From: Fibrobacter sp. UWB4
GTDB lineage: Bacteria; Fibrobacterota; Fibrobacteria; Fibrobacterales; Fibrobacteraceae
Assembly (NCBI RefSeq): GCF_002210345.1
Contig: NZ_MWQI01000001.1
Coordinates: 930,001 to 994,000 of the forward strand
Direction of reading: 5' to 3'
DNA length: 64,000 bases
Part shown: piece by piece, positions 1 to 64,000 of the stretch
Layout: every line of letters begins with the position of its first letter
Numbering within the stretch: the stretch's first letter is position 1
Program-made: the position numbers and the translations under genes
Notes under the pieces: generated by a model
Seen by the model: the letters and a program-made list of their open reading frames with translations, nothing else
Databases searched by the model: none
Told to the model about the DNA's origin: nothing

Positions 1-385
1 GCGCATACTGGTATTGCACGGCCATCTTGGCAGCGCATTCTACAGCGATGCTCCCGGAATCGGCAAAAAAGATTTTGTTCAGGCCGTTAGGCAAAAAGTT
101 CACCAGCTTTTCACCCAGCTCAATTGCTGGTTCGTGCGTGAAGCCGCCGAACATCACGTGGCACATTTTTTCGCTTTGTTTCTGAATGGCTTCGACAATT
201 TCGGGTGCGTTATGCCCATGAGCCATGCACCACCAGCTCGAAACGGCATCAATAAGTTTCAGCCCGTCGGCGGTTTCAATTGTTGTTCCGTGGGCAGCCT
301 TCGCCAAAAAACGAGAAGGCCCCTTATGTAGCGCTGCATAAGGGTGCCATAAATATTCGTTATCAAATTTTAAAAGCTTTTCCAT
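1..385 (-). CDS. bioA: Adenosylmethionine-8-amino-7-oxononanoate aminotransferase, N-terminal part (3' end outside window)
   Basis: This enzyme transfers the amino group of S-adenosylmethionine to KAPA to form DAPA in cytoplasmic biotin synthesis. Reading the minus strand from the ATG at 385 gives about 128 residues. They carry the family signatures LWHPYA near residue 15, SSWWCMAHGHNAPEI in the middle, and FADSGSIAVECAAKMA near the window edge, the last matching the segment around the PLP phosphate site. The reading frame is open to base 1, so the catalytic lysine and C-terminus lie outside the window. It follows pyrG by 70 bp on the same strand, which would allow cotranscription. No clear Shine-Dalgarno is seen. 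The family is clear; only the length is unknown. Confidence 0.9.
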   Translation of the reverse strand, partial: MEKLLKFDNEYLWHPYAALHKGPSRFLAKAAHGTTIETADGLKLIDAVSSWWCMAHGHNAPEIVEAIQKQSEKMCHVMFGGFTHEPAIELGEKLVNFLPNGLNKIFFADSGSIAVECAAKMAVQYQYA

Positions 386-413
386 TTGGTGCGCAATATA
401 GAAAATCAAATCT

Positions 414-449
414 CCATAGCGCTATGGTCTGGCAAGTACGTCGCTTGCC
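414..449. other. Two small inverted repeats between pyrG and bioA
   Basis: A perfect 14-bp palindrome, CCATAGCGCTATGG (414-427), and a second inverted repeat with GGCAAG/CTTGCC arms (431-449) fill the gap between pyrG and bioA. They could be an operator for bioA or a weak intra-operon hairpin. Neither resembles the BirA operator as I know it. No T-run follows on the minus strand. Confidence 0.35.
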
Positions 450-455
450 TCGCTT

Positions 456-2126
456 TTATTTTTTCTCGTCGGCGGCCTTCAAAAGTCCAAGGAAGAGCGG
501 GGCCGGGTGGATCAGCGAGGACTTCAGTTCTGGGTGGAACTGGCAGGCCATAAAGTAGGGGTGGTCCGTGAGTTCCATAATCTGCATAATGTCTTCGTTG
601 GCAGCTTTTCCGGAGAAAATGAGCTTTTGCTGGTTTGCGCCCGTCGGGTCACCCTGTTCAATCTGAGCGACGTACTGCGGATTCACTTCGTAGCGGTGGC
701 GGAAGCGTTCGCGGATGGCGGTAGAACCGTAAACCTGGGCGGCAAGGCTTCCTTCCTTGATGACAACGTCGTGACCGCCAAGGCGCATCGTCGCACCCAA
801 ATCCTTGATGTGTTCCTGGCCAGGGAGGAACGCAATGACCGGAACTTCGACGTGGTTCGTTTCGCTTTCCATTTCGATTGTGCCTGCGCCCTGCATGCCG
901 CAGACGTGGCGCGCAAATTCGACGACGGAGAGCTGCATGCCGTAACAAATGCCGAGGAACGGGATCTTGTTTTCGCGCACATAGCGGATGACCTGGATCT
1001 TGCCTTCGATACCGCGGCTACCGAAACCGCCTGGAACGATGACTGCGTCGATTCCCTTGAGTGCGGTTTCGACAGAAACGGTACCATTTTCAATTTTTTC
1101 CGTATCGACCCAGCGGATGTTGGCATGCAAATCCAAATGGGCGGAGGCATGTGTAATCGCTTCGACAACAGATGCGTAAGAATCTTCGAGGGCGAGGTAC
1201 TTGCCGCAAATGGCAACGGTAAGCGTCTTGCGCGGATTCACGGAATTGCGCTTGAGGGCGTCCACGAGCTTGCTCCATTGATCAAGTTTCGGCGGGGCGT
1301 AAATGCCTAGCGTCTTGGAAAGAATCTCGGGAATGCCTTCGGCATCGTAAACGAGCGGGCATTCGTAAACGTGCTTCACGTCAATGCCAGAGATGATGTG
1401 GTCAGCTGGCAAGTTGCAGAACAAGCCGATTTTTGCCTTGAGGTGCGGCTTGATATATTCTTCGCAACGACCGATAACGATTTCCGGGTAAATGCCGAGC
1501 TTGTTCAAATCACGCACGGACATCTGCGTGGGCTTGGATTTCTGTTCGTTCACGCCAGACGGAATCGGGACGTAGGTGAGGTGTACGAAAATCGCATTGT
1601 GGTCGCCAACTTCGTGACTTAGCTGGCGAGCTGCTTCGATGTAAAACTGGTTTTCGAGATCGCCTACGGTACCGCCGATTTCAATCAACAGCACATCCGC
1701 TTTTTCCTGGTTTGCAATTCTGTAGAACTGTTCCTTGATAAGGTCTGTCACGTGCGGGATGAACTGCACCGTATGACCGAGATAGTCGCCGCGACGTTCC
1801 TTTTCGAGAATCATCTTGAAAATGCGACCCATCGTGAGGCTCCAATCTTTCTTGGCGGTCACGTTCAAAAAGCGTTCGTAGTGGCCGAAGTCCATATCGC
1901 ATTCGCCACCGTCATCCAAAACAAAAACTTCACCATGTTCGGTCGGGTTCATTGTGCCCGGGTCCGTGTTCAGGTAACCATCGCATTTGACTGGAACCAC
2001 CTTCATTCTAGCAGAAAGCAGCGCCCCGATGGACGCTGCTGCTACCCCTTTGCCGAGTCCGGAGATGACGCCTCCGGTGACGATAATAAACTTTGTCTTG
2101 CCGTTGTATCTATGCTGTAATGCCAT
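456..2126 (-). CDS. pyrG: CTP synthase
   Basis: The enzyme makes CTP from UTP, ATP and glutamine in the cytoplasm. The 556 residues match normal family length. The N-terminal synthase domain begins with VTGGVISGLGKG (residues 17-28), followed by DPGTMNPTEHGEVFV near 55-69 and GHYERF near 81. The class I glutaminase domain has PGGFGSRG near 365, the nucleophile Cys394 in LGICYGMQ, and the HPE triad segment at 531-533. A -24/-12 promoter lies 47-62 bp upstream of the ATG. Three copies of the TTTACA-N5-TGTAAA palindrome surround that promoter, so expression is probably tied to nitrogen status through sigma-54. Control of pyrG by sigma-54 is not something I know from other bacteria. Confidence 0.97.
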   Translation of the reverse strand: MALQHRYNGKTKFIIVTGGVISGLGKGVAAASIGALLSARMKVVPVKCDGYLNTDPGTMNPTEHGEVFVLDDGGECDMDFGHYERFLNVTAKKDWSLTMGRIFKMILEKERRGDYLGHTVQFIPHVTDLIKEQFYRIANQEKADVLLIEIGGTVGDLENQFYIEAARQLSHEVGDHNAIFVHLTYVPIPSGVNEQKSKPTQMSVRDLNKLGIYPEIVIGRCEEYIKPHLKAKIGLFCNLPADHIISGIDVKHVYECPLVYDAEGIPEILSKTLGIYAPPKLDQWSKLVDALKRNSVNPRKTLTVAICGKYLALEDSYASVVEAITHASAHLDLHANIRWVDTEKIENGTVSVETALKGIDAVIVPGGFGSRGIEGKIQVIRYVRENKIPFLGICYGMQLSVVEFARHVCGMQGAGTIEMESETNHVEVPVIAFLPGQEHIKDLGATMRLGGHDVVIKEGSLAAQVYGSTAIRERFRHRYEVNPQYVAQIEQGDPTGANQQKLIFSGKAANEDIMQIMELTDHPYFMACQFHPELKSSLIHPAPLFLGLLKAADEKK

Positions 2127-2140
2127 TTTAATTTTCCTAA

Positions 2141-2157
2141 TTTACACAAATTGTAAT
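2141..2157. promoter_or_regulatory. TTTACA-N5-TGTAAt palindrome in the pyrG leader
   Basis: TTTACACAAATTGTAAT lies between the predicted transcription start and the pyrG ATG. It matches the palindrome found upstream of the -24 boxes of glnN, dapF and glnB, with one mismatch in the last base. Its place downstream of the start could mean repression or a looping partner. Confidence 0.5.
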
Positions 2158-2172
2158 TCTTTTGTGGCTATA

Positions 2173-2188
2173 AGCAAAAGGTGTGCCA
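2173..2188 (-). promoter_or_regulatory. Sigma-54 (-24/-12) promoter of pyrG
   Basis: On the minus strand the sequence is TGGCACACCTTTTGCT, with GG and GC exactly ten bases apart as the sigma-54 consensus requires. Transcription would start near 2161, leaving a leader of about 35 nt before the ATG at 2126. Confidence 0.8.
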
Positions 2189-2242
2189 AAAATCAAAAAC
2201 ATCGAAATTTGCAAAAATTTAAAGAATTATCTGTTTTGAAAT

Positions 2243-2290
2243 TTTACAAAAATTGTAAATAATATGGTTTTTGATTACAATTAATGTAAA
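2243..2290. promoter_or_regulatory. Two upstream activator-like palindromes for pyrG
   Basis: TTTACAAAAATTGTAAA (2243-2259) is a TTTACA-N5-TGTAAA palindrome. ATTACAATTAATGTAAA (2274-2290) repeats it with one mismatch. They sit about 55 and 86 bp upstream of the -24 box, in the range used by enhancer-binding proteins. Confidence 0.6.
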
Positions 2291-2291
2291 A

Positions 2292-2315
2292 ATCACCCGC
2301 CTTTCGGCGAGTGAT
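2292..2315 (-). terminator. Terminator of glnN
   Basis: ATCAC.CGCC / GGCG.GTGAT arms around a TTTC loop form a stable stem. On the minus strand it is followed by TTTTTA, so it fits a factor-independent terminator for glnN, whose stop codon is at 2427. Confidence 0.7.
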
Positions 2316-2390
2316 CTTGTCTTCGGTTTTGATGTGCTTAAATCGTTTTACGAGTGCCGCGCATTTCAACTAGTAAATGAAGTGACATTG

Positions 2391-2445
2391 AGCCGTGCAC
2401 CTTCGACGCACGGCTGATGCTTTTCATTAATAAATGAAAAGCATC
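2391..2445 (-). other. Two further hairpins at the glnN 3' end
   Basis: An AGCCGTGC/GCACGGCT stem (2391-2415) abuts a second stem with GATGCTTTTCATT / AATGAAAAGCATC arms (2416-2445). The second stem overlaps the glnN stop codon. With the 2292-2315 terminator this makes three hairpins in series, which could protect the mRNA 3' end. Confidence 0.5.
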
Positions 2446-4547
2446 TCGCGATATTTCGGAAGCGGCCACTTTTCGTCCGGGACAACCTTTTCGAGAGCGT
2501 CCACGACCAAGCGGAGGTCGAGCATGCCGTTCAAGATATCTTCGTGCTTCCCTGCGAGAGCCTTTTCCATCACTTCGATTGCTGCGAGCAACTTCTTGAT
2601 GCCTTCGCCAAGCGGCTTGGCGTAAGAATCGAGAGCCGGGAGACCCTGGTTCAACGCCATTTCGTTTGCCTTGAGAGCGGTGGAGTATGCTTCAATAGCC
2701 TGCGGGAGGATGATGTCCTTTGCCATATCGCGTGCGATTTCGCCTTCAATGTGAATCTTCTTGTGGTAGTCTTCCATGTTGACTTCGTAACGGGAGTCGA
2801 GTTCGCGCTTGTTGAACACACCGTACTTTTCGAAGAGGGCGACGTTTTCTTTCTTGGTGAGAGCCTGGAGTGCTTCCATCGTGGTGCGAATGTTCGGGAG
2901 ACCGCGCTTTGCTGCTTCTTCAACCCATTCGTCGGTATAGCCGTTGCCGTTGAAGATAACACGCTTGTGTTCCTTCACGATCTTCTGCAAGAGCTTCTGG
3001 AGTTCTTCGTGGAACTTGTCGGAAGGAACGCTTGCAAGCTTGTCGGCGATAATGTCGAATGCTTCGGCAACGATCGTGTTGAGGATAACGTTCGGTTCAG
3101 AGCAGCTCTGGCTAGAACCCGGTGCACGGAATTCGAACTTGTTGCCGGTGAATGCGAACGGAGAAGTACGGTTGCGGTCCGTAGCGTCACGCGGGAGCGG
3201 CGGAAGGGTGTCGGAACCGAGCTTGAGAGCGCCAGCCTGCTTGCTGGACTTCGGATCGCCCTTTTCGAGCTGGTCAACGACGTCAGCAAGCTGGTCGCCG
3301 AGGTACATGGAGATGATTGCCGGAGGAGCTTCGTTTGCGCCAAGACGGTGGTCGTTACCGGCACTTGCAACAGCCATACGGAGCAAGTCAGCGTGAGTAT
3401 CGACAGCGTAAATCACAGCGCAGAGCGTGGTGAGGAAAATGGCGTTCTGGTGCGGATCCTTGCCCGGGTTCAAGAGGTTGGTCTTGCCGTAGTTCACAGA
3501 CCAGTTGTTGTGCTTACCAGAACCGTTGATGCCGGCAAACGGCTTTTCATGGAGGAGGCAGACGAGTCCGTGGCGGTCAGCAACCTGACGGAGGACTTCC
3601 ATAATCTGCATGTTGTGGTCGCAAGCGAGGTTTACTTCTTCGAACATCGGAGCAAGTTCGAACTGAGCCGGAGCGACTTCGTTGTGGCGGGTCTTGGCCG
3701 GAATACCGAGCTTCCAGAGTTCCTTTTCCACATCGTTCATGAAGTTCAAAATGCGGGACGGAATGCTACCGAAGTAGTGGTCTTCCATCTGCTGGTGCTT
3801 TGCCGGAGCTGCACCGAACAAGGTGCGGCCAGCCTGGTAAAGGTCCGGGCGCTGGAGGTAGAAGCGCTTGTCGACGAGGAAGTATTCCTGTTCGGCACCA
3901 AGCGTGACGGTGACTTTCTGCTGGGCGACACCGAAGAGGCCCATGAGGCGGTCAGCGGATTTCTGCAAAGCCTGGATAGAACGGAGAAGCGGAGTCTTCT
4001 TGTCGAGTGCTTCACCTGTGTAGCTACAGAAAGCAGTCGGGATGCAGAGCGTTGCACCGTTGCCGTGACGCTTGATGAATGCCGGGGAAGTCGGATCCCA
4101 AGCGGTGTAACCACGAGCTTCGAAAGTAGAACGGAGACCACCGCTCGGGAAAGAAGAAGCGTCCGGTTCGCCGACGATCAGGTTCTTGCCGCTGAAAGCG
4201 AGGATAGCCTTGTCACCTTCGGGTTCCAAGAAAGAGTCGTGCTTTTCGGCGGTGGAACCGGTAAGGGGCTGGAACCAGTGAGTAAAGTGAGTAGCGCCAC
4301 GATCAAGGGCCCACTTTTTCATGCCGTGTGCAACTTCGCCAGCGATGCTCGGGTCGAGCGGTGCGCCATCGTCGATAGTTGCGAAAAGCTTTTTGCAGAT
4401 GTCTTTCGGCAGGTAAGTGCGCATGGCGTCGGCGTTGAATACGTCTTCACCATAAAAGTCGATGTTTGCGGGGGCTGCGGCCATGTTTGCGCCGGCGGCT
4501 TCGCTCGCGATTTCCTTGATTGCTTTTAATCTATATGCGTTGCTCAT
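2427..4547 (-). CDS. glnN: Glutamine synthetase type III
   Basis: GSIII forms glutamine from glutamate, ammonia and ATP and is the main ammonium-assimilating enzyme in many rumen anaerobes. The 706-residue length is typical of the GlnN class and much longer than the roughly 470 of GSI. Visible family segments include [58 protein letters not shown] and [16 protein letters not shown]. The ATG at 4547 has AAGGAG about nine bases upstream. A sigma-54 promoter (4590-4605) and an upstream palindrome (4710-4726) precede it, which fits induction under nitrogen limitation. Its divergent neighbour is a radical SAM protein with no obvious functional link. Confidence 0.97.
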
Positions 4548-4589
4548 TTGGCAAACTCCTTATTGTTTTTTGTTTTTCGCTGCCCTATT

Positions 4590-4605
4590 TGCAAAAAGTG
4601 TGCCA
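4590..4605 (-). promoter_or_regulatory. Sigma-54 (-24/-12) promoter of glnN
   Basis: The minus strand reads TGGCACACTTTTTGCA, with exact GG-N10-GC spacing. The predicted start is near 4578, about 30 nt before the ATG at 4547. Confidence 0.82.
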
Positions 4606-4627
4606 ATATGTAATTTGAGTGGTTTTA

Positions 4628-4726
4628 TGCGTAAAATGTGTAATTTACGCATTTCTATCCCTCTTTACAAAAAACGATGTTTTCCAAATTTTGGAAAAAC
4701 GGCTGTAAATATACAGAAAATGTAAA
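4628..4726. promoter_or_regulatory. Divergent control region between glnN and the radical SAM gene
   Basis: The 307-bp gap (4548-4854) holds no gene. Besides the glnN promoter it contains an inverted repeat with GCGTAAA / TTTACGC arms (4628-4649), a GTTTTCC...GGAAAAC palindrome near 4678-4698, and TATACAGAAAATGTAAA (4710-4726). The last is one mismatch from TTTACA-N5-TGTAAA and sits about 105 bp upstream of the glnN -24 box. It is the best candidate activator site for glnN. Confidence 0.5.
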
Positions 4727-4854
4727 ATAAGGAGGTGGCTTAACCTCGTTGTCATACTTTTTCTTTTTATGCTTGCTTTTTTGTGCAGTTAATATTATAT
4801 TTAGTGAACAAAAAGGCAAGTAAACAAGTGTGTCGTTAAAAGCAATGGGCAAAA

Positions 4855-6156
4855 ATGGATATACGCGATAAACTGAACATTCTGGGTGATGCTGCCAAGT
4901 ACGATGTTTCATGCTCATCGAGCGGTTCCAAGCGCAATTCGCCAAAAGGCGGAATGGGGTGCGGGCACAGCTCGGGCATTTGCCACACGTGGAGCGCCGA
5001 TGGTCGCTGCATTTCGCTATTGAAGGTTTTGTTCAGTAACGCCTGCAAGTACGATTGCGCCTATTGCGTGAACCGTCGCAGTAACGATATCCCGCGAGCA
5101 ACTTTTACACCGAAGGAACTCATCAACCTCACGCTTGAGTTTTACCGCCGTAATTACATTGAAGGGCTTTTCCTGAGTTCTGCCGTGATAGGCAATCCTG
5201 ACTATACGATGGAGCTTTTGATTAAAGTGGCTAAGGAATTGCGTCTGGTGCACCATTTTGGCGGGTACATTCACTTGAAGGCGATTCCGGGGGCTAGTTC
5301 GAGACTTTTGTTTGAGGCGGGGCTGTATGCCGACCGCAGCAGCGTGAATATCGAAATTCCTTCGGACAAGCAGCTGCAATACCTCGCACCCGAAAAGAAT
5401 TTCGCCTCCATTTACCGCCCAATGAATTTCTTGGCGGAACGCAAGCTTGAATACAAAGCGGACAAGTCCAAGTATTCTCCGAAGTTCTTGCCGGCGGGGC
5501 AAAGTACACAGATGATTGTCGGAGCGTCGGGGGAGACTGATTTCCAGATTTTGACGCTCTCGGCGGGCTTTTACAAGCAGCAGCAAATGAAGCGTGTTTA
5601 TTTCTCGGGGTATGTTCCCATAAATGCGGACAAGCGCTTGCCTGTAATTACCACAAAACCGCCGCTTTTACGCGAACACCGGCTTTATCAAGCCGACTGG
5701 CTCATGCGTTTTTACAAGTTCGAGTACAACGAGATTCTCGATGAGAAAAATCCATTTCTGGACCCGGATTTAGACCCGAAAGTGATGTGGGCACTCCGCC
5801 ATCCGGAATGCTTCCCGGTCGATTTGCAGACCGCTGATTACGAGATGATTTTGCGTGTGCCCGGCATTGGCGTGAGGTCTGCGCAACTCATTGTAAGCGG
5901 CAGGCGTTATTCTAAAATTAGGCTTGAACATTTGAAGAAAATGGGGGTGGTGCTCAAGCGCGCGAAATACTTCATTTACGATAGTGACGTGCCGCGAGAA
6001 CTCCACAAGCTCTATCCCGAGATGATTCGCCCGTTGCTTATTGCGGGCAAGCCCAAGAACGATCAACTCGACCTGTTCGACTCCATGCCCGCCGCACTCC
6101 ACGCACCAGCCAAAGCACAGTCATCAGCAAATGCGTTGCCTATTGCAAATAACTAA
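4855..6156 (+). CDS. Putative DNA modification/repair radical SAM protein (rSAM_link_UDG type)
   Basis: The 433-residue protein has the radical SAM motif C64-x3-C68-x2-C71 (ACKYDCAYC), preceded by conserved N-terminal cysteines (GMGCGHSSGICHTW). A helix-hairpin-helix-like segment, ILRVPGIGVRSAQLIVSGRR, near residues 333-352 suggests contact with nucleic acid. It matches the radical SAM family that is regularly encoded beside a DUF4130/uracil-DNA-glycosylase-like protein, and that partner lies directly downstream at 6314. The biochemical reaction is unknown; a role in DNA modification or repair is inferred from the HhH and the partner. The start is the ATG at 4855; no strong ribosome-binding site is visible. 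Confidence 0.85.
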   Translation: MDIRDKLNILGDAAKYDVSCSSSGSKRNSPKGGMGCGHSSGICHTWSADGRCISLLKVLFSNACKYDCAYCVNRRSNDIPRATFTPKELINLTLEFYRRNYIEGLFLSSAVIGNPDYTMELLIKVAKELRLVHHFGGYIHLKAIPGASSRLLFEAGLYADRSSVNIEIPSDKQLQYLAPEKNFASIYRPMNFLAERKLEYKADKSKYSPKFLPAGQSTQMIVGASGETDFQILTLSAGFYKQQQMKRVYFSGYVPINADKRLPVITTKPPLLREHRLYQADWLMRFYKFEYNEILDEKNPFLDPDLDPKVMWALRHPECFPVDLQTADYEMILRVPGIGVRSAQLIVSGRRYSKIRLEHLKKMGVVLKRAKYFIYDSDVPRELHKLYPEMIRPLLIAGKPKNDQLDLFDSMPAALHAPAKAQSSANALPIANN

Positions 6157-6313
6157 TGACCATTGACTAACATCTCCAAAGTTCAACCGTCTACCGCCTA
6201 CTTGTACTCTCGCTTCGCTCAAGTACCAAATGCTAGCCTCGGTCATGTCCAAGCAAGCTTGGCCGCGACACTCGACTTACGCATTAGTCCTACTGTCTAC
6301 TTCCAACTAAATT
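6157..6313. repeat. Degenerate 7-bp repeat segment
   Basis: The gap between the radical SAM gene and its DUF4130 partner carries short arrays of the heptad types seen elsewhere: CTAATGACCATTGACTAAC at the left and CTACTGTCTACTTCCAACT at the right. A small CCAAGCAAGCTTGG palindrome lies between them. The gap separates two genes that are otherwise expected to be cotranscribed. Confidence 0.55.
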
Positions 6314-7174
6314 ATGTCCCTCGCAATTCATTACGATTCTACTTTCGATGGCTTCTTGAGTGCCGTTTTCGAGATATACCGCCAGCATCTTGATGTTTCT
6401 TGCTTTGTCGCCGAACGCACGTACGAAGCAGAACACGAAGCGGTGTCAGATCTTTTTGCGCAGCCTTTCCATGTCGAAACATCTGAAGAATCTGCCAGAC
6501 GCTTGAAGCGGGCCATTATCAATGCAGCAAGCAAAGACGTCTTGAACTTGCTTGAAACCTGTTTCCGTTCCGAAGAAGCAAACATCGAGATGAACATTCT
6601 CGCGTACTTGCGCAAGCTTTTTGCTGGGCTAGACCCGAACTACGGCCGCAATCCATCAAGCCTTGAAATGATTCCGCTCATTACGATTGCGCGTTCCGTG
6701 CGTCGCGAAATGGACAACATGTACGGAATGGTGCGCTTCAACAAGGCTCCCGATGGCATGTACATCGCCGAGATTGAACCCAAGTATGATATTCTTGAAA
6801 TGATTGTCGGTCATTTTCGCTGTCGCTATCCGAACGGCACATGGGCGATTATCGATGTCAAGCGTGGCTTTGGCGTCTATTACGAGAATTACCGGACGCA
6901 TTTTGTAACGGTCCCTGATCCAAGTTACATTTCTGCTCACGCGCCTCCCGATGAATTTACGCGTATGTGGAAGTCCTATTACGACACGATGGCAATCAAG
7001 GAGCGGCTCAACCCGCGCCTGCTTCGACGTTGCCTGCCAGTACGTTATTGGAAGCATCTTCCTGAGCGCTCGTTGTCGAGCTACTCGGCAAAAACCGCCG
7101 GGAATGTTTTGCCGTCACAGCTTCCGTCAGAAGTAGCCAAGTCAAACGCGTCAGCGTCCATAAGGCTTAAATGA
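6314..7174 (+). CDS. DUF4130 probable DNA metabolism protein, partner of the radical SAM protein
   Basis: The 286-residue protein begins YDSTFDGFLSAVFEIYRQH and ends with FTRMWKSYYDTMAIKERLNPRL then YWKHLPE. Both are hallmarks of the DUF4130 family that accompanies the upstream radical SAM protein. In many genomes this domain is fused to a C-terminal uracil-DNA glycosylase domain. Here the protein stops about 25 residues after YWKHLPE, so no glycosylase is present. The pair therefore looks like a minimal version of the system. The function, repair or modification of a damaged base, is an inference. The start was chosen because the ATG immediately precedes the conserved N-terminus. Confidence 0.8.
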   Translation: MSLAIHYDSTFDGFLSAVFEIYRQHLDVSCFVAERTYEAEHEAVSDLFAQPFHVETSEESARRLKRAIINAASKDVLNLLETCFRSEEANIEMNILAYLRKLFAGLDPNYGRNPSSLEMIPLITIARSVRREMDNMYGMVRFNKAPDGMYIAEIEPKYDILEMIVGHFRCRYPNGTWAIIDVKRGFGVYYENYRTHFVTVPDPSYISAHAPPDEFTRMWKSYYDTMAIKERLNPRLLRRCLPVRYWKHLPERSLSSYSAKTAGNVLPSQLPSEVAKSNASASIRLK

Positions 7175-7190
7175 CCAGGCCTGGGTCTTG

Positions 7191-7206
7191 TGGCACATAT
7201 TTTGCT
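7191..7206 (+). promoter_or_regulatory. Sigma-54-like promoter upstream of the GH5 gene
   Basis: TGGCACATATTTTGCT has exact GG-N10-GC spacing and lies in the gap after the DUF4130 gene. It would give a leader of about 90 nt to the GH5 start. Unlike the glnN, pyrG, dapF and glnB sites, no TTTACA-N5-TGTAAA palindrome is visible upstream, so this assignment is less secure. Confidence 0.55.
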
Positions 7207-7307
7207 TGAAAAGTCAATGGTCGAGTGCTGAATTTTTTATATATGCAAAAAAATTTTGGCTCTAAAAAAACATTTAGTTGTATATTTATAATGGATTAAT
7301 TGACTTT

Positions 7308-8945
7308 ATGGAGAAAATTAAAGACATGAACGGCTCATCTGTGAAACCGGGCTTTTTCGTTCAGGATTCTTTTCTGTACAGTAAGGACAACGAAAAGGTT
7401 GTCCTTCGTGGTGTAAACCACATGTTTATTTGGACAGATCGCGAAGGCAAGACCATTCCCGAAATTGCAAAGACTGGCGCAAACTGTGTAAGAATTGTTT
7501 GGAATACTCGCGGCCGCATCAGCGACCTCGACAATATCATTTCGCTTTGTATCGCAAATGGCATGATTCCTATCCCGGAAATTCATGACACGACCGGTAA
7601 CTGGGACCGCCTGAGTGACGCTCTTGAATTCTGGCTTCGCGAAGAAACGCTCCAGATGATTTACAATCATCAGGAATACCTGATTTTGAACATCGGTAAC
7701 GAACCAGGCGACAAGGCGCAGACTGCCGATGATTTTTTCAACGCCTATAATATCATCGTGACTAAGCTCCGTGCCTCTGGCGTACGTGTACCGATTATGA
7801 TCGACGCCGACGAATGGGGCCAGAACGAAAAGAACTTGTTGAACGTAGGGCCGAAGCTTTTGCAGGCCGACCCAGAACACAACCTGATTTTCTCGATTCA
7901 CATGTGGTGGCCGACCGAACGCCACAATCCGGTGGCAACAGGTTACGAGACCGTCAAGGACCGCATCAAGGCCACGCTTGAAGAATCCCTCAAGCGCAAG
8001 ATTCCACTGATCGTCGGTGAATTTGCACCGGTGGCTGCTGGCGGTGTCCGTGAAATTCCGTACAAGTTTATCATGTCGGAATGCGAACGCCTGAACATCG
8101 GCTGGCTTGCGTGGAGCTGGGGTCCGGGTAACTTCGATAGTCCGGAAATGGACATGACGGTTCACGGTTCCTACAACACGCTTATCGGCTGGGGCAAGGA
8201 AGTCGCTGTCGATAGCCCTCTCGGAATCCAGAATACAAGCGTAATTCCGAGCTTTATTCAGAATCGAGATTTCACGACTGGTTCTCAGGGTACAGGCGCG
8301 AACATCATCGAAAACGGTGAATTTAATGCTGAAAATCCGCTTTCAGGCTGGACAACCGACTTCTGGGGTGGCAAGGGCGATGTTACCGTTAAGGATGGCG
8401 TCGTGCATTTCGACATCAAGAAAGGCGGCAAGGATTCCTGGAATCTCCAGTTCAAGCAGCATTTCGCGCTCCACAAGGGCGTCACGTACATCTTTAGCAT
8501 GCGCGCTAGGGCAGACAAGCCACGTACGCTCAACGTGAACATCAAGAAGGACTGCGAAGCTTACACTCCGTATGCAAACGGCCGTATTCTTGACTTGAGC
8601 ACGAGCTGGCAGAATTTCAGCTGGAAGTTCACGATGAAGGAAGAAACCGACGTGGATGCCGTGCTGATTTTCGATATGGGCGGTGTGCCCATTTCCTGGA
8701 ATCTCGCAGACGTTTCGCTTGTTCATGCCCGTAGCGTTGCCGACCGCCTGAACAGGACGTTCCAGCGCAATGTGCAAAAGAACTCCGGCTACTTCAATGC
8801 GCCGAACGGTCCGTGGGAACTGCACCTCTATTCGACGAACGGCACCTTGCTTGACATTCTTGACAAGGGCAAGGGCGGGGAAGGCATGCGCCAGTATCCG
8901 AAGATCGAGCGTAGCGGCATCATGGTCATCAAGGACATTGGTTAA
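7308..8945 (+). CDS. Glycoside hydrolase family 5 (mannanase-like, GH5_8 type) with CBM4/9-like module
   Basis: The enzyme probably cleaves beta-mannan or a related beta-1,4-glycan. The catalytic domain starts at once (VVLRGVNHMFIW) and resembles subfamily 8 mannanases (TGANCVRIVW, EIHDTTG). The acid/base Glu is in LNIGNEPG and the nucleophile Glu in IVGEFAP, about 106 residues apart. A carbohydrate-binding-like region (NIIENGEF...LSGWTTDFW) follows, and the C-terminal 45 residues look like a sorting tail. No signal peptide is seen, which is odd for this class. The frame is open from 7278, but that ATG lies within a TATAAT-like stretch. Starts at 7308 or 7326 are more credible, with 7326 preceded by GGAG. 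Confidence 0.8.
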   Translation: MEKIKDMNGSSVKPGFFVQDSFLYSKDNEKVVLRGVNHMFIWTDREGKTIPEIAKTGANCVRIVWNTRGRISDLDNIISLCIANGMIPIPEIHDTTGNWDRLSDALEFWLREETLQMIYNHQEYLILNIGNEPGDKAQTADDFFNAYNIIVTKLRASGVRVPIMIDADEWGQNEKNLLNVGPKLLQADPEHNLIFSIHMWWPTERHNPVATGYETVKDRIKATLEESLKRKIPLIVGEFAPVAAGGVREIPYKFIMSECERLNIGWLAWSWGPGNFDSPEMDMTVHGSYNTLIGWGKEVAVDSPLGIQNTSVIPSFIQNRDFTTGSQGTGANIIENGEFNAENPLSGWTTDFWGGKGDVTVKDGVVHFDIKKGGKDSWNLQFKQHFALHKGVTYIFSMRARADKPRTLNVNIKKDCEAYTPYANGRILDLSTSWQNFSWKFTMKEETDVDAVLIFDMGGVPISWNLADVSLVHARSVADRLNRTFQRNVQKNSGYFNAPNGPWELHLYSTNGTLLDILDKGKGGEGMRQYPKIERSGIMVIKDIG

Positions 8946-8967
8946 CGCTCGGCAGAATGAAAAATTT

Positions 8968-8998
8968 AGGTCGCCAGTGAAAAACTGAGCGACCTTTT
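8968..8998. terminator. Bidirectional terminator between the GH5 and DUF486 genes
   Basis: AGGTCGC.CAGT / ACTG.GCGACCT arms form an 11-bp stem with TTTTCT on the plus side and an A/T-rich tract on the minus side. It lies between two convergent genes. Confidence 0.75.
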
Positions 8999-8999
8999 C

Positions 9000-9371
9000 T
9001 TATTTCAGGAAAGCGAAAAAGACTGCAGCGATGATGAACAGGAACGCCACAATGTGGTTCCACTGGAGTGTTTCTGTATGGAATACAGTCACTGCAATCG
9101 TCGTGAACACCGTAATTGAAATTGCTTCCTGAATGATCTTCAGCTGCATCAGGCTAAAAGGCCCGCCGTTGATGCGGCTTCCAATGTTGTTTGCTGGAAT
9201 CATGAAACTGTACTCCAGGAGCGCAATGCCCCACGAGGCTAGAATCACGAGGAAAAGCGGCCAGTCGGTGCTGATGTGCATTTCCTTGAGTTTAAGATTG
9301 CCGTACCAAGCGAACGTCATAAAGATGTTGGAACAGCAGAGAAGAAGAATTGTAAAAATACCAGCTTTCAT
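9000..9371 (-). CDS. DUF486 family small integral membrane protein
   Basis: The 123-residue protein is almost entirely hydrophobic, with four predicted transmembrane helices at about residues 4-22, 37-56, 75-96 and 104-122. The segment LASWGIALLEYSFMIPANNIGS is typical of DUF486, a family related to small drug/metabolite-type transporters. Its substrate is unknown. It is convergent with the GH5 gene and shares its terminator. There is no clear operon partner. A degenerate heptad repeat lies just upstream of the ATG at 9371. Confidence 0.8.
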   Translation of the reverse strand: MKAGIFTILLLCCSNIFMTFAWYGNLKLKEMHISTDWPLFLVILASWGIALLEYSFMIPANNIGSRINGGPFSLMQLKIIQEAISITVFTTIAVTVFHTETLQWNHIVAFLFIIAAVFFAFLK

Positions 9372-9470
9372 AATTTAGTAGACAGTAGGAAGTTAGAAGT
9401 TTGAAGTTGTTAAAGTCTTGTTGTCCTCGAAACAGTCATCCTCGAACGAAGTGAGGGAATCCATTATTTT
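9372..9470. repeat. Heptad repeat and dispersed CATCCTCGAACGAAG-type repeat
   Basis: AGTAGACAGTAGGAAGTTAG (near 9376-9395) is a single arm of the 7-bp repeat family. It is followed at 9435-9470 by CATCCTCGAACGAAGTGAGG with GGAATCCATTATTTTTGG, a copy of the dispersed element also at 11036, 30162 and 31555. The copy overlaps the stop codon of the DUF4416 gene. Confidence 0.55.
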
Positions 9471-10093
9471 TGGGGAATCGCCTTTTGGAAATGTTCTCTC
9501 TCGTCTTTCGTCTGTAGGCGTTTTGCGCCGTTCTCTCGTCTAAGTCTATACGCTCTTCCAGTAGTCATTTGATACGCCAAGCGCTTGCGTACCTCTTCGA
9601 GGTACTTGATGTAATTTTCGCTCTGGTAGTCACGGTAAGTCCAGTCAAAAGCGTGGAAATGACCATCCTGGAAATATAGCGTCGGCTCCACGAAAATCCC
9701 GCGCTGCATGTAAACGCGCTGGCGCTGGTCCTTGGTGGTTGCCAAAAAGAACTGCCCAAGCGTCATGTAGCCCGGATCAAGATTCACGGGGCGCAGTCCT
9801 GGTGTCCCGTTTTCCTTTGCAATTTCAAGTTCAATATCGTTTGTCCAAAGCTTGATATCGACAATCGTCTCGCGATCAACGAGATTCTCGTAGCTAAAGA
9901 ACGCTCGCACCGGCGCATCGCCAATTTCTTCTTTATAGTAGTTGGTAAACGTAAACGGGAACGGTTCCAGGTTCAGGTCTTCTTCGCCGAAACGCGACTT
10001 GAGCACTTCGCGGACGGTTTCTACGGACTTGGCGTCTTTCGCTAGGATGCCAACGATAATTTTCACTTTGGCAGGAGTTCTTATTTCACCCAT
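9464..10093 (-). CDS. DUF4416 family protein
   Basis: The protein of about 209 residues matches the DUF4416 family, with KIIVGILAKD, FPFTFTNYYKEEIG, RPVNLDPGYMTLGQFFLATTK and FVEPTLYFQDGHF. No enzymatic function is established for the family as far as I know. The frame extends upstream to a TTG at 10129. However, a TTTG-N20-TAAATTTG promoter (10099-10130, minus strand) occupies that extension, so the ATG at 10093 is the better start and the mRNA would be nearly leaderless. The C-terminal 25 residues are basic and overlap a dispersed repeat, so the very end may be variable between strains. Confidence 0.8.
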   Translation of the reverse strand: MGEIRTPAKVKIIVGILAKDAKSVETVREVLKSRFGEEDLNLEPFPFTFTNYYKEEIGDAPVRAFFSYENLVDRETIVDIKLWTNDIELEIAKENGTPGLRPVNLDPGYMTLGQFFLATTKDQRQRVYMQRGIFVEPTLYFQDGHFHAFDWTYRDYQSENYIKYLEEVRKRLAYQMTTGRAYRLRRENGAKRLQTKDEREHFQKAIPQK

Positions 10094-10098
10094 GACCG

Positions 10099-10130
10099 CA
10101 AATTTAGTAAAAGGCGAGTGACGCGGCAAA
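10099..10130 (-). promoter_or_regulatory. Bacteroidetes-type -33/-7 promoter of the DUF4416 gene
   Basis: On the minus strand TTTG (10130-10127) is followed after 20 bp by TAAATTTG (10106-10099). This matches the -33 TTTG / -7 TAnnTTTG pattern known in Bacteroidetes. The start point would lie within a few bases of the ATG at 10093. Confidence 0.6.
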
Positions 10131-10139
10131 AGTGTGCAA

Positions 10140-10269
10140 AACTCGAAAGCGCAAAAATTTATTTTTGCATTTTCGAGTTACAGCCACTGACGTCGTAGAC
10201 GTCAAAACATTTATGTTTTGACATGGCCGAGCCGTACTAAATGGCGTCCATAAGGACGCAAATTTAGTA
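10140..10269 (+). other. Structured leader with alternative hairpins before the glutaminyl cyclase gene
   Basis: Several stems follow one another. AACTCGAAA/TTTCGAGTT with inner GCAAAAA-type pairing occupies 10140-10179. TGACGTC/GACGTCA occupies 10188-10204. GTCAAAACAT/GTTTTGAC occupies 10201-10222 and overlaps the previous stem, so the two exclude each other. TACTAAAT..GCGTCC / GGACGC..ATTTAGTA occupies 10235-10269. The last stem ends ten bases before the ATG at 10280. The motif CGCAAATTTAGTAA occurs at both 10097 and 10257. Confidence 0.5.
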
Positions 10270-10279
10270 ATTTTACGAT

Positions 10280-11026
10280 ATGTTTAGAAGTGTATCTCTT
10301 TGTGCGTCTCTCGTCTTCGCTCTCTCGTCTTTTGCAAAAGCCGAGGCTCCTCGTGTAGAACCAACCATTCTCGATTCGATTCCGCACGAAACGTCTCATT
10401 TTACGCAGGGGCTTTCGTTTGATGGCAAAGAGCTGATCGAAACGACAGGGCAGTATGGAAAGTCTGGCCTGTATCGTCGTACACTAGACGGGAAAATCCT
10501 GGATTCAGCTCGTATCGAGGAACGCTATTTTGGTGAAGGTTCCGTTGTGCTTGGCGACGAGATTTACTACCTCACGTGGAAATCGCACAAGGCATTTATT
10601 TATTCGCGCAAGCCTTTTAAAATGAAGGGCGAATTTCGAATCCCGACAGAAGGCTGGGGACTTACGCTTTGGCAGGACCAGCTTTTAATGAGTAACGGTT
10701 CTGACGAACTTCTGCAAATTTCGCCGGGAGGCTTTTCTGTGACGGGGGTCGTCAAGGTTCGTGATGGGCGTTATTCGATAAAGCTGTTGAATGAGCTTGA
10801 AGTTGTTGGAAACGTCGTGTATGCGAATATCTGGCAGACGGATTTGATTGCTGAAATTGAAATGCCGAGCGGGAAAGTGCTCCGCTACATTGACTTCTCG
10901 AAAAAGGCGGGGGCGGTTCGCGACAGCCATCCTGGTGTCGATGTCTTGAACGGTATTGCCTACGATGGCAAGGATTTCTGGATTACCGGCAAGCTCTGGC
11001 CGCAGATTTATAAAGTCAAGTTCTAG
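10280..11026 (+). CDS. Glutaminyl-peptide cyclotransferase (glutamine cyclotransferase family)
   Basis: The enzyme converts N-terminal glutamine of exported proteins to pyroglutamate. The 248-residue protein has a signal peptide (residues 1-21, MFRSVSLCASLVFALSSFAKA). The six-bladed propeller family signatures follow: HETSHFTQGLSFDGKELIETTGQYGKS near 36-62, WKSHKAFIY near 99, and ELEVVGNVVYANIWQTDLI near 172. HPGVDVLNGIAYD lies near the C-terminus. The cellular site is the periplasm, where it may protect secreted hydrolases; that role is inferred. It stands alone between a structured leader and the tmRNA repeat array. Confidence 0.88.
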   Translation: MFRSVSLCASLVFALSSFAKAEAPRVEPTILDSIPHETSHFTQGLSFDGKELIETTGQYGKSGLYRRTLDGKILDSARIEERYFGEGSVVLGDEIYYLTWKSHKAFIYSRKPFKMKGEFRIPTEGWGLTLWQDQLLMSNGSDELLQISPGGFSVTGVVKVRDGRYSIKLLNELEVVGNVVYANIWQTDLIAEIEMPSGKVLRYIDFSKKAGAVRDSHPGVDVLNGIAYDGKDFWITGKLWPQIYKVKF

Positions 11027-11035
11027 AAGATTCTC

Positions 11036-11072
11036 GTCATCCTCGAAGCGAAGCGGAGGGGATCCATTATTT
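11036..11072. repeat. Dispersed CATCCTCGAAGCGAAG...GGATCCATTATTTTT repeat
   Basis: A copy of the short element also seen at 9435, 30162 and 31555. It contains inverted CTTCG/CGAAG-type arms and lies between the glutaminyl cyclase stop codon and the tmRNA repeats. Confidence 0.5.
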
Positions 11073-11080
11073 TTCATCAC

Positions 11081-11111
11081 TTTCCAAGTGTGATGGAATT
11101 TTATATATTTG
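11081..11111 (+). promoter_or_regulatory. -33/-7-like promoter ahead of repeat unit 1
   Basis: TTTC (11081-11084), a 19-bp spacer and TATATTTG (11104-11111) precede the first GGGGGTGCTCTGG. The -7 element is perfect and the -33 has one mismatch. Confidence 0.5.
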
Positions 11112-11271
11112 TGTTGAATCGGGGGTGCTCTGGTTTGCCAAAATTTCTGCTACTCGCAGCAATTTTGCCCCTCGGGTCTTTCGAACGCATGCGTTCTCAA
11201 GAGCTTAAATGCTCGCAAGCTCGCATTTAGTCGACAGGCCTGTCTCAACCAGATCATAATTTGAACATGCC

Positions 11272-11303
11272 TTTGCATTTTAACCTGATGTTTGTTATAT
11301 TTG
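11272..11303 (+). promoter_or_regulatory. Perfect -33/-7 promoter in repeat unit 1
   Basis: TTTG (11272-11275), exactly 20 bp, then TATATTTG (11296-11303). Transcription would begin about 10-15 bases before the GGGGGTGCTC of unit 2. Confidence 0.65.
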
Positions 11304-11473
11304 TGTTCAACCACTAATATACGGGGGTGCTCTGGTTTGCCAAAATTTCTGCTACTCGCAGCAATTTTGCCCCTCGGGTCTTTCGAACGCATGCGTTCTC
11401 AAGAGCTTAAATGCTCGCAAGCTCGCATTTAGTCGACAGGCCTGTCTCAACCAGATCATAATTTGAACATGCC

Positions 11474-11505
11474 TTTGCATTTTAACCTGATGTTTGTTAT
11501 ATTTG
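11474..11505 (+). promoter_or_regulatory. Perfect -33/-7 promoter in repeat unit 2
   Basis: An identical copy of the 11272-11303 promoter, placed before unit 3. I see no comparable promoter between 11525 and the tmRNA start at 11678. This is therefore a candidate promoter for a precursor containing unit 3 plus tmRNA. Confidence 0.65.
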
Positions 11506-11650
11506 TGTTCAACCACTAATATACGGGGGTGCTCTGGTTTGCCAAAATTTCTGCTACTCGCAGCAATTTTGCCCCTCGGGTCTTTCGAACGCATGCGTTC
11601 TCAAGAGCTTAAATGCTCGCAAGCTCGCATTTAATCGACAGGCCTGTCTC

Positions 11651-11692
11651 AACCGAGCACCCTTGTGTAGAACACAAGGGGGTGCTCTGGTT
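11651..11692 (+). other. Inverted repeat spanning the tmRNA 5' processing site
   Basis: AACCGAGCACCCTTGTGT and ACACAAGGGGGTGCTCTGGTT are near-perfect complements around an AGA loop. The right arm contains the first 15 bases of mature tmRNA. In a precursor this hairpin would compete with the tmRNA acceptor stem (5' GGGGGUG with 3' CACCUCC). Confidence 0.65.
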
Positions 11693-12035
11693 TCGACAGG
11701 GTTACCGAAGTGTTAGTTGCAAGTCGAGGTCTCAGACGAGGGCAACTCGTTAAAAAGTCTGAAAAAAAATAAGTGCTGACGAAAACTACGCACTCGCTGC
11801 CTAATTAACGGCAACGCCGGGCCTCATTCCGCTCCCATCGGGGTGTACGTCCGGACGCAATATGGGATAGGGAAGTGTCATGCCTGGGGGCATCTCCCGA
11901 GATTTTCTAGGCTGGTCAAACTCCGCGCCGACCTTCTTGGGCGTGGATAAGACGAGATCTTAAATTCGAAGGGAACACTTGTAGGAACGTACATGGACGT
12001 GATTTTGGACAGGGGTTCGACTCCCCTCACCTCCA
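11678..12035 (+). ncRNA. ssrA: Transfer-messenger RNA (tmRNA)
   Basis: tmRNA rescues stalled ribosomes and tags the released protein for proteolysis. The 358-nt molecule starts GGGGGTGCTCTGGTTTCGAC and ends with a T arm (AGGGG TTCGACT CCCCT) and CACCTCC plus discriminator A at 12035. The acceptor stem GGGGGUG/CACCUCC includes the G3-U pair that marks alanine acceptance. The tag frame runs 11775-11804 and encodes ADENYALAA followed by TAA. CCA is not encoded and must be added. Pseudoknot-like pairings occupy the middle. A terminator hairpin follows at 12042. The repeat array and processing-site hairpin upstream are unusual for ssrA. Confidence 0.97.
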
Positions 12036-12041
12036 GAAAAA

Positions 12042-12068
12042 CAAAGGCTCACTTTAGGTGAGCCTTTG
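12042..12068. terminator. Bidirectional terminator between tmRNA and the radical SAM maturase
   Basis: CAAAGGCTCAC / GTGAGCCTTTG arms form an 11-bp stem around TTTAG. On the minus strand it is followed by TTTTTC and would terminate the maturase operon; on the plus strand it closes the tmRNA transcript. Confidence 0.8.
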
Positions 12069-12087
12069 TTGTATATTGATTTGTCCT

Positions 12088-14169
12088 TTACGAGAGGATA
12101 ACCTTTTCTAAATTGACTTTTTCGCCTTTTAAGTTGGATTTGTCAATCAGGAAAATATCCTGTTTTTCAAACATGACAATGCCTTTGCATTGATTGTATG
12201 TTTCTTCCGAATAAGACTCTACAATGACAAATGTTTTCAAATTGAATTTTCGTATTTTTTCAAGAACCGATTTTGAATCTTCATGTCCATCTTCGTAAAG
12301 AAGGACCTTGTCCGTTGGGTTCAAGTTGTCCTTAATCCAGTGGGCGAGATCTTCGTTCCAGAGACTCTCCTTGATTGGCAAAAGGAGGGAAATTAAAGAG
12401 CTGGAATTCTGTTTTATACGATATTGCAGCAGCTCTTTTACTTGACCGAGTTGTACTGAGATGTTTTTTCCATCAACGTCCGGCTTTATCCAGATTTCAT
12501 CGACGTTTGAATCGATGAACTGCTTGTATTCTGGGCAATTAAGCTTGGAACCTTCCAATATAACCGTGCTATGGCTCTTCTTGGAATCGAGTATGTCGAT
12601 CATTGCCATAACATCTTTGTTCTGCTCAAAATCCTTTCCGTAAATTGCGACCTTTTCGTAGTGCTTTACGTCGTGAATGTCCATAAGGCTGTAGAAGGTC
12701 TGTAAATCTATGGAATCCTTGTCTTTCCCGTTGTCCAAAGCGACAAAAATGTTTCTTGGATCTTCGTTTGGAATATTAAAATTGAGCAGATACGGTAATT
12801 GAGGGTTATTTTCAAACTCTTCAATTAAGAATGGCAACATCATTTTGTTGAATTCGCAAACTTCGTTTTCCAGTTCGCCATCTTTTCCGGCGTAATGGTC
12901 AACAGAATGGCAAACTCCACCGCATAGCCTTTTCCAGACGCAGTCCTTGCAGCGTTTAAAGTTGTCTCTCGAACGGCTGAGCGTTTTGGCCATAATTGGG
13001 CTTTGCGCAAGCAGTTTGTCGATGGGCGCTTCGTGGACGTTTCCTATTTTGAAATCCGGGTCGCCAATGAAATCATCGCAGATATAAATGTCACCGTTGT
13101 TCGAAAAACCGAGCATGTTTTTCCCTGCGCCACAGGGAATCTGCGAACACATAAACGTGTTTTCGTTTGCAAATAAGCTGGATGCCATGTCTGCCAAAGT
13201 GCGTTCGTGTATTTTTTCTTGATTGTGGGTGTTGTTTTCGACAACCCGTTCGTATATTCTTTTATAGGCTTTGAATATCTGCTCTCCTGTTACATATAGA
13301 GAGCTGTCGTTCCCTCCACGTCCAACTTTCATTAGGGGAATGAATGAGAATGAGTAGATGTTATTGGCGAGGTAAAAATCAAGAACTTCATCAATGTGTT
13401 CGGCGACATTGCTTGTCATGACGCCCAATACGCCAAAGAGGACCCCGTGCTTTTGCAATATGCGGATCCCACGCAATGTCTGATCCAGGGAGCCTTTGCC
13501 ATTTTGCAAGACTCTCGCTGTATTTTGGAATGGGGCCGGTCCATCGAGACTTACGCCGACTTGGATATTGTTGCTCTTGATAAATTCTGCAATTTCGTCG
13601 GTGACCATAGACGCGTTTGTCTGAATGGATATAATCACCTTGTTATCGTATTTTTTTGAATATTCAACAAGATCCTTGATCAGTTTGAAATTGATTAACG
13701 GTTCTCCACCATGTAAAACAACAGTTATGCTCTTGCCTGGATTTAAGCGGACGTATTCGTCTACAACTTTGTGCGCTGTTTCTGTTGACATGTGGGAGGA
13801 CTGGTCAATGCCTGCGTTTGAATAGCAGTATACGCACTTTAAGTTACAGGCTAGAGTGATTTTCAAAACAGCAAGGGTCGGATATTCTTTTAATGCGCAG
13901 GTGGAGCTGCACTTGCTCTGTCTTGAATCTGTTTTAGAAGTAAGCAGATTATGCGTATGCAGAAGATATTTTAGCTTGTCGATATCTTCAAGAGAAATTC
14001 CGTCGCATTGATTAAATATGGCTTCCGTCTCTATGCCGGATTCTATCTTTTGCACAATGTCTTTGCTGACGTCATCAAGAAGTAACCACCCTCCAGTCTT
14101 GGGATTGATTGCTAATTGTCTGTTATTTTTTAACTGAAGCCATTTAATGGGGTTTTGAGTCTCGATCAT
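12088..14169 (-). CDS. Radical SAM/SPASM peptide maturase with N-terminal RRE-like domain
   Basis: The 693-residue protein probably modifies the small peptide encoded just upstream at 14241-14612. Residues about 10-76 (INPKTGGWLLLDD...GISLEDIDKLKYLL) resemble a PqqD-type recognition domain. The radical SAM cluster ligands are C108, C112 and C115 in ACNLKCVYC, followed by VVLHGGEPL and VGVSLDGP. The SPASM region has eight cysteines (C341, C346, C364, C407, C410, C416, C420, C438) in the usual spacing for two auxiliary clusters. About 220 C-terminal residues (470-693) match no domain I know. The architecture resembles maturases described as the FibroRumin group in a survey of radical SAM peptide systems; that link is from memory. 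No protease or exporter gene is adjacent. Confidence 0.88.
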   Translation of the reverse strand: MIETQNPIKWLQLKNNRQLAINPKTGGWLLLDDVSKDIVQKIESGIETEAIFNQCDGISLEDIDKLKYLLHTHNLLTSKTDSRQSKCSSTCALKEYPTLAVLKITLACNLKCVYCYSNAGIDQSSHMSTETAHKVVDEYVRLNPGKSITVVLHGGEPLINFKLIKDLVEYSKKYDNKVIISIQTNASMVTDEIAEFIKSNNIQVGVSLDGPAPFQNTARVLQNGKGSLDQTLRGIRILQKHGVLFGVLGVMTSNVAEHIDEVLDFYLANNIYSFSFIPLMKVGRGGNDSSLYVTGEQIFKAYKRIYERVVENNTHNQEKIHERTLADMASSLFANENTFMCSQIPCGAGKNMLGFSNNGDIYICDDFIGDPDFKIGNVHEAPIDKLLAQSPIMAKTLSRSRDNFKRCKDCVWKRLCGGVCHSVDHYAGKDGELENEVCEFNKMMLPFLIEEFENNPQLPYLLNFNIPNEDPRNIFVALDNGKDKDSIDLQTFYSLMDIHDVKHYEKVAIYGKDFEQNKDVMAMIDILDSKKSHSTVILEGSKLNCPEYKQFIDSNVDEIWIKPDVDGKNISVQLGQVKELLQYRIKQNSSSLISLLLPIKESLWNEDLAHWIKDNLNPTDKVLLYEDGHEDSKSVLEKIRKFNLKTFVIVESYSEETYNQCKGIVMFEKQDIFLIDKSNLKGEKVNLEKVILS

Positions 14170-14184
14170 AATAATATTTCAAAA

Positions 14185-14213
14185 TACTGGAATGACTTTA
14201 CGCCATTCCAGTA
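14185..14213 (-). terminator. Attenuator-like hairpin between precursor and maturase genes
   Basis: TACTGGAATG / CATTCCAGTA arms give a 10-bp stem in the 71-bp gap between the two genes. On the minus strand it is followed by a short T-rich stretch. A partial terminator here would give more precursor than enzyme, as is common in ribosomal-peptide operons. Confidence 0.6.
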
Positions 14214-14240
14214 ACAATTTATTTTAACCTATGATTTAGA

Positions 14241-14612
14241 TTAGCGAATTTTGAGGACCTTCTCGACGGCAGCTCTATTAGCTGGTTCGAAGGAAATCTT
14301 ATTTTCCGTAAGCTTGCAGCCAAGTTCAGCAAGCTTTAAGGTTGTTTCTTTTTCCAGCACACCTTCAAATTCGATATAAGAGGTGCTTTGCTTGAGTTCG
14401 GCCTTTGCAACCGGGTTGATTTTCTTGTATGGACGAGGAATCGGAATGATGATTTCTTTGTAAGGATAGAACTTGATGTATGGTTTAGACTTGATATATG
14501 GACCATCTTGGAGGTATGGCTTTTTACCGACATCTTCAAGTCGTTTGCCTGTTGTTTTTAAAGATTCAACAACATTAATCTTGTTGTTGAGATTGACTTT
14601 TTTGTTATCCAT
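14241..14612 (-). CDS. Candidate ribosomal natural-product precursor with PY hexad repeats
   Basis: The 123-residue basic peptide precedes the radical SAM/SPASM maturase and probably is its substrate. Residues 1-30 are leader-like (VVESLKTTGKRLEDVG). From residue 32 the dipeptide PY recurs every six residues, at 32, 38, 44 and 50 (PYLQDG, PYIKSK, PYIKFY, PYKEII), with a fifth PY at 61. This block is rich in Lys and Ile. The C-terminal half (about 70-123) looks like a small folded domain with the single Cys99. There is no double-glycine cleavage motif and no cysteine cluster, so it is unlike SCIFF or lanthipeptides. The ATG at 14612 has CAGGAGA about nine bases upstream. I do not recognise a named family. 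Confidence 0.75.
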   Translation of the reverse strand: MDNKKVNLNNKINVVESLKTTGKRLEDVGKKPYLQDGPYIKSKPYIKFYPYKEIIIPIPRPYKKINPVAKAELKQSTSYIEFEGVLEKETTLKLAELGCKLTENKISFEPANRAAVEKVLKIR

Positions 14613-14813
14613 TATTTTGTTTCTCCTGTAGAAGGTGTTAGTATTATTTTTAACACAGTAACGTAAGTATAGTTTATTTAAGAAAAAATTAATTTAATTC
14701 AGATGTAAAATTTTCTTTGTATATACAGACAATTTCATTTTCATGCTTAAAATAGGGGCTTTTTTCCCTGAAATCTGTTTGCGTGATGCTGATTTGAACC
14801 TTTTTCCCCATGC

Positions 14814-14861
14814 TTTACATAAAATGTAAAACTATTTGTTATAATTTACATATTTTGTAAA
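14814..14861. promoter_or_regulatory. Two upstream activator palindromes for dapF
   Basis: TTTACATAAAATGTAAA (14814-14830) is a perfect 17-bp palindrome, and TTTACATATTTTGTAAA (14845-14861) has perfect TTTACA/TGTAAA arms. They lie about 117 and 86 bp before the -24 box. Their centres are 31 bp apart, the same spacing as the two sites above the pyrG promoter. Confidence 0.65.
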
Positions 14862-14945
14862 AGCTTTCAATTTGTGAAAAATGTTTTGTTATGGATGAAT
14901 GGCGAATTTAGCTTAATTTTGCCCTTTTTACTGAAAATGTAAAAG

Positions 14946-14960
14946 TGGCACGATTTTTGC
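14946..14960 (+). promoter_or_regulatory. Sigma-54 (-24/-12) promoter of dapF
   Basis: TGGCACGATTTTTGC matches the consensus TGGCACGnnnnTTGC throughout. The start would be near 14972, about 26 nt before the dapF ATG at 14998. Confidence 0.85.
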
Positions 14961-14997
14961 CTATAGAGCGCGAATAGCGTAAAAAGGATTACATTTT

Positions 14998-15807
14998 ATG
15001 TCTTTAAAATTTTCAAAATGGACTGGCCTCGGCAACGACTTCGTTCTCGTCGAACCTGGTGAGTCATTCGACATGACTCCAGGCAAGGCTCTGGAACAGC
15101 GTGTAATTGAACTTTGCGATAGACGCTTTGGCATTGGCGCTGACGGGGTAGTTGTCGTGACTCCGATAAACGAAAATGTAAAAAGCAACGAGTTTGAAAT
15201 GCGTATTTTCAACGCAGACGGTTCCGAAGCTGCCATGTGCGGTAATGCCACGCGTTGTGTTGCGAAGTTTATTCAAAGTCGCGGTCTTAGCGACGATAGC
15301 AATTTTGTCTTGCACACCAAAAGCGGTCTTGTAAAGCCATCCGTTCTGCCGGATGGCCGTGTTTGTGTAAATATGGGCCTCCCGCGCGATTTCTTGGGAA
15401 CGATCAAGCTCACGGCAGATACTTTTGATTTTACAGGTGTAACGGTTTCGATGGGCAATCCGCATACCGTTATTTTCGTTGACGATATCGAAAAAATCCA
15501 GCTTGAAAATTGGGGACGCATCCTCGAAGTGGACAAGATTTTCCCTGACCGCTGCAACATTGAATTTGCACAAGTGATCGACGAAAATACGATCCGCATG
15601 CGCGTCTGGGAACGCGGTTGTGGCGTGACGATGGCTTGTGGCACAGGAAGCTGCGCAACGCTTGTTGCCGCCCAGCGCACCGGTCGCATTGGCCTCGAAG
15701 CTGACGTCGTCCTGGATGGCGGTACGCTCCACATCAAGCACGAAGAAGGCGGCCCTGTCTTTATGACCGGCCCCGCGAAGGAAGTCTTTAAAGGAGTAGT
15801 TGATTAA
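14998..15807 (+). CDS. dapF: Diaminopimelate epimerase
   Basis: DapF interconverts LL- and meso-diaminopimelate for lysine and peptidoglycan synthesis. The 269 residues carry the two catalytic cysteines: Cys81 in NADGSEAAMCGNATRC and Cys214 in TMACGTGSCATLV. The N-terminal FSKWTGLGNDFVLVE is typical. The ATG at 14998 lies downstream of a consensus sigma-54 promoter with two activator palindromes, so the gene appears to be controlled with nitrogen assimilation. dapL follows after 130 bp, separated by an inverted heptad-repeat array. Confidence 0.96.
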   Translation: MSLKFSKWTGLGNDFVLVEPGESFDMTPGKALEQRVIELCDRRFGIGADGVVVVTPINENVKSNEFEMRIFNADGSEAAMCGNATRCVAKFIQSRGLSDDSNFVLHTKSGLVKPSVLPDGRVCVNMGLPRDFLGTIKLTADTFDFTGVTVSMGNPHTVIFVDDIEKIQLENWGRILEVDKIFPDRCNIEFAQVIDENTIRMRVWERGCGVTMACGTGSCATLVAAQRTGRIGLEADVVLDGGTLHIKHEEGGPVFMTGPAKEVFKGVVD

Positions 15808-15936
15808 TTAGGAATGCGGAGTTCGGAATTTAGATAATCGCGGCAAAGCCGCCTAACTAAACAATTCCTAATTCCTACTTCCTAATTCTGAATTATTCAA
15901 ATCATTAACTGCGGCAAAGCCGCGCAAATCACGTTT
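15808..15936. repeat. Inverted 7-bp repeat arrays (AATTCCTA type)
   Basis: The left arm (ATTAGGAATGCGGAGTTCGG, from 15810) and right arm (ACAATTCCTAATTCCTACTT, from 15861) are degenerate 7-bp repeats in inverted orientation and could fold into a long imperfect stem. Two CGGCAAAGCCG palindromes lie inside and beside them. The array sits between dapF and dapL. Confidence 0.65.
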
Positions 15937-17139
15937 ATGAATATTCTGAATACAAATTACGATCGTCTTCCTGGCAGTTACCTTTTTTCAACAATTGCCA
16001 AGAAAATCAAGGAATACCAGGGCACCCACGAAAATGCAGACATCATCCGCTTGGGCATTGGCGATGTGACCTCTCCGATTATCCCCGCTGTAATCGAAGC
16101 CATGCACAAGGCCGTGAACGAAATGGGGGTCAAGTGGACGTTCCGCGGTTACGGTCCAGAACAAGGTTATGATTTCCTTCGCGAAGCCATTATCCGTGGC
16201 GAATACACTCCGCGCGGCATTGAAATGGATCCGAACGACGTGTTCGTGAGCGATGGTTCCAAGTGCGATGTTGCAAATATCCAGGAACTCTTCTCGGCTG
16301 ATGCCAAAATCGCAATCCCGGACCCGGTTTACCCCGTGTATCTCGATAGCAACGTGATGGCAGGCCGTACAGGAACTTTGCAGGCTGATGGTCATTTCTC
16401 CGAAGTGACATACCTCGCTTCAACAGCTGAAAACAACTTCCAGCCGGACTTGCCCAAGAATCCTGTCCAGTTGATTTATCTTTGCAGCCCGAACAACCCG
16501 ACCGGTACGGTGCTCACTCGAGAAACGCTCCAGAAGTTTGTGGATTACGCCAACGAAACAGGAGCAATTATTTTGTTCGATGGAGCATACAACTGCTACA
16601 TCCGCGACGAAAAGCTCCCGCACTCCATTTACGAAATTCCGGGCGCTCGCACTTGCGCCATTGAATTCCGCAGCTTCAGTAAGACCGCCGGATTCACGGG
16701 CGTTCGTTGCGCATACACAATTGTCCCGCACGAACTTGAAAAGCTCCGTGCCATGTGGAACCGCCGTCAGTGCACTAAGTTCAACGGCGTAAGCTATGTG
16801 ACGCAGCGCGCTGCAGAAGCTATTTACACTCCGGAAGGCTGGGAACAGACAAAGGCCGTCATCAGTGGTTACATGAATACTGCAGCAAAAATCCGCAAGG
16901 AATTGACGGAATGCGGTTATACCGTTTTCGGTGGCGAACACGCTCCTTACATTTGGTGGAAGTTGCCAGAAGGCGAAAAATCGTTTGACTTCTTTGACCG
17001 CTTGCTTGCCACATGCGAAGTCGTCGGTACGCCGGGTAGTGGTTTTGGCCCGTGCGGTGAAGGCTATTTCCGCCTGACAGCTTTTGGCGACCCAGACCAG
17101 ACTGCAGTTGCCCTCAAGCGCATTAGGGAAAAGTTGTAG
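15937..17139 (+). CDS. dapL: LL-diaminopimelate aminotransferase
   Basis: DapL makes LL-diaminopimelate directly from tetrahydrodipicolinate and glutamate, bypassing the succinylase or acetylase routes. The 400-residue length and motifs fit this class I/II PLP enzyme: GSYLFSTIAKKI, KWTFRGYGPEQGYDFLREAI, SDGSKCDVANIQ, PDPVYPVYLDSNVM, CSPNNPTGTVL. The PLP lysine is Lys249 in FRSFSKTAGFTGVRC. Together with dapF it provides the last steps to meso-DAP. It may read through from the dapF promoter; no separate sigma-54 site is seen. Confidence 0.96.
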   Translation: MNILNTNYDRLPGSYLFSTIAKKIKEYQGTHENADIIRLGIGDVTSPIIPAVIEAMHKAVNEMGVKWTFRGYGPEQGYDFLREAIIRGEYTPRGIEMDPNDVFVSDGSKCDVANIQELFSADAKIAIPDPVYPVYLDSNVMAGRTGTLQADGHFSEVTYLASTAENNFQPDLPKNPVQLIYLCSPNNPTGTVLTRETLQKFVDYANETGAIILFDGAYNCYIRDEKLPHSIYEIPGARTCAIEFRSFSKTAGFTGVRCAYTIVPHELEKLRAMWNRRQCTKFNGVSYVTQRAAEAIYTPEGWEQTKAVISGYMNTAAKIRKELTECGYTVFGGEHAPYIWWKLPEGEKSFDFFDRLLATCEVVGTPGSGFGPCGEGYFRLTAFGDPDQTAVALKRIREKL

Positions 17140-17258
17140 AATGAGTTAAGAGTACTGAGTTCCTAGTTACTAGAAAATTTCATATTAAGATATTCTAGTA
17201 ACTATCAACTGCTAACTAGTAACTATCAATTAAAAACTAGTAACTATATTTACAAATT
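17140..17258. repeat. Inverted 7-bp repeat segment (TAGTAACTA type)
   Basis: CTAGTTACTAGAA and TTCTAGTAACTA arms flank an A/T-rich centre, followed by further CTAACTAGTAACTATCAA units up to the start of the sigma-54 activator gene. This is the whole gap between dapL and the regulator, and any promoter of the regulator must lie within it. Confidence 0.6.
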
Positions 17259-18773
17259 ATGAAACAACCAATAGGTCCAGAAATCGCGGTCGTTCAAAAG
17301 ATCAGTACAATTATCATCCATGAGAGAAACGTCGAAAAACTCCTGGATAATGTGCTTACCATTTTGGACACCGACATGGGAATGCTGAACGGCACGTTTA
17401 CCTTGCTGTTCGGTAATACCTTGAAAATTGAAGCATCGCATGGACTTGATGAAAAGAAAAAGCGCCTAGGCCAATATCAGGTGGGCGAGGGCATCACTGG
17501 ACATGTGGCAGAAACAGGCCGCAGCCACGTGATTCCCGACTTGCGCAAGGATTCTCGATTCTTGAACCGCACAGGCGCTCGCAATTACGATAGCCAGGTC
17601 GCATTTATCTGCGTTCCGCTGATTCATGATGAACAAATTATCGGAACGCTTTCAGTAGACCGTCCTGTCGATGTGACGACGGATCTGGACCGCGATGTTG
17701 CACTTTTGGAAATCATCGCGAACATCACGGGTGATGCCGCTAGCGAATGCCAGACAATGCTTGTGGAACGCCAGTCCTTGATAGACGAGAACCAGAAGCT
17801 GCGCAACATGCTCAGCGGTAAGCCGAGTGAACTTGTTGGCAACTGCCGCGAAATGCAGATTGTGTACGAACAAGTGCGTCAAGTCGCTCCGTCGGATGCG
17901 ACCGTGCTTATTCGCGGTGGTAGCGGTACGGGTAAGGAGATGATCGCTCGTGCAATTGTGCAGCTTTCATCTCGTAAAGACAAGCCGTTTGTAACGCTCA
18001 ACTGCGCTGCCCTCCCAGAGAATCTTGTGGAAAGCGAACTTTTCGGTCATGAAAAGGGTGCATTCACAGGAGCCATTAACATGCGCAAGGGCCGTGCAGA
18101 AATTGCCGATGGCGGAACGCTCTTCCTCGATGAAATTGGCGATTTGACGATGCAGACTCAGGTCAAGCTGTTGCGCTTTTTGCAAGAACGCACGTTCAGC
18201 CGTGTCGGCAGCAACGAAGAACTCCATTCCGATGTTCGTTTCTTGGCGGCCACAAGCCGCAACCTCGAAGAACTCATGGAAAAGAAGCTCTTCCGCGAAG
18301 ACTTGTTCTACCGCTTGAATATTTTCCCGATTTCGATGCCGGATTTGGCAAAGCGCCAGAGCGACATTATTTTGCTTGCCGAGCATTTCATTGAAAAGAT
18401 GAATCTTAGGTACGGCAAAAAGATTGTTCGCTTGTCCACAACAGCAATTAACCTTTTGATGAGTTATCATTGGCCGGGTAACGTCCGTGAACTTGAAAAC
18501 TGCATTGAACGCGCCGTGCTTACGGCAACAGACGATTGCATCCATAGCTACAATCTTCCGCCTTCATTGCAGACTAGCTTAAGCACGGGTACCGGAAAGA
18601 TTATTACCGACCACGCTCCGCTTGACGTGATGATGTGCAATTACGAAAAGGAATTGATCACAGAAGCTATCAAGCGCAACGACGGTAATATTTCGGCAGC
18701 GGGCCGCGAACTTGGCATTTCTCCGCGAATGATGAATTATCGAATGAATAAACTAGGATTGATTACAAAATAA
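17259..18773 (+). CDS. NifA-like sigma-54-dependent activator (GAF-AAA+-Fis)
   Basis: The 504-residue protein is an enhancer-binding activator for sigma-54 promoters. A GAF domain spans about 15-165. The AAA+ domain has Walker A GGSGTGKE (220-227), the sigma-54 contact loop GAFTGA (267-272) and Walker [11 protein letters not shown] (near 285-294). A Fis-type helix-turn-helix ends the protein ([20 protein letters not shown]). The second Walker A residue is Gly where most relatives have Glu. The organisation is that of NifA. Its neighbours (dapF, dapL, amtB, glnB) have sigma-54 promoters with a shared palindrome, so it is the leading candidate to bind TTTACA-N5-TGTAAA. It is followed one base later by nadE. 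Confidence 0.9.
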
Positions 18774-18774
18774 A

Positions 18775-20835
18775 ATGTTCGGTTTTTACAGAATCGCTTC
18801 TGTGTGCCCAACTTTGAAAGTTGCGGATACGGAATTCAATACTGATGAAATCATACGCTGCGGTCTCCTCGCCAAAAACGAAGGGGCCGCAGTTGTTGTT
18901 TTCCCTGAACTCTGCATTACGGGTTACACCTGTAGTGATTTGTTCCATCAAGAGCTTTTGCTGAAGAAATCGTTTGCATCGCTTTTGAAAATTGCAAAGG
19001 CGTTTGACGATTCCGACATGATTGTCGCTGTGGGGCTTCCGCTCCGGATGTTCGGTAAACTCTATAATTGCGCCGTCCTTTTGCAACGCGGAAAGATTAT
19101 TGGAATTACGCCCAAAATCCATTTGCCGAACCAGCGTGAATTTTACGAAAAGCGCCATTTCAATAGCGGTCGCGATTTGCTAAGCGCAAACAGTGTTAAA
19201 ACCGGCAGTTATGGAAAAGCTCCGCTCACGTATTCATTTGATGGCGTGGGCGAGGTTCCGATAACAAATTTCTTTATGGTAAACGGTAGCGAAGAAATAC
19301 GCATTGGCGTGGAACTTTGCGAAGACTTGTGGACCGCGGCGCCGCCTAGCGGTGAACTCGCTTTGGCTGGCGCAAATGTGATTTTAAATTTGTCTGCAAG
19401 CGATGCGCTCGTGGGGAAGGGCGATTACCGCCGTAATCTCGTGATGAATCAGTCTGCACGCTGCATGGCGGCATACGTTTATGCATCTGCCGGCGTTCAC
19501 GAATCCACGACCGACATGGTCTTTAGCGGTCATTTGATGATTGCCGAAAACGGCTCCATGCTCGCCGAACGCAAAAATTACAGTCGCAAAAGTGAAATTG
19601 TTTTTGCCGATATCGATGTACAGCGCTTGAACGCTCAACGTTTAAGCGAAGGTAGTTTCCAGGATTTCGATTCCACAGAATATTTTGCAAAGGCCGCAAA
19701 TTTTGCATCACTTCCCGTTGTTGCGAAAGATTCTGAAACGCCCACGGAAGGTCTTAAATACCGCTACATTGTGCCGATGCCATTTGTTCCAAGCGACATT
19801 GCACATCGCGATTCCAACTGCCGCGAAATTTTCAATATCCAATGTGCAGGACTCGCCAAGCGTCTGGAATCGTCGTATGCCAAACGAGCCGTTCTCGGCC
19901 TCAGTGGCGGTCTAGATTCAACGCTTGCATTGCTTGTCGCTGTTGAAACATTCAAGTTGCTGAATCGCCCGCTGAACGAAATCCTCGTGATTACAATGCC
20001 TGGATTCGGAACGACCAAACGCACCAAAAACAACGCTGTTGCAATGGCGGAACTTTTGGGCGTTGAACTTCGAACAATTGATATCAAGCCTTCCTGCTTG
20101 CAGCATTTCAAGGACATCGGTCACGATGCCGCAAAGCTTGATGTGACGTACGAAAACGTACAGGCTCGTGAACGCACCAAGATCTTGATGGACTTGGCAA
20201 ATAAGGAAAGCGGCATTGTCGTTGGAACGGGCGACCTTTCCGAAATCGCTCTTGGTTGGAGCACGTATAACGCCGATCATATGTCCATGTATGCGGTGAA
20301 CTGCGATATTCCAAAGACGCTCGTGCGTCACGTTGTCGCATGGTACGCCGATCATGTGCAAGAATTGATGAGGGAGAGTGCTGCAAATTCCCAAGATTCT
20401 GCAAAAGCGCTCGCCGATGTTCTCCGAGACATCTTGGATACGCCTGTTTCACCAGAGCTTTTGCCCGCCGATAGCAACGGACAAATAGCGCAGAAAACAG
20501 AGTCCATTCTCGGGGCTTATGAAATCCATGATTTCTATCTGTATCATTTTACAAAATATGGTGCAGAACCACGCAAATTGCTTTACTTGGCCGAGAAAGC
20601 TTTTGGGGACAAAGTGGGCGAGGATGGTACCGCAATTCAGACGAAATACCCGCGTGAAGAACTTGTTCGCGTTCTTAAGCTCTTCTTGAAGCGCTTCTTT
20701 GCGCAGCAATTCAAGCGCAGCTGCATTCCGGATGGTCCAAAGGTCGGAACAATTTCGCTCTCTCCGCGAGCTGATTGGCGAATGCCCAGCGATGCATCTT
20801 CTGCGGACTGGCTCAAGGAAATCGAGAATCTCTAA
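18775..20835 (+). CDS. nadE: Glutamine-dependent NAD+ synthetase
   Basis: NadE amidates deamido-NAD using ammonia released from glutamine. The N-terminal nitrilase domain carries the catalytic triad Glu45 (VFPELCITGY), Lys114 (GITPKIHLP) and Cys182 (GVELCEDLW). The C-terminal synthetase domain has the ATP-binding loop LGLSGGLDSTLAL near residue 375. At 686 residues it is the long, two-domain bacterial form. The ATG follows the sigma-54 activator stop codon by one base, so the two are cotranscribed and probably translationally coupled. Linking a glutamine-consuming enzyme to a nitrogen-type regulator is biologically plausible. Confidence 0.95.
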   Translation: MFGFYRIASVCPTLKVADTEFNTDEIIRCGLLAKNEGAAVVVFPELCITGYTCSDLFHQELLLKKSFASLLKIAKAFDDSDMIVAVGLPLRMFGKLYNCAVLLQRGKIIGITPKIHLPNQREFYEKRHFNSGRDLLSANSVKTGSYGKAPLTYSFDGVGEVPITNFFMVNGSEEIRIGVELCEDLWTAAPPSGELALAGANVILNLSASDALVGKGDYRRNLVMNQSARCMAAYVYASAGVHESTTDMVFSGHLMIAENGSMLAERKNYSRKSEIVFADIDVQRLNAQRLSEGSFQDFDSTEYFAKAANFASLPVVAKDSETPTEGLKYRYIVPMPFVPSDIAHRDSNCREIFNIQCAGLAKRLESSYAKRAVLGLSGGLDSTLALLVAVETFKLLNRPLNEILVITMPGFGTTKRTKNNAVAMAELLGVELRTIDIKPSCLQHFKDIGHDAAKLDVTYENVQARERTKILMDLANKESGIVVGTGDLSEIALGWSTYNADHMSMYAVNCDIPKTLVRHVVAWYADHVQELMRESAANSQDSAKALADVLRDILDTPVSPELLPADSNGQIAQKTESILGAYEIHDFYLYHFTKYGAEPRKLLYLAEKAFGDKVGEDGTAIQTKYPREELVRVLKLFLKRFFAQQFKRSCIPDGPKVGTISLSPRADWRMPSDASSADWLKEIENL

Positions 20836-20859
20836 ACCGCGCCGCATTTTTTGCAATGA

Positions 20860-20888
20860 CATCCCTGCCTCCGTGCGGGGATGTTTTT
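20860..20888 (+). terminator. Terminator of nadE
   Basis: CATCCCTGC / GCGGGGATG arms with a CTCCGT loop and a TTTTTGC tail directly after the nadE stop. Confidence 0.8.
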
Positions 20889-20934
20889 GCATTATAACTG
20901 CTGGCGCTTTTTTATCAAAAACAGTTTAACAATT

Positions 20935-20950
20935 TGGCATTCTTTTTGCA
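20935..20950 (+). promoter_or_regulatory. Weak sigma-54-like site without a downstream gene
   Basis: TGGCATTCTTTTTGCA has the right GG-N10-GC spacing, but T replaces C in the -24 box. It points into the amtB terminator and no plus-strand gene follows. Probably chance. Confidence 0.2.
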
Positions 20951-20958
20951 AACGTAAA

Positions 20959-20986
20959 ACCCCGGAACATTTGTTCCGGGGTACTT
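20959..20986. terminator. Terminator of amtB (bidirectional)
   Basis: ACCCCGGAAC / GTTCCGGGGT arms form a strong stem. On the minus strand GGGGTTTTAC follows, fitting the amtB transcript whose stop codon lies at 21106. Confidence 0.7.
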
Positions 20987-21002
20987 TAGTCAACAGAGAT
21001 AC

Positions 21003-21105
21003 TTTTTGTAGTTGTTAGTTATTGGTTGTTGGTCGTTAGTTTAAGGCTTGGAAATTTCAGTAAGTTTTTTAACTAATGACTATTGACTAATAACTAAGTG
21101 CTAAA
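21003..21105. repeat. Inverted 7-bp repeat arrays (TTAGTTA type)
   Basis: A left arm built from GTTAGTTATTGGTTGTTGG and a right arm ACTAATGACTATTGACTAAT repeat degenerate 7-bp units in opposite orientation around a spacer of about 30 bp. They lie between the amtB stop codon and its terminator and would form a long imperfect stem in the 3' untranslated region. Confidence 0.65.
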
Positions 21106-22371
21106 TTACATGTTGCTGAAGATTTGGAATCCGCTGTAAGCTTCTTGACCGTGTTCAGCTTGGTCAAGGCCGCGCATTTCTTGCTTTTCAGTCACGCGGA
21201 GACCCATAGTCTTCTTGATGACGAAGAAGATGAGGCTTGCGGCTGCGAAGCACGGGACCGCGTAAGCGAGGACGCCAACAGCCTGAGTGCCGAGAGTGTA
21301 GTCACCAGTCATATCGAAGATACCGACAGCGAGCGTACCCCAGACACCGTTGACGAGGTGAACTGAGAGAGCACCGACCGGGTCATCCAAGTGCAAGCGG
21401 TCGAACATGAAGACTGCACCGACGACGAGCACACCAGCGATAGCGCCGATAATCCAGGAAGAAAGCGGGGTCACGACGTCTGCACCAGCGGTGATAGCGA
21501 CGAGACCAGCAAGGCATCCGTTGAGGGCCATGGTGGCGTCCGGCTTCTTGGAAACGATCCAGCTTGTAAGCGTTGCGGTGATGATGCCTGCGACAGCAGC
21601 GAGGTTCGTGGTCACGAGAATCCAGCTAGTAGCCTTCGGGTCGCCGTTGAGAGCAGAACCGGCGTTGAATCCCCACCAACCGAACCAGAGCATGAACACA
21701 CCGATTGTTGCAAGCGGAATGTTGTGAGCCGGGATAGCGTGAACCTTGCCACCGACATACTTACCGATACGCGGTCCGAGAATCATCACGCCAGCGAGAG
21801 CTGCCCAACCACCCACAGAGTGGACGAGGGTAGAACCGGCGAGGTCATGGAAACCGTGAGCACCGAAGGTGGAAAGCCAGCCGCCGCCCCATGTCCAGCT
21901 ACCGACAACAGGGTAGACGAGAGCCACGTAGGCGATGGTGAAAACGAGGAAGGAGTTGAGCTTCACACGTTCAGCAACGGCACCGGACACAATCGTTGCG
22001 GCTGTTGCTGCAAACATTGCCTGGAACAGCCAGTCTGTGAACAACGTAAAGTGTCCGTTGTAGGCTGCGGTGAAGTTTGCCGGATTTGCCCAGTCGCCAA
22101 TGCCGAAGCCTGCGAAACCGAGAATCCCGTTGAAAGTGCCCGGGTACATAAGGCCAAAGCCGAGCAAGGCGTACATCGTGATACCGATTGCCGGCACGGC
22201 GATGTTTTTGAAAGCGACGTTTGCAGAGCACTTAGCACGCACAAGGCCTGCTTCGACACATGCAAATCCGAGACCCATGATGAACACCAACATGGCGCTG
22301 ATCATGATCCAAATGTTTTCCGTCATAAAGATGGCGTCGTTGACGGTTGCGACTGTTGCTACTTCGTTCAT
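21106..22371 (-). CDS. amtB: Ammonium transporter
   Basis: AmtB is an inner-membrane trimeric channel that takes up ammonium. The 421-residue protein has about eleven transmembrane helices. The twin conductance histidines are His184 (GSTLVHSVGG) and His338 (ALSVHLVNGVWG). Conserved DLAGS and FNAGSALN segments are present. The C-terminal tail (TEKQEMRGLDQAEHGQEAY) contains the conserved GLD/EHG region that contacts PII. It lies 132 bp downstream of glnB on the same strand, as expected for a glnB-amtB operon driven by the sigma-54 promoter at 22891. Confidence 0.96.
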   Translation of the reverse strand: MNEVATVATVNDAIFMTENIWIMISAMLVFIMGLGFACVEAGLVRAKCSANVAFKNIAVPAIGITMYALLGFGLMYPGTFNGILGFAGFGIGDWANPANFTAAYNGHFTLFTDWLFQAMFAATAATIVSGAVAERVKLNSFLVFTIAYVALVYPVVGSWTWGGGWLSTFGAHGFHDLAGSTLVHSVGGWAALAGVMILGPRIGKYVGGKVHAIPAHNIPLATIGVFMLWFGWWGFNAGSALNGDPKATSWILVTTNLAAVAGIITATLTSWIVSKKPDATMALNGCLAGLVAITAGADVVTPLSSWIIGAIAGVLVVGAVFMFDRLHLDDPVGALSVHLVNGVWGTLAVGIFDMTGDYTLGTQAVGVLAYAVPCFAAASLIFFVIKKTMGLRVTEKQEMRGLDQAEHGQEAYSGFQIFSNM

Positions 22372-22404
22372 TTGTTTAAATCCTTTTTTTAGTTGATTGT
22401 TTGC

Positions 22405-22500
22405 TAACTAAACAAGTAGGCAGTAGGAAGCCGGAGGTAGGAAGTGAAAAAATCAATCGTGAAATTCACTGTCTACCGTCTACTGTCTACTTCCTACTGA
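22405..22500. repeat. Inverted 7-bp repeat arrays (GTAGGAA type) between glnB and amtB
   Basis: AGTAGGCAGTAGGAAGCCGG (from 22414) and CACTGTCTACCGTCTACTGT (from 22467) are runs of degenerate heptads in inverted orientation. They occupy most of the intergenic space inside an operon that should be cotranscribed, so the RNA would contain a long imperfect hairpin. Confidence 0.65.
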
Positions 22501-22503
22501 TGC

Positions 22504-22845
22504 TTATCCAATTGCCTCCGGGCCAGTTTCACCCGTGCGGATGCGGACGCACTGTTCAAGCGACGTGACGAAAATCTTTCCATCGCCGATTTCTCCTGTG
22601 CGAGCACCCTTGATGATGGCATCGATGCAGGGCTTTACGAATTCGTCGTTCACTGCAATCTTGAGGCAAATTTTCTTCAACAAATTAACTTCGGTAACAA
22701 CGCCACGGAAACGTTGGTTGTATCCCTTCTGCTGGCCGCAGCCAAGTACGTTAGTGACAGACATCTTGTAAATCTTATTTTCGTAAAGAGCTTGCTTTAC
22801 GAAGTTAAGCCGTTCTGGTTGAATGTAAGCTGTGACGAGCTTCAT
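22504..22845 (-). CDS. glnB: PII-family nitrogen regulatory protein
   Basis: PII proteins sense 2-oxoglutarate and ATP/ADP and gate AmtB and other targets. The 113-residue protein starting [10 protein letters not shown] aligns along its whole length, including [14 protein letters not shown] and RIRTGE. The T-loop reads [17 protein letters not shown]. The tyrosine normally uridylylated at position 51 of E. coli PII is replaced by Thr, and Tyr46 by Phe, so control by uridylylation is unlikely. The frame is open back to 22938, but the sigma-54 promoter (22891-22906) lies in that extension and AAGGATAC precedes the ATG at 22845. amtB follows. Whether it is better called GlnK is a naming choice. 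Confidence 0.93.
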
Positions 22846-22890
22846 GATTGTATCCTTTTTTGAGGTTTTCTTTTTGTTCGCAGCCGTATT

Positions 22891-22906
22891 TGCAAAATGT
22901 GTGCCA
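22891..22906 (-). promoter_or_regulatory. Sigma-54 (-24/-12) promoter of glnB-amtB
   Basis: The minus strand reads TGGCACACATTTTGCA with GG-N10-GC spacing. The start would be near 22879, 34 nt before the glnB ATG. Confidence 0.82.
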
Positions 22907-22925
22907 AAAATTTTTCCGACACATA

Positions 22926-22965
22926 AAAAAGCCCGCAATCCCTTATTCTATGCGGGTTGCGGGGC
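22926..22965 (-). terminator. Terminator of the lipoprotein gene upstream of glnB
   Basis: CCCGCA / TGCGGG arms around a loop of about 20 bases, followed on the minus strand by CTTTTTT. It ends only about 20 bp before the glnB -24 box. Confidence 0.6.
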
Positions 22966-22998
22966 GGTGTAGGGGAGTTAAATCCCTTAAATGAAAGA

Positions 22999-23015
22999 TT
23001 TACAAGAATTGTAAG
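22999..23015. promoter_or_regulatory. Upstream activator palindrome for glnB-amtB
   Basis: TTTACAAGAATTGTAAG has TTTACA-N5-TGTAA spacing with one mismatch at the last base. It lies about 93 bp above the glnB -24 box, comparable to the dapF, pyrG and glnN sites. Confidence 0.55.
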
Positions 23016-23049
23016 AAAGGCTTTTTATTTACAGAGCGTGAAAATTCTT

Positions 23050-23925
23050 TTAAAAGTCTTCCGGGATGATCCCTGTTTCCTGGATCTGGTCGCATTCAGA
23101 AATCATTAAAGGAACAACTGATGTCATCATATTTTTACCAGTTACAGCTTCAAAGTATCCCGTGATTTTATTTCCTTCACAAGAGACTTGAAGGGGAATA
23201 CCTTCCTCTTCGGCAATTTCTTCTTTCGCCGAAGCACATTCTGCGTCTATTACACTTTGAGGAACACTGGGATCGAATTCTTCTACAAGCTTAATTATTT
23301 GGACGCCGTTGTTGAATGAAGCTGTTCCGGTTATGGTCACGGAGTCCGGAGCGGATGCGATCATGGAAAAGTTGTTTTCGGAGTCTTCGAGAATTTGACA
23401 AGTGGCCTTTCCTGTTTTTGTTGATGGAGGTGGAGTGGGTGGGTCGTTTTCGATTTGTCCGGGATTTGGATCCTCACTAGATACTGATGAATATTTTTTT
23501 GAAAATTCTTTGCAAGCTTGCTGTGCTGATGCAAGAGTTTGATCAATATTCATATAGGATTTTTCTATTGATTTGACCGTTATCGAATAATCGGTACAGC
23601 TTACGGTTGCATTCTTTTCCGCAGCCTCCATTTTATTTTCTGTACATGTTTTTTGAATTTCAGTTACAGGGACAGATTCATCGTATAAGGTCGTTATTTC
23701 AAGCTCAACTTTATTCCCTTTTAAAATTTTTGCAGTTGTCGTGGTGATAAAGCCGTTTGCTATCGCGGTTTTCAATTCGACAGAATTCTGAGAAAGCAAC
23801 TTAGCCGAACATTCGTTCTGGGTTACTTTAACGGGACCATTTGAGGGTGCTACCGTATTTTCCGTTGAGCAGGCCGTCAAAGCCAATAACATTGATGCCG
23901 AATAGGATATAAATTTTTTTATCAT
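23050..23925 (-). CDS. Hypothetical lipoprotein with a duplicated domain
   Basis: I do not recognise this family. The 291-residue protein has a lipoprotein signal ending LLALTAC (Cys19). Two related domains of roughly 90 residues follow, about 45-140 and 185-285. They share patterns such as TLYDESVPVTEIQKTC versus EEFDPSVPQSVIDAEC and ATVSCTDYSITV versus LQVSCEGNKITG. A proline-rich linker (about 155-172) joins them. Paired cysteines in each repeat could form disulfides outside the cytoplasm. It is probably anchored to a membrane facing the periplasm or cell surface. No operon partner is evident; glnB lies downstream behind a terminator. Confidence 0.75.
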   Translation of the reverse strand: MIKKFISYSASMLLALTACSTENTVAPSNGPVKVTQNECSAKLLSQNSVELKTAIANGFITTTTAKILKGNKVELEITTLYDESVPVTEIQKTCTENKMEAAEKNATVSCTDYSITVKSIEKSYMNIDQTLASAQQACKEFSKKYSSVSSEDPNPGQIENDPPTPPPSTKTGKATCQILEDSENNFSMIASAPDSVTITGTASFNNGVQIIKLVEEFDPSVPQSVIDAECASAKEEIAEEEGIPLQVSCEGNKITGYFEAVTGKNMMTSVVPLMISECDQIQETGIIPEDF

Positions 23926-24018
23926 ATAACGCCTTTATGTGTTGTCAGAACAGACAAATTTATTTTAAATCTACAATTTTTTATATAAAAAAAGAAATTA
24001 TTGGCGAACCAAAACGAC

Positions 24019-24093
24019 ATGAATACAGCACAAGATTTTTTCGAAGATCTTCACAAGAAAACTCTAAAGGAATATATTTCTGAAATTCTTTAG
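24019..24093 (+). CDS. Possible 24-residue micro-ORF
   Basis: ATG to TAG encodes a 24-residue charged, helix-prone peptide (MNTAQDFFEDLHKK...). There is no clear ribosome-binding site. It may be a chance frame or a remnant of a longer gene in the 404-bp gap before grpE; the rest of that gap (23926-24329) shows no other coding signal. Confidence 0.15.
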   Translation: MNTAQDFFEDLHKKTLKEYISEIL

Positions 24094-24212
24094 TTTACAT
24101 AATCCGCATTATCGGCAATATTGATTTAGAAAGGGGAGTCCGGCATTTCTTTTACCTCAAACCCAATCTGTCATGCCCGCCGCCGAGCGTACATCTTCAT
24201 CTGGAGCGTGTT

Positions 24213-24229
24213 TGTTTCACATTAAAACG
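24213..24229. promoter_or_regulatory. TGTTTC-N5-GAAACA-like element before grpE
   Basis: TGTTTCACATTAAAACG has a perfect left half-site and a degenerate right half (two mismatches). It lies 19 bp before the grpE -24 box, almost the same place as the perfect palindrome before dnaK. Confidence 0.4.
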
Positions 24230-24247
24230 ATTTTTGACGCTTTTTAT

Positions 24248-24263
24248 TGGCATGGTATTTGCT
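24248..24263 (+). promoter_or_regulatory. Sigma-54-like promoter of grpE
   Basis: TGGCATGGTATTTGCT has GG-N10-GC spacing and differs from consensus only by T for C in the -24 box. The start would be near 24275 and the leader about 55 nt. Confidence 0.65.
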
Positions 24264-24329
24264 ATCTTTATGTCGGAATTGTAAAACAGATGTCCTCACG
24301 GACAATTTTTAAAGGAATATTGATATATC

Positions 24330-25019
24330 ATGGCTGAAGAAAAGAATCCGGAACAGAATGTTGAACCGAACGATGCTGATCGTGCTCAATTTGAACAGGA
24401 TGTGCTGAAAGCCGCCCAGGACGCGATGAATCTCGAAGCTGAAGTCAATGCTTCGGCAAGCTCAGCAACCGGCAATGCCAACGCCGAAAAGCCTGCTGAC
24501 GCCGAAGGTCAAAATGCAGAAGCACCAAAGGCCGAAGAAAAAGCCGCTGAACAGCCCGCAGCACCTTCCGCCGAAGAAATTCTGAAACAGCAGCTCGCCG
24601 ATGCCAACGACCGCAACTTGCGCCTGATGGCCGAATTCGAAAACTTCCGCCGCCGTAACGCCAAAGAACAGCTCGAACTCATCGAAACAGCCAACGGCAA
24701 GCTCCTCGAAAAGCTCTCCGAAGTCCAGGACAATTTCGAACGTGCTTTCGCCAGCGAAAACAAGGCTAAAGATCTCGAAGCTTTCGAAAAAGGCATGCAG
24801 ATGATTTACAACCAGTTCGCTAAGGTTCTCACGGACGCAGGCCTCGAACAAATCGACCCGACCGGCAAGGAATTCGACCCGAACCTCCACGAAGCTCTGA
24901 TGCAGCAGCCCTCCGAAACTATCCCGGAAGGTCATGTTGTCACCGTATTCCAGAAGGGTTACAAGCTCAAGAACAAAATCTTGAAGACCGCCAAGGTTAT
25001 CGTTTCCTCCGGAAAGTAA
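24330..25019 (+). CDS. grpE: Nucleotide exchange factor GrpE
   Basis: GrpE releases ADP from DnaK in the cytoplasmic chaperone cycle. The 229-residue protein has an acidic, Ala-rich N-terminal tail (1-85), a long coiled-coil, and the conserved core FENFRRRNAKEQLELIETANGKLLEKL near 105. The C-terminal part has GKEFDPNLHEALMQQPSE and VFQKGYKLKNKILKTAKVIVSSG, which are family hallmarks. A sigma-54-like promoter precedes it, which is unusual for a heat-shock gene. dnaK and dnaJ are 3-5 kb downstream, separated by unrelated genes. The gene ends in its own terminator. Confidence 0.95.
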   Translation: MAEEKNPEQNVEPNDADRAQFEQDVLKAAQDAMNLEAEVNASASSATGNANAEKPADAEGQNAEAPKAEEKAAEQPAAPSAEEILKQQLADANDRNLRLMAEFENFRRRNAKEQLELIETANGKLLEKLSEVQDNFERAFASENKAKDLEAFEKGMQMIYNQFAKVLTDAGLEQIDPTGKEFDPNLHEALMQQPSETIPEGHVVTVFQKGYKLKNKILKTAKVIVSSGK

Positions 25020-25039
25020 CCTAATCTTCCCCGTTTTTC

Positions 25040-25070
25040 AGCCCGACACTCCCCTGTGTGCGGGCTTTTT
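25040..25070 (+). terminator. Terminator of grpE
   Basis: AGCCCG / CGGGCT arms with inner ACAC/GTGT pairing, followed by TTTTTTAT. Confidence 0.8.
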
Positions 25071-25187
25071 TATATCCCCCGCTTTTGATAAATTGACAAT
25101 AGAGATTTACGCAAGCGATTAACCGCAAACATTTTCAGATATATCTTTGTTATTGGGTGTAGGAATTAACAAGGAATGGAGATCAAG

Positions 25188-27284
25188 ATGTTTGGTAAAA
25201 TCTTAACCGTTTCAGCGGTATTGGCTTGCGCTGCATTTGCACAGCATCCTATAATCACGACAAAGTATACGGCAGACCCCGCCCCCTATGTGCACGGCGA
25301 CACGGTGTACCTTTACACGACCCACGACGACGACAACGCCGACGGGTTCATGATGTACGACTGGCTTTTGTACACCTCCACCGACATGGTCAACTGGACG
25401 GATCACGGCTCGGTCGCATCCCTCAGCGATTTCAAGTGGTATAACTCCAACAACGGCGCATGGGCGGAACAGGTCATCGAACGCGACGGCAAATGGTACA
25501 TGTACTGCCCCATCCACGGTCACGGAATTTCGGTGCTCGTATCGGACAGTCCTTACGGCCCCTTCAAGGATCCGCTCAACGGCCAGCTCGTATGGCAGCG
25601 CCAACACTGGAACGATATCGACCCTACCGTTTGGATTGACGATGATGGCCAAGCTTACATGTACTGGGGCAACCCGGAACTCTACATGATCAAGCTGAAA
25701 AAGGACATGATCCACACGGAAGGTTCCATCGTGACCTACCCCAAAATCAAGGACTACCAGGAAGGGCCGTGGTTCTACAAACATGGCAAGTATTATTATA
25801 TGGCGTTCGCCTCCACTTGCTGCTCCGAGGGCATCGGGTATGCTATGAGCGACTCCCCCACTGGTCCGTGGAATTACAAGGGCGATATCATGCCGCATTC
25901 CCCGAAAAGCCGCGGCAACCACCCGGGCATCATCGACTACAAGGGAAAATCTTACGTTTTCGGCCTGAATTACCTGCTCTGGGCGGAATACCAGGCTAAA
26001 ATCGGACAGGCCTACAAGCATGCGGAACGCCGCTCGGTCTCCGTGGCCGAGATGCACTATAATGCCGACGGCACCATCCAGAAAATCGACTTCTGGCCCG
26101 AAAATGGCGTGGCGCAAGTGGAAGATTTTGACCCGTACAAGCGCGTCGAAGCTGAAACAATGTCTTGGAGCGAAGGTGTCAAGAGCCGTAACGCCAAGGA
26201 CGTGGGCAACGTCATCCTCACCAACATCGGCAACGGTGACTACACCAAAATTAGCGGCGTGGAATTCGGCGATGCAGGCGCAGAAAGTTTTTCTGCATCG
26301 GTGCTAAATGTCAAGAAGGCATCGAGTATCACGGTTCGCCTGGACAAGGTGGACGGCGAAATTGTTGGCAAGGCGGAATTTTCCGCAGACGGCCTCGTAA
26401 CAGTTCCGCTTACAGGCGCTGTCGGCAAACACGACGTGTTCTTCGTGTTCGCGGGCGATTTCGAAGCGGACTACTGGGAATTCGAGGACAGCAAAACGGC
26501 CATTCCGCAAAGCCCGTTCTGCAAGGCTAAACTCAAAGATGCAGAAGCCAAGTGTGATGTTCCAGTCGTAGGTGCAAGCGTTGAAGGCCCCGCAAACTTT
26601 ATTGACTTCGAAAATTACGATGTGGGCGGTGCAGGTAAGGCCTACTACGACATGGATTCCGAAAATCAAGGCAAGGAATACCGCGAAGACCGCGTGGACA
26701 TCGTGAAGAACGGCGACGGCTTTGCAGTGGGCTACACGCAGAAAGGCGAATGGCTGGAATACACCGTGAACGTCGAAACTAGCGGAACCCTCCCCTTCGA
26801 ACTTTCTTACGCAACAGGCATGGAAAGCGCAAGCGTACGATTCTTTATGGACAATGAACCCATCACCGATACACTCTCGCTTTCTGGAACCGATGACTTC
26901 GATACATACGCTACGTACAAAGGCAAAACAACCAAGGAACTCACCAAAGGCGAACACGTGCTCAAAGTCCTAATAACAAGCGACTACGTAAACCTCGACT
27001 GGATTGCCTTCGGTAAAATTGATGGCGATATTATGGACAAGCGCAATGGCACCACGGGCATCTTGCCGAAATTTGCTTCGGATGCTGCAAACGCTTTCGC
27101 AAAAAACGCAGGTGTTTACAAAGTCTTTGACTTGATGGGCAACATGCTCGGCAAAATCCGCTTAAACGCCGGAGCAACACTGACAGAAATCAAGAACGGA
27201 CTCAAAATTGCCGGTTATCACAACGGAGCTTATATCGTTCGCAACGCCATCGGACAGACCTTTAGAGTTAACTTCGGAAAGTGA
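25188..27284 (+). CDS. Secreted glycoside hydrolase family 43 enzyme with CBM6 modules
   Basis: The protein probably removes arabinose or xylose from arabinoxylan. A signal peptide (LTVSAVLACAAFAQ) is followed by the five-bladed GH43 domain. The catalytic residues fit DPAPYV (general base Asp), DIDPTVWIDDDG (Asp) and YQEGPWF (acid Glu). Two carbohydrate-binding modules of family 6 type follow, one beginning RVEAETMSW and the other FIDFENYDVGG with GYTQKGEWLEYTVNV. The last 60 residues (VYKVFDLMGNMLGKI...GAYIVRNAIGQTFRVNF) look like a C-terminal sorting domain. The frame is open from 25176, but the ATG at 25188 is preceded by GGAG and begins the signal peptide. It stands alone between grpE and a toxin-antitoxin pair. 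Confidence 0.9.
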   Translation: MFGKILTVSAVLACAAFAQHPIITTKYTADPAPYVHGDTVYLYTTHDDDNADGFMMYDWLLYTSTDMVNWTDHGSVASLSDFKWYNSNNGAWAEQVIERDGKWYMYCPIHGHGISVLVSDSPYGPFKDPLNGQLVWQRQHWNDIDPTVWIDDDGQAYMYWGNPELYMIKLKKDMIHTEGSIVTYPKIKDYQEGPWFYKHGKYYYMAFASTCCSEGIGYAMSDSPTGPWNYKGDIMPHSPKSRGNHPGIIDYKGKSYVFGLNYLLWAEYQAKIGQAYKHAERRSVSVAEMHYNADGTIQKIDFWPENGVAQVEDFDPYKRVEAETMSWSEGVKSRNAKDVGNVILTNIGNGDYTKISGVEFGDAGAESFSASVLNVKKASSITVRLDKVDGEIVGKAEFSADGLVTVPLTGAVGKHDVFFVFAGDFEADYWEFEDSKTAIPQSPFCKAKLKDAEAKCDVPVVGASVEGPANFIDFENYDVGGAGKAYYDMDSENQGKEYREDRVDIVKNGDGFAVGYTQKGEWLEYTVNVETSGTLPFELSYATGMESASVRFFMDNEPITDTLSLSGTDDFDTYATYKGKTTKELTKGEHVLKVLITSDYVNLDWIAFGKIDGDIMDKRNGTTGILPKFASDAANAFAKNAGVYKVFDLMGNMLGKIRLNAGATLTEIKNGLKIAGYHNGAYIVRNAIGQTFRVNFGK

Positions 27285-27307
27285 CACGGAGTATCATCCT
27301 GAGCGAA

Positions 27308-27334
27308 AAATCCTCCCCAGTGGAGGATTTTTTT
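27308..27334 (+). terminator. Terminator of the GH43 gene
   Basis: AAATCCTCC / GGAGGATTT stem with a short CCAGT loop and TTTTTTT tail. Confidence 0.85.
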
Positions 27335-27418
27335 CCTATCTATTCAGAAAAACAATATTCTTAATATATTACTTGTAATTTTGCTTAAAATATTGTATTT
27401 TTAGAAAGGAGGTTTCTT

Positions 27419-27664
27419 ATGCCTTGTATTTTGCCGGTATCCGATTTGCGTAATTACAACGAAGTTCTTCAGAATGTATCTGAAAAGTCTCCAGTATTCC
27501 TAACCAAAAATGGTCGGGGTTGCTATGTTGTCATTGACATTAAGGAGTACGAACGGATGGTTGCAGCTTTGAAACTCCAGAAGGCTCTTGCCGAGGGTGA
27601 ACGATCCGCTGAACAGGGTGGCTGGCTTTCCGCAGCCGATGTGCGGAAGAAATACGAGGTGTAG
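27419..27664 (+). CDS. Antitoxin of the Phd/YefM family
   Basis: The 81-residue protein matches the Phd/YefM fold: VSDLRNYNEVLQNVSEKSPVFLTKNGRGCYVVIDIKEYERM binds DNA, and the C-terminal tail should wrap the toxin. It neutralises the ParE-like toxin encoded immediately downstream and normally autoregulates the operon. AAAGGAGG six bases before the ATG is the strongest ribosome-binding site in this part of the window, in keeping with antitoxin excess. The stop codon abuts the toxin ATG. Confidence 0.92.
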   Translation: MPCILPVSDLRNYNEVLQNVSEKSPVFLTKNGRGCYVVIDIKEYERMVAALKLQKALAEGERSAEQGGWLSAADVRKKYEV

Positions 27665-27973
27665 ATGCCCGTCATCATTTTTTCGCCAAAGGCCTCCGAG
27701 GATTTGGATTCAATCAAAGCGTATATAGAATCTGAATTGGGCAGTCCTCAAGCGGCAAATAAAAAGGTTCTTGAAATCCTTGATGCCATCGACAACCTAG
27801 CCATTTTTCCTGAAATAGGTCCATCCTTAAAAGGCAAAGTAGATTCATTGAGTCGATATCGATGTTTATCTGTGTCGAATTGTATTGTCTTTTATCGAAT
27901 TGAACTTGACAAGGTACTTATTATCCGCATATTGAATAGTCGAATGAACTATTTGAAAATTTTGGAATTGTAG
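27665..27973 (+). CDS. Toxin of the RelE/ParE family
   Basis: The 102-residue protein has the ParE/RelE pattern: FSPKASEDLDSIKAYIESELGSPQAANKKVLEILDAI, then PEIGPSL and CIVFYRIELDKVLIIRILNSRM. ParE toxins act on DNA gyrase and RelE toxins cut mRNA on the ribosome. The target here cannot be told from sequence, though the helical hairpin and terminal NSRMNYLKIL are more ParE-like. It starts on the base after the antitoxin stop. The pair is a chromosomal type II module inserted between GH43 and dnaK and followed by a terminator. Confidence 0.9.
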   Translation: MPVIIFSPKASEDLDSIKAYIESELGSPQAANKKVLEILDAIDNLAIFPEIGPSLKGKVDSLSRYRCLSVSNCIVFYRIELDKVLIIRILNSRMNYLKILEL

Positions 27974-28014
27974 TATTCTCCCCCAACCTATTTAATACAT
28001 CACCGAAACCTTCC

Positions 28015-28055
28015 CGCCCTACGGTCGTCAGGATGACGTCGTGGGGCGTTATTTT
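28015..28055 (+). terminator. Terminator after the toxin-antitoxin pair
   Basis: CGCCC / GGGCG arms enclose GGTCGTCAGGATGACGTC, which has further pairing, and are followed by TTATTTTTT. Confidence 0.65.
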
Positions 28056-28096
28056 TTGAAACAGCCCTAAATTTGCCCGTTTTTAGCTCAAAAAAA

Positions 28097-28113
28097 TGTT
28101 TCAGAACGAAACA
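28097..28113. promoter_or_regulatory. TGTTTC-N5-GAAACA palindrome before dnaK
   Basis: TGTTTCAGAACGAAACA is a perfect inverted repeat with five-base spacing. It ends 20 bp before the dnaK -24 box. A similar but degenerate element sits 19 bp before the grpE -24 box. Confidence 0.55.
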
Positions 28114-28133
28114 AAAAGGGTGTTTTTCGGGGT

Positions 28134-28149
28134 TGGCACGGCTTTTGCT
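28134..28149 (+). promoter_or_regulatory. Sigma-54 (-24/-12) promoter of dnaK
   Basis: TGGCACGGCTTTTGCT, preceded by T, matches the consensus YTGGCACGrnnnTTGCW at every position. The start would be near 28161, giving a leader of about 65 nt. I see no CIRCE element (TTAGCACTC-N9-GAGTGCTAA) nearby. Confidence 0.85.
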
Positions 28150-28213
28150 AATATATCGGCGTAAAAAACTCCCCGCTCAAACAAAAACACTGGGGATCAA
28201 GAATTTAAAATAG

Positions 28214-30127
<1,914 letters not shown>

Positions 30128-30128
30128 T

Positions 30129-30383
30129 TTAGTAGGAAGTAGACGGTAGGAAGTAGGAAGTGTCATCCTGAGCGAAGGGTTTTACCCGAAGCCGAAGGAT
30201 CTAAAACATTAGTTTATACATCCTCCATCTGCAACTTACAAAATAGGATTCGCTCTCTTTTAGGGAGCAATCCTTTTTGTGTAAATAAGGGTATCTGTTT
30301 ATTAGTATGAATTAGGACGTTTGCAGTTACTAAAGGACAACAAAGCTTTTCCCTGTCTACTGTCTACTTCCTACTGTCTACTA
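30129..30383. repeat. Inverted 7-bp repeat arrays flanking the dnaK terminator
   Basis: Left arm AGTAGGAAGTAGACGGTAGG (from 30131) and right arm CTGTCTACTGTCTACTTCCT (from 30353) are degenerate heptads in inverted orientation, about 190 bp apart. Between them lie a dispersed CATCCTGAGCGAAG element (30162-30202) and the dnaK terminator (30245-30277). Confidence 0.65.
30245..30277 (+). terminator. Terminator of dnaK
   Basis: AGGATT..GCTCT / AGGGAGC.AATCCT arms followed by TTTTTG. Confidence 0.7.
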
Positions 30384-30400
30384 AATGCCGAAGGCATATT

Positions 30401-31546
30401 ATGGCTGAAAAAAGAGATTATTACGAAGTTCTAGGCGTCGGCAAGGACGCAAGTGCTGATGAAATCAAGCACGCGTACAAGAAGCTTGCCATCAAGTACC
30501 ACCCGGACAAGAACCCGGGCGACAAAGAAGCCGAAGAGAAGTTCAAGGAGGCTGCCGAGGCCTACGACGTGCTCAGCAACCCCGAAAAGCGTAAACAGTA
30601 CGACCAGTTCGGCTTTAACGCCCCCGGTGGCGGTTTTGGTGGCGGCGGGTTTGGTGGAGCTGGCTTCGACCTCAACGACATTTTCTCGCAATTCGGCGAT
30701 ATTTTCGGTGGCGGATTCGGCTTTGGCGGCGGTGGCCGTCGTGGCGGTGCTCGCAAGGCCGGTCCTCCGCGCGGAAACGATTTGCAGATCAAGGTGGCGC
30801 TCAGCTACAAGGAAATCTTCGAAGGCTGCACCAAGAAGGTTCGCCTGAAACGCTACACGCCGTGTACGGAATGTAACGGCAAGGGCGGCCAGGACATCAA
30901 GGAATGCAGCACCTGCCATGGAACGGGTCGTGTGCGCCGCTCTACGGGCGGATTTTTCCAGATGATTACCGAGAGCGCCTGCCCCACCTGTAATGGTACG
31001 GGTGAAGTTATCGCGAAACCGTGTAGCAACTGCCATGGCGAAGGCCGTGTGCAGGAAACGGAAGAGATTTCCATCAAGATTCCGGCGGGCGTTGCCGAGG
31101 GCCAGTACCTGAACCTGCGTGGCGAAGGCAACTGCGGGCCTCGCGGCGGTGCCTGCGGCGACTTGCTGGTGGTGATTGCCGAAAAGCCCGATGACTTCTT
31201 CAGCCGCGAAGGCGACGACTTGCACTGCGAAGTCAAGGTGCCTATCCACAAACTGGTCCTTGGCGGGACTCAGCGCATTCCGACGCTTGACGGTAAAGAG
31301 GTGCAGATCAAGATTGCGGCCGGTACGCAGGCGGGCTCCATTTTGCGTTTGCGTGACCAGGGCCTGTACCCGCTGAACAAGCGCGGCGACCGCGGAAGCC
31401 TCTACGTGCAAATTGGCGTGGACATTCCGAAGGACATCTCTCGCGAAGAGAAGGAGCTTTACCAGAAGCTCGCCGAACTCCGCAAGGACAAGGAATCCGC
31501 TCAAGAAGAAAGTTTCCTCGAGAAGATGAAGAATCTTTTTAAGTGA
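30401..31546 (+). CDS. dnaJ: Chaperone DnaJ (Hsp40)
   Basis: DnaJ delivers substrates to DnaK and stimulates its ATPase. The 381-residue protein has the J domain with HPD ([10 protein letters not shown], residues 32-41) and a long Gly/Phe-rich linker. Four CxxCxGxG zinc-binding repeats follow: [24 protein letters not shown] and CSNCHGEG. Two C-terminal substrate-binding domains complete it. It is a full-length class I DnaJ. No sigma-54 site resembling those of grpE and dnaK is visible upstream, so it may rely on read-through or on a promoter inside the heptad array. Confidence 0.97.
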
Positions 31547-31554
31547 CGCGCAGC

Positions 31555-31628
31555 GTCATCCTGAGCGAAGGGCAAAGCCCGTAGTCGAAGGATCCAGTAA
31601 TATCCCGAACGTGAATAGCGTCCGGGAT
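31555..31628 (+). terminator. Dispersed repeat followed by the dnaJ terminator
   Basis: A CATCCTGAGCGAAGGGCAAA element (31555-31595) containing CGAAGGATCC is followed by an ATCCCG..ACG / CGT..CGGGAT stem (31602-31628) and TTTTTATTTT. Confidence 0.75.
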
Positions 31629-31711
31629 TTTTATTTTATAGTAACACATTTCCGCTCCTTAGGTGTTTAATAAATAAAAGCACAGAATGCTCATTATTAA
31701 GGAGTCCGAAA

Positions 31712-32299
31712 TTGAAGTACGTCATCTTGAACGCAAGCCCGCGCCCGAACAGCAATATCAGCCAAATGCTTGGGATTGTCCGCAACGAACTGTTGGCCTG
31801 TGGCGATAGAGTCCTTTATATCGATGTTTGCAAATTGCAATTTCGCCCGTGCATTGGTTGCATGAAATGCCGTAGCACACACGACTGCGTTATGCCTGAT
31901 GACGATGCTAAGCAAGTTTTGCAACTCGTACAAGATTGTGATGCTCTAATCGTAGGCTCGCCGTGCTACTGGGGCAATATGACGGGGCAACTCAAAATGC
32001 TTTTTGACCGCTGGGTTTACGGCATGATGGACCACAGCGAAAGCGGCTACCCGATTCCGCTTCTCAAAGGCAAAAAGGCTGTCCTCATTACCACCTGCTC
32101 GACCCCATGGCCGTTCAACATCCTGTTCAAGCAATCCGCAGGGACTGTCCGTGCGCTCAAGGAAGTTCTTTGCTGGAGCGGCTTCAAGATTGCAGGCATT
32201 CTGCAAAAGGGCGACACCGTCAAGAACAAAGATCTCACCTCGCGCGAAATCGCCAAATGCCGTAGCTTCGCAAACAAGCTCCACCACGCGTATTTGTAA
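31712..32299 (+). CDS. NAD(P)H-dependent flavin oxidoreductase (flavodoxin-like fold)
   Basis: The 195-residue protein matches the NADPH-dependent FMN reductase / iron-sulfur flavoprotein group. YVILNASPRPNSNIS is the FMN phosphate loop. The cysteine-rich CIGCMKCRSTHDC near residue 47 is typical of the group, GSPCYWGNMTGQLKMLFDR is conserved, and a C-terminal reductase half follows. It may reduce quinones, nitro-compounds or an unknown partner. The start is TTG at 31712, chosen because AAGGAG lies eight bases upstream and the FMN loop begins immediately. No operon partner is seen; the GH30 gene downstream is convergent. Confidence 0.85.
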   Translation: MKYVILNASPRPNSNISQMLGIVRNELLACGDRVLYIDVCKLQFRPCIGCMKCRSTHDCVMPDDDAKQVLQLVQDCDALIVGSPCYWGNMTGQLKMLFDRWVYGMMDHSESGYPIPLLKGKKAVLITTCSTPWPFNILFKQSAGTVRALKEVLCWSGFKIAGILQKGDTVKNKDLTSREIAKCRSFANKLHHAYL

Positions 32300-32315
32300 T
32301 CCTCATCGCTAAAAA

Positions 32316-34346
32316 TTACTTGAATTTTTTCTGATAAACAGTCTTCCCTGCACCCTTGATGCGCACGATAAACGGCGTTTTCGCTAAGTGCGCAACAGTC
32401 ACAACGGCTGAACCGTCAATGGAGCGACGCATCAGGAGAACGCCCTGCAAGTCATGAATCGTGAGCTGTAGTAGCGCATTCCCGGACTGCGAGGATTTTA
32501 CGGATTGCGCAACTTTTCCCGGTGCATTCCCGGCGATGTTCACAAGCAGGTCTCCCCCGCTTTTTGTGACCGAGATTTTCCCGGCACCTTGCGCAACTCT
32601 TGAAGCTATTCGCAGATCAAGATTCACCTTGCCTGAATCTGGCTCCTCATACGGATGTTCCGGGTCATCGACAATGACCTTGATATCGACTGTACTTTCG
32701 CAACCATAAGAATTCACGTACGTTCCTGTGTAAACGCCGCTGCTTTGCCATTGCATATTCTTGAAACGAACTTCACGGCCCAGGTAATAGAAGTCGTTCG
32801 GGCCTTTCCAAGTCCAGCGGCCACCTTCCCAAGGGTGTGGACCAATCACAAGCGAATCACCGGGATTGACCTTGACTTCGGTCGTCTCGTTCCAGCCGCC
32901 ATTGTGAATCTTGGCATACGGAATGATCGTGCTTGCTTCGCACGTGCCGCCAGTTGCATTTTCAATGACCATCGTAACGATGGATTGTTTGCCTACAGTA
33001 ACCGTAATCGCTTTGTTTGCGACATCAATATCAGCATCATCTTTGAGTGCAGCCGGGAGCGTAAAGCGGTGGACTTTAGCCTTCTTGCCTATTGTCGTGA
33101 ACTTGCTCAAGTCAAACGTGTATTTTGCATCGCTAGAGCCCGTATTCAGCACCACGAGCACAAGCGAACTGTCTTCACGGATGGCGGCAAGCGTGTTGCT
33201 GTTGTCGCTATCGATAAAGCGCGAACCCGGTCGGATGGCGCGGCTAAACGCAGCATGCATGTAGAATCGCGGCGCATAAGAAAACGTCTGCTTTTTGTGG
33301 TCTGCGGTAATCGTACGCCAGTTCTCGGCTGGGTCAGAAAGCTGCCAATCGACCCAGGCGCTTGCATGCATATCGCGGAGATCGTGCAAAATCACATCGG
33401 CCATCCAAAGCGTAATGTCGAGGTCGCCACTGCGGTGGAGCGGTCCTGATTCGGATTGCCACACGCGCTTGTCGGCAGCAAATGCAGCATTGTAAAGCTT
33501 AGCACGGGAATCGTAACCGGAATAGCTATGCGTATTCACCTGGAACATGTAAGAACGCGCTTCGGCACTATAGCTGTTGAAACGAGCCAAGGCATCGCCA
33601 ATGTTTGATTCATCGGCCGCACTTACGGAAGTTGCAGGGAACAGGCCTTTCGCTTTGAGCGCCTTGCCAAGCTCCACAATCATTTCGGACTGTTTGTTCT
33701 TGAAGCCGCAGCCTTCCTGGTCGCCATTTGCTTTCCACCAGCCTGCACTCGGCTCATTGAACGGCTCAATCGTGCGGAACGTGATGCCCCATTCTTCCTT
33801 GAAATGTTTTGCGACTTCGGAGAGGTAATCCGCAAAATCGTCAAAGTAGTCGGACTTGAGATTGTCGGCGCCATTGACACCGCCCGAAACGCAACCGCTG
33901 TTCGTCATCCACCACGGCGGGGAATTCGAAAATGCTTCGAAAATCGGGTCCTTTGCCATTTTAGCAAGAGCAAATGCGATGTTGCGCTGGTTCGGGTCTG
34001 CCGTCCAGTCGTAATCGCCCTTTTCCGTCGACTTGTAGCCGGGAACGGCGGCTCCCCCATCGCCCTTGGTCAAATGGTTATGGCCGGGCTGGTCGCCACC
34101 GCCGATGTTATAGCGGAAAATATTGTAGCCAAGCCCTGTGTCTGGGTCGGCAACTGCGCCCAAAAGCTTCGTGTAGTTAGCCTTGTCCCAGCCACCGACG
34201 AGTTCAGCCCACCAGCAAAGGCTTGTCCCCCAGCCTTCAAAAAGCTGGTATTTTTTGCCTGGGTCCACGACGACCTTCGTCTGGGCCTGGGCGGCACTGT
34301 AAGCAAAGGTAGCGGCTGTCGCAATAAAAATCAGTTTACTCTTCAA
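32316..34346 (-). CDS. Secreted glycoside hydrolase family 30 enzyme (GH30_5-like, beta-1,6-galactanase type)
   Basis: The protein probably cleaves beta-1,6-galactan side chains of arabinogalactan. After a signal peptide (1-21), the (beta/alpha)8 domain carries FEGWGTSLCWWAELVGGW and FRYNIGGGDQPGHNH, which point to subfamily 5. The acid/base Glu198 is in IEPFNEPSAGWW and the nucleophile Glu299 in WQSESGP. A beta-sandwich follows to about residue 465. Next comes an immunoglobulin-like region (SLVIGPHPWEGGRWTW...GVYTGTYVNSYGC). The last 75 residues end TIHDLQGVLL...PFIVRIKGAGKTVYQKKFK, a sorting-domain-like tail. It is not obviously in an operon with the polysaccharide cluster upstream. Confidence 0.88.
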   Translation of the reverse strand: MKSKLIFIATAATFAYSAAQAQTKVVVDPGKKYQLFEGWGTSLCWWAELVGGWDKANYTKLLGAVADPDTGLGYNIFRYNIGGGDQPGHNHLTKGDGGAAVPGYKSTEKGDYDWTADPNQRNIAFALAKMAKDPIFEAFSNSPPWWMTNSGCVSGGVNGADNLKSDYFDDFADYLSEVAKHFKEEWGITFRTIEPFNEPSAGWWKANGDQEGCGFKNKQSEMIVELGKALKAKGLFPATSVSAADESNIGDALARFNSYSAEARSYMFQVNTHSYSGYDSRAKLYNAAFAADKRVWQSESGPLHRSGDLDITLWMADVILHDLRDMHASAWVDWQLSDPAENWRTITADHKKQTFSYAPRFYMHAAFSRAIRPGSRFIDSDNSNTLAAIREDSSLVLVVLNTGSSDAKYTFDLSKFTTIGKKAKVHRFTLPAALKDDADIDVANKAITVTVGKQSIVTMVIENATGGTCEASTIIPYAKIHNGGWNETTEVKVNPGDSLVIGPHPWEGGRWTWKGPNDFYYLGREVRFKNMQWQSSGVYTGTYVNSYGCESTVDIKVIVDDPEHPYEEPDSGKVNLDLRIASRVAQGAGKISVTKSGGDLLVNIAGNAPGKVAQSVKSSQSGNALLQLTIHDLQGVLLMRRSIDGSAVVTVAHLAKTPFIVRIKGAGKTVYQKKFK

Positions 34347-34491
34347 TTTCTCAACCCCATGTATCGGCGCATCTTGAAGTGCGCGGTTCTTTACTCTCTA
34401 AAAATCCATTATTTTACGAAAAAGCGGACACCCCAACACAAGAAATTATTGACTAATTGTCATTTTACAGCACATTCGTACAAAAAAAAGG

Positions 34492-34515
34492 AACCCGCTC
34501 CTCAAGGAAGCGGGT
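34492..34515 (-). terminator. Terminator of the BY-kinase gene
   Basis: ACCCGCTTCC / GGAGCGGGT-type stem on the minus strand followed by CCTTTTTTTTG. Confidence 0.8.
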
Positions 34516-34552
34516 GCTCAATAACTTTTCAGCGTTCTTTCACGATTGCTAT

Positions 34553-36724
34553 TTAGTCGTTCTTGGACTTGTGAGCATATCCATAACCATAGTAACCGTA
34601 ATAGCCGTAGTAACCGTAATAGCCGTAGTAACCGTGTCTGTGTTCGCTATGGTTCAGCACAAACGCCTTGGGCTTATCGCAGTAGCGCTCCAAAGTCTGT
34701 ATGGATTCCTTGATAGAATCCATAGAATGACGGCCATAGTGCAACACAACAAGGGCAAAGTCAATCAACGGGCAAATCATGTATGCATCCGTCACCATAT
34801 TCATCGGTGGAGTATCGATAATAATGGTGTCGTACTGCGGGCGAATTTTGTCAAGTAAATTCTTAAGCATGTCGCCACGCAATAGCTCAAACGCAGAAAG
34901 AGTAAACTTTCCTGATTCCAAGATATCAAGGTTCGGAAGGCTTGTGCTCGTGATTTTCGCGTTTTCAAAAGCAACTTTCCCCATAAGAACATCGGCAAGG
35001 CCAACTTTGGTAAAGCGGCACGAAGCCTTTCTCATATCGGCATCAATATACAAGGTCTTCTTCCCGACCATGGCAAATGTAGCTGCAAGGTTCGTTGAAA
35101 TAAAGCTCTTACCGGCACGAGGCGTAATACCTGTCACCATGATCACCTGATGTTCCTTATTTATATTGAACGAAAAATCTATCGCTGTAAGAATGGAGCG
35201 AATCGATTCGCTAAGAGGATCGTCAGGATTTGTCTGAACATGAGTTTGTCTTGTCTTTTTAAACTTATAGTTCAAGTTAGTGTCAGAATTTTCAGGAACC
35301 CTGGCAAGTACACTTGTATTCGTTTCGCGTTCGATGTCCGTAACGCTGCGGACACCATTATGCATCATACGCAAGAGGAATACCAAGAGAACGCCAAGCA
35401 TAAATGAAGCCGCCACAGAACATATAATGATGTTCATTTTCTTCGGCTTGCTCGGAGCTCCGTTAATCTGCGCGAAGTCAACAATGCGAACGTTACCCAC
35501 TTCACCTGCACGCACAACGCGCAACTGCTGGATGTTGTTCAACATGGTTGTATAAATTTCGTTATTGACCGCCACGTCTTCCTTCAAGCGAGCCACTTCC
35601 TGTTGCGTCAAAGGCATCTTTTCAGCATTTTTCTTTAACTTGCCAAGTTCAGCTCTTAAACGATTCTGCTGACGAATAAGTGTCTGAACACTTGGGTGTT
35701 CTTCCTTGAACAAACGCATGGCGGCTTGTTTTTGCTGCTCCAATTCCAAGATTTGGCTTTGGATTGTGCTTTCTTTGTTCAAATGAGCACTCGTTTCGCC
35801 AGTCATATCCACAGAACCAATGCTATGACGATAATCGGCTAAAATCTTTTCGACACTGTCTAGTTTTGCCTTCACACCAGGGAGCTGCTTTTCCAAGAAT
35901 TCGAGAGTCTTTGCAGCTTCGGCACTGCGCATTTCAACATTTTGGCGCAAGTAAGTCTTAGCAACCGTATTTAAGATCGATGCAGCCCTATCAGGATAAC
36001 GATGATTGAAACTAGCTTCGATGATACCGCTCTTCTTGCCTTTTTCAGCAACTTTAAGTCCACCCTTCAATGCAGCAATGGCCCCTAGTAATCCCGATTG
36101 AGAAAGGATAAATTCCTGGCCTGGCATTGCAAGCATCTTTGAAACATGAATATCGAGAGTATCACCTGCGTAAGCCGCCCTGAACATGGTACCGACTTTG
36201 CCTTTCAGAATGACTTGTTCTTCAGGAGAAATGACTTCGTATGTATTTTCATCGACGGTTCTAGCCATCCACTTTCCCGCACGGGCTAGCGCAGGAATGT
36301 AGAGGGAATCCAGGTCCATTCGCCCTTCCTTATGCGTAAAGCGATCGACTGCACCAACTGGCGTTGCATTGAAACAAAGATGTTCGGCTTCGACGACATA
36401 GCTCAAAACCATGCGGCTCTTGATAAGCTCAATTTCGGCATCGGCCGGGCTAGCAACATCAAGGATGGAACCCATCTCGCCCATCGCCTTCGTCGCGTTA
36501 CCGCCCTTTGCATCAATTTGCAACAAAATATCGCTAGTGTACTGTGGACGCTGCCAGTTTGCAATAGAATAACCGATAACGCCGCCTACCAGAATAAACA
36601 GCAATAACGTGAATTTCTTTTCCCAGAGGATTTGCATTGCTTCAAGCAACGTGATTGTGTTGCTGTCTGAAGGCAACGGAATTGTAGCTTGACTTACAAT
36701 TTTTTTCTCTTCTTTTTCTTCCAT
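34553..36724 (-). CDS. Wzc-like polysaccharide co-polymerase with tyrosine autokinase domain
   Basis: Such proteins set chain length and export of surface polysaccharide in the inner membrane. The 723-residue protein has a Wzz domain with transmembrane helices near 38-55 and 430-452 and a long periplasmic coiled-coil region (about 260-400). The cytoplasmic BY-kinase has Walker A GITPRAGKS (532-540), Walker A' LYIDADMR (558-565) and Walker B TIIIDTPP (633-640). The tail holds (YYG) repeats at residues 699-716, eleven tyrosines in eighteen residues, the expected autophosphorylation cluster but unusually regular. It is the last gene of the minus-strand run of wzi-like, capD-like and ompA-like genes. 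Confidence 0.92.
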   Translation of the reverse strand: MEEKEEKKIVSQATIPLPSDSNTITLLEAMQILWEKKFTLLLFILVGGVIGYSIANWQRPQYTSDILLQIDAKGGNATKAMGEMGSILDVASPADAEIELIKSRMVLSYVVEAEHLCFNATPVGAVDRFTHKEGRMDLDSLYIPALARAGKWMARTVDENTYEVISPEEQVILKGKVGTMFRAAYAGDTLDIHVSKMLAMPGQEFILSQSGLLGAIAALKGGLKVAEKGKKSGIIEASFNHRYPDRAASILNTVAKTYLRQNVEMRSAEAAKTLEFLEKQLPGVKAKLDSVEKILADYRHSIGSVDMTGETSAHLNKESTIQSQILELEQQKQAAMRLFKEEHPSVQTLIRQQNRLRAELGKLKKNAEKMPLTQQEVARLKEDVAVNNEIYTTMLNNIQQLRVVRAGEVGNVRIVDFAQINGAPSKPKKMNIIICSVAASFMLGVLLVFLLRMMHNGVRSVTDIERETNTSVLARVPENSDTNLNYKFKKTRQTHVQTNPDDPLSESIRSILTAIDFSFNINKEHQVIMVTGITPRAGKSFISTNLAATFAMVGKKTLYIDADMRKASCRFTKVGLADVLMGKVAFENAKITSTSLPNLDILESGKFTLSAFELLRGDMLKNLLDKIRPQYDTIIIDTPPMNMVTDAYMICPLIDFALVVLHYGRHSMDSIKESIQTLERYCDKPKAFVLNHSEHRHGYYGYYGYYGYYGYYGYGYAHKSKND

Positions 36725-36855
36725 AAGCTATCCTAATTATGTAAAGCAATCACAAATAGTTTGAATTATAAAAGCTTTTGAACAAGTGGAAAATTAGTTT
36801 ATTTTTCACTGATAATCAACTTATTTTTTATAAACAAGCTTTATTATATAAAACG

Positions 36856-36880
36856 CTATCCAACCATTTAGGTTGGATAG
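36856..36880 (-). terminator. Terminator of the OmpA-family gene
   Basis: CTATCCAACC / GGTTGGATAG perfect 10-bp stem with a five-base loop, followed on the minus strand by CGTTTTAT. It separates the OmpA gene from the kinase gene. Confidence 0.8.
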
Positions 36881-36912
36881 TCTTTACTTTGTCAAAGCAA
36901 TCGCTTTATCCA

Positions 36913-38892
36913 TCACTTTGCAAAAGGAACGAGTTCCACACGACGATTTTGGGCACGGCCGGCAGCATCACCATTATCGGCAATCGGCTTGGACGGGCCA
37001 TAACCAACTGCACGCAGACGGCTGCTATTCACGCCACGCTTTTCAAGATAAGCGACCACGGCTTGGGCACGAGATTCAGAGAGCTTCTGGTTCTTGACGT
37101 CAGAGCCCTTGTTATCGGTATGGCCCTGAACTTCGAGATTCGCTTCTGGAATCCTGTTCATAAGATCGGCAATATCGTTAAGAGTCCCGTAGCTTTTCTT
37201 GGTGAGCTTTGCGGAACCGGTCTTGAACTGAATTCCCTTCTTAAGCTGGTCGAGGTCTTCCTTCTTGTTAATCGGGCAGCCTTCGCCGTCAACACGGATT
37301 CCCGGGAGTGTATTAGGGCACTTGTCGATAACGTCGGCAACACCGTCCTTATCGAAGTCTGGCAAGCAGCCTGTAGAGTCTACGGCGTGACCTGCCGGAG
37401 TACCCGGGCACTTGTCCTTAAAGTCTGCAATACCATCATTATCGCTGTCAAGCATACAGCCGTTCGGGCCAACTTCTGCACCGCGCTGGGTATTTGGACA
37501 CTTGTCGAGGTAATCAGCAACACCGTCCTTGTCATGGTCCATTGGGCAACCCGTAAAGTCTACAGGAATACCGGCCGGGGTGTTCGGGCACTTGTCGAGA
37601 TTGTCTGCAACACCATCCTTGTCAAAGTCAAGCATGCAACCTGTAGAATCCACAGAAAGGCCTGCAGCCGTATTCGGGCACCTGTCGCTTACGTTAGGAA
37701 TACCGTCGTTGTCAGAGTCAACGCGGGCAAGGGAATCTGCAATTGCTCTTTCACGAGCGAGTTTTGCTGCATCTTCAACAGGGCATCCTTCGGCATCGAC
37801 CTTAACGCCCTTTTCTGTACGGGCGCACTTGTCTTCATTGTCCGGGATGCCATCGCCATCGGAATCCTCCGACTTGGGCGCTGCATCAAATTTGACGCTC
37901 AAGAGGGCTGAACCGGAAAGAAGCGGAACGCTGGTATAACCATAGTTTGCCTTGACGCCTCTCTGGCCTTGGTAATAGATGATATGATCCCTACCATATT
38001 TAACATCAGCATAGTGGTCGAAACCACTCTGGAATAGACGGGCTGCAAAGTCCATACCAAAAGCAAAATCAATATCATGCGGGAAGTGGAAACGGACACC
38101 CGGAGTGATAAGCATCGGGTCTACAAGCGGATCGAACGAATAGCGTCCGTTATCCATCAAACGCATTTCGCCAGAGAATTCCAGGAACGGAGTCATCCAG
38201 GAAGTCGCATTCCAGTTCAAGCCCGTGCTATAGACAAATGTTTGAGTCAAGCTATAGCTAGCCGGTGAAACATAGCTTGCAGCCAGGTTCCACACAATCG
38301 GAGCACCGATCTTGTTGAAGTCGAATGTGAATGCGAGGCCTGCACCAAAAGTCCACCTATCTGCAGTAAACGGGTGCGTATAGCCATTGCCGTTCAGGTA
38401 CCAGGCATGGCGAGGACGCACACCAGCACATTCCTCACCTGTCGGGACATAGAGGTCGAGCATCAAGGCCATACTATAGACACCGGCCGATGCAAACGGA
38501 AGACCTATTTTTGCAAAGACATCCAAGTCACCACGGCTGGTTGTCCACATATTCGCCGTTCCACCCCACTTGGAATTGGCGTGTTCATAGTAAAGCGGGA
38601 GAGACATGCCGACATCGATGAAATCCAGGACGCCCACTTCAACAAATATGTTTCCTGAAAGGGATGCGTCAGCATCATTGAAGGCGTATCTTTTCCCATT
38701 TACTTCATAGATACCGCCACGAGAAAGTCCCCAGGAGCCAATTGTAAGATTACCGCTCGCCCCGAGATTGACTTGCCATTGACCAAGGGTCTTTGCATTG
38801 ATTTCATGCAAACCCTCCGATCCACCCAGCATTCCAGCCTGAGCAAAAGCCAGAGTACTAGATAACAAACCTAGAGTGATGATTTTTTTCAT
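36913..38892 (-). CDS. OmpA-family outer-membrane protein with thrombospondin type 3 repeats
   Basis: The 659-residue protein has a signal peptide (1-19), a beta-barrel-like region to about residue 335, then six calcium-binding type 3 repeats. These have the form DxDxDGIxDxxDKCPNTPxGxxVDxxGC, at about 342-515. The C-terminal OmpA domain has the peptidoglycan-binding core LEVQGHTDNKGSDVKNQKLSESRAQ and AVGYGPSKP. It probably links the outer membrane to the cell wall. A signal starting MKKIITLGLLSS is clear. The gene lies 32 bp downstream of the CapD-like gene, suggesting cotranscription, but has its own terminator. Confidence 0.92.
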   Translation of the reverse strand: MKKIITLGLLSSTLAFAQAGMLGGSEGLHEINAKTLGQWQVNLGASGNLTIGSWGLSRGGIYEVNGKRYAFNDADASLSGNIFVEVGVLDFIDVGMSLPLYYEHANSKWGGTANMWTTSRGDLDVFAKIGLPFASAGVYSMALMLDLYVPTGEECAGVRPRHAWYLNGNGYTHPFTADRWTFGAGLAFTFDFNKIGAPIVWNLAASYVSPASYSLTQTFVYSTGLNWNATSWMTPFLEFSGEMRLMDNGRYSFDPLVDPMLITPGVRFHFPHDIDFAFGMDFAARLFQSGFDHYADVKYGRDHIIYYQGQRGVKANYGYTSVPLLSGSALLSVKFDAAPKSEDSDGDGIPDNEDKCARTEKGVKVDAEGCPVEDAAKLARERAIADSLARVDSDNDGIPNVSDRCPNTAAGLSVDSTGCMLDFDKDGVADNLDKCPNTPAGIPVDFTGCPMDHDKDGVADYLDKCPNTQRGAEVGPNGCMLDSDNDGIADFKDKCPGTPAGHAVDSTGCLPDFDKDGVADVIDKCPNTLPGIRVDGEGCPINKKEDLDQLKKGIQFKTGSAKLTKKSYGTLNDIADLMNRIPEANLEVQGHTDNKGSDVKNQKLSESRAQAVVAYLEKRGVNSSRLRAVGYGPSKPIADNGDAAGRAQNRRVELVPFAK

Positions 38893-38924
38893 ATTTTATC
38901 CTTCTTTTGAGTTTGTCTTTGTTG

Positions 38925-40889
38925 TTAAGACTTTTGTTCCTCTGATACTGACTTTCTTAGAATCGTTTTATTAAACTTTTCTGGAGTCGTGAACGTAGGG
39001 ACAATTTCGTGCAAAGCGCGGATGGCGATTTCATCATTATTTTCAGAAGCCGCACTCTTAAGCTTCCACAGTTCGTTGATGAACTTGGATGTGTCAATAT
39101 CGATTTGCTTGCCTATGAAGATAAGCTTGTTCTTGGTCTTCTTCAGGCCTTCTTCGTTCATCAAGAGCTCTTCCTTAATTTTCTCCCCTGGACGGAGTCC
39201 CGTGAACACAATCGGCACATCTTTATACGGCACCTTGCCATACATGCGGATCAAGTTTTCGGCTAGTGTTACAATCTTGACCGGCATACCCATATCAAGC
39301 ACGAAGATTTCGCCACCATGAGCGATACTTGCGGCTTCGAGCACAAGGCTCACGGCTTCAGGAATTGTCATGAAGTAGCGGATGATTTCAGGATGTGTTA
39401 CCGTAACAGGTTTACCCTGTTCTATCTGACGCTTGAATAGCGGTATTACGCTTCCGTTACTGCCAAGAACATTGCCAAAGCGCGTTACAACAAACTCTGT
39501 ATTGCTATCCTTTTGCATGGACATAAAGCGAACGATCATTTCGCAGCAGCGCTTGGAAGCGCCCATGACATTTGTCGGATTTACAGCTTTATCCGTACTG
39601 ATCATCACGAATTTTTTGGCGCTGTTGAACATGGCTAGTGTAGCAACATTAAACGTGCCGATAACATTGTTCTTGATCGCTTCCATCGGATTGTTTTCCA
39701 TCAGGGGCACATGCTTGTGTGCTGCCGCATGGAATATGATTTCTGGATGGTAAGTTTTGAAAATCTGGTTCATACGGAAATAGTCTCGGACACTTGCGAT
39801 GAGGGTCACAAGGTTCAGCGAACTACCATATTCCATGACCAGTTCCTGCTGGATATCGTAGGCGTTGTTTTCGTAGATATCGACAATGATAATTTGTTTA
39901 GGATTGTACTTTGCTATTTGTCGAACAAGTTCACTTCCGATGCTACCGCCACCACCGGTCACCATGCAAACTTTCTTTTCGATATATGCACGAATGTCCT
40001 TGTTGTCGAACTTGATGGGGTCACGACCAAGCAGGTCTTCAACTTTAATGTCGCGAATTTGCGTTGCATATGTTGTTGATCCGTCTTCGACATTGGCATC
40101 GAGAAGGGTACCTACAAAAGGAAGGATTTTTACCGGAAGCCTCGTCTTGCCGCACAAGTCCATAATGATCTGACGGTCTTTCGGAGGACAGCTCGGGATT
40201 GCAAAAAGAATGAGGTCAATCTTTTCTTGCTCGGCTATTTTGGGAATATCTCTAGTAGACCCGGCTACAAGGACGCCTTCATATTTTTTTCCGATTTTAT
40301 AGCGATCATCATCGATGAGGCAGACCGGATTGAGATTCAAAACTTTCGAAGTGAGCTGTCCATTTTTCGCGTCTATTGCACTACGCTTGATTTCATCGAG
40401 CAAAAGCTTTGTCGCATTTCCGGCACCGATAATCATGGTGCGTTTTTTCAGTGCTTCGCGATGACCTGTTTCTATGATTGAGAGAAACGCGTTTCTAAAC
40501 ATGTAGCGAAAAAGACATACGCCAATACACGCTATGAATGCTTGTGTCAGGGCGAACTGCCAATACAGGACGCCGCGCATAAGATAAAAGAAAAAGTGTG
40601 TGGCAATAAGACCTGTAAAGACGCCCTTGGCGCAGCTGTAAAAATCATATCGGTTGAGGTAACGCCAAAGCTTGTTGTATGCACCAAAGAAAAGCAGGCT
40701 GCTAAAGCATAAAATGACGCTTAAAAAGAATATGGCAAACTGGTCTGCTCGGTCAATTGATTTTGCGTATAGGGGTAAAGGAAAGTTTGCAAACAAGCCT
40801 GCAACAACAACAATAAAAGCATCGGCAAAAGCCAAAACGCGTTTGCGGATTCTGAAGCTTGAAAGAAAGCCCGCCAATTTGGTCATCAT
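38925..40889 (-). CDS. CapD/FlaA1-like nucleotide-sugar 4,6-dehydratase (membrane-anchored)
   Basis: The enzyme probably dehydrates UDP-GlcNAc as the first step to a deoxy-amino sugar of a surface polysaccharide. Four transmembrane helices occupy about 15-140. A CoA-binding-like Rossmann region follows (RTMIIGAGNATKLLLDEIKR). The extended short-chain dehydrogenase domain has VTGGGGSIGSELVRQI near residue 313. It has the atypical catalytic SMDKA-type motif seen here as MISTDKAVNPTNVMGASKR, with the usual tyrosine replaced by Met, as in this membrane family. GLRPGEKIKEELL is conserved near the end. It lies between the Wzi-like and OmpA genes on one strand. Confidence 0.92.
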   Translation of the reverse strand: MMTKLAGFLSSFRIRKRVLAFADAFIVVVAGLFANFPLPLYAKSIDRADQFAIFFLSVILCFSSLLFFGAYNKLWRYLNRYDFYSCAKGVFTGLIATHFFFYLMRGVLYWQFALTQAFIACIGVCLFRYMFRNAFLSIIETGHREALKKRTMIIGAGNATKLLLDEIKRSAIDAKNGQLTSKVLNLNPVCLIDDDRYKIGKKYEGVLVAGSTRDIPKIAEQEKIDLILFAIPSCPPKDRQIIMDLCGKTRLPVKILPFVGTLLDANVEDGSTTYATQIRDIKVEDLLGRDPIKFDNKDIRAYIEKKVCMVTGGGGSIGSELVRQIAKYNPKQIIIVDIYENNAYDIQQELVMEYGSSLNLVTLIASVRDYFRMNQIFKTYHPEIIFHAAAHKHVPLMENNPMEAIKNNVIGTFNVATLAMFNSAKKFVMISTDKAVNPTNVMGASKRCCEMIVRFMSMQKDSNTEFVVTRFGNVLGSNGSVIPLFKRQIEQGKPVTVTHPEIIRYFMTIPEAVSLVLEAASIAHGGEIFVLDMGMPVKIVTLAENLIRMYGKVPYKDVPIVFTGLRPGEKIKEELLMNEEGLKKTKNKLIFIGKQIDIDTSKFINELWKLKSAASENNDEIAIRALHEIVPTFTTPEKFNKTILRKSVSEEQKS

Positions 40890-40959
40890 TTTCTCCCGAC
40901 TTGAACACCAATTATGTTTTAAAAATCGTTTTCTTATGTTACAAAATAGCTACAAATTA

Positions 40960-42450
40960 TTACCAATAAAAGGTCGTGCGGAGAAAATAGGCCCTAATTT
41001 TGCCAAAAGTCAGCTCCATTTCAAAAGAAGCGTTTCTTCCGCTGTAGCTTATCGATGGTGTAATCGTATATTGGAGAGGTGCTTTGTCGATAAATTTCTT
41101 TTCGACCGTTTTATACGGGTCTTCAATCTTGCTTCCGTAATCGATTCCTTTCCAGAGCCATTTGTTGTGGAGTCCGAAAAAGAATTTCATCGAGGAATTC
41201 CAGAAAAGTCGGCTGTAAACGGTCCAGTCGATAGCAAGCGAGTTTGGACCATTGGGATTTCCGAGAGGAAGTCCAAGATGGGCAATCTGCGCTTGGGCTG
41301 TATCATAATGGCAATATGTATAGGGTTCGACTCGTGCAATTTCGGCGATTGTACCGAGCTGTAACTCCTTCCCTTTTATTTCCAGATCATGAGCCACCTG
41401 GAAACCAAGCATGGCCGCCCAGCGGTTATTGCTATAGCGATTCTGATAAATTGCATACGGCGACTCCATATCGTCGAGGAAGAATTCACCGTAAATACGG
41501 GCAAGCTTGAAAAGCTGAACGTTCATGTCTACGGCAAGGGCGCCATTGTTCACGCGTTCGGAATAGTTGCCTTTTTCGATAAAGAGCGGTGCGACAGGGA
41601 CAAAGAGCCAGGGCTTGTTCTCGTTATAGAGAATCTGCAATTCTGAAATACCAAAGGTAAAATTCTTGAGGGCCAGCTCATAACGGTGTGCGTAGAGGTT
41701 CCGGTCGTTCAGATTGTCCTTGCTGTAGCTCCAGGAAGTTACGCGGAGATCGGCGTAGACGCTGTAAATACGCAATGGTCCAAACGTAAGGTCGAGCGAA
41801 AGCATGTTGTACGGAAGCGCATACTGGTTTAGCGAAAGGTTGTTGTAGTACCCAGGCCCCCAGTGCAGTACGTCTCGAGCAAGCTGTAAACGTGCCCAGG
41901 CATAGTTGAGCGCGAAGTGCGCACGGTAACGAGCGAAGCTCACATAGTCTATGCCGCCATCTCCACGATCCTTAGACTGGACATCGAAAACTTCGTGGTC
42001 ATAGCTTTTGGGTTTCTTGGCGGCATGCCCTTCGGAATATATTCTGGCATCAAGATCGAAGTCTAGTGAGTCGGCGAAACCGCGAATGAAAAGCCCAGCA
42101 TCGATTGCCGGCCAGATCGTATCACCAAGAGCAGAAGATGACTTGTAATCGATCCCGATAAGCGGGCTTACCGCAATTGCAAACTTGTGCGAGTAATTGC
42201 TATCGCTTTCAAAGAAAGCCATCGATTTTTTATGGTTCTTGTAAAAATCCTTCTGGAACGTCGTATCACGACGCGGATAAGTGAAAAAATGTCTCCCGTC
42301 ATCCACCGTCTGGCGGTGGTATTCGAAAAGCATCGGCGCATAATCCAGCCCACGCAAGTTACGAGTCCGTTCTGAACTTATAACTGGTGAAGAACCTGGT
42401 TCAGCAAATGCGATTGCCGCTAAAACAAGGCATGCGATAATTGATTTCAT
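40960..42450 (-). CDS. Wzi-like capsule assembly outer-membrane protein
   Basis: The 496-residue protein has a signal peptide (MKSIIACLVLAAIAFA) and long alternating beta-strands ending in an aromatic residue (TTFYW), as in outer-membrane barrels. ARLQLARDVLHWGPGYYNNLSLNQ near residue 185 resembles the Wzi family signature (GPG..NSL). In Wzi this barrel anchors capsular polysaccharide at the cell surface. The genes that follow on the same strand encode a CapD-like dehydratase and a Wzc-like kinase, which supports a surface-polysaccharide role. coaX ends 20 bp upstream on the same strand. Confidence 0.75.
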   Translation of the reverse strand: MKSIIACLVLAAIAFAEPGSSPVISSERTRNLRGLDYAPMLFEYHRQTVDDGRHFFTYPRRDTTFQKDFYKNHKKSMAFFESDSNYSHKFAIAVSPLIGIDYKSSSALGDTIWPAIDAGLFIRGFADSLDFDLDARIYSEGHAAKKPKSYDHEVFDVQSKDRGDGGIDYVSFARYRAHFALNYAWARLQLARDVLHWGPGYYNNLSLNQYALPYNMLSLDLTFGPLRIYSVYADLRVTSWSYSKDNLNDRNLYAHRYELALKNFTFGISELQILYNENKPWLFVPVAPLFIEKGNYSERVNNGALAVDMNVQLFKLARIYGEFFLDDMESPYAIYQNRYSNNRWAAMLGFQVAHDLEIKGKELQLGTIAEIARVEPYTYCHYDTAQAQIAHLGLPLGNPNGPNSLAIDWTVYSRLFWNSSMKFFFGLHNKWLWKGIDYGSKIEDPYKTVEKKFIDKAPLQYTITPSISYSGRNASFEMELTFGKIRAYFLRTTFYW

Positions 42451-42470
42451 TCTCCCCTCTTGGAAAAGCC

Positions 42471-43295
42471 CTACTCTTCGGCGTCTTTGTCAATAACCTC
42501 TGCCGCAGAATCACCGAGAAGCGCGACAAGGCGTATGCCATCAAGCGTCAGGTATGGATCGTAAGTATCTATGATTTTGGTATGGCTTGCTATAGTGCGA
42601 CCCCAGCCTCCAGTTGCAAAAACAGGAACGTCCTTCTTACCCATTTCCTGCTTGATCTTAGCAACTAGCGTTTCGAGTTCTGCCATGAAGCCAAATAAGA
42701 GACCCGCGCGAATAGCATCGTCCGTATTGTTTGCAATGAGACGCTTTGGCCATTCGATGCTGACGGGTAAAAGTCGTGCCGCTTTTTGCGTGAGCACATC
42801 GAGGCTCGCGCTAATGCCCGGTATGATGATGCCGCCCGCAAAACCGCCGTCCTTCATCACGTCGAATGTCGTGGCCGTTCCCATATCAATAACAATTGCA
42901 TCGGAGTAGCCGCGTTCCTTGAGCGCAATCACATTGCAAAGACGGTCTGCACCAAGCGTACTCGGGTTCGGATAGGCAATGGGGCAATTAAGGCAGTTTG
43001 TTGAGTTTACCACTTGAACAGGGCGCTTTAAAAGCGTTTGCAAAGCCTTGACCCACGGGCGTTCAAGCGATGGTACTACTGTAGAAAGCCCTACATGCGT
43101 TACGGATTCCAATTTGGTCTTCGAAAGGTGAATGAGGCCACCTACACGATTCATGACTTCATCAGAAGTCGTTTCCTTGCGAGTGGTCAGTCTCCAATGA
43201 TCTACAACTTTATCGCCTTTGTATATACCAAGGACTGTGTGCGTATTGCCCACATCGACCACAAACGACAATGAGTTCTTTAAATTCTTTTTCAT
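42471..43295 (-). CDS. coaX: Type III pantothenate kinase
   Basis: CoaX phosphorylates pantothenate in the first step of coenzyme A synthesis. The 274-residue protein has the ASKHA-fold signatures VVDVGNTHTVLGIYKG (13-28), NPSTLGADRLCN near 110, DMGTATTFDV near 137 and GGIIIPGISASLDVL near 153. GGW is near the C-terminus. The ATG at 43295 follows a TATCTTT-like -7 element. It lies between thiE and the Wzi-like gene; no functional link to either is evident. Confidence 0.95.
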   Translation of the reverse strand: MKKNLKNSLSFVVDVGNTHTVLGIYKGDKVVDHWRLTTRKETTSDEVMNRVGGLIHLSKTKLESVTHVGLSTVVPSLERPWVKALQTLLKRPVQVVNSTNCLNCPIAYPNPSTLGADRLCNVIALKERGYSDAIVIDMGTATTFDVMKDGGFAGGIIIPGISASLDVLTQKAARLLPVSIEWPKRLIANNTDDAIRAGLLFGFMAELETLVAKIKQEMGKKDVPVFATGGWGRTIASHTKIIDTYDPYLTLDGIRLVALLGDSAAEVIDKDAEE

Positions 43296-43317
43296 TGCAA
43301 AAAAAGATAGTAATAAT

Positions 43318-43420
43318 CAATTAGTTATTGGTTAATGGTTATGGGTCATTGGTTTTTATAATCACAGCATAGCTGCCAAATAAAAAAACTAATAACTAAA
43401 GACTAATGACTATTGACTAG
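43318..43420. repeat. Inverted 7-bp repeat arrays (TTAGTTA type) between thiE and coaX
   Basis: AATTAGTTATTGGTTAATGG on the left and ACTAATAACTAAAGACTAAT on the right are degenerate heptads in inverted orientation with about 40 bp between the arms. The right arm runs into the thiE stop region. Confidence 0.65.
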
Positions 43421-44041
43421 TTTAAAAAACGCTTCTTTCAGTTCACGCGTTGCTTTTTCAGGATCGTCCGCCTTCATAATGGCAGAAACAGCACAGATGC
43501 CTGAAATCCCAGAATCCTTGAGGACATCGATATTATCCTTGTTCAGTCCGCCGATAGCGTTCACTTTTATAGGCACCGCTTTCACAATGGCCTTGAGAGT
43601 ATCAACGCTTGTAAGAATCGTGACCACCTTCGTTGTCGTCGGATAGATGGCCCCAACGCCAAGATAGTCTGCCCCCTGTTCGTAAGCATCTAAAGCTTGC
43701 GGAACAGTCTTTGTCGTTGCACCAATTATTTTATCTGCACCCATCAGCTGTCGTGCTATTTTAACAGGCATATCTGTTTGCCCGACATGTACACCTTCAG
43801 CGCCAATCGCAAGTGCCACATCAACGCGGTCATCGATAATCAGCGGAATATTGTAGCGCTTGGTGATTTCGTGAGTCGCAGCTGCAAGTTCCATGTATTC
43901 GCGTGTAGAGCGGTTCTTTTCGCGAAGCTGGATGAGCGTTGCCCCACCTTTGCAAGCGGCTTCGACTGTTGGCAAAAAACGATCTACAGGTACGCTAGTA
44001 CTATCTGTAATGAAATAAAGCGTAGTATCAATTTTTTTCAT
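43403..44041 (-). CDS. thiE: Thiamine-phosphate synthase
   Basis: ThiE joins the thiazole and pyrimidine moieties into thiamine monophosphate. The 212-residue TIM barrel shows LIQLREKNRSTREYMELA, IIDDRVDVALAIGAEGVHVGQTDMP, IIGATTKTVPQALDAYEQGADYLGVGAIYPT and VNAIGGLNKDN, all typical. In many relatives the segment after IYPT reads TKKDA; here it is TKVVT. It is about 4 kb from the riboswitch-controlled thiSFGH operon and shows no riboswitch of its own. Confidence 0.94.
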   Translation of the reverse strand: MKKIDTTLYFITDSTSVPVDRFLPTVEAACKGGATLIQLREKNRSTREYMELAAATHEITKRYNIPLIIDDRVDVALAIGAEGVHVGQTDMPVKIARQLMGADKIIGATTKTVPQALDAYEQGADYLGVGAIYPTTTKVVTILTSVDTLKAIVKAVPIKVNAIGGLNKDNIDVLKDSGISGICAVSAIMKADDPEKATRELKEAFFKLVNSH

Positions 44042-44168
44042 GTTTTTAAAAGTAGAAATAATTAGTCCACTGTGGATTAGACTAGGTTGAAGTTTTTAAA
44101 TTGTGCGGTTTCTCACATTTGTTACGTTCTTGTTACGGAAATATGCCAGCAACTACTTGTAAAATATA

Positions 44169-44253
44169 GATTACCCTAAAAGGGGTAATCCCTTAATAAA
44201 ACGTATATGGAGCGATATTATGAAACCGATAAATTCAAAGAAGGGGATTACCC
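44169..44253 (+). promoter_or_regulatory. Leader with mutually exclusive pairings around the pseudopilin start codon
   Basis: GATTACCC/GGGTAATC (44169-44190) forms an 8-bp hairpin in the leader. Its right arm, GGGTAATCCC (44183-44192), is also fully complementary to GGGATTACCC (44244-44253) in codons 9-12. The second pairing would enclose the ribosome-binding site GGAG and the ATG at 44220. Confidence 0.45.
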
Positions 44254-44990
44254 TCATGGAGCTTATGGTGGTTATCGCTATTATGGGCGTTCTTTCTACC
44301 GTAGCTATGCCTAAGTTTTTCGGGTTCGGTGAAAAGACACGTGAAAAAATCGACCTGTTAAAACTTTATGACTTGAGAAACGCTATCAATATAGCGCTAA
44401 TCGAGGACAGTGATGCGTTAACGCATTATACACCTGTAAAAAATCTCAATGATGACCAAAAGAAAAATCTATTGACAAAGTTGTCCAACGGTCTTTCTTC
44501 TGATGGTGGTGCAACATTGTTTGTGATAGAACTTCACAACGGTTTGTCAATCAACGTGCAGGGAAGTCACGGCAGTGCCAATAATACAAACAACATTTGT
44601 GAAATGATCGGGTCTAGCGGAACCTGGTACATGGCTCTGAAAGATGCAAACTTTGACGGTGTCGCAGACATTGTTGCCGCTAGATTGAATTACAAATACA
44701 ATAAAGACGGTGATTCCTATACATCTAAATCTTATATAAATTCAAGGAAACAGACGGACTACCGAACAGCTCCGAAAAAGCCGCTATTCCAGAGCAAAGC
44801 TTTGAATATAGGAAAGATAAACGATAACGAACGTTATACAGTCAGTGTCCGTTGGACGGACCCTCTATCGCCAGGCTATTCTGTTGAAGTCTACCTGCTT
44901 CCGCATGGAAAGACATGGGAAAGTGCATACATGACTGACAATGGAACGTGCTTCTCTACTTACGGTAATAAAGGCTGTTCAAAAAAATAA
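44220..44990 (+). CDS. Type IV pilin/pseudopilin-like protein
   Basis: The 256-residue protein has a prepilin leader and cleavage site KKG|ITLMELMVVIAIMGVLSTVAMP with the required Glu at +5, so it should be processed and N-methylated by a prepilin peptidase. The globular part is about 220 residues, rich in Asn, Ser and Lys, and resembles no pilin family I can name. DANFDGVAD looks like a calcium-binding loop as in pseudopilins of the GspG group. No pilus or type II secretion genes are adjacent, so it is an orphan subunit. GGAG lies eight bases before the ATG. Confidence 0.8.
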   Translation: MKPINSKKGITLMELMVVIAIMGVLSTVAMPKFFGFGEKTREKIDLLKLYDLRNAINIALIEDSDALTHYTPVKNLNDDQKKNLLTKLSNGLSSDGGATLFVIELHNGLSINVQGSHGSANNTNNICEMIGSSGTWYMALKDANFDGVADIVAARLNYKYNKDGDSYTSKSYINSRKQTDYRTAPKKPLFQSKALNIGKINDNERYTVSVRWTDPLSPGYSVEVYLLPHGKTWESAYMTDNGTCFSTYGNKGCSKK

Positions 44991-45007
44991 TTTGCTAGAA
45001 ATAACGA

Positions 45008-45040
45008 AACGCCCCGGGATTTTCCGAGGCGTTTTCTTGT
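45008..45040. terminator. Shared terminator of the pseudopilin and thiH genes
   Basis: AAACGCC / GGCGTTT arms with inner CCGG pairing, T-rich on the plus side. It lies between two convergent genes. A single heptad array arm (ACTAATAACTAACGACTAAC) sits next to it at 45065-45090. Confidence 0.7.
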
Positions 45041-45086
45041 AAATGCGGCAAGAGTCTGAATTCAACTAATAACTAACGACTAACAA

Positions 45087-46352
45087 CTAAACGTACAAAT
45101 AGTCGTTCAGCACGGGCTGCATGCCTTCGCTGCTCATGTCGGCGTACATCTTGTCGATGCTGCGGCCATCATTGATTTCGAACTGTTCGTCGCCGCCTTC
45201 CCCATCGTCGTGACCACTGTATTTGCTTTCGTGGTCGCCTATGCCGGTCGAGACGCCTGCGGAAATCTTCGTGGCGGCGATTTTCACGATGCCATTGCGG
45301 AATTCCTTGCTTTCGCGGCTCGAAACCGTGATGCCCACGAACGGGAGGAAGATGCGGTAAGCGCAAAGCACCTGGCAGAGTTCCTTTTCGTGAACGTCAA
45401 GCGGGCTAATTTTTTCGTTGTTCACAATCGGGCGGAGACGCGGGCAGCTGAGGCTCATTTCGGCATGCGGATACTTCTTTTGCAAGTAGTAAACATGCAG
45501 AGCGCTTGCGAGTGCATCACGGCGGAAGTCCGAAAGCCCAAGCAATGCCGAGAATCCGCAGCCGCGCATACCGCCCATGAGGGCGCGTTCCTGAGAATCA
45601 AAGCGGTACGGGAATACGCGCTTGTGGCCGAGCAAGTGGAGCTGTTCATAGCGCTTGCGATCGTACGTTTCCTGGAAAACCGTCACGTAATCGACGCCGC
45701 ATTCGTGCAGATACTTGTACTCATCGACATTCACCGGGTAAACTTCGACACCCACGAGCTTGAAGTACTTGCGGGCAAGCTTGCAAGCTTCACCGATGTA
45801 TTCGACACTGCTTTTGGCGCGGCTTTCGCCGGTGAGCAACAAGACTTCTTCCATGCCGCTGTCAGCGATGACCTTCATCTCGTGCTCAATCTGTTCCATG
45901 TTCAGCTGCATACGCTTGATGTGATTGTAGCAGTTGAAACCGCAATAGACGCAGTAGTTTTCGCAGTAGTTTGCAATGTAGAGCGGCGTAAAGAGGTAGA
46001 CGTTATTGCCGAAATGGCGGCCAGTCTCAATCTTTGCCTTGGCGGCCATCTGTTCGAGGAACGGAGCCGCTGCAGGAGATAGCAAAGCCTTGAAATCTTC
46101 GATCGAGCAAGTGTCGTGCTGCAAGGCAAACTGCACATCGCGAGCGGTGTACTTGGAAGCATCGTAGCTTTCGAATGCATCAAGAACCTTGTCGCGGATG
46201 TCGGAATGAATGACTTCCATTCCCGGCAAGTATTCCATGATGTCCGTGCGGACAGACGGATCTGTTTCGATCCTATGCTTGCGTTCTAGAGCCGCCGGCG
46301 AGAGATTTCCAGAATCAAAAAAGTAATTGTTGTCTTTGCGTTCGTTTTCCAT
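45087..46352 (-). CDS. thiH: 2-iminoacetate synthase (tyrosine lyase) ThiH
   Basis: ThiH is a radical SAM enzyme that cleaves tyrosine to dehydroglycine for thiazole synthesis, the oxygen-independent route expected in an anaerobe. The 421-residue protein has the cluster motif Cys130-x3-Cys134-x2-Cys137 in YCENYCVYCGFN, followed by EVLLLTGESRAKS and DYVTVFQETYDRKRYEQLH. SLSCPRLRPI and the C-terminal cluster-domain region (VSSRESKEFRNGI) are conserved. The N-terminus is about 40 residues longer than the E. coli protein. It is the last gene of the thi operon, 220 bp after thiG, with repeats in the gap. Confidence 0.95.
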   Translation of the reverse strand: MENERKDNNYFFDSGNLSPAALERKHRIETDPSVRTDIMEYLPGMEVIHSDIRDKVLDAFESYDASKYTARDVQFALQHDTCSIEDFKALLSPAAAPFLEQMAAKAKIETGRHFGNNVYLFTPLYIANYCENYCVYCGFNCYNHIKRMQLNMEQIEHEMKVIADSGMEEVLLLTGESRAKSSVEYIGEACKLARKYFKLVGVEVYPVNVDEYKYLHECGVDYVTVFQETYDRKRYEQLHLLGHKRVFPYRFDSQERALMGGMRGCGFSALLGLSDFRRDALASALHVYYLQKKYPHAEMSLSCPRLRPIVNNEKISPLDVHEKELCQVLCAYRIFLPFVGITVSSRESKEFRNGIVKIAATKISAGVSTGIGDHESKYSGHDDGEGGDEQFEINDGRSIDKMYADMSSEGMQPVLNDYLYV

Positions 46353-46572
46353 GAGTCAATAGCCGTTAGTCAATGGTTGATAGAAAGCGTCATCCTGACG
46401 ACCAAAAGGAGGAAGGATCCCGTGAAATCTTGTAATGTTGATAAATTGACTGGATCCTGCTCCTACGAACCTAATTCAACTAAGTCAACAAGTTGCCAAG
46501 TTTCATATATCACTTCGTTCAGGATGACATCTTCAATAATTTCTCATTCCGAAATCCTAATTCCGAATTATC
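46353..46572. repeat. Mixed repeat region between thiG and thiH
   Basis: The gap holds a heptad arm (GTCAATAGCCGTTAGTCAAT), a GTCATCCTGACGACC element and an inverted TCAGGATGACATC copy about 110 bp apart. A second heptad array of the ATTCCGAAATCCTAATTCCG type follows. GGATCC occurs twice. No gene is visible. The interruption of an otherwise compact operon suggests repeat insertion. Confidence 0.55.
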
Positions 46573-47343
46573 CTAGTCCCTCAAGAATCCTGTAAGCGGA
46601 TCGGATGCAGATGCGCCACGGGAAAGCACACGGCCAAGCCCGGCGAGGTAAGCCTTACGGCCCGCTTCAATCGCAAGCTTGAATGCCGATGCCATCTGCT
46701 GGAGATCGCCTGCTGTTGCAAGAGCGGTGTTTGCCATAATAGCGGCAGCGCCCATTTCCATAGCGGCACAAGCTTCGGACGGTTTTCCAATACCAGCATC
46801 CACGATAATCGGGAGCTCAATTTCGTCAATCAAAATCTGGATAAAGTCTTTTGTGCAAAGTCCCTTGTTTGAACCAATCGGCGATGCAAGCGGCATCACG
46901 GCGGCAGCACCTGCATTCACGAGGTCGCGAGCCACGTTCAAATCCGGATACATGTAAGGCATTACGACAAAACCTTCTTTGGCAAGCGTTTCGGTCGCCT
47001 TGATGGTTTCGGCATTGTCCGGGAGCAAGTACTTGGTATCGCGCATGATTTCGATTTTCACGAAGTCGCCGCAACCGAGTTCGCGGGAAAGTCTTGCGAT
47101 ACGGACTGCTTCTTCGGCATTGCGAGCGCCCGACGTGTTCGGCAAAAGCGTGACGTTTTTCGGGATGTAGTCGAGGATGTTTTCGTGTTCCTTCGTGTTT
47201 GCACGGCGAACAGCGAGTGTTACAATCTGTGCACCTGCATCCTTGACCGCAGCTTCAATGAGCTTGAGGGAATACTTTCCAGAACCGAGAATAAAACGAG
47301 AATCAAATTCATGACCGCCAATAACAAGTTTGTCAGAATTCAT
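46573..47343 (-). CDS. thiG: Thiazole synthase
   Basis: ThiG condenses dehydroglycine, deoxyxylulose phosphate and ThiS-thiocarboxylate into thiazole phosphate. The TIM-barrel protein of about 256 residues has [46 protein letters not shown] and [18 protein letters not shown]. It also has PIGSNKGL and [30 protein letters not shown]. An ATG at 47349 is in frame, but the ATG at 47343 has AAAGGA nine bases upstream, the normal distance, and is preferred. It is the third gene of the riboswitch-controlled operon. Confidence 0.96.
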
Positions 47344-47359
47344 TTGCATGTCCTTTATG

Positions 47360-48004
47360 TTAAACTTCTAGACCGGCAATAATCCGGATAATCGTGAGCG
47401 CCTCATGCGCTGCGCAAATCTGCACACGTGGTGCGAGGAGTGCAAGACCTTGAGTCACGTCGCTCTTGCCATCGCCACAGAGGTAAAAATGTTTTGAAAT
47501 CTTGCGCGTCTTGATGGAATTTGCATCGTCCGTGCCCGCCATTCCAGAGGCGGCAACGAGATACTTTTGCGGATACTTTTCAAGCACAGCGTTTACAAGC
47601 ATCGATTTTGCTTCGGGATTGTCGAACGCTTCGCATACAACGTCTGCATTAGCCACGAACTTGTCTATGTTTTCTTCCGTGATTCTTTCGTCGTATGCTT
47701 CAAGCTCGACGTACGGCGCAATTTCTTTCAAGTTCTCGACGAGAGCTAACGCCTTAGGCTCTCCGACTTGAGAGGCCTTGTACTGCTGGCGCTGCAAGTT
47801 CGTCACGTCAATACGGTCAAAATCCACGAGAATGAGTTTCTTGATGCCCGCGCGAGCGAGATTGATGGCGACGTTAGAGCCTAGTCCACCAACGCCACAA
47901 ATTGCAACTGTGGTCTGTTCAAGTTTCTGAACGATTTGTTCGCCCTGCTTTTGTACGAGTGCGCGTCGGAACTCTTCCCTGCTCGGGATTCGAACGCTTT
48001 CCAT
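47360..48004 (-). CDS. thiF: ThiS adenylyltransferase (E1-like)
   Basis: ThiF activates the C-terminal glycine of ThiS as an adenylate. The protein of about 214 residues has the nucleotide-binding loop [22 protein letters not shown], then [19 protein letters not shown] and a central [16 protein letters not shown]. It is short and lacks zinc-binding CxxC pairs, as in the ThiF group of anaerobes. The ATG at 48004 overlaps the thiS stop (TGATG), implying translational coupling; an in-frame GTG precedes it by one codon. Confidence 0.93.
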
Positions 48005-48210
48005 CACCCGCCTCCAACAAAGTTCACAACTTCGACGACGTCCCCCGCTTCGAGAACAACCTCAGCATACTTCGCCTTTGGGACGATTTCCAAATTGCGT
48101 TCAACGGCGATGCGCTTTGTATCGTAATTTGCGGACGCCAAATATTCGGCAATGGTCATGCCTGCCGCTGCGACGTCTTCACCGTTGATTTTGACTGGAT
48201 TTGAGTTCAA
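48004..48210 (-). CDS. thiS: Sulfur carrier protein ThiS
   Basis: ThiS carries sulfur as a C-terminal thiocarboxylate to ThiG. The 68-residue ubiquitin-like protein ends in the required Gly-Gly (NFVGGG), with one additional glycine, and has KINGEDVAAAGMTIAEYL and VVLEAGDVVEVV. The start is TTG at 48210, five bases after GGGAGG, which is also the 3' end of the TPP riboswitch. Ligand binding should therefore directly control access to this site. It is the first gene of thiSFGH. Confidence 0.93.
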   Translation of the reverse strand: MNSNPVKINGEDVAAAGMTIAEYLASANYDTKRIAVERNLEIVPKAKYAEVVLEAGDVVEVVNFVGGG

Positions 48211-48213
48211 TGG

Positions 48214-48300
48214 AACCTCCCTACGTTGGCATTATCCAAATCAGGTTCGGTCGAAGTTTTCAACTTCCTCTCAGCCCGTTTTACGAGCTCCCGTAGACAG
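48214..48300 (-). promoter_or_regulatory. TPP riboswitch (THI element) of thiSFGH
   Basis: On the minus strand the element has a P1 stem CTACG/CGTAG, the conserved GGGCTGAGAGG, and GAACCTGATTTGGATAATGCC followed by the ACGTAGGGAGG end. These are the signature segments of thiamine-pyrophosphate riboswitches. The 3' strand of P1 runs into the thiS ribosome-binding site (GGGAGG), so control is probably translational: TPP binding hides the site. Confidence 0.93.
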
Positions 48301-48308
48301 GATAAAGT

Positions 48309-48541
48309 TAACTATTGAAGGGGTATTTGGCAAGTAAGAATAAGGCATTCTGCCTTGACTGGATGCTTCTATTTTAATCAGAAAAAGTACTTCATGCGGG
48401 CGGGGCCCCAGCTCAGAGTTGCGAAGGCCGCACGGGCCCCTCCCTGCACCCTCCCCATCCTTGGCCGACGCTTTTACAATCAATACGATTTCTTGACAAT
48501 TTGATTTTGAAATAAATTCTCGCTTTTAATATTTTAAAATC
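48309..48541. other. Gene-free stretch with a GC-rich block
   Basis: No credible gene is seen. Bases about 48396-48470 are strongly GC-rich (GGGCGGGGCCCC, then GGGCCCCTCCCTGC), in contrast to the A/T-rich surroundings, and contain self-complementary GGGGCCCC. The 70-residue minus-strand frame across it has no ribosome-binding site and is not supported. The promoter of the thi operon should lie here. Confidence 0.4.
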
Positions 48542-48549
48542 CTAAAAGC

Positions 48550-48578
48550 AAAAATGCCCCGCGGAGCGGAGCATTTTT
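48550..48578 (-). terminator. Terminator of the Lys/Ala-rich small protein gene
   Basis: AATGCTCCGC / GCGGGGCATT-type stem on the minus strand with TTTTTGCTTTT after it. Confidence 0.75.
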
Positions 48579-48599
48579 AGAGACTTTAGAGAAGTAGAA

Positions 48600-48908
48600 T
48601 TACTTTTCTTCTGCAAATTTCTTAGAGGCGGCCTTGACCTTCGGATCGTTCTGAGCGTCCTTGATCTTCTGCTTGATACCATCTTCGATGGACTTTTTGA
48701 GCTTTGCGGCAAGATTGGGGAAACGATCTTCCAGGGAATCACTAAAGACAGCCGGCTTCTTTGCAGCAGCAGGAGCACCACCCTTGCGCTTGCCGTTGAA
48801 CGGACGCTTTTTCTTGGACGGAGCCTTCTTTACTTGAGATTTTTCTTGGGATTTTGTTTCCTGAGGCTTAACTTCTTCTGTGGATTTGACTTCTGCTTCT
48901 TCTGCCAT
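48600..48908 (-). CDS. Small Lys/Ala/Glu-rich hypothetical protein
   Basis: The 102-residue protein is of low complexity. An acidic start (MAEEAEVKSTEEVKPQE) leads into a strongly basic stretch (KKAPSKKKRPFNGKRKGG) and then an amphipathic helical region (LAAKLKKSIEDGIKQKIKDAQ). The composition suggests a nucleic-acid- or ribosome-associated protein, but this is only a guess. AAGAGGT lies a few bases before the ATG. A TATCTTTG -7 element at 48947-48954 with CTTG 19 bp further upstream gives a plausible promoter. It has its own terminator and no operon partner. Confidence 0.7.
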   Translation of the reverse strand: MAEEAEVKSTEEVKPQETKSQEKSQVKKAPSKKKRPFNGKRKGGAPAAAKKPAVFSDSLEDRFPNLAAKLKKSIEDGIKQKIKDAQNDPKVKAASKKFAEEK

Positions 48909-48989
48909 ATATATACCTCTTGGAAAATTGTTTATGTTGACGGGCGCAAAGATAGTAAAAAACTATGAAATTGCAAGTGAACACGATAT

Positions 48990-49078
48990 GGTCCTTAGTT
49001 ATTAGTCAGTAGTCGTTAGCCAAATAGCCGTACCTTTTGAGGCATCATCAACTATTGATCAATGACTATTGACTAGGT
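48990..49078. repeat. Inverted 7-bp repeat arrays (TTAGTTA type) after mnmG
   Basis: CTTAGTTATTAGTCAGTAGT (left) and TCAATGACTATTGACTAGG (right) are degenerate heptads in opposite orientation, about 30 bp apart. The right arm reaches the mnmG stop codon. Confidence 0.6.
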
Positions 49079-50974
49079 TCTAGATTCAATCCAATGCGCG
49101 AGGACGGTGATGTCGGCGGGGCGCACTCCAGGCACTCGGCTTGCCTGCCCAAGCGTAAGCGGCTTGTGGGCGTTGAGGCGCTGGCGGCTTTCAATGCTGA
49201 TGGCCGTAATGGACATGTAATCGAAGTCCGGCGAAAGCTTGACCTTTTCCATCTTCTTCTGGTCGTCGATTTCGCGTTCCTGGCGGTCGAAGAATCCGGC
49301 ATAGAGTTCTTCGGCGTACATGTACCACTGGTCACGGCGCGTGATTTTAGCGTCCGGTGCGGCCACTTTAAAGAACGTTTCGGGATCGATTCCAGGACGG
49401 CGGAGCACATTAATCCAGCGAGTGCGTTCCGAGGCGAGTGCCTGACCGCCCGCTTCAAGAATCGTGTTTGCTTCTTCCGGCGTTGCAGAAGTTTCCGTAA
49501 ATTGAGTTTTGAGGCTTGCCATGAGGTCGCGACGGCGAGTCCAGTCTTCCCAATCGCGGTCGCTGATCATGCCAATCTTGCGGGCCTTTTCCTTAAGGCG
49601 CATTTCGGCATTGTCGCTGCGGAGGAACAGACGGTATTCGGCACGGCTAGTGAACATGCGGTACGGTTCATCAAGCAAAATATTCACGAGGTCATCGACC
49701 ATCACACCAAGATAGCTTTCGGAACGCCCGAGAATGAAGGGTTCCTCGCCCTTGACCTTGAGTGCAGCGTTGATGCCTGCCATAAGGCCCTGACCGGCGG
49801 CTTCTTCGTAACCGCTTGTTCCGCAGACCTGGCCTGCAAAGTAGAGTCCCGGGACGTTCTTGCATTCGAACGTCGGGTAAAGCTGAGTCGCATCGACGGA
49901 ATCGTATTCTACAGCGTAACCGATCTGGAGTACTTTCGCTCGGGTAAGGCCCGGAATTGTGTGGATGGCGGCAAGCTGGATGTCTGCTGGCAAGCTCGAG
50001 CTGAAACCGTTGATGTACACACGCCCGATGTCAGCCTGTTCCGGTTCGAGGAACAGCTGGTGCCCGTCGCGGTCGCCAAAACGGTTGATCTTGTCTTCAA
50101 TACTCGGACAGTAGCGCGGGCCCTTGCCGTGGATACGGCCGCTGAACATCGGGCTATCCTTGAAGCCGCTGCGCAAAATATCATGTGTCTTGATGTTCGT
50201 GCGCGTAATCCAGCAGACGCAATCGTTGCGGATAAACTTGTTAATTTGGTCACCCCAGAACTTGTCGGGAGTTGCCCCGTCAAAATGGCGGTCGCTCATC
50301 GGCCACGGCTTATCGTCGCCATGCTGCACATCGCATTCGTTAAAGTCGATAGAATCCGGATCCAAGCGGCTCGGCGTGCCTGTTTTTAAGCGGCGCAAGC
50401 GGATGCCGTTTTTCGCAAGGCATTCCGAAAGTTTGTCTGCACTCGGCTCGCCCACTCGCCCACCGATGCTCGTTTCAAGGCCAGTGAACATCTTGGAGGC
50501 AAGGAACGTTCCGCTCGTCACCACAATCGCACGAGTGATATAGCGGTCGCCGTTTAAAAGCGTGAGTTCCAAGCGGCCATCGTTCATGCGTTCAAACGAA
50601 GCGAGTTCGCCTTGGATCAGCGTAAGTCCCGTCAAGCTTTCCATCGTCTCGCGGGCGACTTCGCTGTAATACTTCATGTCGCACTGCGCACGCGGACCCC
50701 AGACGGCGGGACCCTTGCTCATGTTGAGCATGCGGAACTGGATGCCCGCCTTGTCGGTCAAAAGACCCATGAGGCCGCCAAGAGCATCGATATCGCGAAC
50801 AATTTGACCTTTTGCAACGCCACCAACAGCCGGATTGCAAGACATTCTGCCGATGGCTTTCAAATCCATCGTAAGCATGGCTGTTTTTACACCAATCTTC
50901 CATGCGGCATGCGTGGCTTCAATACCGGCGTGACCGCCACCGACGACGACAACATCAAATTCTGCGATAATCAT
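49073..50974 (-). CDS. mnmG: tRNA uridine-5-carboxymethylaminomethyl modification enzyme MnmG (GidA)
   Basis: MnmG, with MnmE, installs the carboxymethylaminomethyl group at the wobble uridine of several tRNAs. The 633-residue protein has the FAD-binding start FDVVVVGGGHAGIEATHAAWK, then SCNPAVGGVAKGQIVRDIDALGG, RMLNMSKGPAVWGPRAQ, CPSIEDKINRF and YFAGQVCGTSGYEEAAGQGL. The length is typical. TAAATTTG, a possible -7 element, ends four bases before the ATG, so the mRNA may be nearly leaderless. mnmE is not in the window. Confidence 0.97.
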   Translation of the reverse strand: MIIAEFDVVVVGGGHAGIEATHAAWKIGVKTAMLTMDLKAIGRMSCNPAVGGVAKGQIVRDIDALGGLMGLLTDKAGIQFRMLNMSKGPAVWGPRAQCDMKYYSEVARETMESLTGLTLIQGELASFERMNDGRLELTLLNGDRYITRAIVVTSGTFLASKMFTGLETSIGGRVGEPSADKLSECLAKNGIRLRRLKTGTPSRLDPDSIDFNECDVQHGDDKPWPMSDRHFDGATPDKFWGDQINKFIRNDCVCWITRTNIKTHDILRSGFKDSPMFSGRIHGKGPRYCPSIEDKINRFGDRDGHQLFLEPEQADIGRVYINGFSSSLPADIQLAAIHTIPGLTRAKVLQIGYAVEYDSVDATQLYPTFECKNVPGLYFAGQVCGTSGYEEAAGQGLMAGINAALKVKGEEPFILGRSESYLGVMVDDLVNILLDEPYRMFTSRAEYRLFLRSDNAEMRLKEKARKIGMISDRDWEDWTRRRDLMASLKTQFTETSATPEEANTILEAGGQALASERTRWINVLRRPGIDPETFFKVAAPDAKITRRDQWYMYAEELYAGFFDRQEREIDDQKKMEKVKLSPDFDYMSITAISIESRQRLNAHKPLTLGQASRVPGVRPADITVLAHWIESRT

Positions 50975-51016
50975 GCGCCAAATTTAAAAAATATGAATCA
51001 ATACGGCTATAGAAAA

Positions 51017-51042
51017 AACGCATCCCGAGAGGGATGCGTTTT
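51017..51042 (-). terminator. Terminator of the thioredoxin-like lipoprotein gene
   Basis: AACGCATCCC / GGGATGCGTT perfect stem with a GAGA-type loop and TTTTTTC on the minus strand. It lies between mnmG and the lipoprotein gene. Confidence 0.85.
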
Positions 51043-51059
51043 CATAAAAGAAAGGGCGA

Positions 51060-52373
51060 TTACTTCTTGGCCTTAGCCTTGGCGGGCTTGGCTTCAACCT
51101 TAGCCTCTGGAGCCTTGGCGGCATCGTCGGCCTGCTTGACTTCGATCTTCCATTCGACATTCTTGCCGTTGAGAAGTTCTGCGATTTCCTTCTTCAGGTC
51201 TTCCTTTTCCTTTTCGAAAGCGGCATACTGCTTGTATGTGCCATCAGGATTCACGAGATAGACCTTCGGAACGTAGCCATCGCTATAGAGTTCACCGAAC
51301 TGGCGGGATTCATCCCAGACGACATTGACGTTTTCATCGAACTTGGCATCATCGATAAAGCGACGAATGCCCGACTTGTTGTTTCCACCACTAGCGATAG
51401 AAACTGTCGTAAGGCCCTTCGGGGCAAATTCCTTTGCAATTTCGAGAATCTGCGGAGCGGCGTGTGCGCAGTGACCGCAGGTTGCTGAGAAATAGAACAC
51501 CAAAAGCGGCTTGCCAGCAAAGCCCGTCAAATCTTCAGCCTTGACTGTAATGCCAGAAGCCTTCACCTTGAAGTTCATCTTGGCAGGCATGCCGTTTGCA
51601 AGCGTATCGCCACGAAGAGAAGCGACTTCGGCCTTGAGCTTTTCTTCTTCGGCCTGCTGCTTCTTGACCATTTCGTCACGGATCGTTTTCATCTTTTCGG
51701 TGTAGCGGTTACCAACTGCCTTAAGAGAATCTTCCGAGAGAGTCAACGTGAAAGTCGTATCGCGAACTTTCTTGCCGGCATCGCGAACGCCAAGGACGAA
51801 GTAGTCCGGATCAAAGTCCGTCTGGAACTGACGGCCAATGCTATAGAACTGGTTTCCGAACTGGACGCCGATGACATAGGAGAACTTCTGCTGTTCCGAA
51901 GGATCCTGCGGAAGCTTGACGTCTGTGTATTTGACTTCGGGAGCAGCTGTAACCGGCTGTGCTTTTTCAAGAGAATCGACATAAGCGCGAATTTGAGCTT
52001 CGTCCATCCCCTTTGTTACGCTTGTATCGGGGCGAGTGCTTATATAGCGCTCTTGCATCGTCATCTGGATACGCTTGTTGATGATGCCCAGAGAATCCTG
52101 CGGAATCTGAAGCTTTGCCGTAGAGTCGTTTATATTTGCAATTGCGTCACGGAATGCCTGAACCACGACATCTTCATCAATTCCCTGTCCCGTGCGCATC
52201 GGAAGATTCAAAAAGTTCTGAAGACCAAACTGGGCACCAAGCATATAGGCAAACTTCTGGTCATCTGTAGAATTAGGCGTAATATTGGCAACCTTAGTAA
52301 CCGGTTTCTGTGTTTCGCCACAAGCTACCAAAGCAAGGGCTGCAGCACCAAGAGCAATCTTTTTAAGTTTCAT
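51060..52373 (-). CDS. Lipoprotein with two FKBP-N-like repeats and a thioredoxin-like domain
   Basis: The 437-residue protein has a lipoprotein signal (LALVAC, Cys18). Two related helical repeats follow: DDQKFAYMLGAQFGLQNF near 37 and EQQKFSYVIGVQFGNQFY near 163. They resemble the dimerisation domain that precedes FKBP-type isomerases, but no isomerase domain follows. Instead residues about 270-410 form a TlpA/AhpC-like thioredoxin fold with the redox motif CGHC in FSATCGHCAHAAP. The C-terminal 20 residues are a Lys/Ala/Pro tail. It probably acts in the periplasm in disulfide exchange or envelope protein folding. Its start, MKLKKIALGAAALA, is a clear signal sequence. Confidence 0.85.
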   Translation of the reverse strand: MKLKKIALGAAALALVACGETQKPVTKVANITPNSTDDQKFAYMLGAQFGLQNFLNLPMRTGQGIDEDVVVQAFRDAIANINDSTAKLQIPQDSLGIINKRIQMTMQERYISTRPDTSVTKGMDEAQIRAYVDSLEKAQPVTAAPEVKYTDVKLPQDPSEQQKFSYVIGVQFGNQFYSIGRQFQTDFDPDYFVLGVRDAGKKVRDTTFTLTLSEDSLKAVGNRYTEKMKTIRDEMVKKQQAEEEKLKAEVASLRGDTLANGMPAKMNFKVKASGITVKAEDLTGFAGKPLLVFYFSATCGHCAHAAPQILEIAKEFAPKGLTTVSIASGGNNKSGIRRFIDDAKFDENVNVVWDESRQFGELYSDGYVPKVYLVNPDGTYKQYAAFEKEKEDLKKEIAELLNGKNVEWKIEVKQADDAAKAPEAKVEAKPAKAKAKK

Positions 52374-52447
52374 TTTTAAAGACTCCTTAAAGTCAAAAAC
52401 ATTAGGGATATATACATCCCAAATTTTACCCGATAATATACATTTTT

Positions 52448-53566
52448 TTAACGAAGTGAATCGCGGACAAAACCATTTTTAGGCATTCCTTCGATCACCT
52501 TAAACGTACTTGAACCAATTACAGCACCATCTTTATATGCCGTTTCTACACGATAGGTTCCCTCAGGAATATTTTTCTTTCGGGAAAAGCTTCGGTATCC
52601 AGCATCCCGCCCCCCTCGGATAATCATCCGGCTTGATGAAATCTTGTCGGTCAGTTTGAAAGTCTGAGTGGCAGGAATCAGATAATACCACCGAAATTCA
52701 ATCGGGGCTTTAAGTTCCGCTGGGGCATAGACAGATGACATAAAGTAAATTTCTTCGCCTTCTTCTTTATGTATTGTCATTTGTGCAAAACCATTACGTT
52801 GCCAGAAATTAAGTTTATCCGCATCACAGGAATATGTTTCGTTGTCAAAATTTTTGCAGACAATTTGCTGTTTCAAAACGAGCGGTACAGGAGCAATCCA
52901 GTTTGCCACATATGCGATTGAAAGAACTAGCGTAATGGCAATGGGAGCAACAAGGGTGCGTTTATCACGTGAAAATTTAAGCCAAAGCAAATAACAAATT
53001 CCAATGGACAAGAATGTACTTAAAAAGAACCATAAAGCACCCATCGCATGAACCAAGTGCGGAATCAGAAAATTAAAGAACATCGTCCCTAGCAAACAAA
53101 AGAACGCTAGACATACACCAAATTTTTCATACTTCTCTTTCAAGAACTCATTGCCGACAAGGAGGGATACAAGGAACAACACAATAATGAACGAAGCTAT
53201 GGAACCCGAACTTTTGAAATAGCAAATGACAAGGGCGCTATAGAGATTGCCAAAACAGAATTGCACAATCCAGGTCAATCGGTCAATCCAAGATGAAGGC
53301 CATTCACGATTCAAAATTTTGCTGAAAAAAGATGGGGTGTCGTCTTCGCAATTTTCATCATCGATAACGAGCCTTGTCGCAATGAAATATATCGAGAGTA
53401 AAGCAAGCAAATAATAGAACGACAAAAATATCAAGTCGCTCCCATAGACCTTGCTCCCGATGGTCATCGAATCCCAGCTGAAACCGCCCAAAAAAGCAAT
53501 CGCCGGAATGAACTTTTCAAGTTTTTGAACTGCGGCTTTTTCGCGCAAATGGTTTATAAAATCCAT
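52448..53566 (-). CDS. Membrane protein with C-terminal DUF2914 domain
   Basis: The protein has about seven to eight transmembrane helices in residues 20-240 and a soluble C-terminal DUF2914 domain (MSSVYAPAELKAPIEFRWYYL, IRGGRDAGYRSFSRK, GTYRVETAYKDGAVIGSSTFKV). The function of the family is unknown to me. The frame extends to 53602, but a TAATTTTG/TATAAT element (53579-53588) lies inside that extension, so the ATG at 53566 is preferred. The gene is divergent from the secreted protein at 53730. Confidence 0.78.
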   Translation of the reverse strand: MDFINHLREKAAVQKLEKFIPAIAFLGGFSWDSMTIGSKVYGSDLIFLSFYYLLALLSIYFIATRLVIDDENCEDDTPSFFSKILNREWPSSWIDRLTWIVQFCFGNLYSALVICYFKSSGSIASFIIVLFLVSLLVGNEFLKEKYEKFGVCLAFFCLLGTMFFNFLIPHLVHAMGALWFFLSTFLSIGICYLLWLKFSRDKRTLVAPIAITLVLSIAYVANWIAPVPLVLKQQIVCKNFDNETYSCDADKLNFWQRNGFAQMTIHKEEGEEIYFMSSVYAPAELKAPIEFRWYYLIPATQTFKLTDKISSSRMIIRGGRDAGYRSFSRKKNIPEGTYRVETAYKDGAVIGSSTFKVIEGMPKNGFVRDSLR

Positions 53567-53729
53567 GACCGAAAAATACAAAATTATAGGAAAATCCGCC
53601 ATAGAGGGCTATACATTACATGCAGGTTCCTATATGCAACGCATGTAACAAAAAAAGAAAATCAAAAAAAACACACATTGCAATCAAAAACAAGTTAAAT
53701 TATAAATGTTATTACCAAAGGAGAAATTT

Positions 53730-54686
53730 ATGAAGAAATTGGTTTTATTGCTTTTATGGTTATCTTCTTTGACATTTGCAGAAACATTTACCATTCACAT
53801 TCTTATTCCCAATGACAGTTGTTGGATAAAATCAGGAGCTGGATTAGTAATTAATAACGATGGATTCTTACAAGCCATGCAAAAAGACGATTATTATCCG
53901 GGTTGGTATTCGTACAGTTGGGACAATGCTAATTTGCCAGATTCTGTTCTATTTTACTGCAATGATGATAAGACTTTGGAACACCCCATTGGTTTAAGTG
54001 AAATTGGAGATGGTACATTAGAATCTTTTGAAATAAAGCTTTTTATTAAATTTTTTAAACTCGAAAGTTCAAAAAACAATTCGTTGTATTACGTTCCCGA
54101 TATAGAATTCTATAGAAATGATTTGGAATCATATGTCGATTGTAATATAACAGATATAGACATTCGTTCAGTCTGCTACTACAAAAAAAGGTATACAGAT
54201 CTCCATCCGCCTTATGAGCCACCGATCAAGGAACCACAATTAGATATTTATTTTAGCATAGTAAACTCATTGGGGGATACGATCCAAACCGAAACACAAG
54301 TCACTTGTGATACAAATAAAATTGTCAGCTACTGCGGTGGAGAAAATATAGCCATACGAAGCAACAAATTGCCAATGGGAGAATACCAAGTCATTTTAAA
54401 AATTATTTCAGAAGGAAAAGAAATGCATTATGTAGCAAACATCATTTCTGAAAATCCAATGGGACTAAAAAAAACAAATCCAGAAGCATCTAAAGCTTAT
54501 GTAACGACAACCGAAAACAACATTCGAATTTTCAGTCCACAGCCCAAAGCGTACGCCATTATCAATCCCATGGGGCGAATAGTCCAAAAAGGAAGTGTCA
54601 AGGGGTCAACGAATATCATCATGTCGCCAGGCTCCTATTGGGTAAAGCTTGGTTCAGAGACTCTCCGAGTACAAGTATTCAATTAG
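53730..54686 (+). CDS. Hypothetical secreted protein with sorting-like C-terminus
   Basis: I do not recognise the family. The protein of about 318 residues has a signal peptide (MKKLVLLLLWLSSLTFA). Its body is rich in Tyr, Asn and Asp with several cysteines. It ends NNIRIFSPQPKAYAIINPMGRIV...GSYWVKLGSETLRVQVFN, which resembles the C-terminal sorting tails of the GH43 and GH30 proteins here. The gene is markedly A/T-rich compared with proS next to it, suggesting a different history. AAAGGAG seven bases before the ATG at 53730 selects that start over the in-frame ATG at 53706. Confidence 0.72.
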   Translation: MKKLVLLLLWLSSLTFAETFTIHILIPNDSCWIKSGAGLVINNDGFLQAMQKDDYYPGWYSYSWDNANLPDSVLFYCNDDKTLEHPIGLSEIGDGTLESFEIKLFIKFFKLESSKNNSLYYVPDIEFYRNDLESYVDCNITDIDIRSVCYYKKRYTDLHPPYEPPIKEPQLDIYFSIVNSLGDTIQTETQVTCDTNKIVSYCGGENIAIRSNKLPMGEYQVILKIISEGKEMHYVANIISENPMGLKKTNPEASKAYVTTTENNIRIFSPQPKAYAIINPMGRIVQKGSVKGSTNIIMSPGSYWVKLGSETLRVQVFN

Positions 54687-54765
54687 TTTTGATTTGGAGA
54701 GCGCTTGTCCGGTGATGGCTTTTTAGCTACATTTACGCCGTAAAAAATTTAAAAAGGCAAAAACA

Positions 54766-56460
54766 ATGAAACTCTCCAAGTATTTTTACGTCACGCTCCG
54801 CGAAACGCCGAGCGATGCCACCATGCCCTCCCACATCTTCCTCATGCGCGGCGGTTACATCAAGCCTGTTTCTACCGGTATCTATTCCATGATGCCGATG
54901 GGTTTCCGCGTTATCCAGAAGATCGTGAACATCATCCGCGAAGAAATGAACAAGATTGGCGGTATCGAAGTGGACCTGCCGGTGGTGCAGACCGCTGAAC
55001 TCTGGAGCGAATCTGGCCGTTACCAGGCCATTGGCGAAGAACTCCTCCGCTTCAAGGACCGCAACAACCACAACATGGTGCTCGCCATGACGCACGAAGA
55101 AGCCATGACCGACCTCGTGCGCTACGTGCTCAACAGCTACAAGCAGCTCCCGGTGATGCTCTACCAGTTCAAGACCAAGTACCGTGACGAAGCCCGTGCC
55201 CGCGGCGGTCTTATCCGCGTTCGCGAATTCTTGATGAAGGATGCTTACAGTTTCCACACCAGCCAGGAAGACCTCGACCGTCACTACCAGGAAGAATACG
55301 ATGCCTACCTCCGCATCTATCGTCGCGTGGGCATTGAACCGGTGGTGGTACAGAGCGATACGGGTATCATGGGTGGTAAGGTTGCTCACGAATTCATGCT
55401 CGACACTCCGAACGGCGAAGACTACCTGATTCTCTGCAAGAAGTGCGGCTACCAGGCCAACCGCGAAATCGCTAAGTTCCAGCGCGTTCCGTTCAAGGGC
55501 GACGAAAATGCAGCTCTCGAAAAGGTCGAAACTCCGCACTGCGCAAGCATCGAAGATCTCACCAAGTTCCTGAACGTTCCGGCTGAATCGACCGCCAAGT
55601 GCGTGTTCTTCGACTTCGAAGGCAAGCTCATCACGGTCGTTGTTCCGGGGAACCTCGACGTTTCCGAAATCAAGCTCCACAACCTGCTGAAGGCCAAGGA
55701 ACTCTATCCGGCCGAAGACAGCCTGATTAAGGCTTGCGGCATGGTTCCGGGCTTTGCCTCTCCGATCAATTCTCACGACACGCGCATCATCGTCGATGAA
55801 GCGATTGCCGATTCCTTCGACCTCGTCACCGGCGCAAACGAAGAGGGCTTCCACTTCAAGCATTGCAACCCGAAGCGCGACTTCCCGAAGTTCGAAGTGG
55901 CCGACATTGCAGAAGCTTCCGAAGTCTGCAAGTGCCCCTGCTGCGGCGAACTCCTCACAGAAACTCGCGGCATCGAAATGGGCAATATCTTCAAGCTTGG
56001 CACCAAGTTCTCTGAATCCATGGGCGCCAAGTTCCTCACTGCTGAAAAGACGACCGCACCGGCCATCATGGGCTGCTACGGCATCGGCGTGGGCCGCTTG
56101 ATGGCTTCCGTCGTCGAAAACAGCCACGATGACTTCGGCCCGATCTGGCCCAAGTCCATCGCTCCGTTCCAGGTGGAAATCGTCCCGATCGGCAAGGAAG
56201 CCGAACTCATGGAACTCGCCGAGAAGTTCGAAAAGGAACTCGAAGCCGCCGGCATCGACGTGCTCGTGGACGACCGCGACGAACGTCCGGGCGTGAAGTT
56301 CAAGGACGCCGACCTGTGGGGTTCTCCGGTGCGTATCGCCATCGGCAAGAAGGGCCTTGCGAATGGTGAAGTTGAATGGAAGTTCCGCAACGAAAAGCAG
56401 TTCACCATGGTCAAGGTCGAAGACGTCATCGCCAAAGCCAAGGCTTATTTCGCTGAGTAA
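54766..56460 (+). CDS. proS: Prolyl-tRNA synthetase
   Basis: ProRS charges tRNA-Pro. The 564-residue protein is the bacterial form with an insertion editing domain between motifs 2 and 3. The N-terminus has PSHIFLMRGGYIKPVSTGIYSMMPMG, and class II motif 2 is YRDEARARGGLIRVREFLMKDAYSF. The INS domain spans about 230-385, with GNLDVSEIKLHNLLKAKEL. Motif 3 is CYGIGVGRLMASVVE, and the anticodon domain begins PFQVEIVPIG. It uses strongly biased codons like dnaK, as expected for a highly expressed gene. Confidence 0.97.
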   Translation: MKLSKYFYVTLRETPSDATMPSHIFLMRGGYIKPVSTGIYSMMPMGFRVIQKIVNIIREEMNKIGGIEVDLPVVQTAELWSESGRYQAIGEELLRFKDRNNHNMVLAMTHEEAMTDLVRYVLNSYKQLPVMLYQFKTKYRDEARARGGLIRVREFLMKDAYSFHTSQEDLDRHYQEEYDAYLRIYRRVGIEPVVVQSDTGIMGGKVAHEFMLDTPNGEDYLILCKKCGYQANREIAKFQRVPFKGDENAALEKVETPHCASIEDLTKFLNVPAESTAKCVFFDFEGKLITVVVPGNLDVSEIKLHNLLKAKELYPAEDSLIKACGMVPGFASPINSHDTRIIVDEAIADSFDLVTGANEEGFHFKHCNPKRDFPKFEVADIAEASEVCKCPCCGELLTETRGIEMGNIFKLGTKFSESMGAKFLTAEKTTAPAIMGCYGIGVGRLMASVVENSHDDFGPIWPKSIAPFQVEIVPIGKEAELMELAEKFEKELEAAGIDVLVDDRDERPGVKFKDADLWGSPVRIAIGKKGLANGEVEWKFRNEKQFTMVKVEDVIAKAKAYFAE

Positions 56461-56520
56461 GACGAAAGAACGCCCGCATTAGCGGGCTACAGACGAGAGA
56501 CGAAAGCGTGTACAGATGTC

Positions 56521-56598
56521 ATGCCGCACTCTGTTGCGGCATCGCCATTTCAACACAGACTTTTAAATTGCAAGCCTGCTTTACGAGCAGGCTTTTTT
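56521..56598 (+). terminator. Hairpins and terminator after proS
   Basis: ATGCCGCA / TGCGGCAT (56521-56542) is followed by AGCCTGCT / AGCAGGCT (56573-56593) with TTTTTTC. The second is the likely terminator. A CGCCCGC/GCGGGC hairpin lies closer to the stop, near 56470-56487. Confidence 0.8.
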
Positions 56599-56646
56599 CT
56601 TTGCCCGATTTCCCCTTCCATGTAAAATTGATTATCTTATTAAGGT

Positions 56647-57939
56647 ATGACGAACTCTATAGACTGGTCTGTGGGCTGGTGCTATGTATGCACCGTGCTC
56701 TTGCTTTTATTGATTGTCACCATTTTGCTGTTGCTCGACTACTGGAAGAGGCAAAGGCTTTATACGCTTTTTGCGGGCAACCTCGGTGAGTTCATCGTCG
56801 TACTTTCCGACAAGTTTGAATTTATCAGTTCGCTTCCGCAGTTCATGTCGGACCCGCTCTTTGACAACTTGAGCAAGGACCGCCTGTTTCGAGATATTCT
56901 GCCGCCCAAAGACTGGGCTCGTCTCAAACTTTACATTGACGATATCGACAAGCACCCCGAAATGCCGTTTATGTTCTCGTACAAGCGCGACGACGGCACC
57001 ATGCTCTGGTTCGAAATGCGATGCCAGCACCAGCGTCTTTCGATGGACGAATCTCGTTACATCTGCTTGATCAAGAATATCTCGAACACCGTCGAAAACC
57101 AGCACCGTCTAGACGAAGCCGAAACAAAGCTGAAATCGCTCTTGCGTAACACAGGCGACTTCCTGTGGAAATTCGATTTCGAAAGCCGCCAGCTCTTTTT
57201 GCTTACACCGATGATGGACGACGACTACCGCGACGTGCCTCGCTCTGGCGGTGTTGTCGATATTGAATCGCTCATGCCTGAAGACGACTTCAAGTTGCTC
57301 GAACGCGTGATGAATGAATGCATGATGAAAGCCGGTGGCGAAGCCGCCTATGACGACAAAGGCCACTTGCTCGATGAACAGAGCCAGCTCAATCGCCTCG
57401 CCAATGAAAACGCACGTTTCGGAACGCTCAAGATTCGTTGCTGGAACAGCGAAAAGAACCTCGTGTGGTACGACTTCCGTGGGCACCTCGCCCCCGATGA
57501 CGAAGACCGCATTGTGATGATGGGTTCTGCCCGCCGTGTTGAAACATCCCCAGAAATTCCGTTCCTCATGAAGAGCGGTGTTGAAGAATCTCTGATAAAT
57601 TCACTTTTCAATTTCCCGAACATCGGTATTTTCTGGGTGGATCGCAACTTCACCATTCTCGGATGCAACAACGCCTTCGCCACAGATTCAGGCTTTGCCA
57701 AAACGGACGAAGTCGTCAATCAATCTTTGAAAGATGTCATCTCCGTCAAGTACCTCCCCTATTACGATTCCATGATCAAGGACGTGTTTGATAACGGCTC
57801 GCCCAAAAGCTGGAAGGGCAAATTTGACGATAGCGATCTGATTTGCGCCATCAACGTAGTGCCGATGCTCAAGTCGCTCCTCAAGTCCGGCTATACCGTG
57901 AGCCGCGTACTATGCGTCTACATGCGAATCTCGGGATAA
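56647..57939 (+). CDS. Membrane-anchored PAS-domain protein without visible output domain
   Basis: The 430-residue protein has one N-terminal transmembrane helix (about 11-31) and three PAS-like segments, about 38-150, 160-290 and 320-425. WFEMRCQHQRLSMDESRYICLIKNIS and VWYDFRGHLAPDDEDRIVMMGSARRV are typical of the PAS core and C-terminal cap. No kinase, GGDEF, EAL or HTH follows, so it may work by protein contact or be a truncated sensor. The last 25 bp of the gene recur with one mismatch at 58822-58846, between the two lipoprotein genes downstream. Confidence 0.75.
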   Translation: MTNSIDWSVGWCYVCTVLLLLLIVTILLLLDYWKRQRLYTLFAGNLGEFIVVLSDKFEFISSLPQFMSDPLFDNLSKDRLFRDILPPKDWARLKLYIDDIDKHPEMPFMFSYKRDDGTMLWFEMRCQHQRLSMDESRYICLIKNISNTVENQHRLDEAETKLKSLLRNTGDFLWKFDFESRQLFLLTPMMDDDYRDVPRSGGVVDIESLMPEDDFKLLERVMNECMMKAGGEAAYDDKGHLLDEQSQLNRLANENARFGTLKIRCWNSEKNLVWYDFRGHLAPDDEDRIVMMGSARRVETSPEIPFLMKSGVEESLINSLFNFPNIGIFWVDRNFTILGCNNAFATDSGFAKTDEVVNQSLKDVISVKYLPYYDSMIKDVFDNGSPKSWKGKFDDSDLICAINVVPMLKSLLKSGYTVSRVLCVYMRISG

Positions 57940-57942
57940 GCA
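57918..57942. repeat. 25-bp sequence shared with 58822-58846
   Basis: CTACATGCGAATCTCGGGAT (start shown) spans the PAS gene stop codon and recurs at 58822 with a single A/G difference. Each copy sits next to the 3' end of one of the two paralogous lipoprotein genes. Confidence 0.75.
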
Positions 57943-57974
57943 CGGCGACTATCGCCAGAGCCGCCTCTATCGAC

Positions 57975-58700
57975 CTAAATAATATAATCGACCATTAAAG
58001 AAAATTGATACGCTTTATACGTATAATTTCGGCTAAAGCTTGCTTCTATGCCAATTGTTTTTGCTTCTACAGGTATAGACAAGTATCCGCCACCACCAAA
58101 TTCATAGAAATAGAAACTGGATGGCCAATTTGCAGGAAAGCCGCCACCATGTTCCGTATATGCAGCAACTGTACGAGAGAAATGCTGCGTCAACCCCACT
58201 TTCATTCCATTATTCAATTCAATTTGTTCAATCAAGCTCACTCCAAAACCTTTATTTTCCGCATAGTAATCATAATCTTCATCGTCTTTTCCCTCAAAAA
58301 GAGCCAATAAAGGAAATATATTCGACCAAACCATAGTTCCAAAATGATCGGATGCAAAACCAATATAGCCATAGGGATAAGTCATCTGTAATCCGAATCC
58401 ATACGCAAAATAACCATATCTTGAGCCTCCTTGAACATTCAAATTAAAATTCCATTCCTTGCGGATTTCATAAGGAGTTTCTTTAATAACGTCTCCAGTT
58501 TTTTCAGCATTTACTGTAGTTAATCCAGTAATACTAACACCTCCTAAAACCGAAGATTTTGGAGCAGCGGAATTTTGTAAATCCGATTGCTTTGGGGATG
58601 TCATGAAAATAACTGCGGAAGGGGGACGCGTCGCGCACCCCACAAGATAAATAAAGCAAAAAAGCAACAATACATTTTTCACGTTCAACTTATTGAACAT
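57975..58700 (-). CDS. Hypothetical lipoprotein, barrel-like, paralogue 1
   Basis: The protein of about 241 residues has a lipoprotein signal ending YLVGC. Then it has TRPPSAVIF, an SVLGGVSITGLTTV segment and Gly/Tyr/Phe-rich strands (YGYFAYGFGLQMTYPYGYIGFASDHFGTMVWSN), which suggest a small beta-barrel or surface sandwich. The next gene upstream encodes a related protein with the same order of features. The frame is open to 58739, but the ATG at 58700 is preceded by GTGGAGA and starts nearer the hydrophobic signal. Function unknown; probably outer-membrane associated. Confidence 0.7.
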   Translation of the reverse strand: MFNKLNVKNVLLLFCFIYLVGCATRPPSAVIFMTSPKQSDLQNSAAPKSSVLGGVSITGLTTVNAEKTGDVIKETPYEIRKEWNFNLNVQGGSRYGYFAYGFGLQMTYPYGYIGFASDHFGTMVWSNIFPLLALFEGKDDEDYDYYAENKGFGVSLIEQIELNNGMKVGLTQHFSRTVAAYTEHGGGFPANWPSSFYFYEFGGGGYLSIPVEAKTIGIEASFSRNYTYKAYQFSLMVDYII

Positions 58701-58821
58701 AATAATATTCTCCACGAAAATATAAGACGAGCGCTTCATGAAAAGTTCGAATCAAAAAAAATGGGATTCTAAGAACATGTTTCATAATGATATAATTTAC
58801 AAAATCGTCCGCATAAAATAT

Positions 58822-58846
58822 GGCTACATGCGAATCTCAGGATAAG
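58822..58846. repeat. 25-bp copy of the PAS gene 3' end
   Basis: One mismatch to 57918-57942. It lies just beyond the 3' end of lipoprotein paralogue 2 (stop at 58856), mirroring the first copy's position relative to paralogue 1. Confidence 0.75.
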
Positions 58847-58855
58847 CAAATAAAA

Positions 58856-59515
58856 TCACAATCCCAAAAGATTTAAGGTAAACGCAAAGTGGTTTGCCTT
58901 GTTGTCAATGTCGTAACTGTACCTAAATTCAGCACCCCAATGCAACTTAAAACCGGTCTTATACATAAGATAAGTGCCGCCACCAAACTCGAAATAATCA
59001 ATTGTAACGCCAAAAAATTCGCCACAGTCACCATTATCTTCTTTGCAACCAACATGACTCTTGGAACGGGATGCAAATTGAAATAAGCCTACATGCAATT
59101 TTCCCGTTGGCGAAATCTGCTCCATTACATTTATACCACCGGCGGCAAACGATCCCCACCCCATCACACCAAAATGGTCAAAAGCAACACCTAACGAGAC
59201 AAAAGGCGTGAAAAACTGGAAGCCGCCTCCAATTTCAAAATGATCTATAAAATGATAAACCGGGACAGAGACATCTATTACGCCCTCATCCTTGAGTCCA
59301 TAAACGTGATTACCGACTGTATCTTTTTTCGATTCGTTCGAATTTGAAGCGAAAGCCCGCATCCCCGTTACCGATAACCCAAGCACAGTTTTAGACGAAT
59401 CATTTACACTCTGGTAGGCTTCCATAAACGCGCCCGCAGAAAGCGGTCGCATCGAACAGCCTACCAACAGTAACAAGGCGAAAGTCCACAAAAGAAGTTT
59501 TAACAAGTTTATCAT
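58856..59515 (-). CDS. Hypothetical lipoprotein, barrel-like, paralogue 2
   Basis: The protein of about 219 residues has a lipoprotein signal ending LLLVGC. Then it has SMRPLSAGAFM, TVLGLSVTGMRAF and Gly/Phe-rich strands (FEIGGGFQFFTPFVSLGVAFDHFGVMGWGS). This matches paralogue 1 in layout: R-P-(P/L)-S-A after the cysteine, SVTG/SITG, and the AxDHFGxMxW motif. Each ends in an aromatic-rich strand. The frame extends to 59563, but a terminator stem for the GH94 gene lies there, so the ATG at 59515 is preferred. Function unknown. Confidence 0.7.
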   Translation of the reverse strand: MINLLKLLLWTFALLLLVGCSMRPLSAGAFMEAYQSVNDSSKTVLGLSVTGMRAFASNSNESKKDTVGNHVYGLKDEGVIDVSVPVYHFIDHFEIGGGFQFFTPFVSLGVAFDHFGVMGWGSFAAGGINVMEQISPTGKLHVGLFQFASRSKSHVGCKEDNGDCGEFFGVTIDYFEFGGGTYLMYKTGFKLHWGAEFRYSYDIDNKANHFAFTLNLLGL

Positions 59516-59554
59516 CTCACTTCTTAATATAAACAAATCCTCCAAGATGACAAC

Positions 59555-59623
59555 AAAAAACACCAGCCTCGTGAGAGACTGGCGCTTTTGAAAGTTAAAG
59601 GAGATTCCCGCTTTCGCGGGAAT
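59555..59623 (-). terminator. Hairpin and terminator after the cellobiose phosphorylase gene
   Basis: An ATTCCCGC/GCGGGAAT stem (59604-59623) is followed on the minus strand by a CCAGTC...GGCTGG stem (59562-59583) and TTTTTT (59560-59555). Confidence 0.8.
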
Positions 59624-59638
59624 GACATCCGAGTGAGA

Positions 59639-62164
59639 TTATCCTAAAACAACCTCAACCTTGTGCACACCCTTCGTAAAGATCGGAGCGACGTTGGAAT
59701 CGATTTCCTGACCGTCAACAACCATCTTTGCGACGCCCTTGCAGACGTGATCCGGGTTCTTCACAGTGATCTGGTAAGTTGCACCACGGAACTTACGGGT
59801 AGCTTCGAAGCCATTCCATGCGCTCGGGATGCAAGGATCGACAACGAGACCGTTGAAGCTTGCGCGGATACCGAGGATGAACTGCGTTGCAGCCTGGTAA
59901 GTCCAAGTAGAAGTACCGGAGAGCCATGCGTTACGGCCCATACCGAACTGCTTGTGTTCGTCACCGAGGATGTTCTGCGGATAGCAGTACGGTTCAGATT
60001 CGAACACGTCGAGGATGCCGTTCTTGGAAGCCGGGTTGATCTGGTTGTAGTACTGGAATGCGTTGTCGCCACGGCCGAGGATCGTTTCGGCAATCATCAC
60101 CCACGGGTTCGTGTGGAGGAAGATACCGCCGTTTTCCTTTGCTCCAGGAGGATAGGTGGAGATGCCACCGACAGCCGGTTCAAAGCCACGGTAACCCGGA
60201 GTAGAGCTCTTCACACCGTACTTGGTGTTGAGGAGCTTGTTCAAGCTGTCCATGCCCTGCACTGCGCGGTCGCCGAAAGCGATGCCAGCGATGACCGGCC
60301 AAGACTGGCCGTTGCAGTAAATCTTGCCGTACTTGGCAGAGGAAACGCCGTAGCCGTTGCCGTCCTTGTCGAACCAACGAGTCCACCACTTGCCGTCCCA
60401 AGCGCTGTCGTTGAATGCCTTCTTGACATCTTCATACCAGCCCTTGTACATTTCAACGGCTTCCTTGTCGCCGAGAGCTTCTTCAATGCCCATCATTTCG
60501 AGCAAAGCCTTTGCGTACAAAGCAGTGTTGAACGTAGATTCTGCACCGAGCGGGAGGTTCATGCAGTCGTTCCAGTCGGCAAAGCCAAGGAGCGGGAGGT
60601 TGTGCTGACCGAGGTGTTCGCGAGTGAACTTGAGAGCGCGCTTCAAGTGTTCGAGGACCGTGCCAGTCGGACGTTCAGCATGCTTCTTGCCTGCAACGTA
60701 GAATGGAATTTCTTCGTTGAGGAGGTCCATCTTGCCGGTTTCCTTGAGGTAGGTAGCGACTGTGAGGACGATCCAGAGGTGGTCATCGCCGTACCAGTCG
60801 GCATACATCGGATTGCCGTTAGCGTCGAGAACGCCAGCCTTTTCGCGGGAGTCACCGGCGTTAGCTTCGTTACCCGTGTCTTCAGCAAGGGCGAGCGGAG
60901 CGTACTGGTGCATAGCGTTACCTTCCGGACGCTGCACGGAGATGAGGTTCTTGGTGAGAACGAGAGCTTCTTCAGGCATGTGGCTCATGACGCCCATAAG
61001 GTCCTGAGTAGAGTCACGGTAACCGATACCGCGGCTGGTGCCGTAGCCCAACTGATAGAGGGACAGGTAGCGGCTCCAGTTCTTAGTGGTGTGGCACTGA
61101 CGCGGGTTGTGTACGTTCACCATCGTGTTGAAGGAAGCATCCGGGGTCTTGACCTGGATCGTGGAGAGGTAGTTTTCCCAGAACTTTGCGAGTTCTTCGA
61201 AAGCCTTGTCCACGTTCTTGAGATCGCGGTACTTCTTGATAGCCTTGGCTGCAACCTTGAGGCTCTGTTCCTGACCGAGCTGGGTGCAGGTACGGAAAGT
61301 CTTCTTGGCTGCGATCTTGCCAGCGTGGATCATGAGAGCAGCAATGTTGTCGCCACGGTCGCATTCGCTGTTAGCAAGTTCCTTGTTCTGGAGGCTGAGC
61401 GGATTTGCCCAGGAACCCATTTCGTTCTGGCCGAGGAATACGCGGCGGTCACCATCGAAGGAACCAACCTTGCAGTCAGCAGTAACGTAGTTCACGGCGT
61501 AGTCACGCTTCATGTAAGCGTACTGTTCCAAAACGACGTGGCCGTCCTTTTCCCAGTGGCCCTTGAGGGTCATGGTCTGCGGAACCCAGTCGGCGTTCGT
61601 GAGCTGCTTTTCAGCTTCGAAGTGGCTGAATTCATAAACCGGGATGATGTCCACTTCCTTGGAACCACCGGCGATGTTCGTCACCTGGATGTCCTGGAGG
61701 AGAGTGTTGGAGCCCGTCGGGACGAAAATCGTGACCTGAACGCGGAGACCGAAAGCTTCGGCAATCCAACGCATGTAGGAAAGACCCACGTGGCATTCCC
61801 ACTTGTCCATCTTGGTCAAAGTCGGAACGTAGAACGGGGAGAAAATCTTGTAGCTCTTGCCATCCTTGATACGGATGTAGATAGTGCTGGCCTTGAAGTC
61901 AGAGCACGGCATCTGTGCAATGTACTTGGTGATACGGTTGAGAGCCGGGTCGCCTTTGCAAACGAGAGTGCCGCCGGTCGTATCGACGATACCGCCGAAG
62001 TTAAGAGTACCGACGTAGTTGCACCACTTGATCGGGGTTGCCGGGGTGGTGAGCACGTATTCTTTTGCAGCGTCATCAAAGTAGCCATACTTCGGGGCAG
62101 CGGCCTTAGCGGTCTTTGCCGGGGCCTTCTTTGCAGCGCTCTTCTTCACTGTTTTTGTAGCCAT
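59639..62164 (-). CDS. Cellobiose phosphorylase (GH94)
   Basis: The enzyme phosphorolyses cellobiose to glucose 1-phosphate and glucose in the cytoplasm, conserving bond energy in cellulose degradation. The 841-residue protein shows KWCNYVGTLNFGGIVDTTGG near the start, LYQLGYGTSRGIGYRDSTQDLMGVM, DWYGDDHLWIVLTVATYLKETG and the catalytic acid Asp in GFADWNDCMNL. NGQSWPVIAG and an EPYCYPQNILGDEH segment follow. The first 25 residues are a Lys/Ala-rich, histone-like extension absent from relatives I know. A PadR-type regulator is encoded upstream on the same strand, with heptad arrays between. Cellodextrin phosphorylase is a less likely alternative. Confidence 0.93.
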   Translation of the reverse strand: MATKTVKKSAAKKAPAKTAKAAAPKYGYFDDAAKEYVLTTPATPIKWCNYVGTLNFGGIVDTTGGTLVCKGDPALNRITKYIAQMPCSDFKASTIYIRIKDGKSYKIFSPFYVPTLTKMDKWECHVGLSYMRWIAEAFGLRVQVTIFVPTGSNTLLQDIQVTNIAGGSKEVDIIPVYEFSHFEAEKQLTNADWVPQTMTLKGHWEKDGHVVLEQYAYMKRDYAVNYVTADCKVGSFDGDRRVFLGQNEMGSWANPLSLQNKELANSECDRGDNIAALMIHAGKIAAKKTFRTCTQLGQEQSLKVAAKAIKKYRDLKNVDKAFEELAKFWENYLSTIQVKTPDASFNTMVNVHNPRQCHTTKNWSRYLSLYQLGYGTSRGIGYRDSTQDLMGVMSHMPEEALVLTKNLISVQRPEGNAMHQYAPLALAEDTGNEANAGDSREKAGVLDANGNPMYADWYGDDHLWIVLTVATYLKETGKMDLLNEEIPFYVAGKKHAERPTGTVLEHLKRALKFTREHLGQHNLPLLGFADWNDCMNLPLGAESTFNTALYAKALLEMMGIEEALGDKEAVEMYKGWYEDVKKAFNDSAWDGKWWTRWFDKDGNGYGVSSAKYGKIYCNGQSWPVIAGIAFGDRAVQGMDSLNKLLNTKYGVKSSTPGYRGFEPAVGGISTYPPGAKENGGIFLHTNPWVMIAETILGRGDNAFQYYNQINPASKNGILDVFESEPYCYPQNILGDEHKQFGMGRNAWLSGTSTWTYQAATQFILGIRASFNGLVVDPCIPSAWNGFEATRKFRGATYQITVKNPDHVCKGVAKMVVDGQEIDSNVAPIFTKGVHKVEVVLG

Positions 62165-62194
62165 TGTATCTCCGTTAGAGAGGGGGTTAGTTAA

Positions 62195-62358
62195 ATTCGG
62201 AAGTAGGAATTCGGAATTAGGAATTTGTAACTCAAAATTCAGAATTATCCTTTAAACTTTTGCGGGGTAAATTTAGAAATAGTAGGAAGTAGGAAGTAAG
62301 AAGTAGGAAGCGAAAAGACGAAAAAACTGTCTACTTCCTACCGTCTACTGTCTACTAA
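62195..62358. repeat. Two inverted heptad array pairs between padR and the GH94 gene
   Basis: AATTCGGAAGTAGGAATTCG (62195 on) with CAAAATTCAGAATTATCC (62233 on) forms one pair. AGTAGGAAGTAGGAAGTAAG (62281 on) with CTGTCTACTTCCTACCGTCT (62328 on) forms a second. Both pairs are degenerate 7-bp repeats in inverted orientation. Two different heptad families are adjacent here. Confidence 0.65.
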
Positions 62359-62362
62359 AAAA

Positions 62363-62959
62363 CTACTCATCAAACTTTTCGAAATCGCGGTTACCGAAAT
62401 TGATGTAGAAGTATCCGCCGAGTTTCTTGCTGCGGACCGGGTCGCGCAAAATGCCGATGGCGGCACGCACGTACTTGAGTTCCACAAGGATGTGGTCACG
62501 GCTCATGCAGTTGAGGAACGGGCCTTCGGGATAAAGGGTCGGGCGCGGTTCTTCGGCAATCATCTTTTCGAGATTTTCGATTTCCTGAACCAGTCTACGT
62601 TCATGCACCTCGAGCGTTCGGATAACTTCCTTGTTGTCGGCACCGTAGAGGAATGCAAAACCAAGCGTACGCGGATCGTCGTTAAAGCCCGTCAAATGCT
62701 TGAGGACTTCCTTGCGAAGAACTTCCTTGCCCTTATCGGTGATGTTGAACACCATGCGTTCCGGGCGGTTTCCATCGCGTTCGGAATGACCTACGATGCA
62801 TTCGTTCTTTTCGAGCGTAATCAGCCTGTTATAGACTGTAGACGTGCTAATCTTAGCCCAGCGGTCGAGTTCCCTATCACGAATTTCCGTGATGATGTCG
62901 TAACCACTGCGCTCATGTTCCAGAATGAGGCCGAGCAATACTAGATCGTAACGGTTCAT
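62363..62959 (-). CDS. PadR-family transcriptional regulator
   Basis: The 198-residue protein has the PadR winged-helix N-terminus (YDLVLLGLILEHERSGYDIITEI, WAKISTSTVYNRLITLEKNECI, VFNITDKGKEVLR). A C-terminal helical domain for dimerisation (about 110-170) follows. PadR proteins usually repress by binding a palindrome and respond to small molecules. A 17-bp palindrome (62982-62998) lies 23 bp before the ATG, suggesting autoregulation. The downstream gene on the same strand is cellobiose phosphorylase, and the divergent gene is a membrane sensor; either could be a target. Confidence 0.9.
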   Translation of the reverse strand: MNRYDLVLLGLILEHERSGYDIITEIRDRELDRWAKISTSTVYNRLITLEKNECIVGHSERDGNRPERMVFNITDKGKEVLRKEVLKHLTGFNDDPRTLGFAFLYGADNKEVIRTLEVHERRLVQEIENLEKMIAEEPRPTLYPEGPFLNCMSRDHILVELKYVRAAIGILRDPVRSKKLGGYFYINFGNRDFEKFDE

Positions 62960-62981
62960 TTAAATTCCTTGATTTTGCTAC

Positions 62982-62998
62982 TATTCCAAGTTGGAATA
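62982..62998. promoter_or_regulatory. Candidate PadR operator
   Basis: TATTCCAAGTTGGAATA is a perfect palindrome (TATTCCAA-G-TTGGAATA) in the 233-bp gap between padR and the divergent sensor gene. The rest of the gap is A/T-rich. Confidence 0.55.
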
Positions 62999-63192
62999 AT
63001 TGACTTAATAGAAAACTACATTTTTTTCAAAAAAAAGATTGTTTATTGCAAAAAAATCAAAAAAAAATTGCATTTCATCGTAAAAAATCCCATTCTAAAG
63101 GCTTTTGGGGCAGCGATCGACATATTTAGTCTATATTTCTAATGAATCATAAATGTTTGATTTAGGAAATTTTCCTTAAATTGGGGAGCAAA

Positions 63193-64000
63193 GTGCAGAG
63201 CTATCAAAAAATAAAAAAGAGGAGAAATCGAATTAAATATTCGGTTATGAGGTTTGCACCCCTTATCCTCGTTATTTATTTGATTATCGAAGCTTTCGCC
63301 ACATTCCAGAAAGAAGACAAAAGCGCAGTCACAGTACGCAACAGGGACTATATCAAGGATATCACCCTTGCTATGGCGTATAAGCTGGATAACATTTTTA
63401 CAAACTCGCTCAAGTCGATAGAATCACTTGCCAGGCTCAGCTCTAATAATCTTGAGAACGGACAGATGAGTTCGGTATTTCTTGCAGAGCTTGAAAAGAT
63501 AGTGCAGTTCGACCACCTACGGTTTACCGATTCAAGCGGTATGGCACAGCTGACTTCGGGAAAACAAGTCTTTGCCGGCAATAAAAAATACTTTACAGAC
63601 GGCATGACGGGCAACAGCGGCATCTATATCGTAATGCCCTCGCAAAAAGAAATCGCAAATATCGTCTTTTATGCGCCAGTCCTGGTCAACGATAAAATTG
63701 CAGGCGTCCTCGCCTCGTCGTTTGACGAAAACACGATCAGGCGATTACTGGATTACAAGGTTTACGGGGCGCATGCGTCTGCGGGAATTGTAAATACCGA
63801 GGGCAAAAGCTTCTTGCCTCTGGAGTCCATGGTCGTCCCGCAAAACGTAACCCAGGGAATCCCGAAAGACAATTTCAAAAATTTTCTAAGCACATCAAAG
63901 TTTGACGAAGAAAATAGGAACAACATAATTAACGCGTACAAGACGCTTACTCCGTCTAGCTACAAGTACGATGGCAATACAGATGAAATCCACGGGTATA
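63193..64000 (+). CDS. Membrane sensor protein with Cache-like domain, N-terminal part (truncated by window end)
   Basis: A GTG at 63193, five bases after GGGGAG, opens a frame that runs to the window edge (269 codons). The N-terminus is basic (SYQKIKKRRNRIKYS) followed by a transmembrane helix (about 19-36, MRFAPLILVIYLIIEAFA). The extracytoplasmic part resembles a double Cache domain: MTGNSGIYIVMPSQKEIANIVFYAPVLVNDKIAGVLASSFDENTIRRLL. Such domains sit in front of histidine kinase, GGDEF/EAL or chemoreceptor modules, and the output here is outside the window. ATG at 63247 is an in-frame alternative. The gene is divergent from padR. Confidence 0.8.
   Translation, partial: MQSYQKIKKRRNRIKYSVMRFAPLILVIYLIIEAFATFQKEDKSAVTVRNRDYIKDITLAMAYKLDNIFTNSLKSIESLARLSSNNLENGQMSSVFLAELEKIVQFDHLRFTDSSGMAQLTSGKQVFAGNKKYFTDGMTGNSGIYIVMPSQKEIANIVFYAPVLVNDKIAGVLASSFDENTIRRLLDYKVYGAHASAGIVNTEGKSFLPLESMVVPQNVTQGIPKDNFKNFLSTSKFDEENRNNIINAYKTLTPSSYKYDGNTDEIHGY

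Follow-up and report, generated by a model that had tools for sequence, protein, structure and literature searches.

A two-gene radical SAM/SPASM system of Fibrobacter with aromatic-x-polar peptide cores, a putative source of three-residue cyclophanes

Introduction

The closest described counterparts of the locus presented here are the triceptide systems with their 3-CyFEs, in which a sulfatase-maturase-like SPASM enzyme is combined with a small precursor repeating aromatic-x-residue triads. In the 3-CyFE reaction an aromatic ring becomes linked to Cbeta of the residue at i+2, and the published cases comprise Tyr, Trp, Phe, and His as first and Asp, Asn, and Arg as third residue (PMC11002830). 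The described pairs are Tyr-Asp (YxdB), Tyr-Arg and His-Arg (YhhB), His-Ala (HaaB), Trp-Asn/Asp/Arg (OscB, XncB), and additionally Phe-Asn/Ser (PMC11002830). In a genome survey, repeating Tyr-Asn-Arg and His-Asn-Arg motifs as well as Aro-x-x-Asn motifs were found beside related enzymes (PMC9062424). DarE and DynA, too, are SPASM enzymes which crosslink aromatic side chains within a short motif; in darobactin, Trp and Lys are joined by a C-C bond and the follower is short (PMC9055067).

The window analyzed in this work is a stretch of 64,000 nucleotides from Fibrobacter sp. UWB4. It carries a radical SAM enzyme with a CxxxCxxC motif and a SPASM region, next to a precursor with repeated triads. 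In contrast to the triceptide systems, the enzyme possesses an extra C-terminal domain which is predicted to be TIM-barrel-like, the core lies in the middle of the precursor, the follower is folded, and mainly Lys and Asp occupy the third position. We know of no described triceptide with a core between a leader and a folded follower of 45 aa, nor of one with such a C-terminal domain. On motif evidence the system would work like a triceptide system, with the bond itself being putative. A literature search, mostly outside subscription journals, returned no description of this family. An earlier reading of the window, made from the sequence only, had expected a new product, which appears fair for the family, whereas i/i+2 aromatic crosslinks as such are already known from triceptides (PMC11002830).

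Results

Domain structure and classification of the maturase

The positions and lengths which the sequence-only reading had given for both genes proved to be exact (Table 1). Its three radical SAM and eight SPASM cysteines were found as well, and all of them, the latter being C341, 346, 364, 407, 410, 416, 420, and 438, are invariant in nine homologs. The Pfam profiles Radical_SAM (PF04055, 3e-23) and SPASM (PF13186, 5e-7) matched the enzyme, and the SPASM region is expected to hold two auxiliary Fe-S clusters.

Table 1. Position of the features in the window and of related features in other genomes.
Feature	Position	Strand	Evidence or remark
Radical SAM/SPASM maturase, 693 aa, intact	12088-14169	-	ORF, Pfam, cysteine motifs, structure model
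RRE-like winged-helix domain (putative), residues 9-72	13954-14145	-	predicted fold; profile aligns with CteB N-terminus
CxxxCxxC motif CNLKCVYC, residues 108-115	13825-13848	-	C108, C112, C115 invariant in nine homologs
SPASM region, eight cysteines, residues 341-438	12856-13149	-	Pfam PF13186; invariant cysteines; fold
TIM-barrel-like C-terminal domain (predicted) without Fe-S motif, residues 466-690	12100-12774	-	alternating beta/alpha prediction
Intergenic stem-loop, 12 pairs, 5-nt loop	14185-14213	-	between precursor and enzyme
Precursor gene, 123 aa	14241-14612	-	ORF; homologous peptides adjoin 9/9 enzyme copies
Follower domain, residues 78-123, predicted beta-alpha-beta-alpha	14244-14381	-	AlphaFold2 pLDDT; profile search
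Core, residues 32-66	14415-14519	-	repeat statistics; +2 enrichment; hypervariable compared with leader and follower
Leader, residues 1-31, MDNKKVNLNNKINVVESLKTTGKRLEDVGKK	14520-14612	-	motif kept in closer relatives; predicted disordered
Broken (frameshifted) fourth precursor of G092, core RWDEGHPGWIKGWMDG	L017:12092-12355	-	follower part in another frame
46-55-aa peptide	L019:6125-6292, L020:5649-5789, L021:8817-8957	all -	conserved end DDPILNASSINSEDYWFLKLSGNDK
PapB-like radical SAM family	G000:C1:1150746-1151828 (L179:6746-7840); L179:5525-6749; also L177

For the N-terminal 72 residues a beta-beta-beta-alpha-alpha-alpha succession was predicted with a pLDDT of about 70-80, as in RRE/PqqD-like winged helices, and the enzyme profile aligns with CteB starting at CteB residue 12. 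Since Pfam PqqD gave no match in the enzyme, the assignment as a putative RRE of the PqqD-like winged-helix type, which the earlier reading had proposed, rests on the predicted structure and the CteB alignment. In the structure model, which has a moderate mean pLDDT of 68, residues 110-466 are closest to anSMEcpe among the solved folds (Z 27.5), followed by ChlB (22), CteB (21.7), and TigE (19.8). The latter three share the radical SAM and SPASM fold at Z 20-22 and CteB likewise carries an N-terminal recognition domain, but CteB makes thioethers, and a sactipeptide or ranthipeptide was rejected for the window because its core lacks Cys as thioether donor.

The C-terminal region of about 220 residues noticed before is real and predicted to form a barrel. 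VIA-align gave Z 10.8-11.8 to TIM barrels, including HydE, with unrelated barrels reaching equal Z, and within the 168 Fibrobacterota genomes the domain is confined to the nine enzymes of this family. A duplicated radical SAM barrel was rejected, as a profile comparison between the domain and the radical SAM core of the same enzyme gave no match. The pseudo-rSAM model TIGR04150 of the GG-Bacteroidales system, by its name radical-SAM-like with the cluster motif lost, matched the domain weakly in two of the seven members (E 0.009-0.027), though far below its cut-off (13.5 against 250 bits).

Compared with the NCBIfam models the enzyme stayed under the cut-off of every family, and the three highest scores were obtained with anSME, HxsB, and DynA. 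An anaerobic sulfatase maturase was rejected, given 187 bits against the TIGR03942 cut-off of 349 and the absence of a sulfatase partner: in no locus does a sulfatase gene stand alongside the enzyme, the partner being the follower-bearing peptide in each of them. HxsB (TIGR03978, 184 bits, cut-off 370) shares with the present system substrates of aromatic-x-polar type, namely His-x-Ser repeats; neither a follower nor a TIM-barrel domain was seen in Hxs. A further radical SAM enzyme takes part in Hxs systems. DynA (182/450) and DarE (128/650) are both distinguished from our system by another core and a much shorter follower. The scores for the cyclophane families were 128/310 for GrrM, 123/425 for AmcB, and 111/445 for YhhB, and the enzyme is far below all cut-offs of GrrM/OscB, XyeB, FxsB, AmcB, and YhhB. 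By profile score it is outside the curated cyclophane subfamilies, and the same chemistry remains compatible with this position.

Architecture of the precursor

The precursor gene, to which an RBS-like AGGAGA on the minus strand (14622-14627) belongs, encodes from N- to C-terminus a leader, an aromatic-repeat core, and a follower domain. This is in agreement with the layout proposed by the sequence-only reading, as AlphaFold2 predicted disorder up to residue 77 (pLDDT about 45-68) and a fold thereafter, with pLDDT 81-85 over most of residues 78-120. A leader motif of the type 'LNVK.S....G.R' is common to the closer relatives in the alignment. The follower fold gave no significant Foldseek match, the precursor matched none of the NCBIfam models, and in Pfam no family scored above the cut-off.

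Between the two genes, the intergenic stretch has a folding energy of -22.0 kcal/mol. Except in G037, a stem-loop of differing sequence occupies this position in the other gaps between precursor and enzyme that were checked. A stem-loop between precursor and enzyme genes is a common way to obtain more precursor than enzyme, and it is possible that the one described here is an attenuator favoring precursor expression.

Aromatic-x-polar triads in the core

The window core consists of PYLQDG, PYIKSK, PYIKFY, PYKEII, IPIPR, and PYKKIN, with the Pro of PY at residues 32, 38, 44, 50, and 61, as reported before. In 200,000 shuffles of the precursor's own residues, at least five PY occurred in a fraction of 1e-5 and four PY in period-six register in none. 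The PY repeats are unlike in sequence and codons, so that a trivial recent DNA duplication is ruled out as their source. The only Cys of the precursor is situated in the follower, and the core is not Cys-rich, as had been stated; in the relatives G074c and G092c, core Cys does occur, as the central residue of triads (HCK, WCK).

The period of six is lost in the relatives, while a triad of an aromatic, any and a polar residue is kept, in the window as YLQ, YIK, YIK, YKE, and YKK. G076 harbors PPYKDF, PPYRRC, PPYKDF, PPYKDL, PHKD, and HTD, G028 YLD, PYKDQ, TYKDQ, PHRR, and PYVDL, G089 PYCNWLDFTND, and G037 RHLD and PYHFD with a single PY. In two of the seven genomes, G074 and G092, triads on Trp, Phe, and His (WYD, FSD, WMD, HCK, WCK) take the place of the PY repeats; the cores of G074 are WYDFSDTPW and YYQWMDFSDDPW, FSDDRGWYDEKIGWDK, and HCKGWCKFSD. 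The PY period was therefore rejected as family signature, and the conserved element is aromatic-x-polar rather than PY as first proposed. According to the sequence-only reading, homologous enzymes without an adjacent PY peptide would speak against it. This was partly found, and the wider triad pattern is present in every locus.

Within nine core segments, 45 of the 68 aromatic residues (Y, W, F, H) are followed by D, N, K, R, Q, or E at +2, compared with an expectation of 37% in shuffles, none of which (0/5000, P<2e-4) reached this count. In the other window proteins the corresponding value is 31.5%, with 31-32% at every offset tested. At the core offsets -3, -2, -1, +1, +3, and +4 polar enrichment was absent, and the fact that +2 and -2 behave differently argues against a simple alternation as in a beta-strand. 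The +2 fraction exceeds the expectation in all nine precursors (singly P 0.002-0.26, jointly 3e-5), the window precursor by itself being weakly enriched (P=0.045). As the residue class was picked after the sequences had been seen and with the triceptide literature in mind, the enrichment counts as support rather than as a blind test. WDE, WIK, and WMD are present in the broken precursor of G092, which was left out of the count. Lys and Asp prevail as third residues, and contiguous triads occur as well (YCN-WLD-FTN in G089, YYQ-WMD-FSD in G074). The remaining 23 of the 68 aromatics lack a polar +2 residue, notably Y49 of the window precursor and, in G074, the Trp of PWEL and PWKL. In four of four compared pairs the core is less conserved than leader and follower (for G000/G089 13% compared with 42% and 41%), and such hypervariability is the usual mark of a RiPP core.

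Distribution and genomic context

The full-length enzyme was found in nine copies in seven genomes of one genus, the same seven being obtained from the enzyme search in 111 genomes of the family and from the alignment-profile search in 168 genomes of the phylum Fibrobacterota. A profile of the follower identified 13 domains (E<1e-15) in exactly these genomes, all inside the enzyme loci, and the next-best matches reached only E about 0.005. A precursor is located directly upstream of every enzyme copy. Precursor and enzyme are a real pair; the pairing assumed earlier turned out as perfect co-occurrence in seven of 168 genomes, and a peptide occurring mainly without the enzyme, once named as an argument against it, was not encountered. 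Outside the phylum only the enzyme core was matched among the best 80 matches listed, mostly over residues ~98-457 and with up to 31%, and none of these 80 contained the C-terminal domain. Viral contigs and plasmids yielded generic radical SAM relatives only. The best of the 80 matches outside the phylum is a locus from Lachnospiraceae (L022:3632-6881), where two radical SAM genes are followed by a His-x-Ser-rich protein (SHRSHSSHRS...), a His-Xaa-Ser type system.

The chromosomal sites vary among the seven genomes. In G037, G076, and G028 the system adjoins hflX, and a conserved peptide of 46-55 aa ending in DDPILNASSINSEDYWFLKLSGNDK is encoded between maturase and hflX. In G074, G092, and G089 it adjoins a different radical SAM gene of 370 aa, which was rejected as second maturase, since its family is present in 60 of the 80 genus genomes and mostly without the system. 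In G074 five genes form a row of precursor, enzyme 2, precursor, double precursor, and enzyme 1. The double precursor repeats leader, core, and follower, so that each unit seems to be recognized on its own. The PapB-like radical SAM family of 363-370 aa that occurs in 60 of the 80 genus genomes is separate from the present system. In G000 and G063 the PapB-like gene is preceded by genes for two Ser-rich, lipoprotein-like proteins that have MKIEKKKV/I at the N-terminus and M-x-S/T-T-F/Y-E as C-terminal tail in common, and this enzyme is perhaps a maturase with secreted protein substrates.

In the window no other gene accompanies the pair, which is flanked by the tmRNA gene (11525-12035, ARAGORN) and dapF (14998-15807, Pfam DAP_epimerase). 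The G+C contents of the two genes, 0.39 and 0.41, are lower than the 0.48 of the window. The genome comprises 3.58 Mb; a GH5 cellulase is encoded in the window, and a Fib_succ_major domain was found in a congeneric relative. A 202-bp unit, repeated 2.6 times with 99% likeness (11120-11654), immediately adjoins the tmRNA gene on its 5' side. The unit opens with CGGGGGTGCTCTGGTTT, which is almost identical to the likely genuine 5' end of the tmRNA near 11680, and the ARAGORN start at 11525 is thus probably too early.

In the close relative G063, whose dapF is 99% identical to that of the window, a gene of 137 aa follows the tmRNA gene and glutamate synthase genes precede dapF, the two places being 236 kb apart. 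In the window's genome the 137-aa gene adjoins a glutamate synthase small-subunit-like gene about 212 kb off. From these gene orders the system reads as lying at one junction of a large (~212-kb) inversion relative to G063 (window 12088-14997 compared with L177, L178, and L179). Insertion into an empty site was rejected, as there is no simple empty site at this inversion junction.

Discussion

Proposed chemistry

We consider it likely, by analogy, that the two genes form a RiPP system whose enzyme makes a series of three-residue cyclophanes at the aromatic-x-polar triads. Since known 3-CyFEs join residues i and i+2 by a C-C bond, such a series would be the best explanation, and the present cores suit the i/i+2 rule best. 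The RRE-like domain of the enzyme would hold the leader of the precursor. Another grip would probably come from the folded follower, perhaps by contact with the TIM-barrel-like domain, and the disordered core lying between the two could then reach the active site. There the 5'-deoxyadenosyl radical would abstract a Cbeta hydrogen of the third triad residue, after which a C-C bond to the aromatic ring would close the three-residue cyclophane. The window peptide could thereby acquire up to five cyclophanes (Y33-Q35, Y39-K41, Y45-K47, Y51-E53, and Y62-K64), each with the loss of 2 H. This would be in line, for Tyr and a neighboring Lys, with the series of identical modifications that had been suggested beforehand, for example at Tyr or the adjoining Ile/Lys.

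The present data show that the two genes are paired, how their products are divided into domains, the cysteine motifs, and the i/i+2 signature. Bond type, grip between follower and C-terminal domain, and proteolytic release are what we infer from these comparisons, and the two-ended grip (RRE on leader, follower on barrel) is hypothesized from the anatomy of both proteins. Only tentatively do we propose that this constitutes a new RiPP recognition architecture, with an RRE on the leader and a follower docked on a cysteine-free TIM-barrel domain, through which a single enzyme family would build cyclophanes in series on Tyr, Trp, Phe, and His while the core sequence varies freely.

Alternative explanations

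The product would be released by housekeeping proteases or stay whole. The second fate, in which follower and core together act as a small crosslinked protein, fits any chemistry. We regard it as rather unlikely, even though the follower is a folded, conserved domain and neither protease nor exporter genes are adjacent in any of the seven loci according to ORF lists covering several kb on either side, as far as the exporter in keeping with the earlier reading. In E. coli, darobactin needs no protease of its own and is freed by those of the host (PMC9055067), so that the missing protease is not telling here, and the hypervariability of the core points to this segment as the active part.

The same two-gene RiPP logic might also produce another aromatic crosslink, e.g., an ether as in darobactin, a C-C bond at i/i+3 or longer distance, or a link between neighboring repeats. 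The related SPASM enzymes DarE and DynA form a mixture of C-O, C-C, and C-N crosslinks, one of the three best NCBIfam scores is that of DynA, and the six-residue spacing in the window would also suit links from Tyr to the next repeat. Nevertheless this seems unlikely, with +2 as the sole enriched offset, the triad outlasting the period of six in the relatives, and contiguous triads such as YCN-WLD-FTN suiting closed three-residue units. Still less probable is a change per repeat other than a crosslink, for example epimerization, beta-oxidation, or tyramine excision. Radical SAM RiPP enzymes of all such kinds exist, and the closest fold match, anSME, is an oxidizing enzyme; however, the window core offers neither Cys nor repeated Ser for anSME-type oxidation, tyramine excision was rejected for its lack of Tyr-Gly, and the polar +2 residue in unrelated cores would be left unexplained. 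A chance neighborhood of an unrelated PY-rich protein and an orphan sulfatase-type maturase, to which the anSME-like score and fold of the enzyme might point, is highly improbable and already contradicted: in seven genomes, at differing chromosomal sites, the two co-occur exactly and lie next to each other, with no sulfatase gene alongside.

Significance

With cyclophane formation as the preferred reading, the follower domain and the fused barrel set the system apart from the described systems known to us or read, and mark it as a previously undescribed branch of ring-forming peptide systems. If true, it would represent a family of crosslinked peptides confined to one genus of gut bacteria that degrade cellulose, with maturases that apparently accept four aromatics and several third residues and might be useful for peptide engineering. 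The pairing, with two genes only, is simple enough for immediate co-expression, and the two-ended precursor together with the fused barrel offers a testable idea of how variable cores may be processed at multiple sites.

Follow-up and report, generated by a model that had tools for sequence, protein, structure and literature searches.

The window, that is, the whole stretch of DNA analysed here (64 kb from Fibrobacter sp. UWB4), contains the chaperone genes grpE, dnaK and dnaJ, the first two of which are preceded by a sigma-54-type -24/-12 promoter and, further upstream, by a palindrome that is a putative enhancer. The features are listed below with their positions in the window.

24213..24229, plus strand: degenerate putative enhancer palindrome of grpE, TGTTTCACATTAAAACG, with the core GTTTCACATTAAAAC (one mismatch versus GTTTCANNNYGAAAC)
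24247..24263, plus strand: sigma-54 -24/-12 promoter of grpE, TTGGCATGGTATTTGCT, one position off the consensus (C to T)
24330..25019, plus strand: grpE, 229 aa (Pfam GrpE, E 1.3e-45)
28097..28113, plus strand: putative enhancer palindrome of dnaK, TGTTTCAGAACGAAACA, kept in relatives
28133..28149, plus strand: sigma-54 -24/-12 promoter of dnaK, TTGGCACGGCTTTTGCT, an exact consensus match; box in 39 of 50 family genomes
28226..30127, plus strand: dnaK, 633 aa (TIGR02350, over cut-off)
30401..31546, plus strand: dnaJ, 381 aa, downstream of dnaK (TIGR02349, over cut-off)

The interval between grpE and dnaK (25176-27973) is occupied by a 702-aa gene resembling a glycoside hydrolase and by an apparent antitoxin-toxin pair (27419-27664 and 27665-27973), unlike in many relatives, where dnaK directly follows grpE.

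Both boxes contain the GG-N10-GC core of the -24/-12 consensus. An initial annotation had claimed an exact sigma-54 promoter before dnaK and a near-exact one before grpE, accompanied by a palindrome that is perfect at dnaK and degenerate at grpE, and all of this held. The distance from this element to the -24 box had been given as 20 bp for dnaK and 19 bp for grpE; measured from the 15-bp palindrome core to TTGGCA it is indeed 20 bp at dnaK, and 18 bp at grpE. The pattern TTGGCAYR-N4-TTGCW occurs with at most one mismatch at 8 sites in the window versus 1.04 expected, and none of the shuffled sequences reached 8. The palindrome alone, with up to two mismatches allowed, was found 16 times versus 15.8 expected, which is not significant; its significance derives from its position and its conservation in relatives. 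In a genome-wide pattern search the dnaK palindrome proved to be the only exact TGTTTC-N5-GAAACA in the genome. CIRCE, which the initial annotation had not seen at either gene, is absent from the whole window even when three mismatches are allowed. That dnaK and grpE are under sigma-54 control, as was proposed, is thus supported as a strong inference without a mapped start site.

The exact pattern TTGGCAYG-N4-TTGCW occurs at only 8 sites in the 3.58 Mb genome, five of which precede dnaK, grpE, groES-groEL, clpB and htpG. The other three lie before a gene for a 270-aa sigma-70-family factor, before an acetolactate-synthase-like gene and upstream of a porin-like gene. With up to one mismatch there are 48 sites versus 16 for the reversed pattern. 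The identity of DnaK, GrpE, HtpG, GroES, ClpB and SecA was checked by profile matches, that of ClpB to TIGR03346 being end to end with a score under the cut-off. The search before groESL, clpB and htpG that the initial annotation had proposed as a check thus revealed the same kind of promoter at all three. The palindrome is less uniform: in Fibrobacter sp. UWB4 it is clear at dnaK and at secA but degenerate at both grpE and groES; at clpB it is unclear, and at htpG it lies 3′ of the promoter. The secA gene has a TTGGCACATCTTTTGCT box with TATTTCAACTTGAAACA just upstream and is, as inferred from these elements, probably also a member of the sigma-54 chaperone regulon.

Conservation of the boxes in related genomes, the lack of which had been named as a refutation of sigma-54 control, was examined in regions upstream of dnaK and groES, each from 50 genomes of the family, with one mismatch allowed and with expected counts from dinucleotide shuffles. 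The boxes are conserved. The -24/-12 box is present in 47/50 groES and 39/50 dnaK upstream regions (about 0.05 expected per set), and in all 11 dnaK upstream regions without a box dnaK closely follows grpE. A palindrome of the type GTTTCA-N3-TGAAAC is found in 37 of the 50 groES regions (0.15 expected) and in 39 of the 50 dnaK regions (0.25 expected). It should be noted that the family genomes are related and the counts therefore not independent; about ten genera are covered. A FISUMP domain in one member of the family, together with general resemblance, pointed to Fibrobacteraceae. At groES the boxes and the palindrome are conserved amid otherwise very different upstream sequence. An exact or near box also precedes clpB in eight genera (g1, g2, g3, g4, g5, g6, g7 and g10), and none is visible there in g11. 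As a control, the 400 bp before clpB were searched in 80 diverse bacteria. A -24/-12 box with at most one mismatch was present there in 3 of them, namely in a genome of the PVC group (L212), in an unclassified one from the rumen (L228) and in one of the Poribacteria (L254).

The distance between palindrome and box varies considerably, being 10, 20, 31 or 48-51 bp at dnaK and between 31 and 148 bp at groES. When both genes are taken together, the distinct distances show a period of approximately 10.5-10.6 bp (p = 0.005 for dnaK, 0.003 for groES, and 0 of 5000 random sets for both jointly), although these p-values are optimistic because neighbouring distances share ancestry. An enhancer would be expected to vary in its distance while staying on the same side of the helix. 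Whether an activator or a repressor is involved had been left undecided by the initial annotation; spacing of this kind, variable but roughly in phase with the helix, favours an activator. It is therefore likely that GTTTCA-N3-TGAAAC is the enhancer of an activator, an inference for which there are no binding data.

In model bacteria chaperone genes are controlled by sigma-32, HrcA, HspR or sigma-B. HrcA (PF01628) was over the cut-off in none of 61 family genomes, of which 46 are at least 90% complete, with positive controls matching and one of the 61 giving a weak sub-threshold match. CIRCE was not found in the family groES upstream regions examined. RpoH (TIGR02392, a proteobacterial model) was over the cut-off in 0 of 16 genomes; three sigma-70-family proteins match this model below the cut-off, one of them itself encoded behind a sigma-54 box. 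Control of the family's chaperones by CIRCE/HrcA or by RpoH was rejected, since these searches found neither, and the earlier claim that the scheme is not that of sigma-32 or HrcA is thus supported.

Outside the family the picture is different. A classic CIRCE precedes groES in five other families of the phylum (f4, f5, f6, f8 and f10). In f2 and f9 the palindrome and a sigma-54 box are found before groES, and one genome there has a second groES with CIRCE. In f3 (L291-L297) three elements precede groES: a sigma-70-like promoter, the palindrome, and a CIRCE variant that reads TTAGCACTC-N9-GACTGCTAA or nearly so, GACTGCTAA replacing GAGTGCTAA; this arrangement could be an intermediate state. 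Given that CIRCE is still in use in several other families of the phylum, it appears, from sequence alone, that sigma-54 activation took the place of HrcA repression.

Promoters of the sigma-54 type are silent without an ATP-driven activator. The genome encodes seven proteins with a full sigma-54-interaction domain, one of which is the candidate:

C1:397395-398933 (L065:1384-2937), minus strand: NtrC-type enhancer-binding protein, 518 aa, with AAA+ sigma-54-interaction domain and Fis-type HTH

An orthologue was present in 11/11 family genomes examined, the only other near-universal activator being a PspF-like protein. A profile built from these 11 orthologues and run on 20 further genomes of the phylum gave one top match in most of them (1e-138 to 1e-191), the next proteins being at about 1e-113; in three genomes (G062, G065 and G151) the best matches are partial and weaker and orthology is uncertain. 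The gene is linked to chaperone genes in several families. For example, one genome (G006) has the unbroken order groES-groEL-grpE-dnaK-dnaJ-activator, and another (G011) the same order with one small gene in between. In f2 the activator follows dnaJ, and in f3, f5 and f6 it lies at the end of an hrcA-grpE-dnaK-dnaJ cluster, HrcA having been identified with TIGR00331 for G093 and by resemblance in the others. In Fibrobacter sp. UWB4 it follows not chaperone genes but a histidine kinase and a response regulator (L065:2948-5700). Such a kinase/regulator pair lies ahead of the activator in g1, g3, g10 and apparently g4 (L175, L176, L168, L182), and could be the input to an activator without a phosphoacceptor of its own.

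The activator's GAFTGA-type loop reads GSYTGS in Fibrobacter sp. UWB4 and GAFTGA in several orthologues. At the position of the phosphoacceptor aspartate its receiver domain has Glu in Fibrobacter sp. UWB4, and most members of the class likewise have another residue there; the aspartate is retained in G017, G124 and most of the deeper families. Its HTH, with the motif ISRxTLWRK, is conserved across the phylum, unlike those of the other six activators of the genome. Autoregulation from a promoter of its own was considered and rejected, as in the genomes read the 250 bp ahead of the gene contain neither the palindrome nor a -24/-12 box. An RpoN box was not seen in the genome stretches read; Fibrobacteres genomes were counted as having RpoN in a 2011 survey (PMC3372290). 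The assignment of this activator to the palindrome rests on conservation, linkage and elimination and remains an inference without binding data.

The reading that we favour, with a probability of roughly 0.78 and without any experiment, is that the core chaperone genes (dnaK, grpE, groESL, clpB, htpG and probably secA) depend on the sigma-54 form of RNA polymerase, which transcribes them from their -24/-12 promoters, and that the GTTTCA-N3-TGAAAC enhancer is probably bound by the one NtrC-family protein encoded at C1:397395-398933. Upon protein stress this activator would turn the chaperone genes on by remodelling the closed sigma-54 complex. The signal may be the titration of chaperones or contact with the neighbouring kinase/regulator pair; since the receiver aspartate is mostly lost, plain phosphorylation is unlikely to be the signal. 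What the sequences themselves show is the promoters and palindromes and the conservation of both, the absence of HrcA and CIRCE, and the gene linkage. The action of this activator on this palindrome, heat or misfolding as the signal, and titration are only inferred. The further members of the regulon, a candidate for the activator, and the distribution of CIRCE and sigma-54 boxes across the phylum go beyond the initial annotation. There are points against this explanation: the lack of an RpoN box in the genome stretches read, the state of the enhancer at groES, clpB and htpG in Fibrobacter sp. UWB4, and the presence of the activator in the chaperone cluster of f5 and f6, even though groES there has CIRCE and no enhancer. 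And since in f3 the promoter that follows the palindrome is sigma-70-like and comes with a variant CIRCE, the protein that binds the palindrome may not work solely via sigma-54.

The alternative that survives best, unlikely as it is, is that the chaperone genes depend on sigma-54 but that another activator, most probably the PspF-like protein (C11:32165), which lacks a sensory domain, acts at the palindrome. Apart from the favoured activator, it alone among the activators occurs in nearly all family genomes examined, and there are no binding data that tie either protein to the palindrome. However, the PspF-like gene was not seen to be linked to chaperone genes, unlike the gene of the favoured activator, which lies in the chaperone cluster of several families. 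There is very little to recommend a second alternative, in which a repressor uses the palindrome as its operator and the sigma-54 promoters are run by an unrelated activator. The f3 arrangement speaks for it, but a spread of 10 to 148 bp from the -24 element, together with helical phasing, is ill-suited to a repressor that blocks the promoter. It is equally hard to maintain that the sigma-54 boxes are minor and the main chaperone transcripts start from unrecognised sigma-70-family promoters: the three sub-threshold RpoH matches would allow it, but the conserved elements upstream of groES are the -24/-12 box and the palindrome.

A 2025 survey predicted sigma-54 control of GroEL, GroES, GrpE, DnaJ and DnaK in Bacteroidota and Planctomycetota (PMC12316311). 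The prediction assigns the same core chaperone genes to sigma-54, but in other phyla; the word Fibrobacter is absent from its main text, for sigma-54 dependence it cites a Blattabacterium paper, and the passages bearing on the chaperone cluster name neither an enhancer motif nor a cognate activator. The heat-shock gene lonD of Myxococcus xanthus is activated by HsfA/HsfB (Ueki and Inouye 2002, cited in PMC9548883), HsfA being an activator of the NtrC type. There a single protease gene is concerned, whereas in the Fibrobacter family it is the core chaperone set, and orthology is not implied. The HrcA/CIRCE system of other families of the phylum also coordinates groESL and the dnaK operon, but by a repressor acting with sigma-70-type promoters, and it is absent from the Fibrobacter family. 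The proteobacterial sigma-32 (RpoH) regulon is likewise a whole set under positive control by an alternative sigma factor, but the class of sigma factor and the promoter differ from those of the Fibrobacter family, which has no RpoH over the cut-off. No paper on sigma-54 control of chaperones in Fibrobacter was found in the open-licence literature searched, which is no proof of novelty.

The simplest history, for which there is no phylogenetic reconstruction, would be that control passed to an activator linked to the dnaK cluster during the loss of HrcA, possibly more than once. The phylum holds what appear to be the old (HrcA/CIRCE), mixed and new states side by side, and several families already have the activator gene linked to the dnaK cluster, so that the switch is open to stepwise study. 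For Bacteroidota and Planctomycetota there is now a concrete enhancer and a candidate activator to look for. Since sigma-54 promoters need an activator, even basal levels of chaperones might depend on it. A bolder reading, no more than possible, is that in the switch of the phylum from HrcA repression to sigma-54 activation the activator encoded in the chaperone cluster came to sense free DnaK, DnaJ or GroEL via a receiver that no longer takes phosphate.

Two further observations concern other sigma-54 promoters of the genome. The 270-aa sigma-70-family factor (L067, G000:C5:2605, minus strand) has an exact sigma-54 promoter ahead of it, which is kept in six genera (g1, g2, g3, g4, g7 and g10; L386-L389, L392, L394), mostly without the chaperone palindrome upstream. 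A second, nitrogen-type group has TTGGCACA boxes (window 2173-2189, 4590-4606 and 22891-22907; L350; L076) and includes CTP-synthase-like, glutamine-synthetase-like, glutamate-synthase-like and purF-like genes and an ammonium transporter region. Several of these boxes have a TTTACA...TGTAAA palindrome in place of the chaperone one, as the initial annotation had held in stating that the two elements differ, and control of the chaperones by nitrogen was rejected for this reason.
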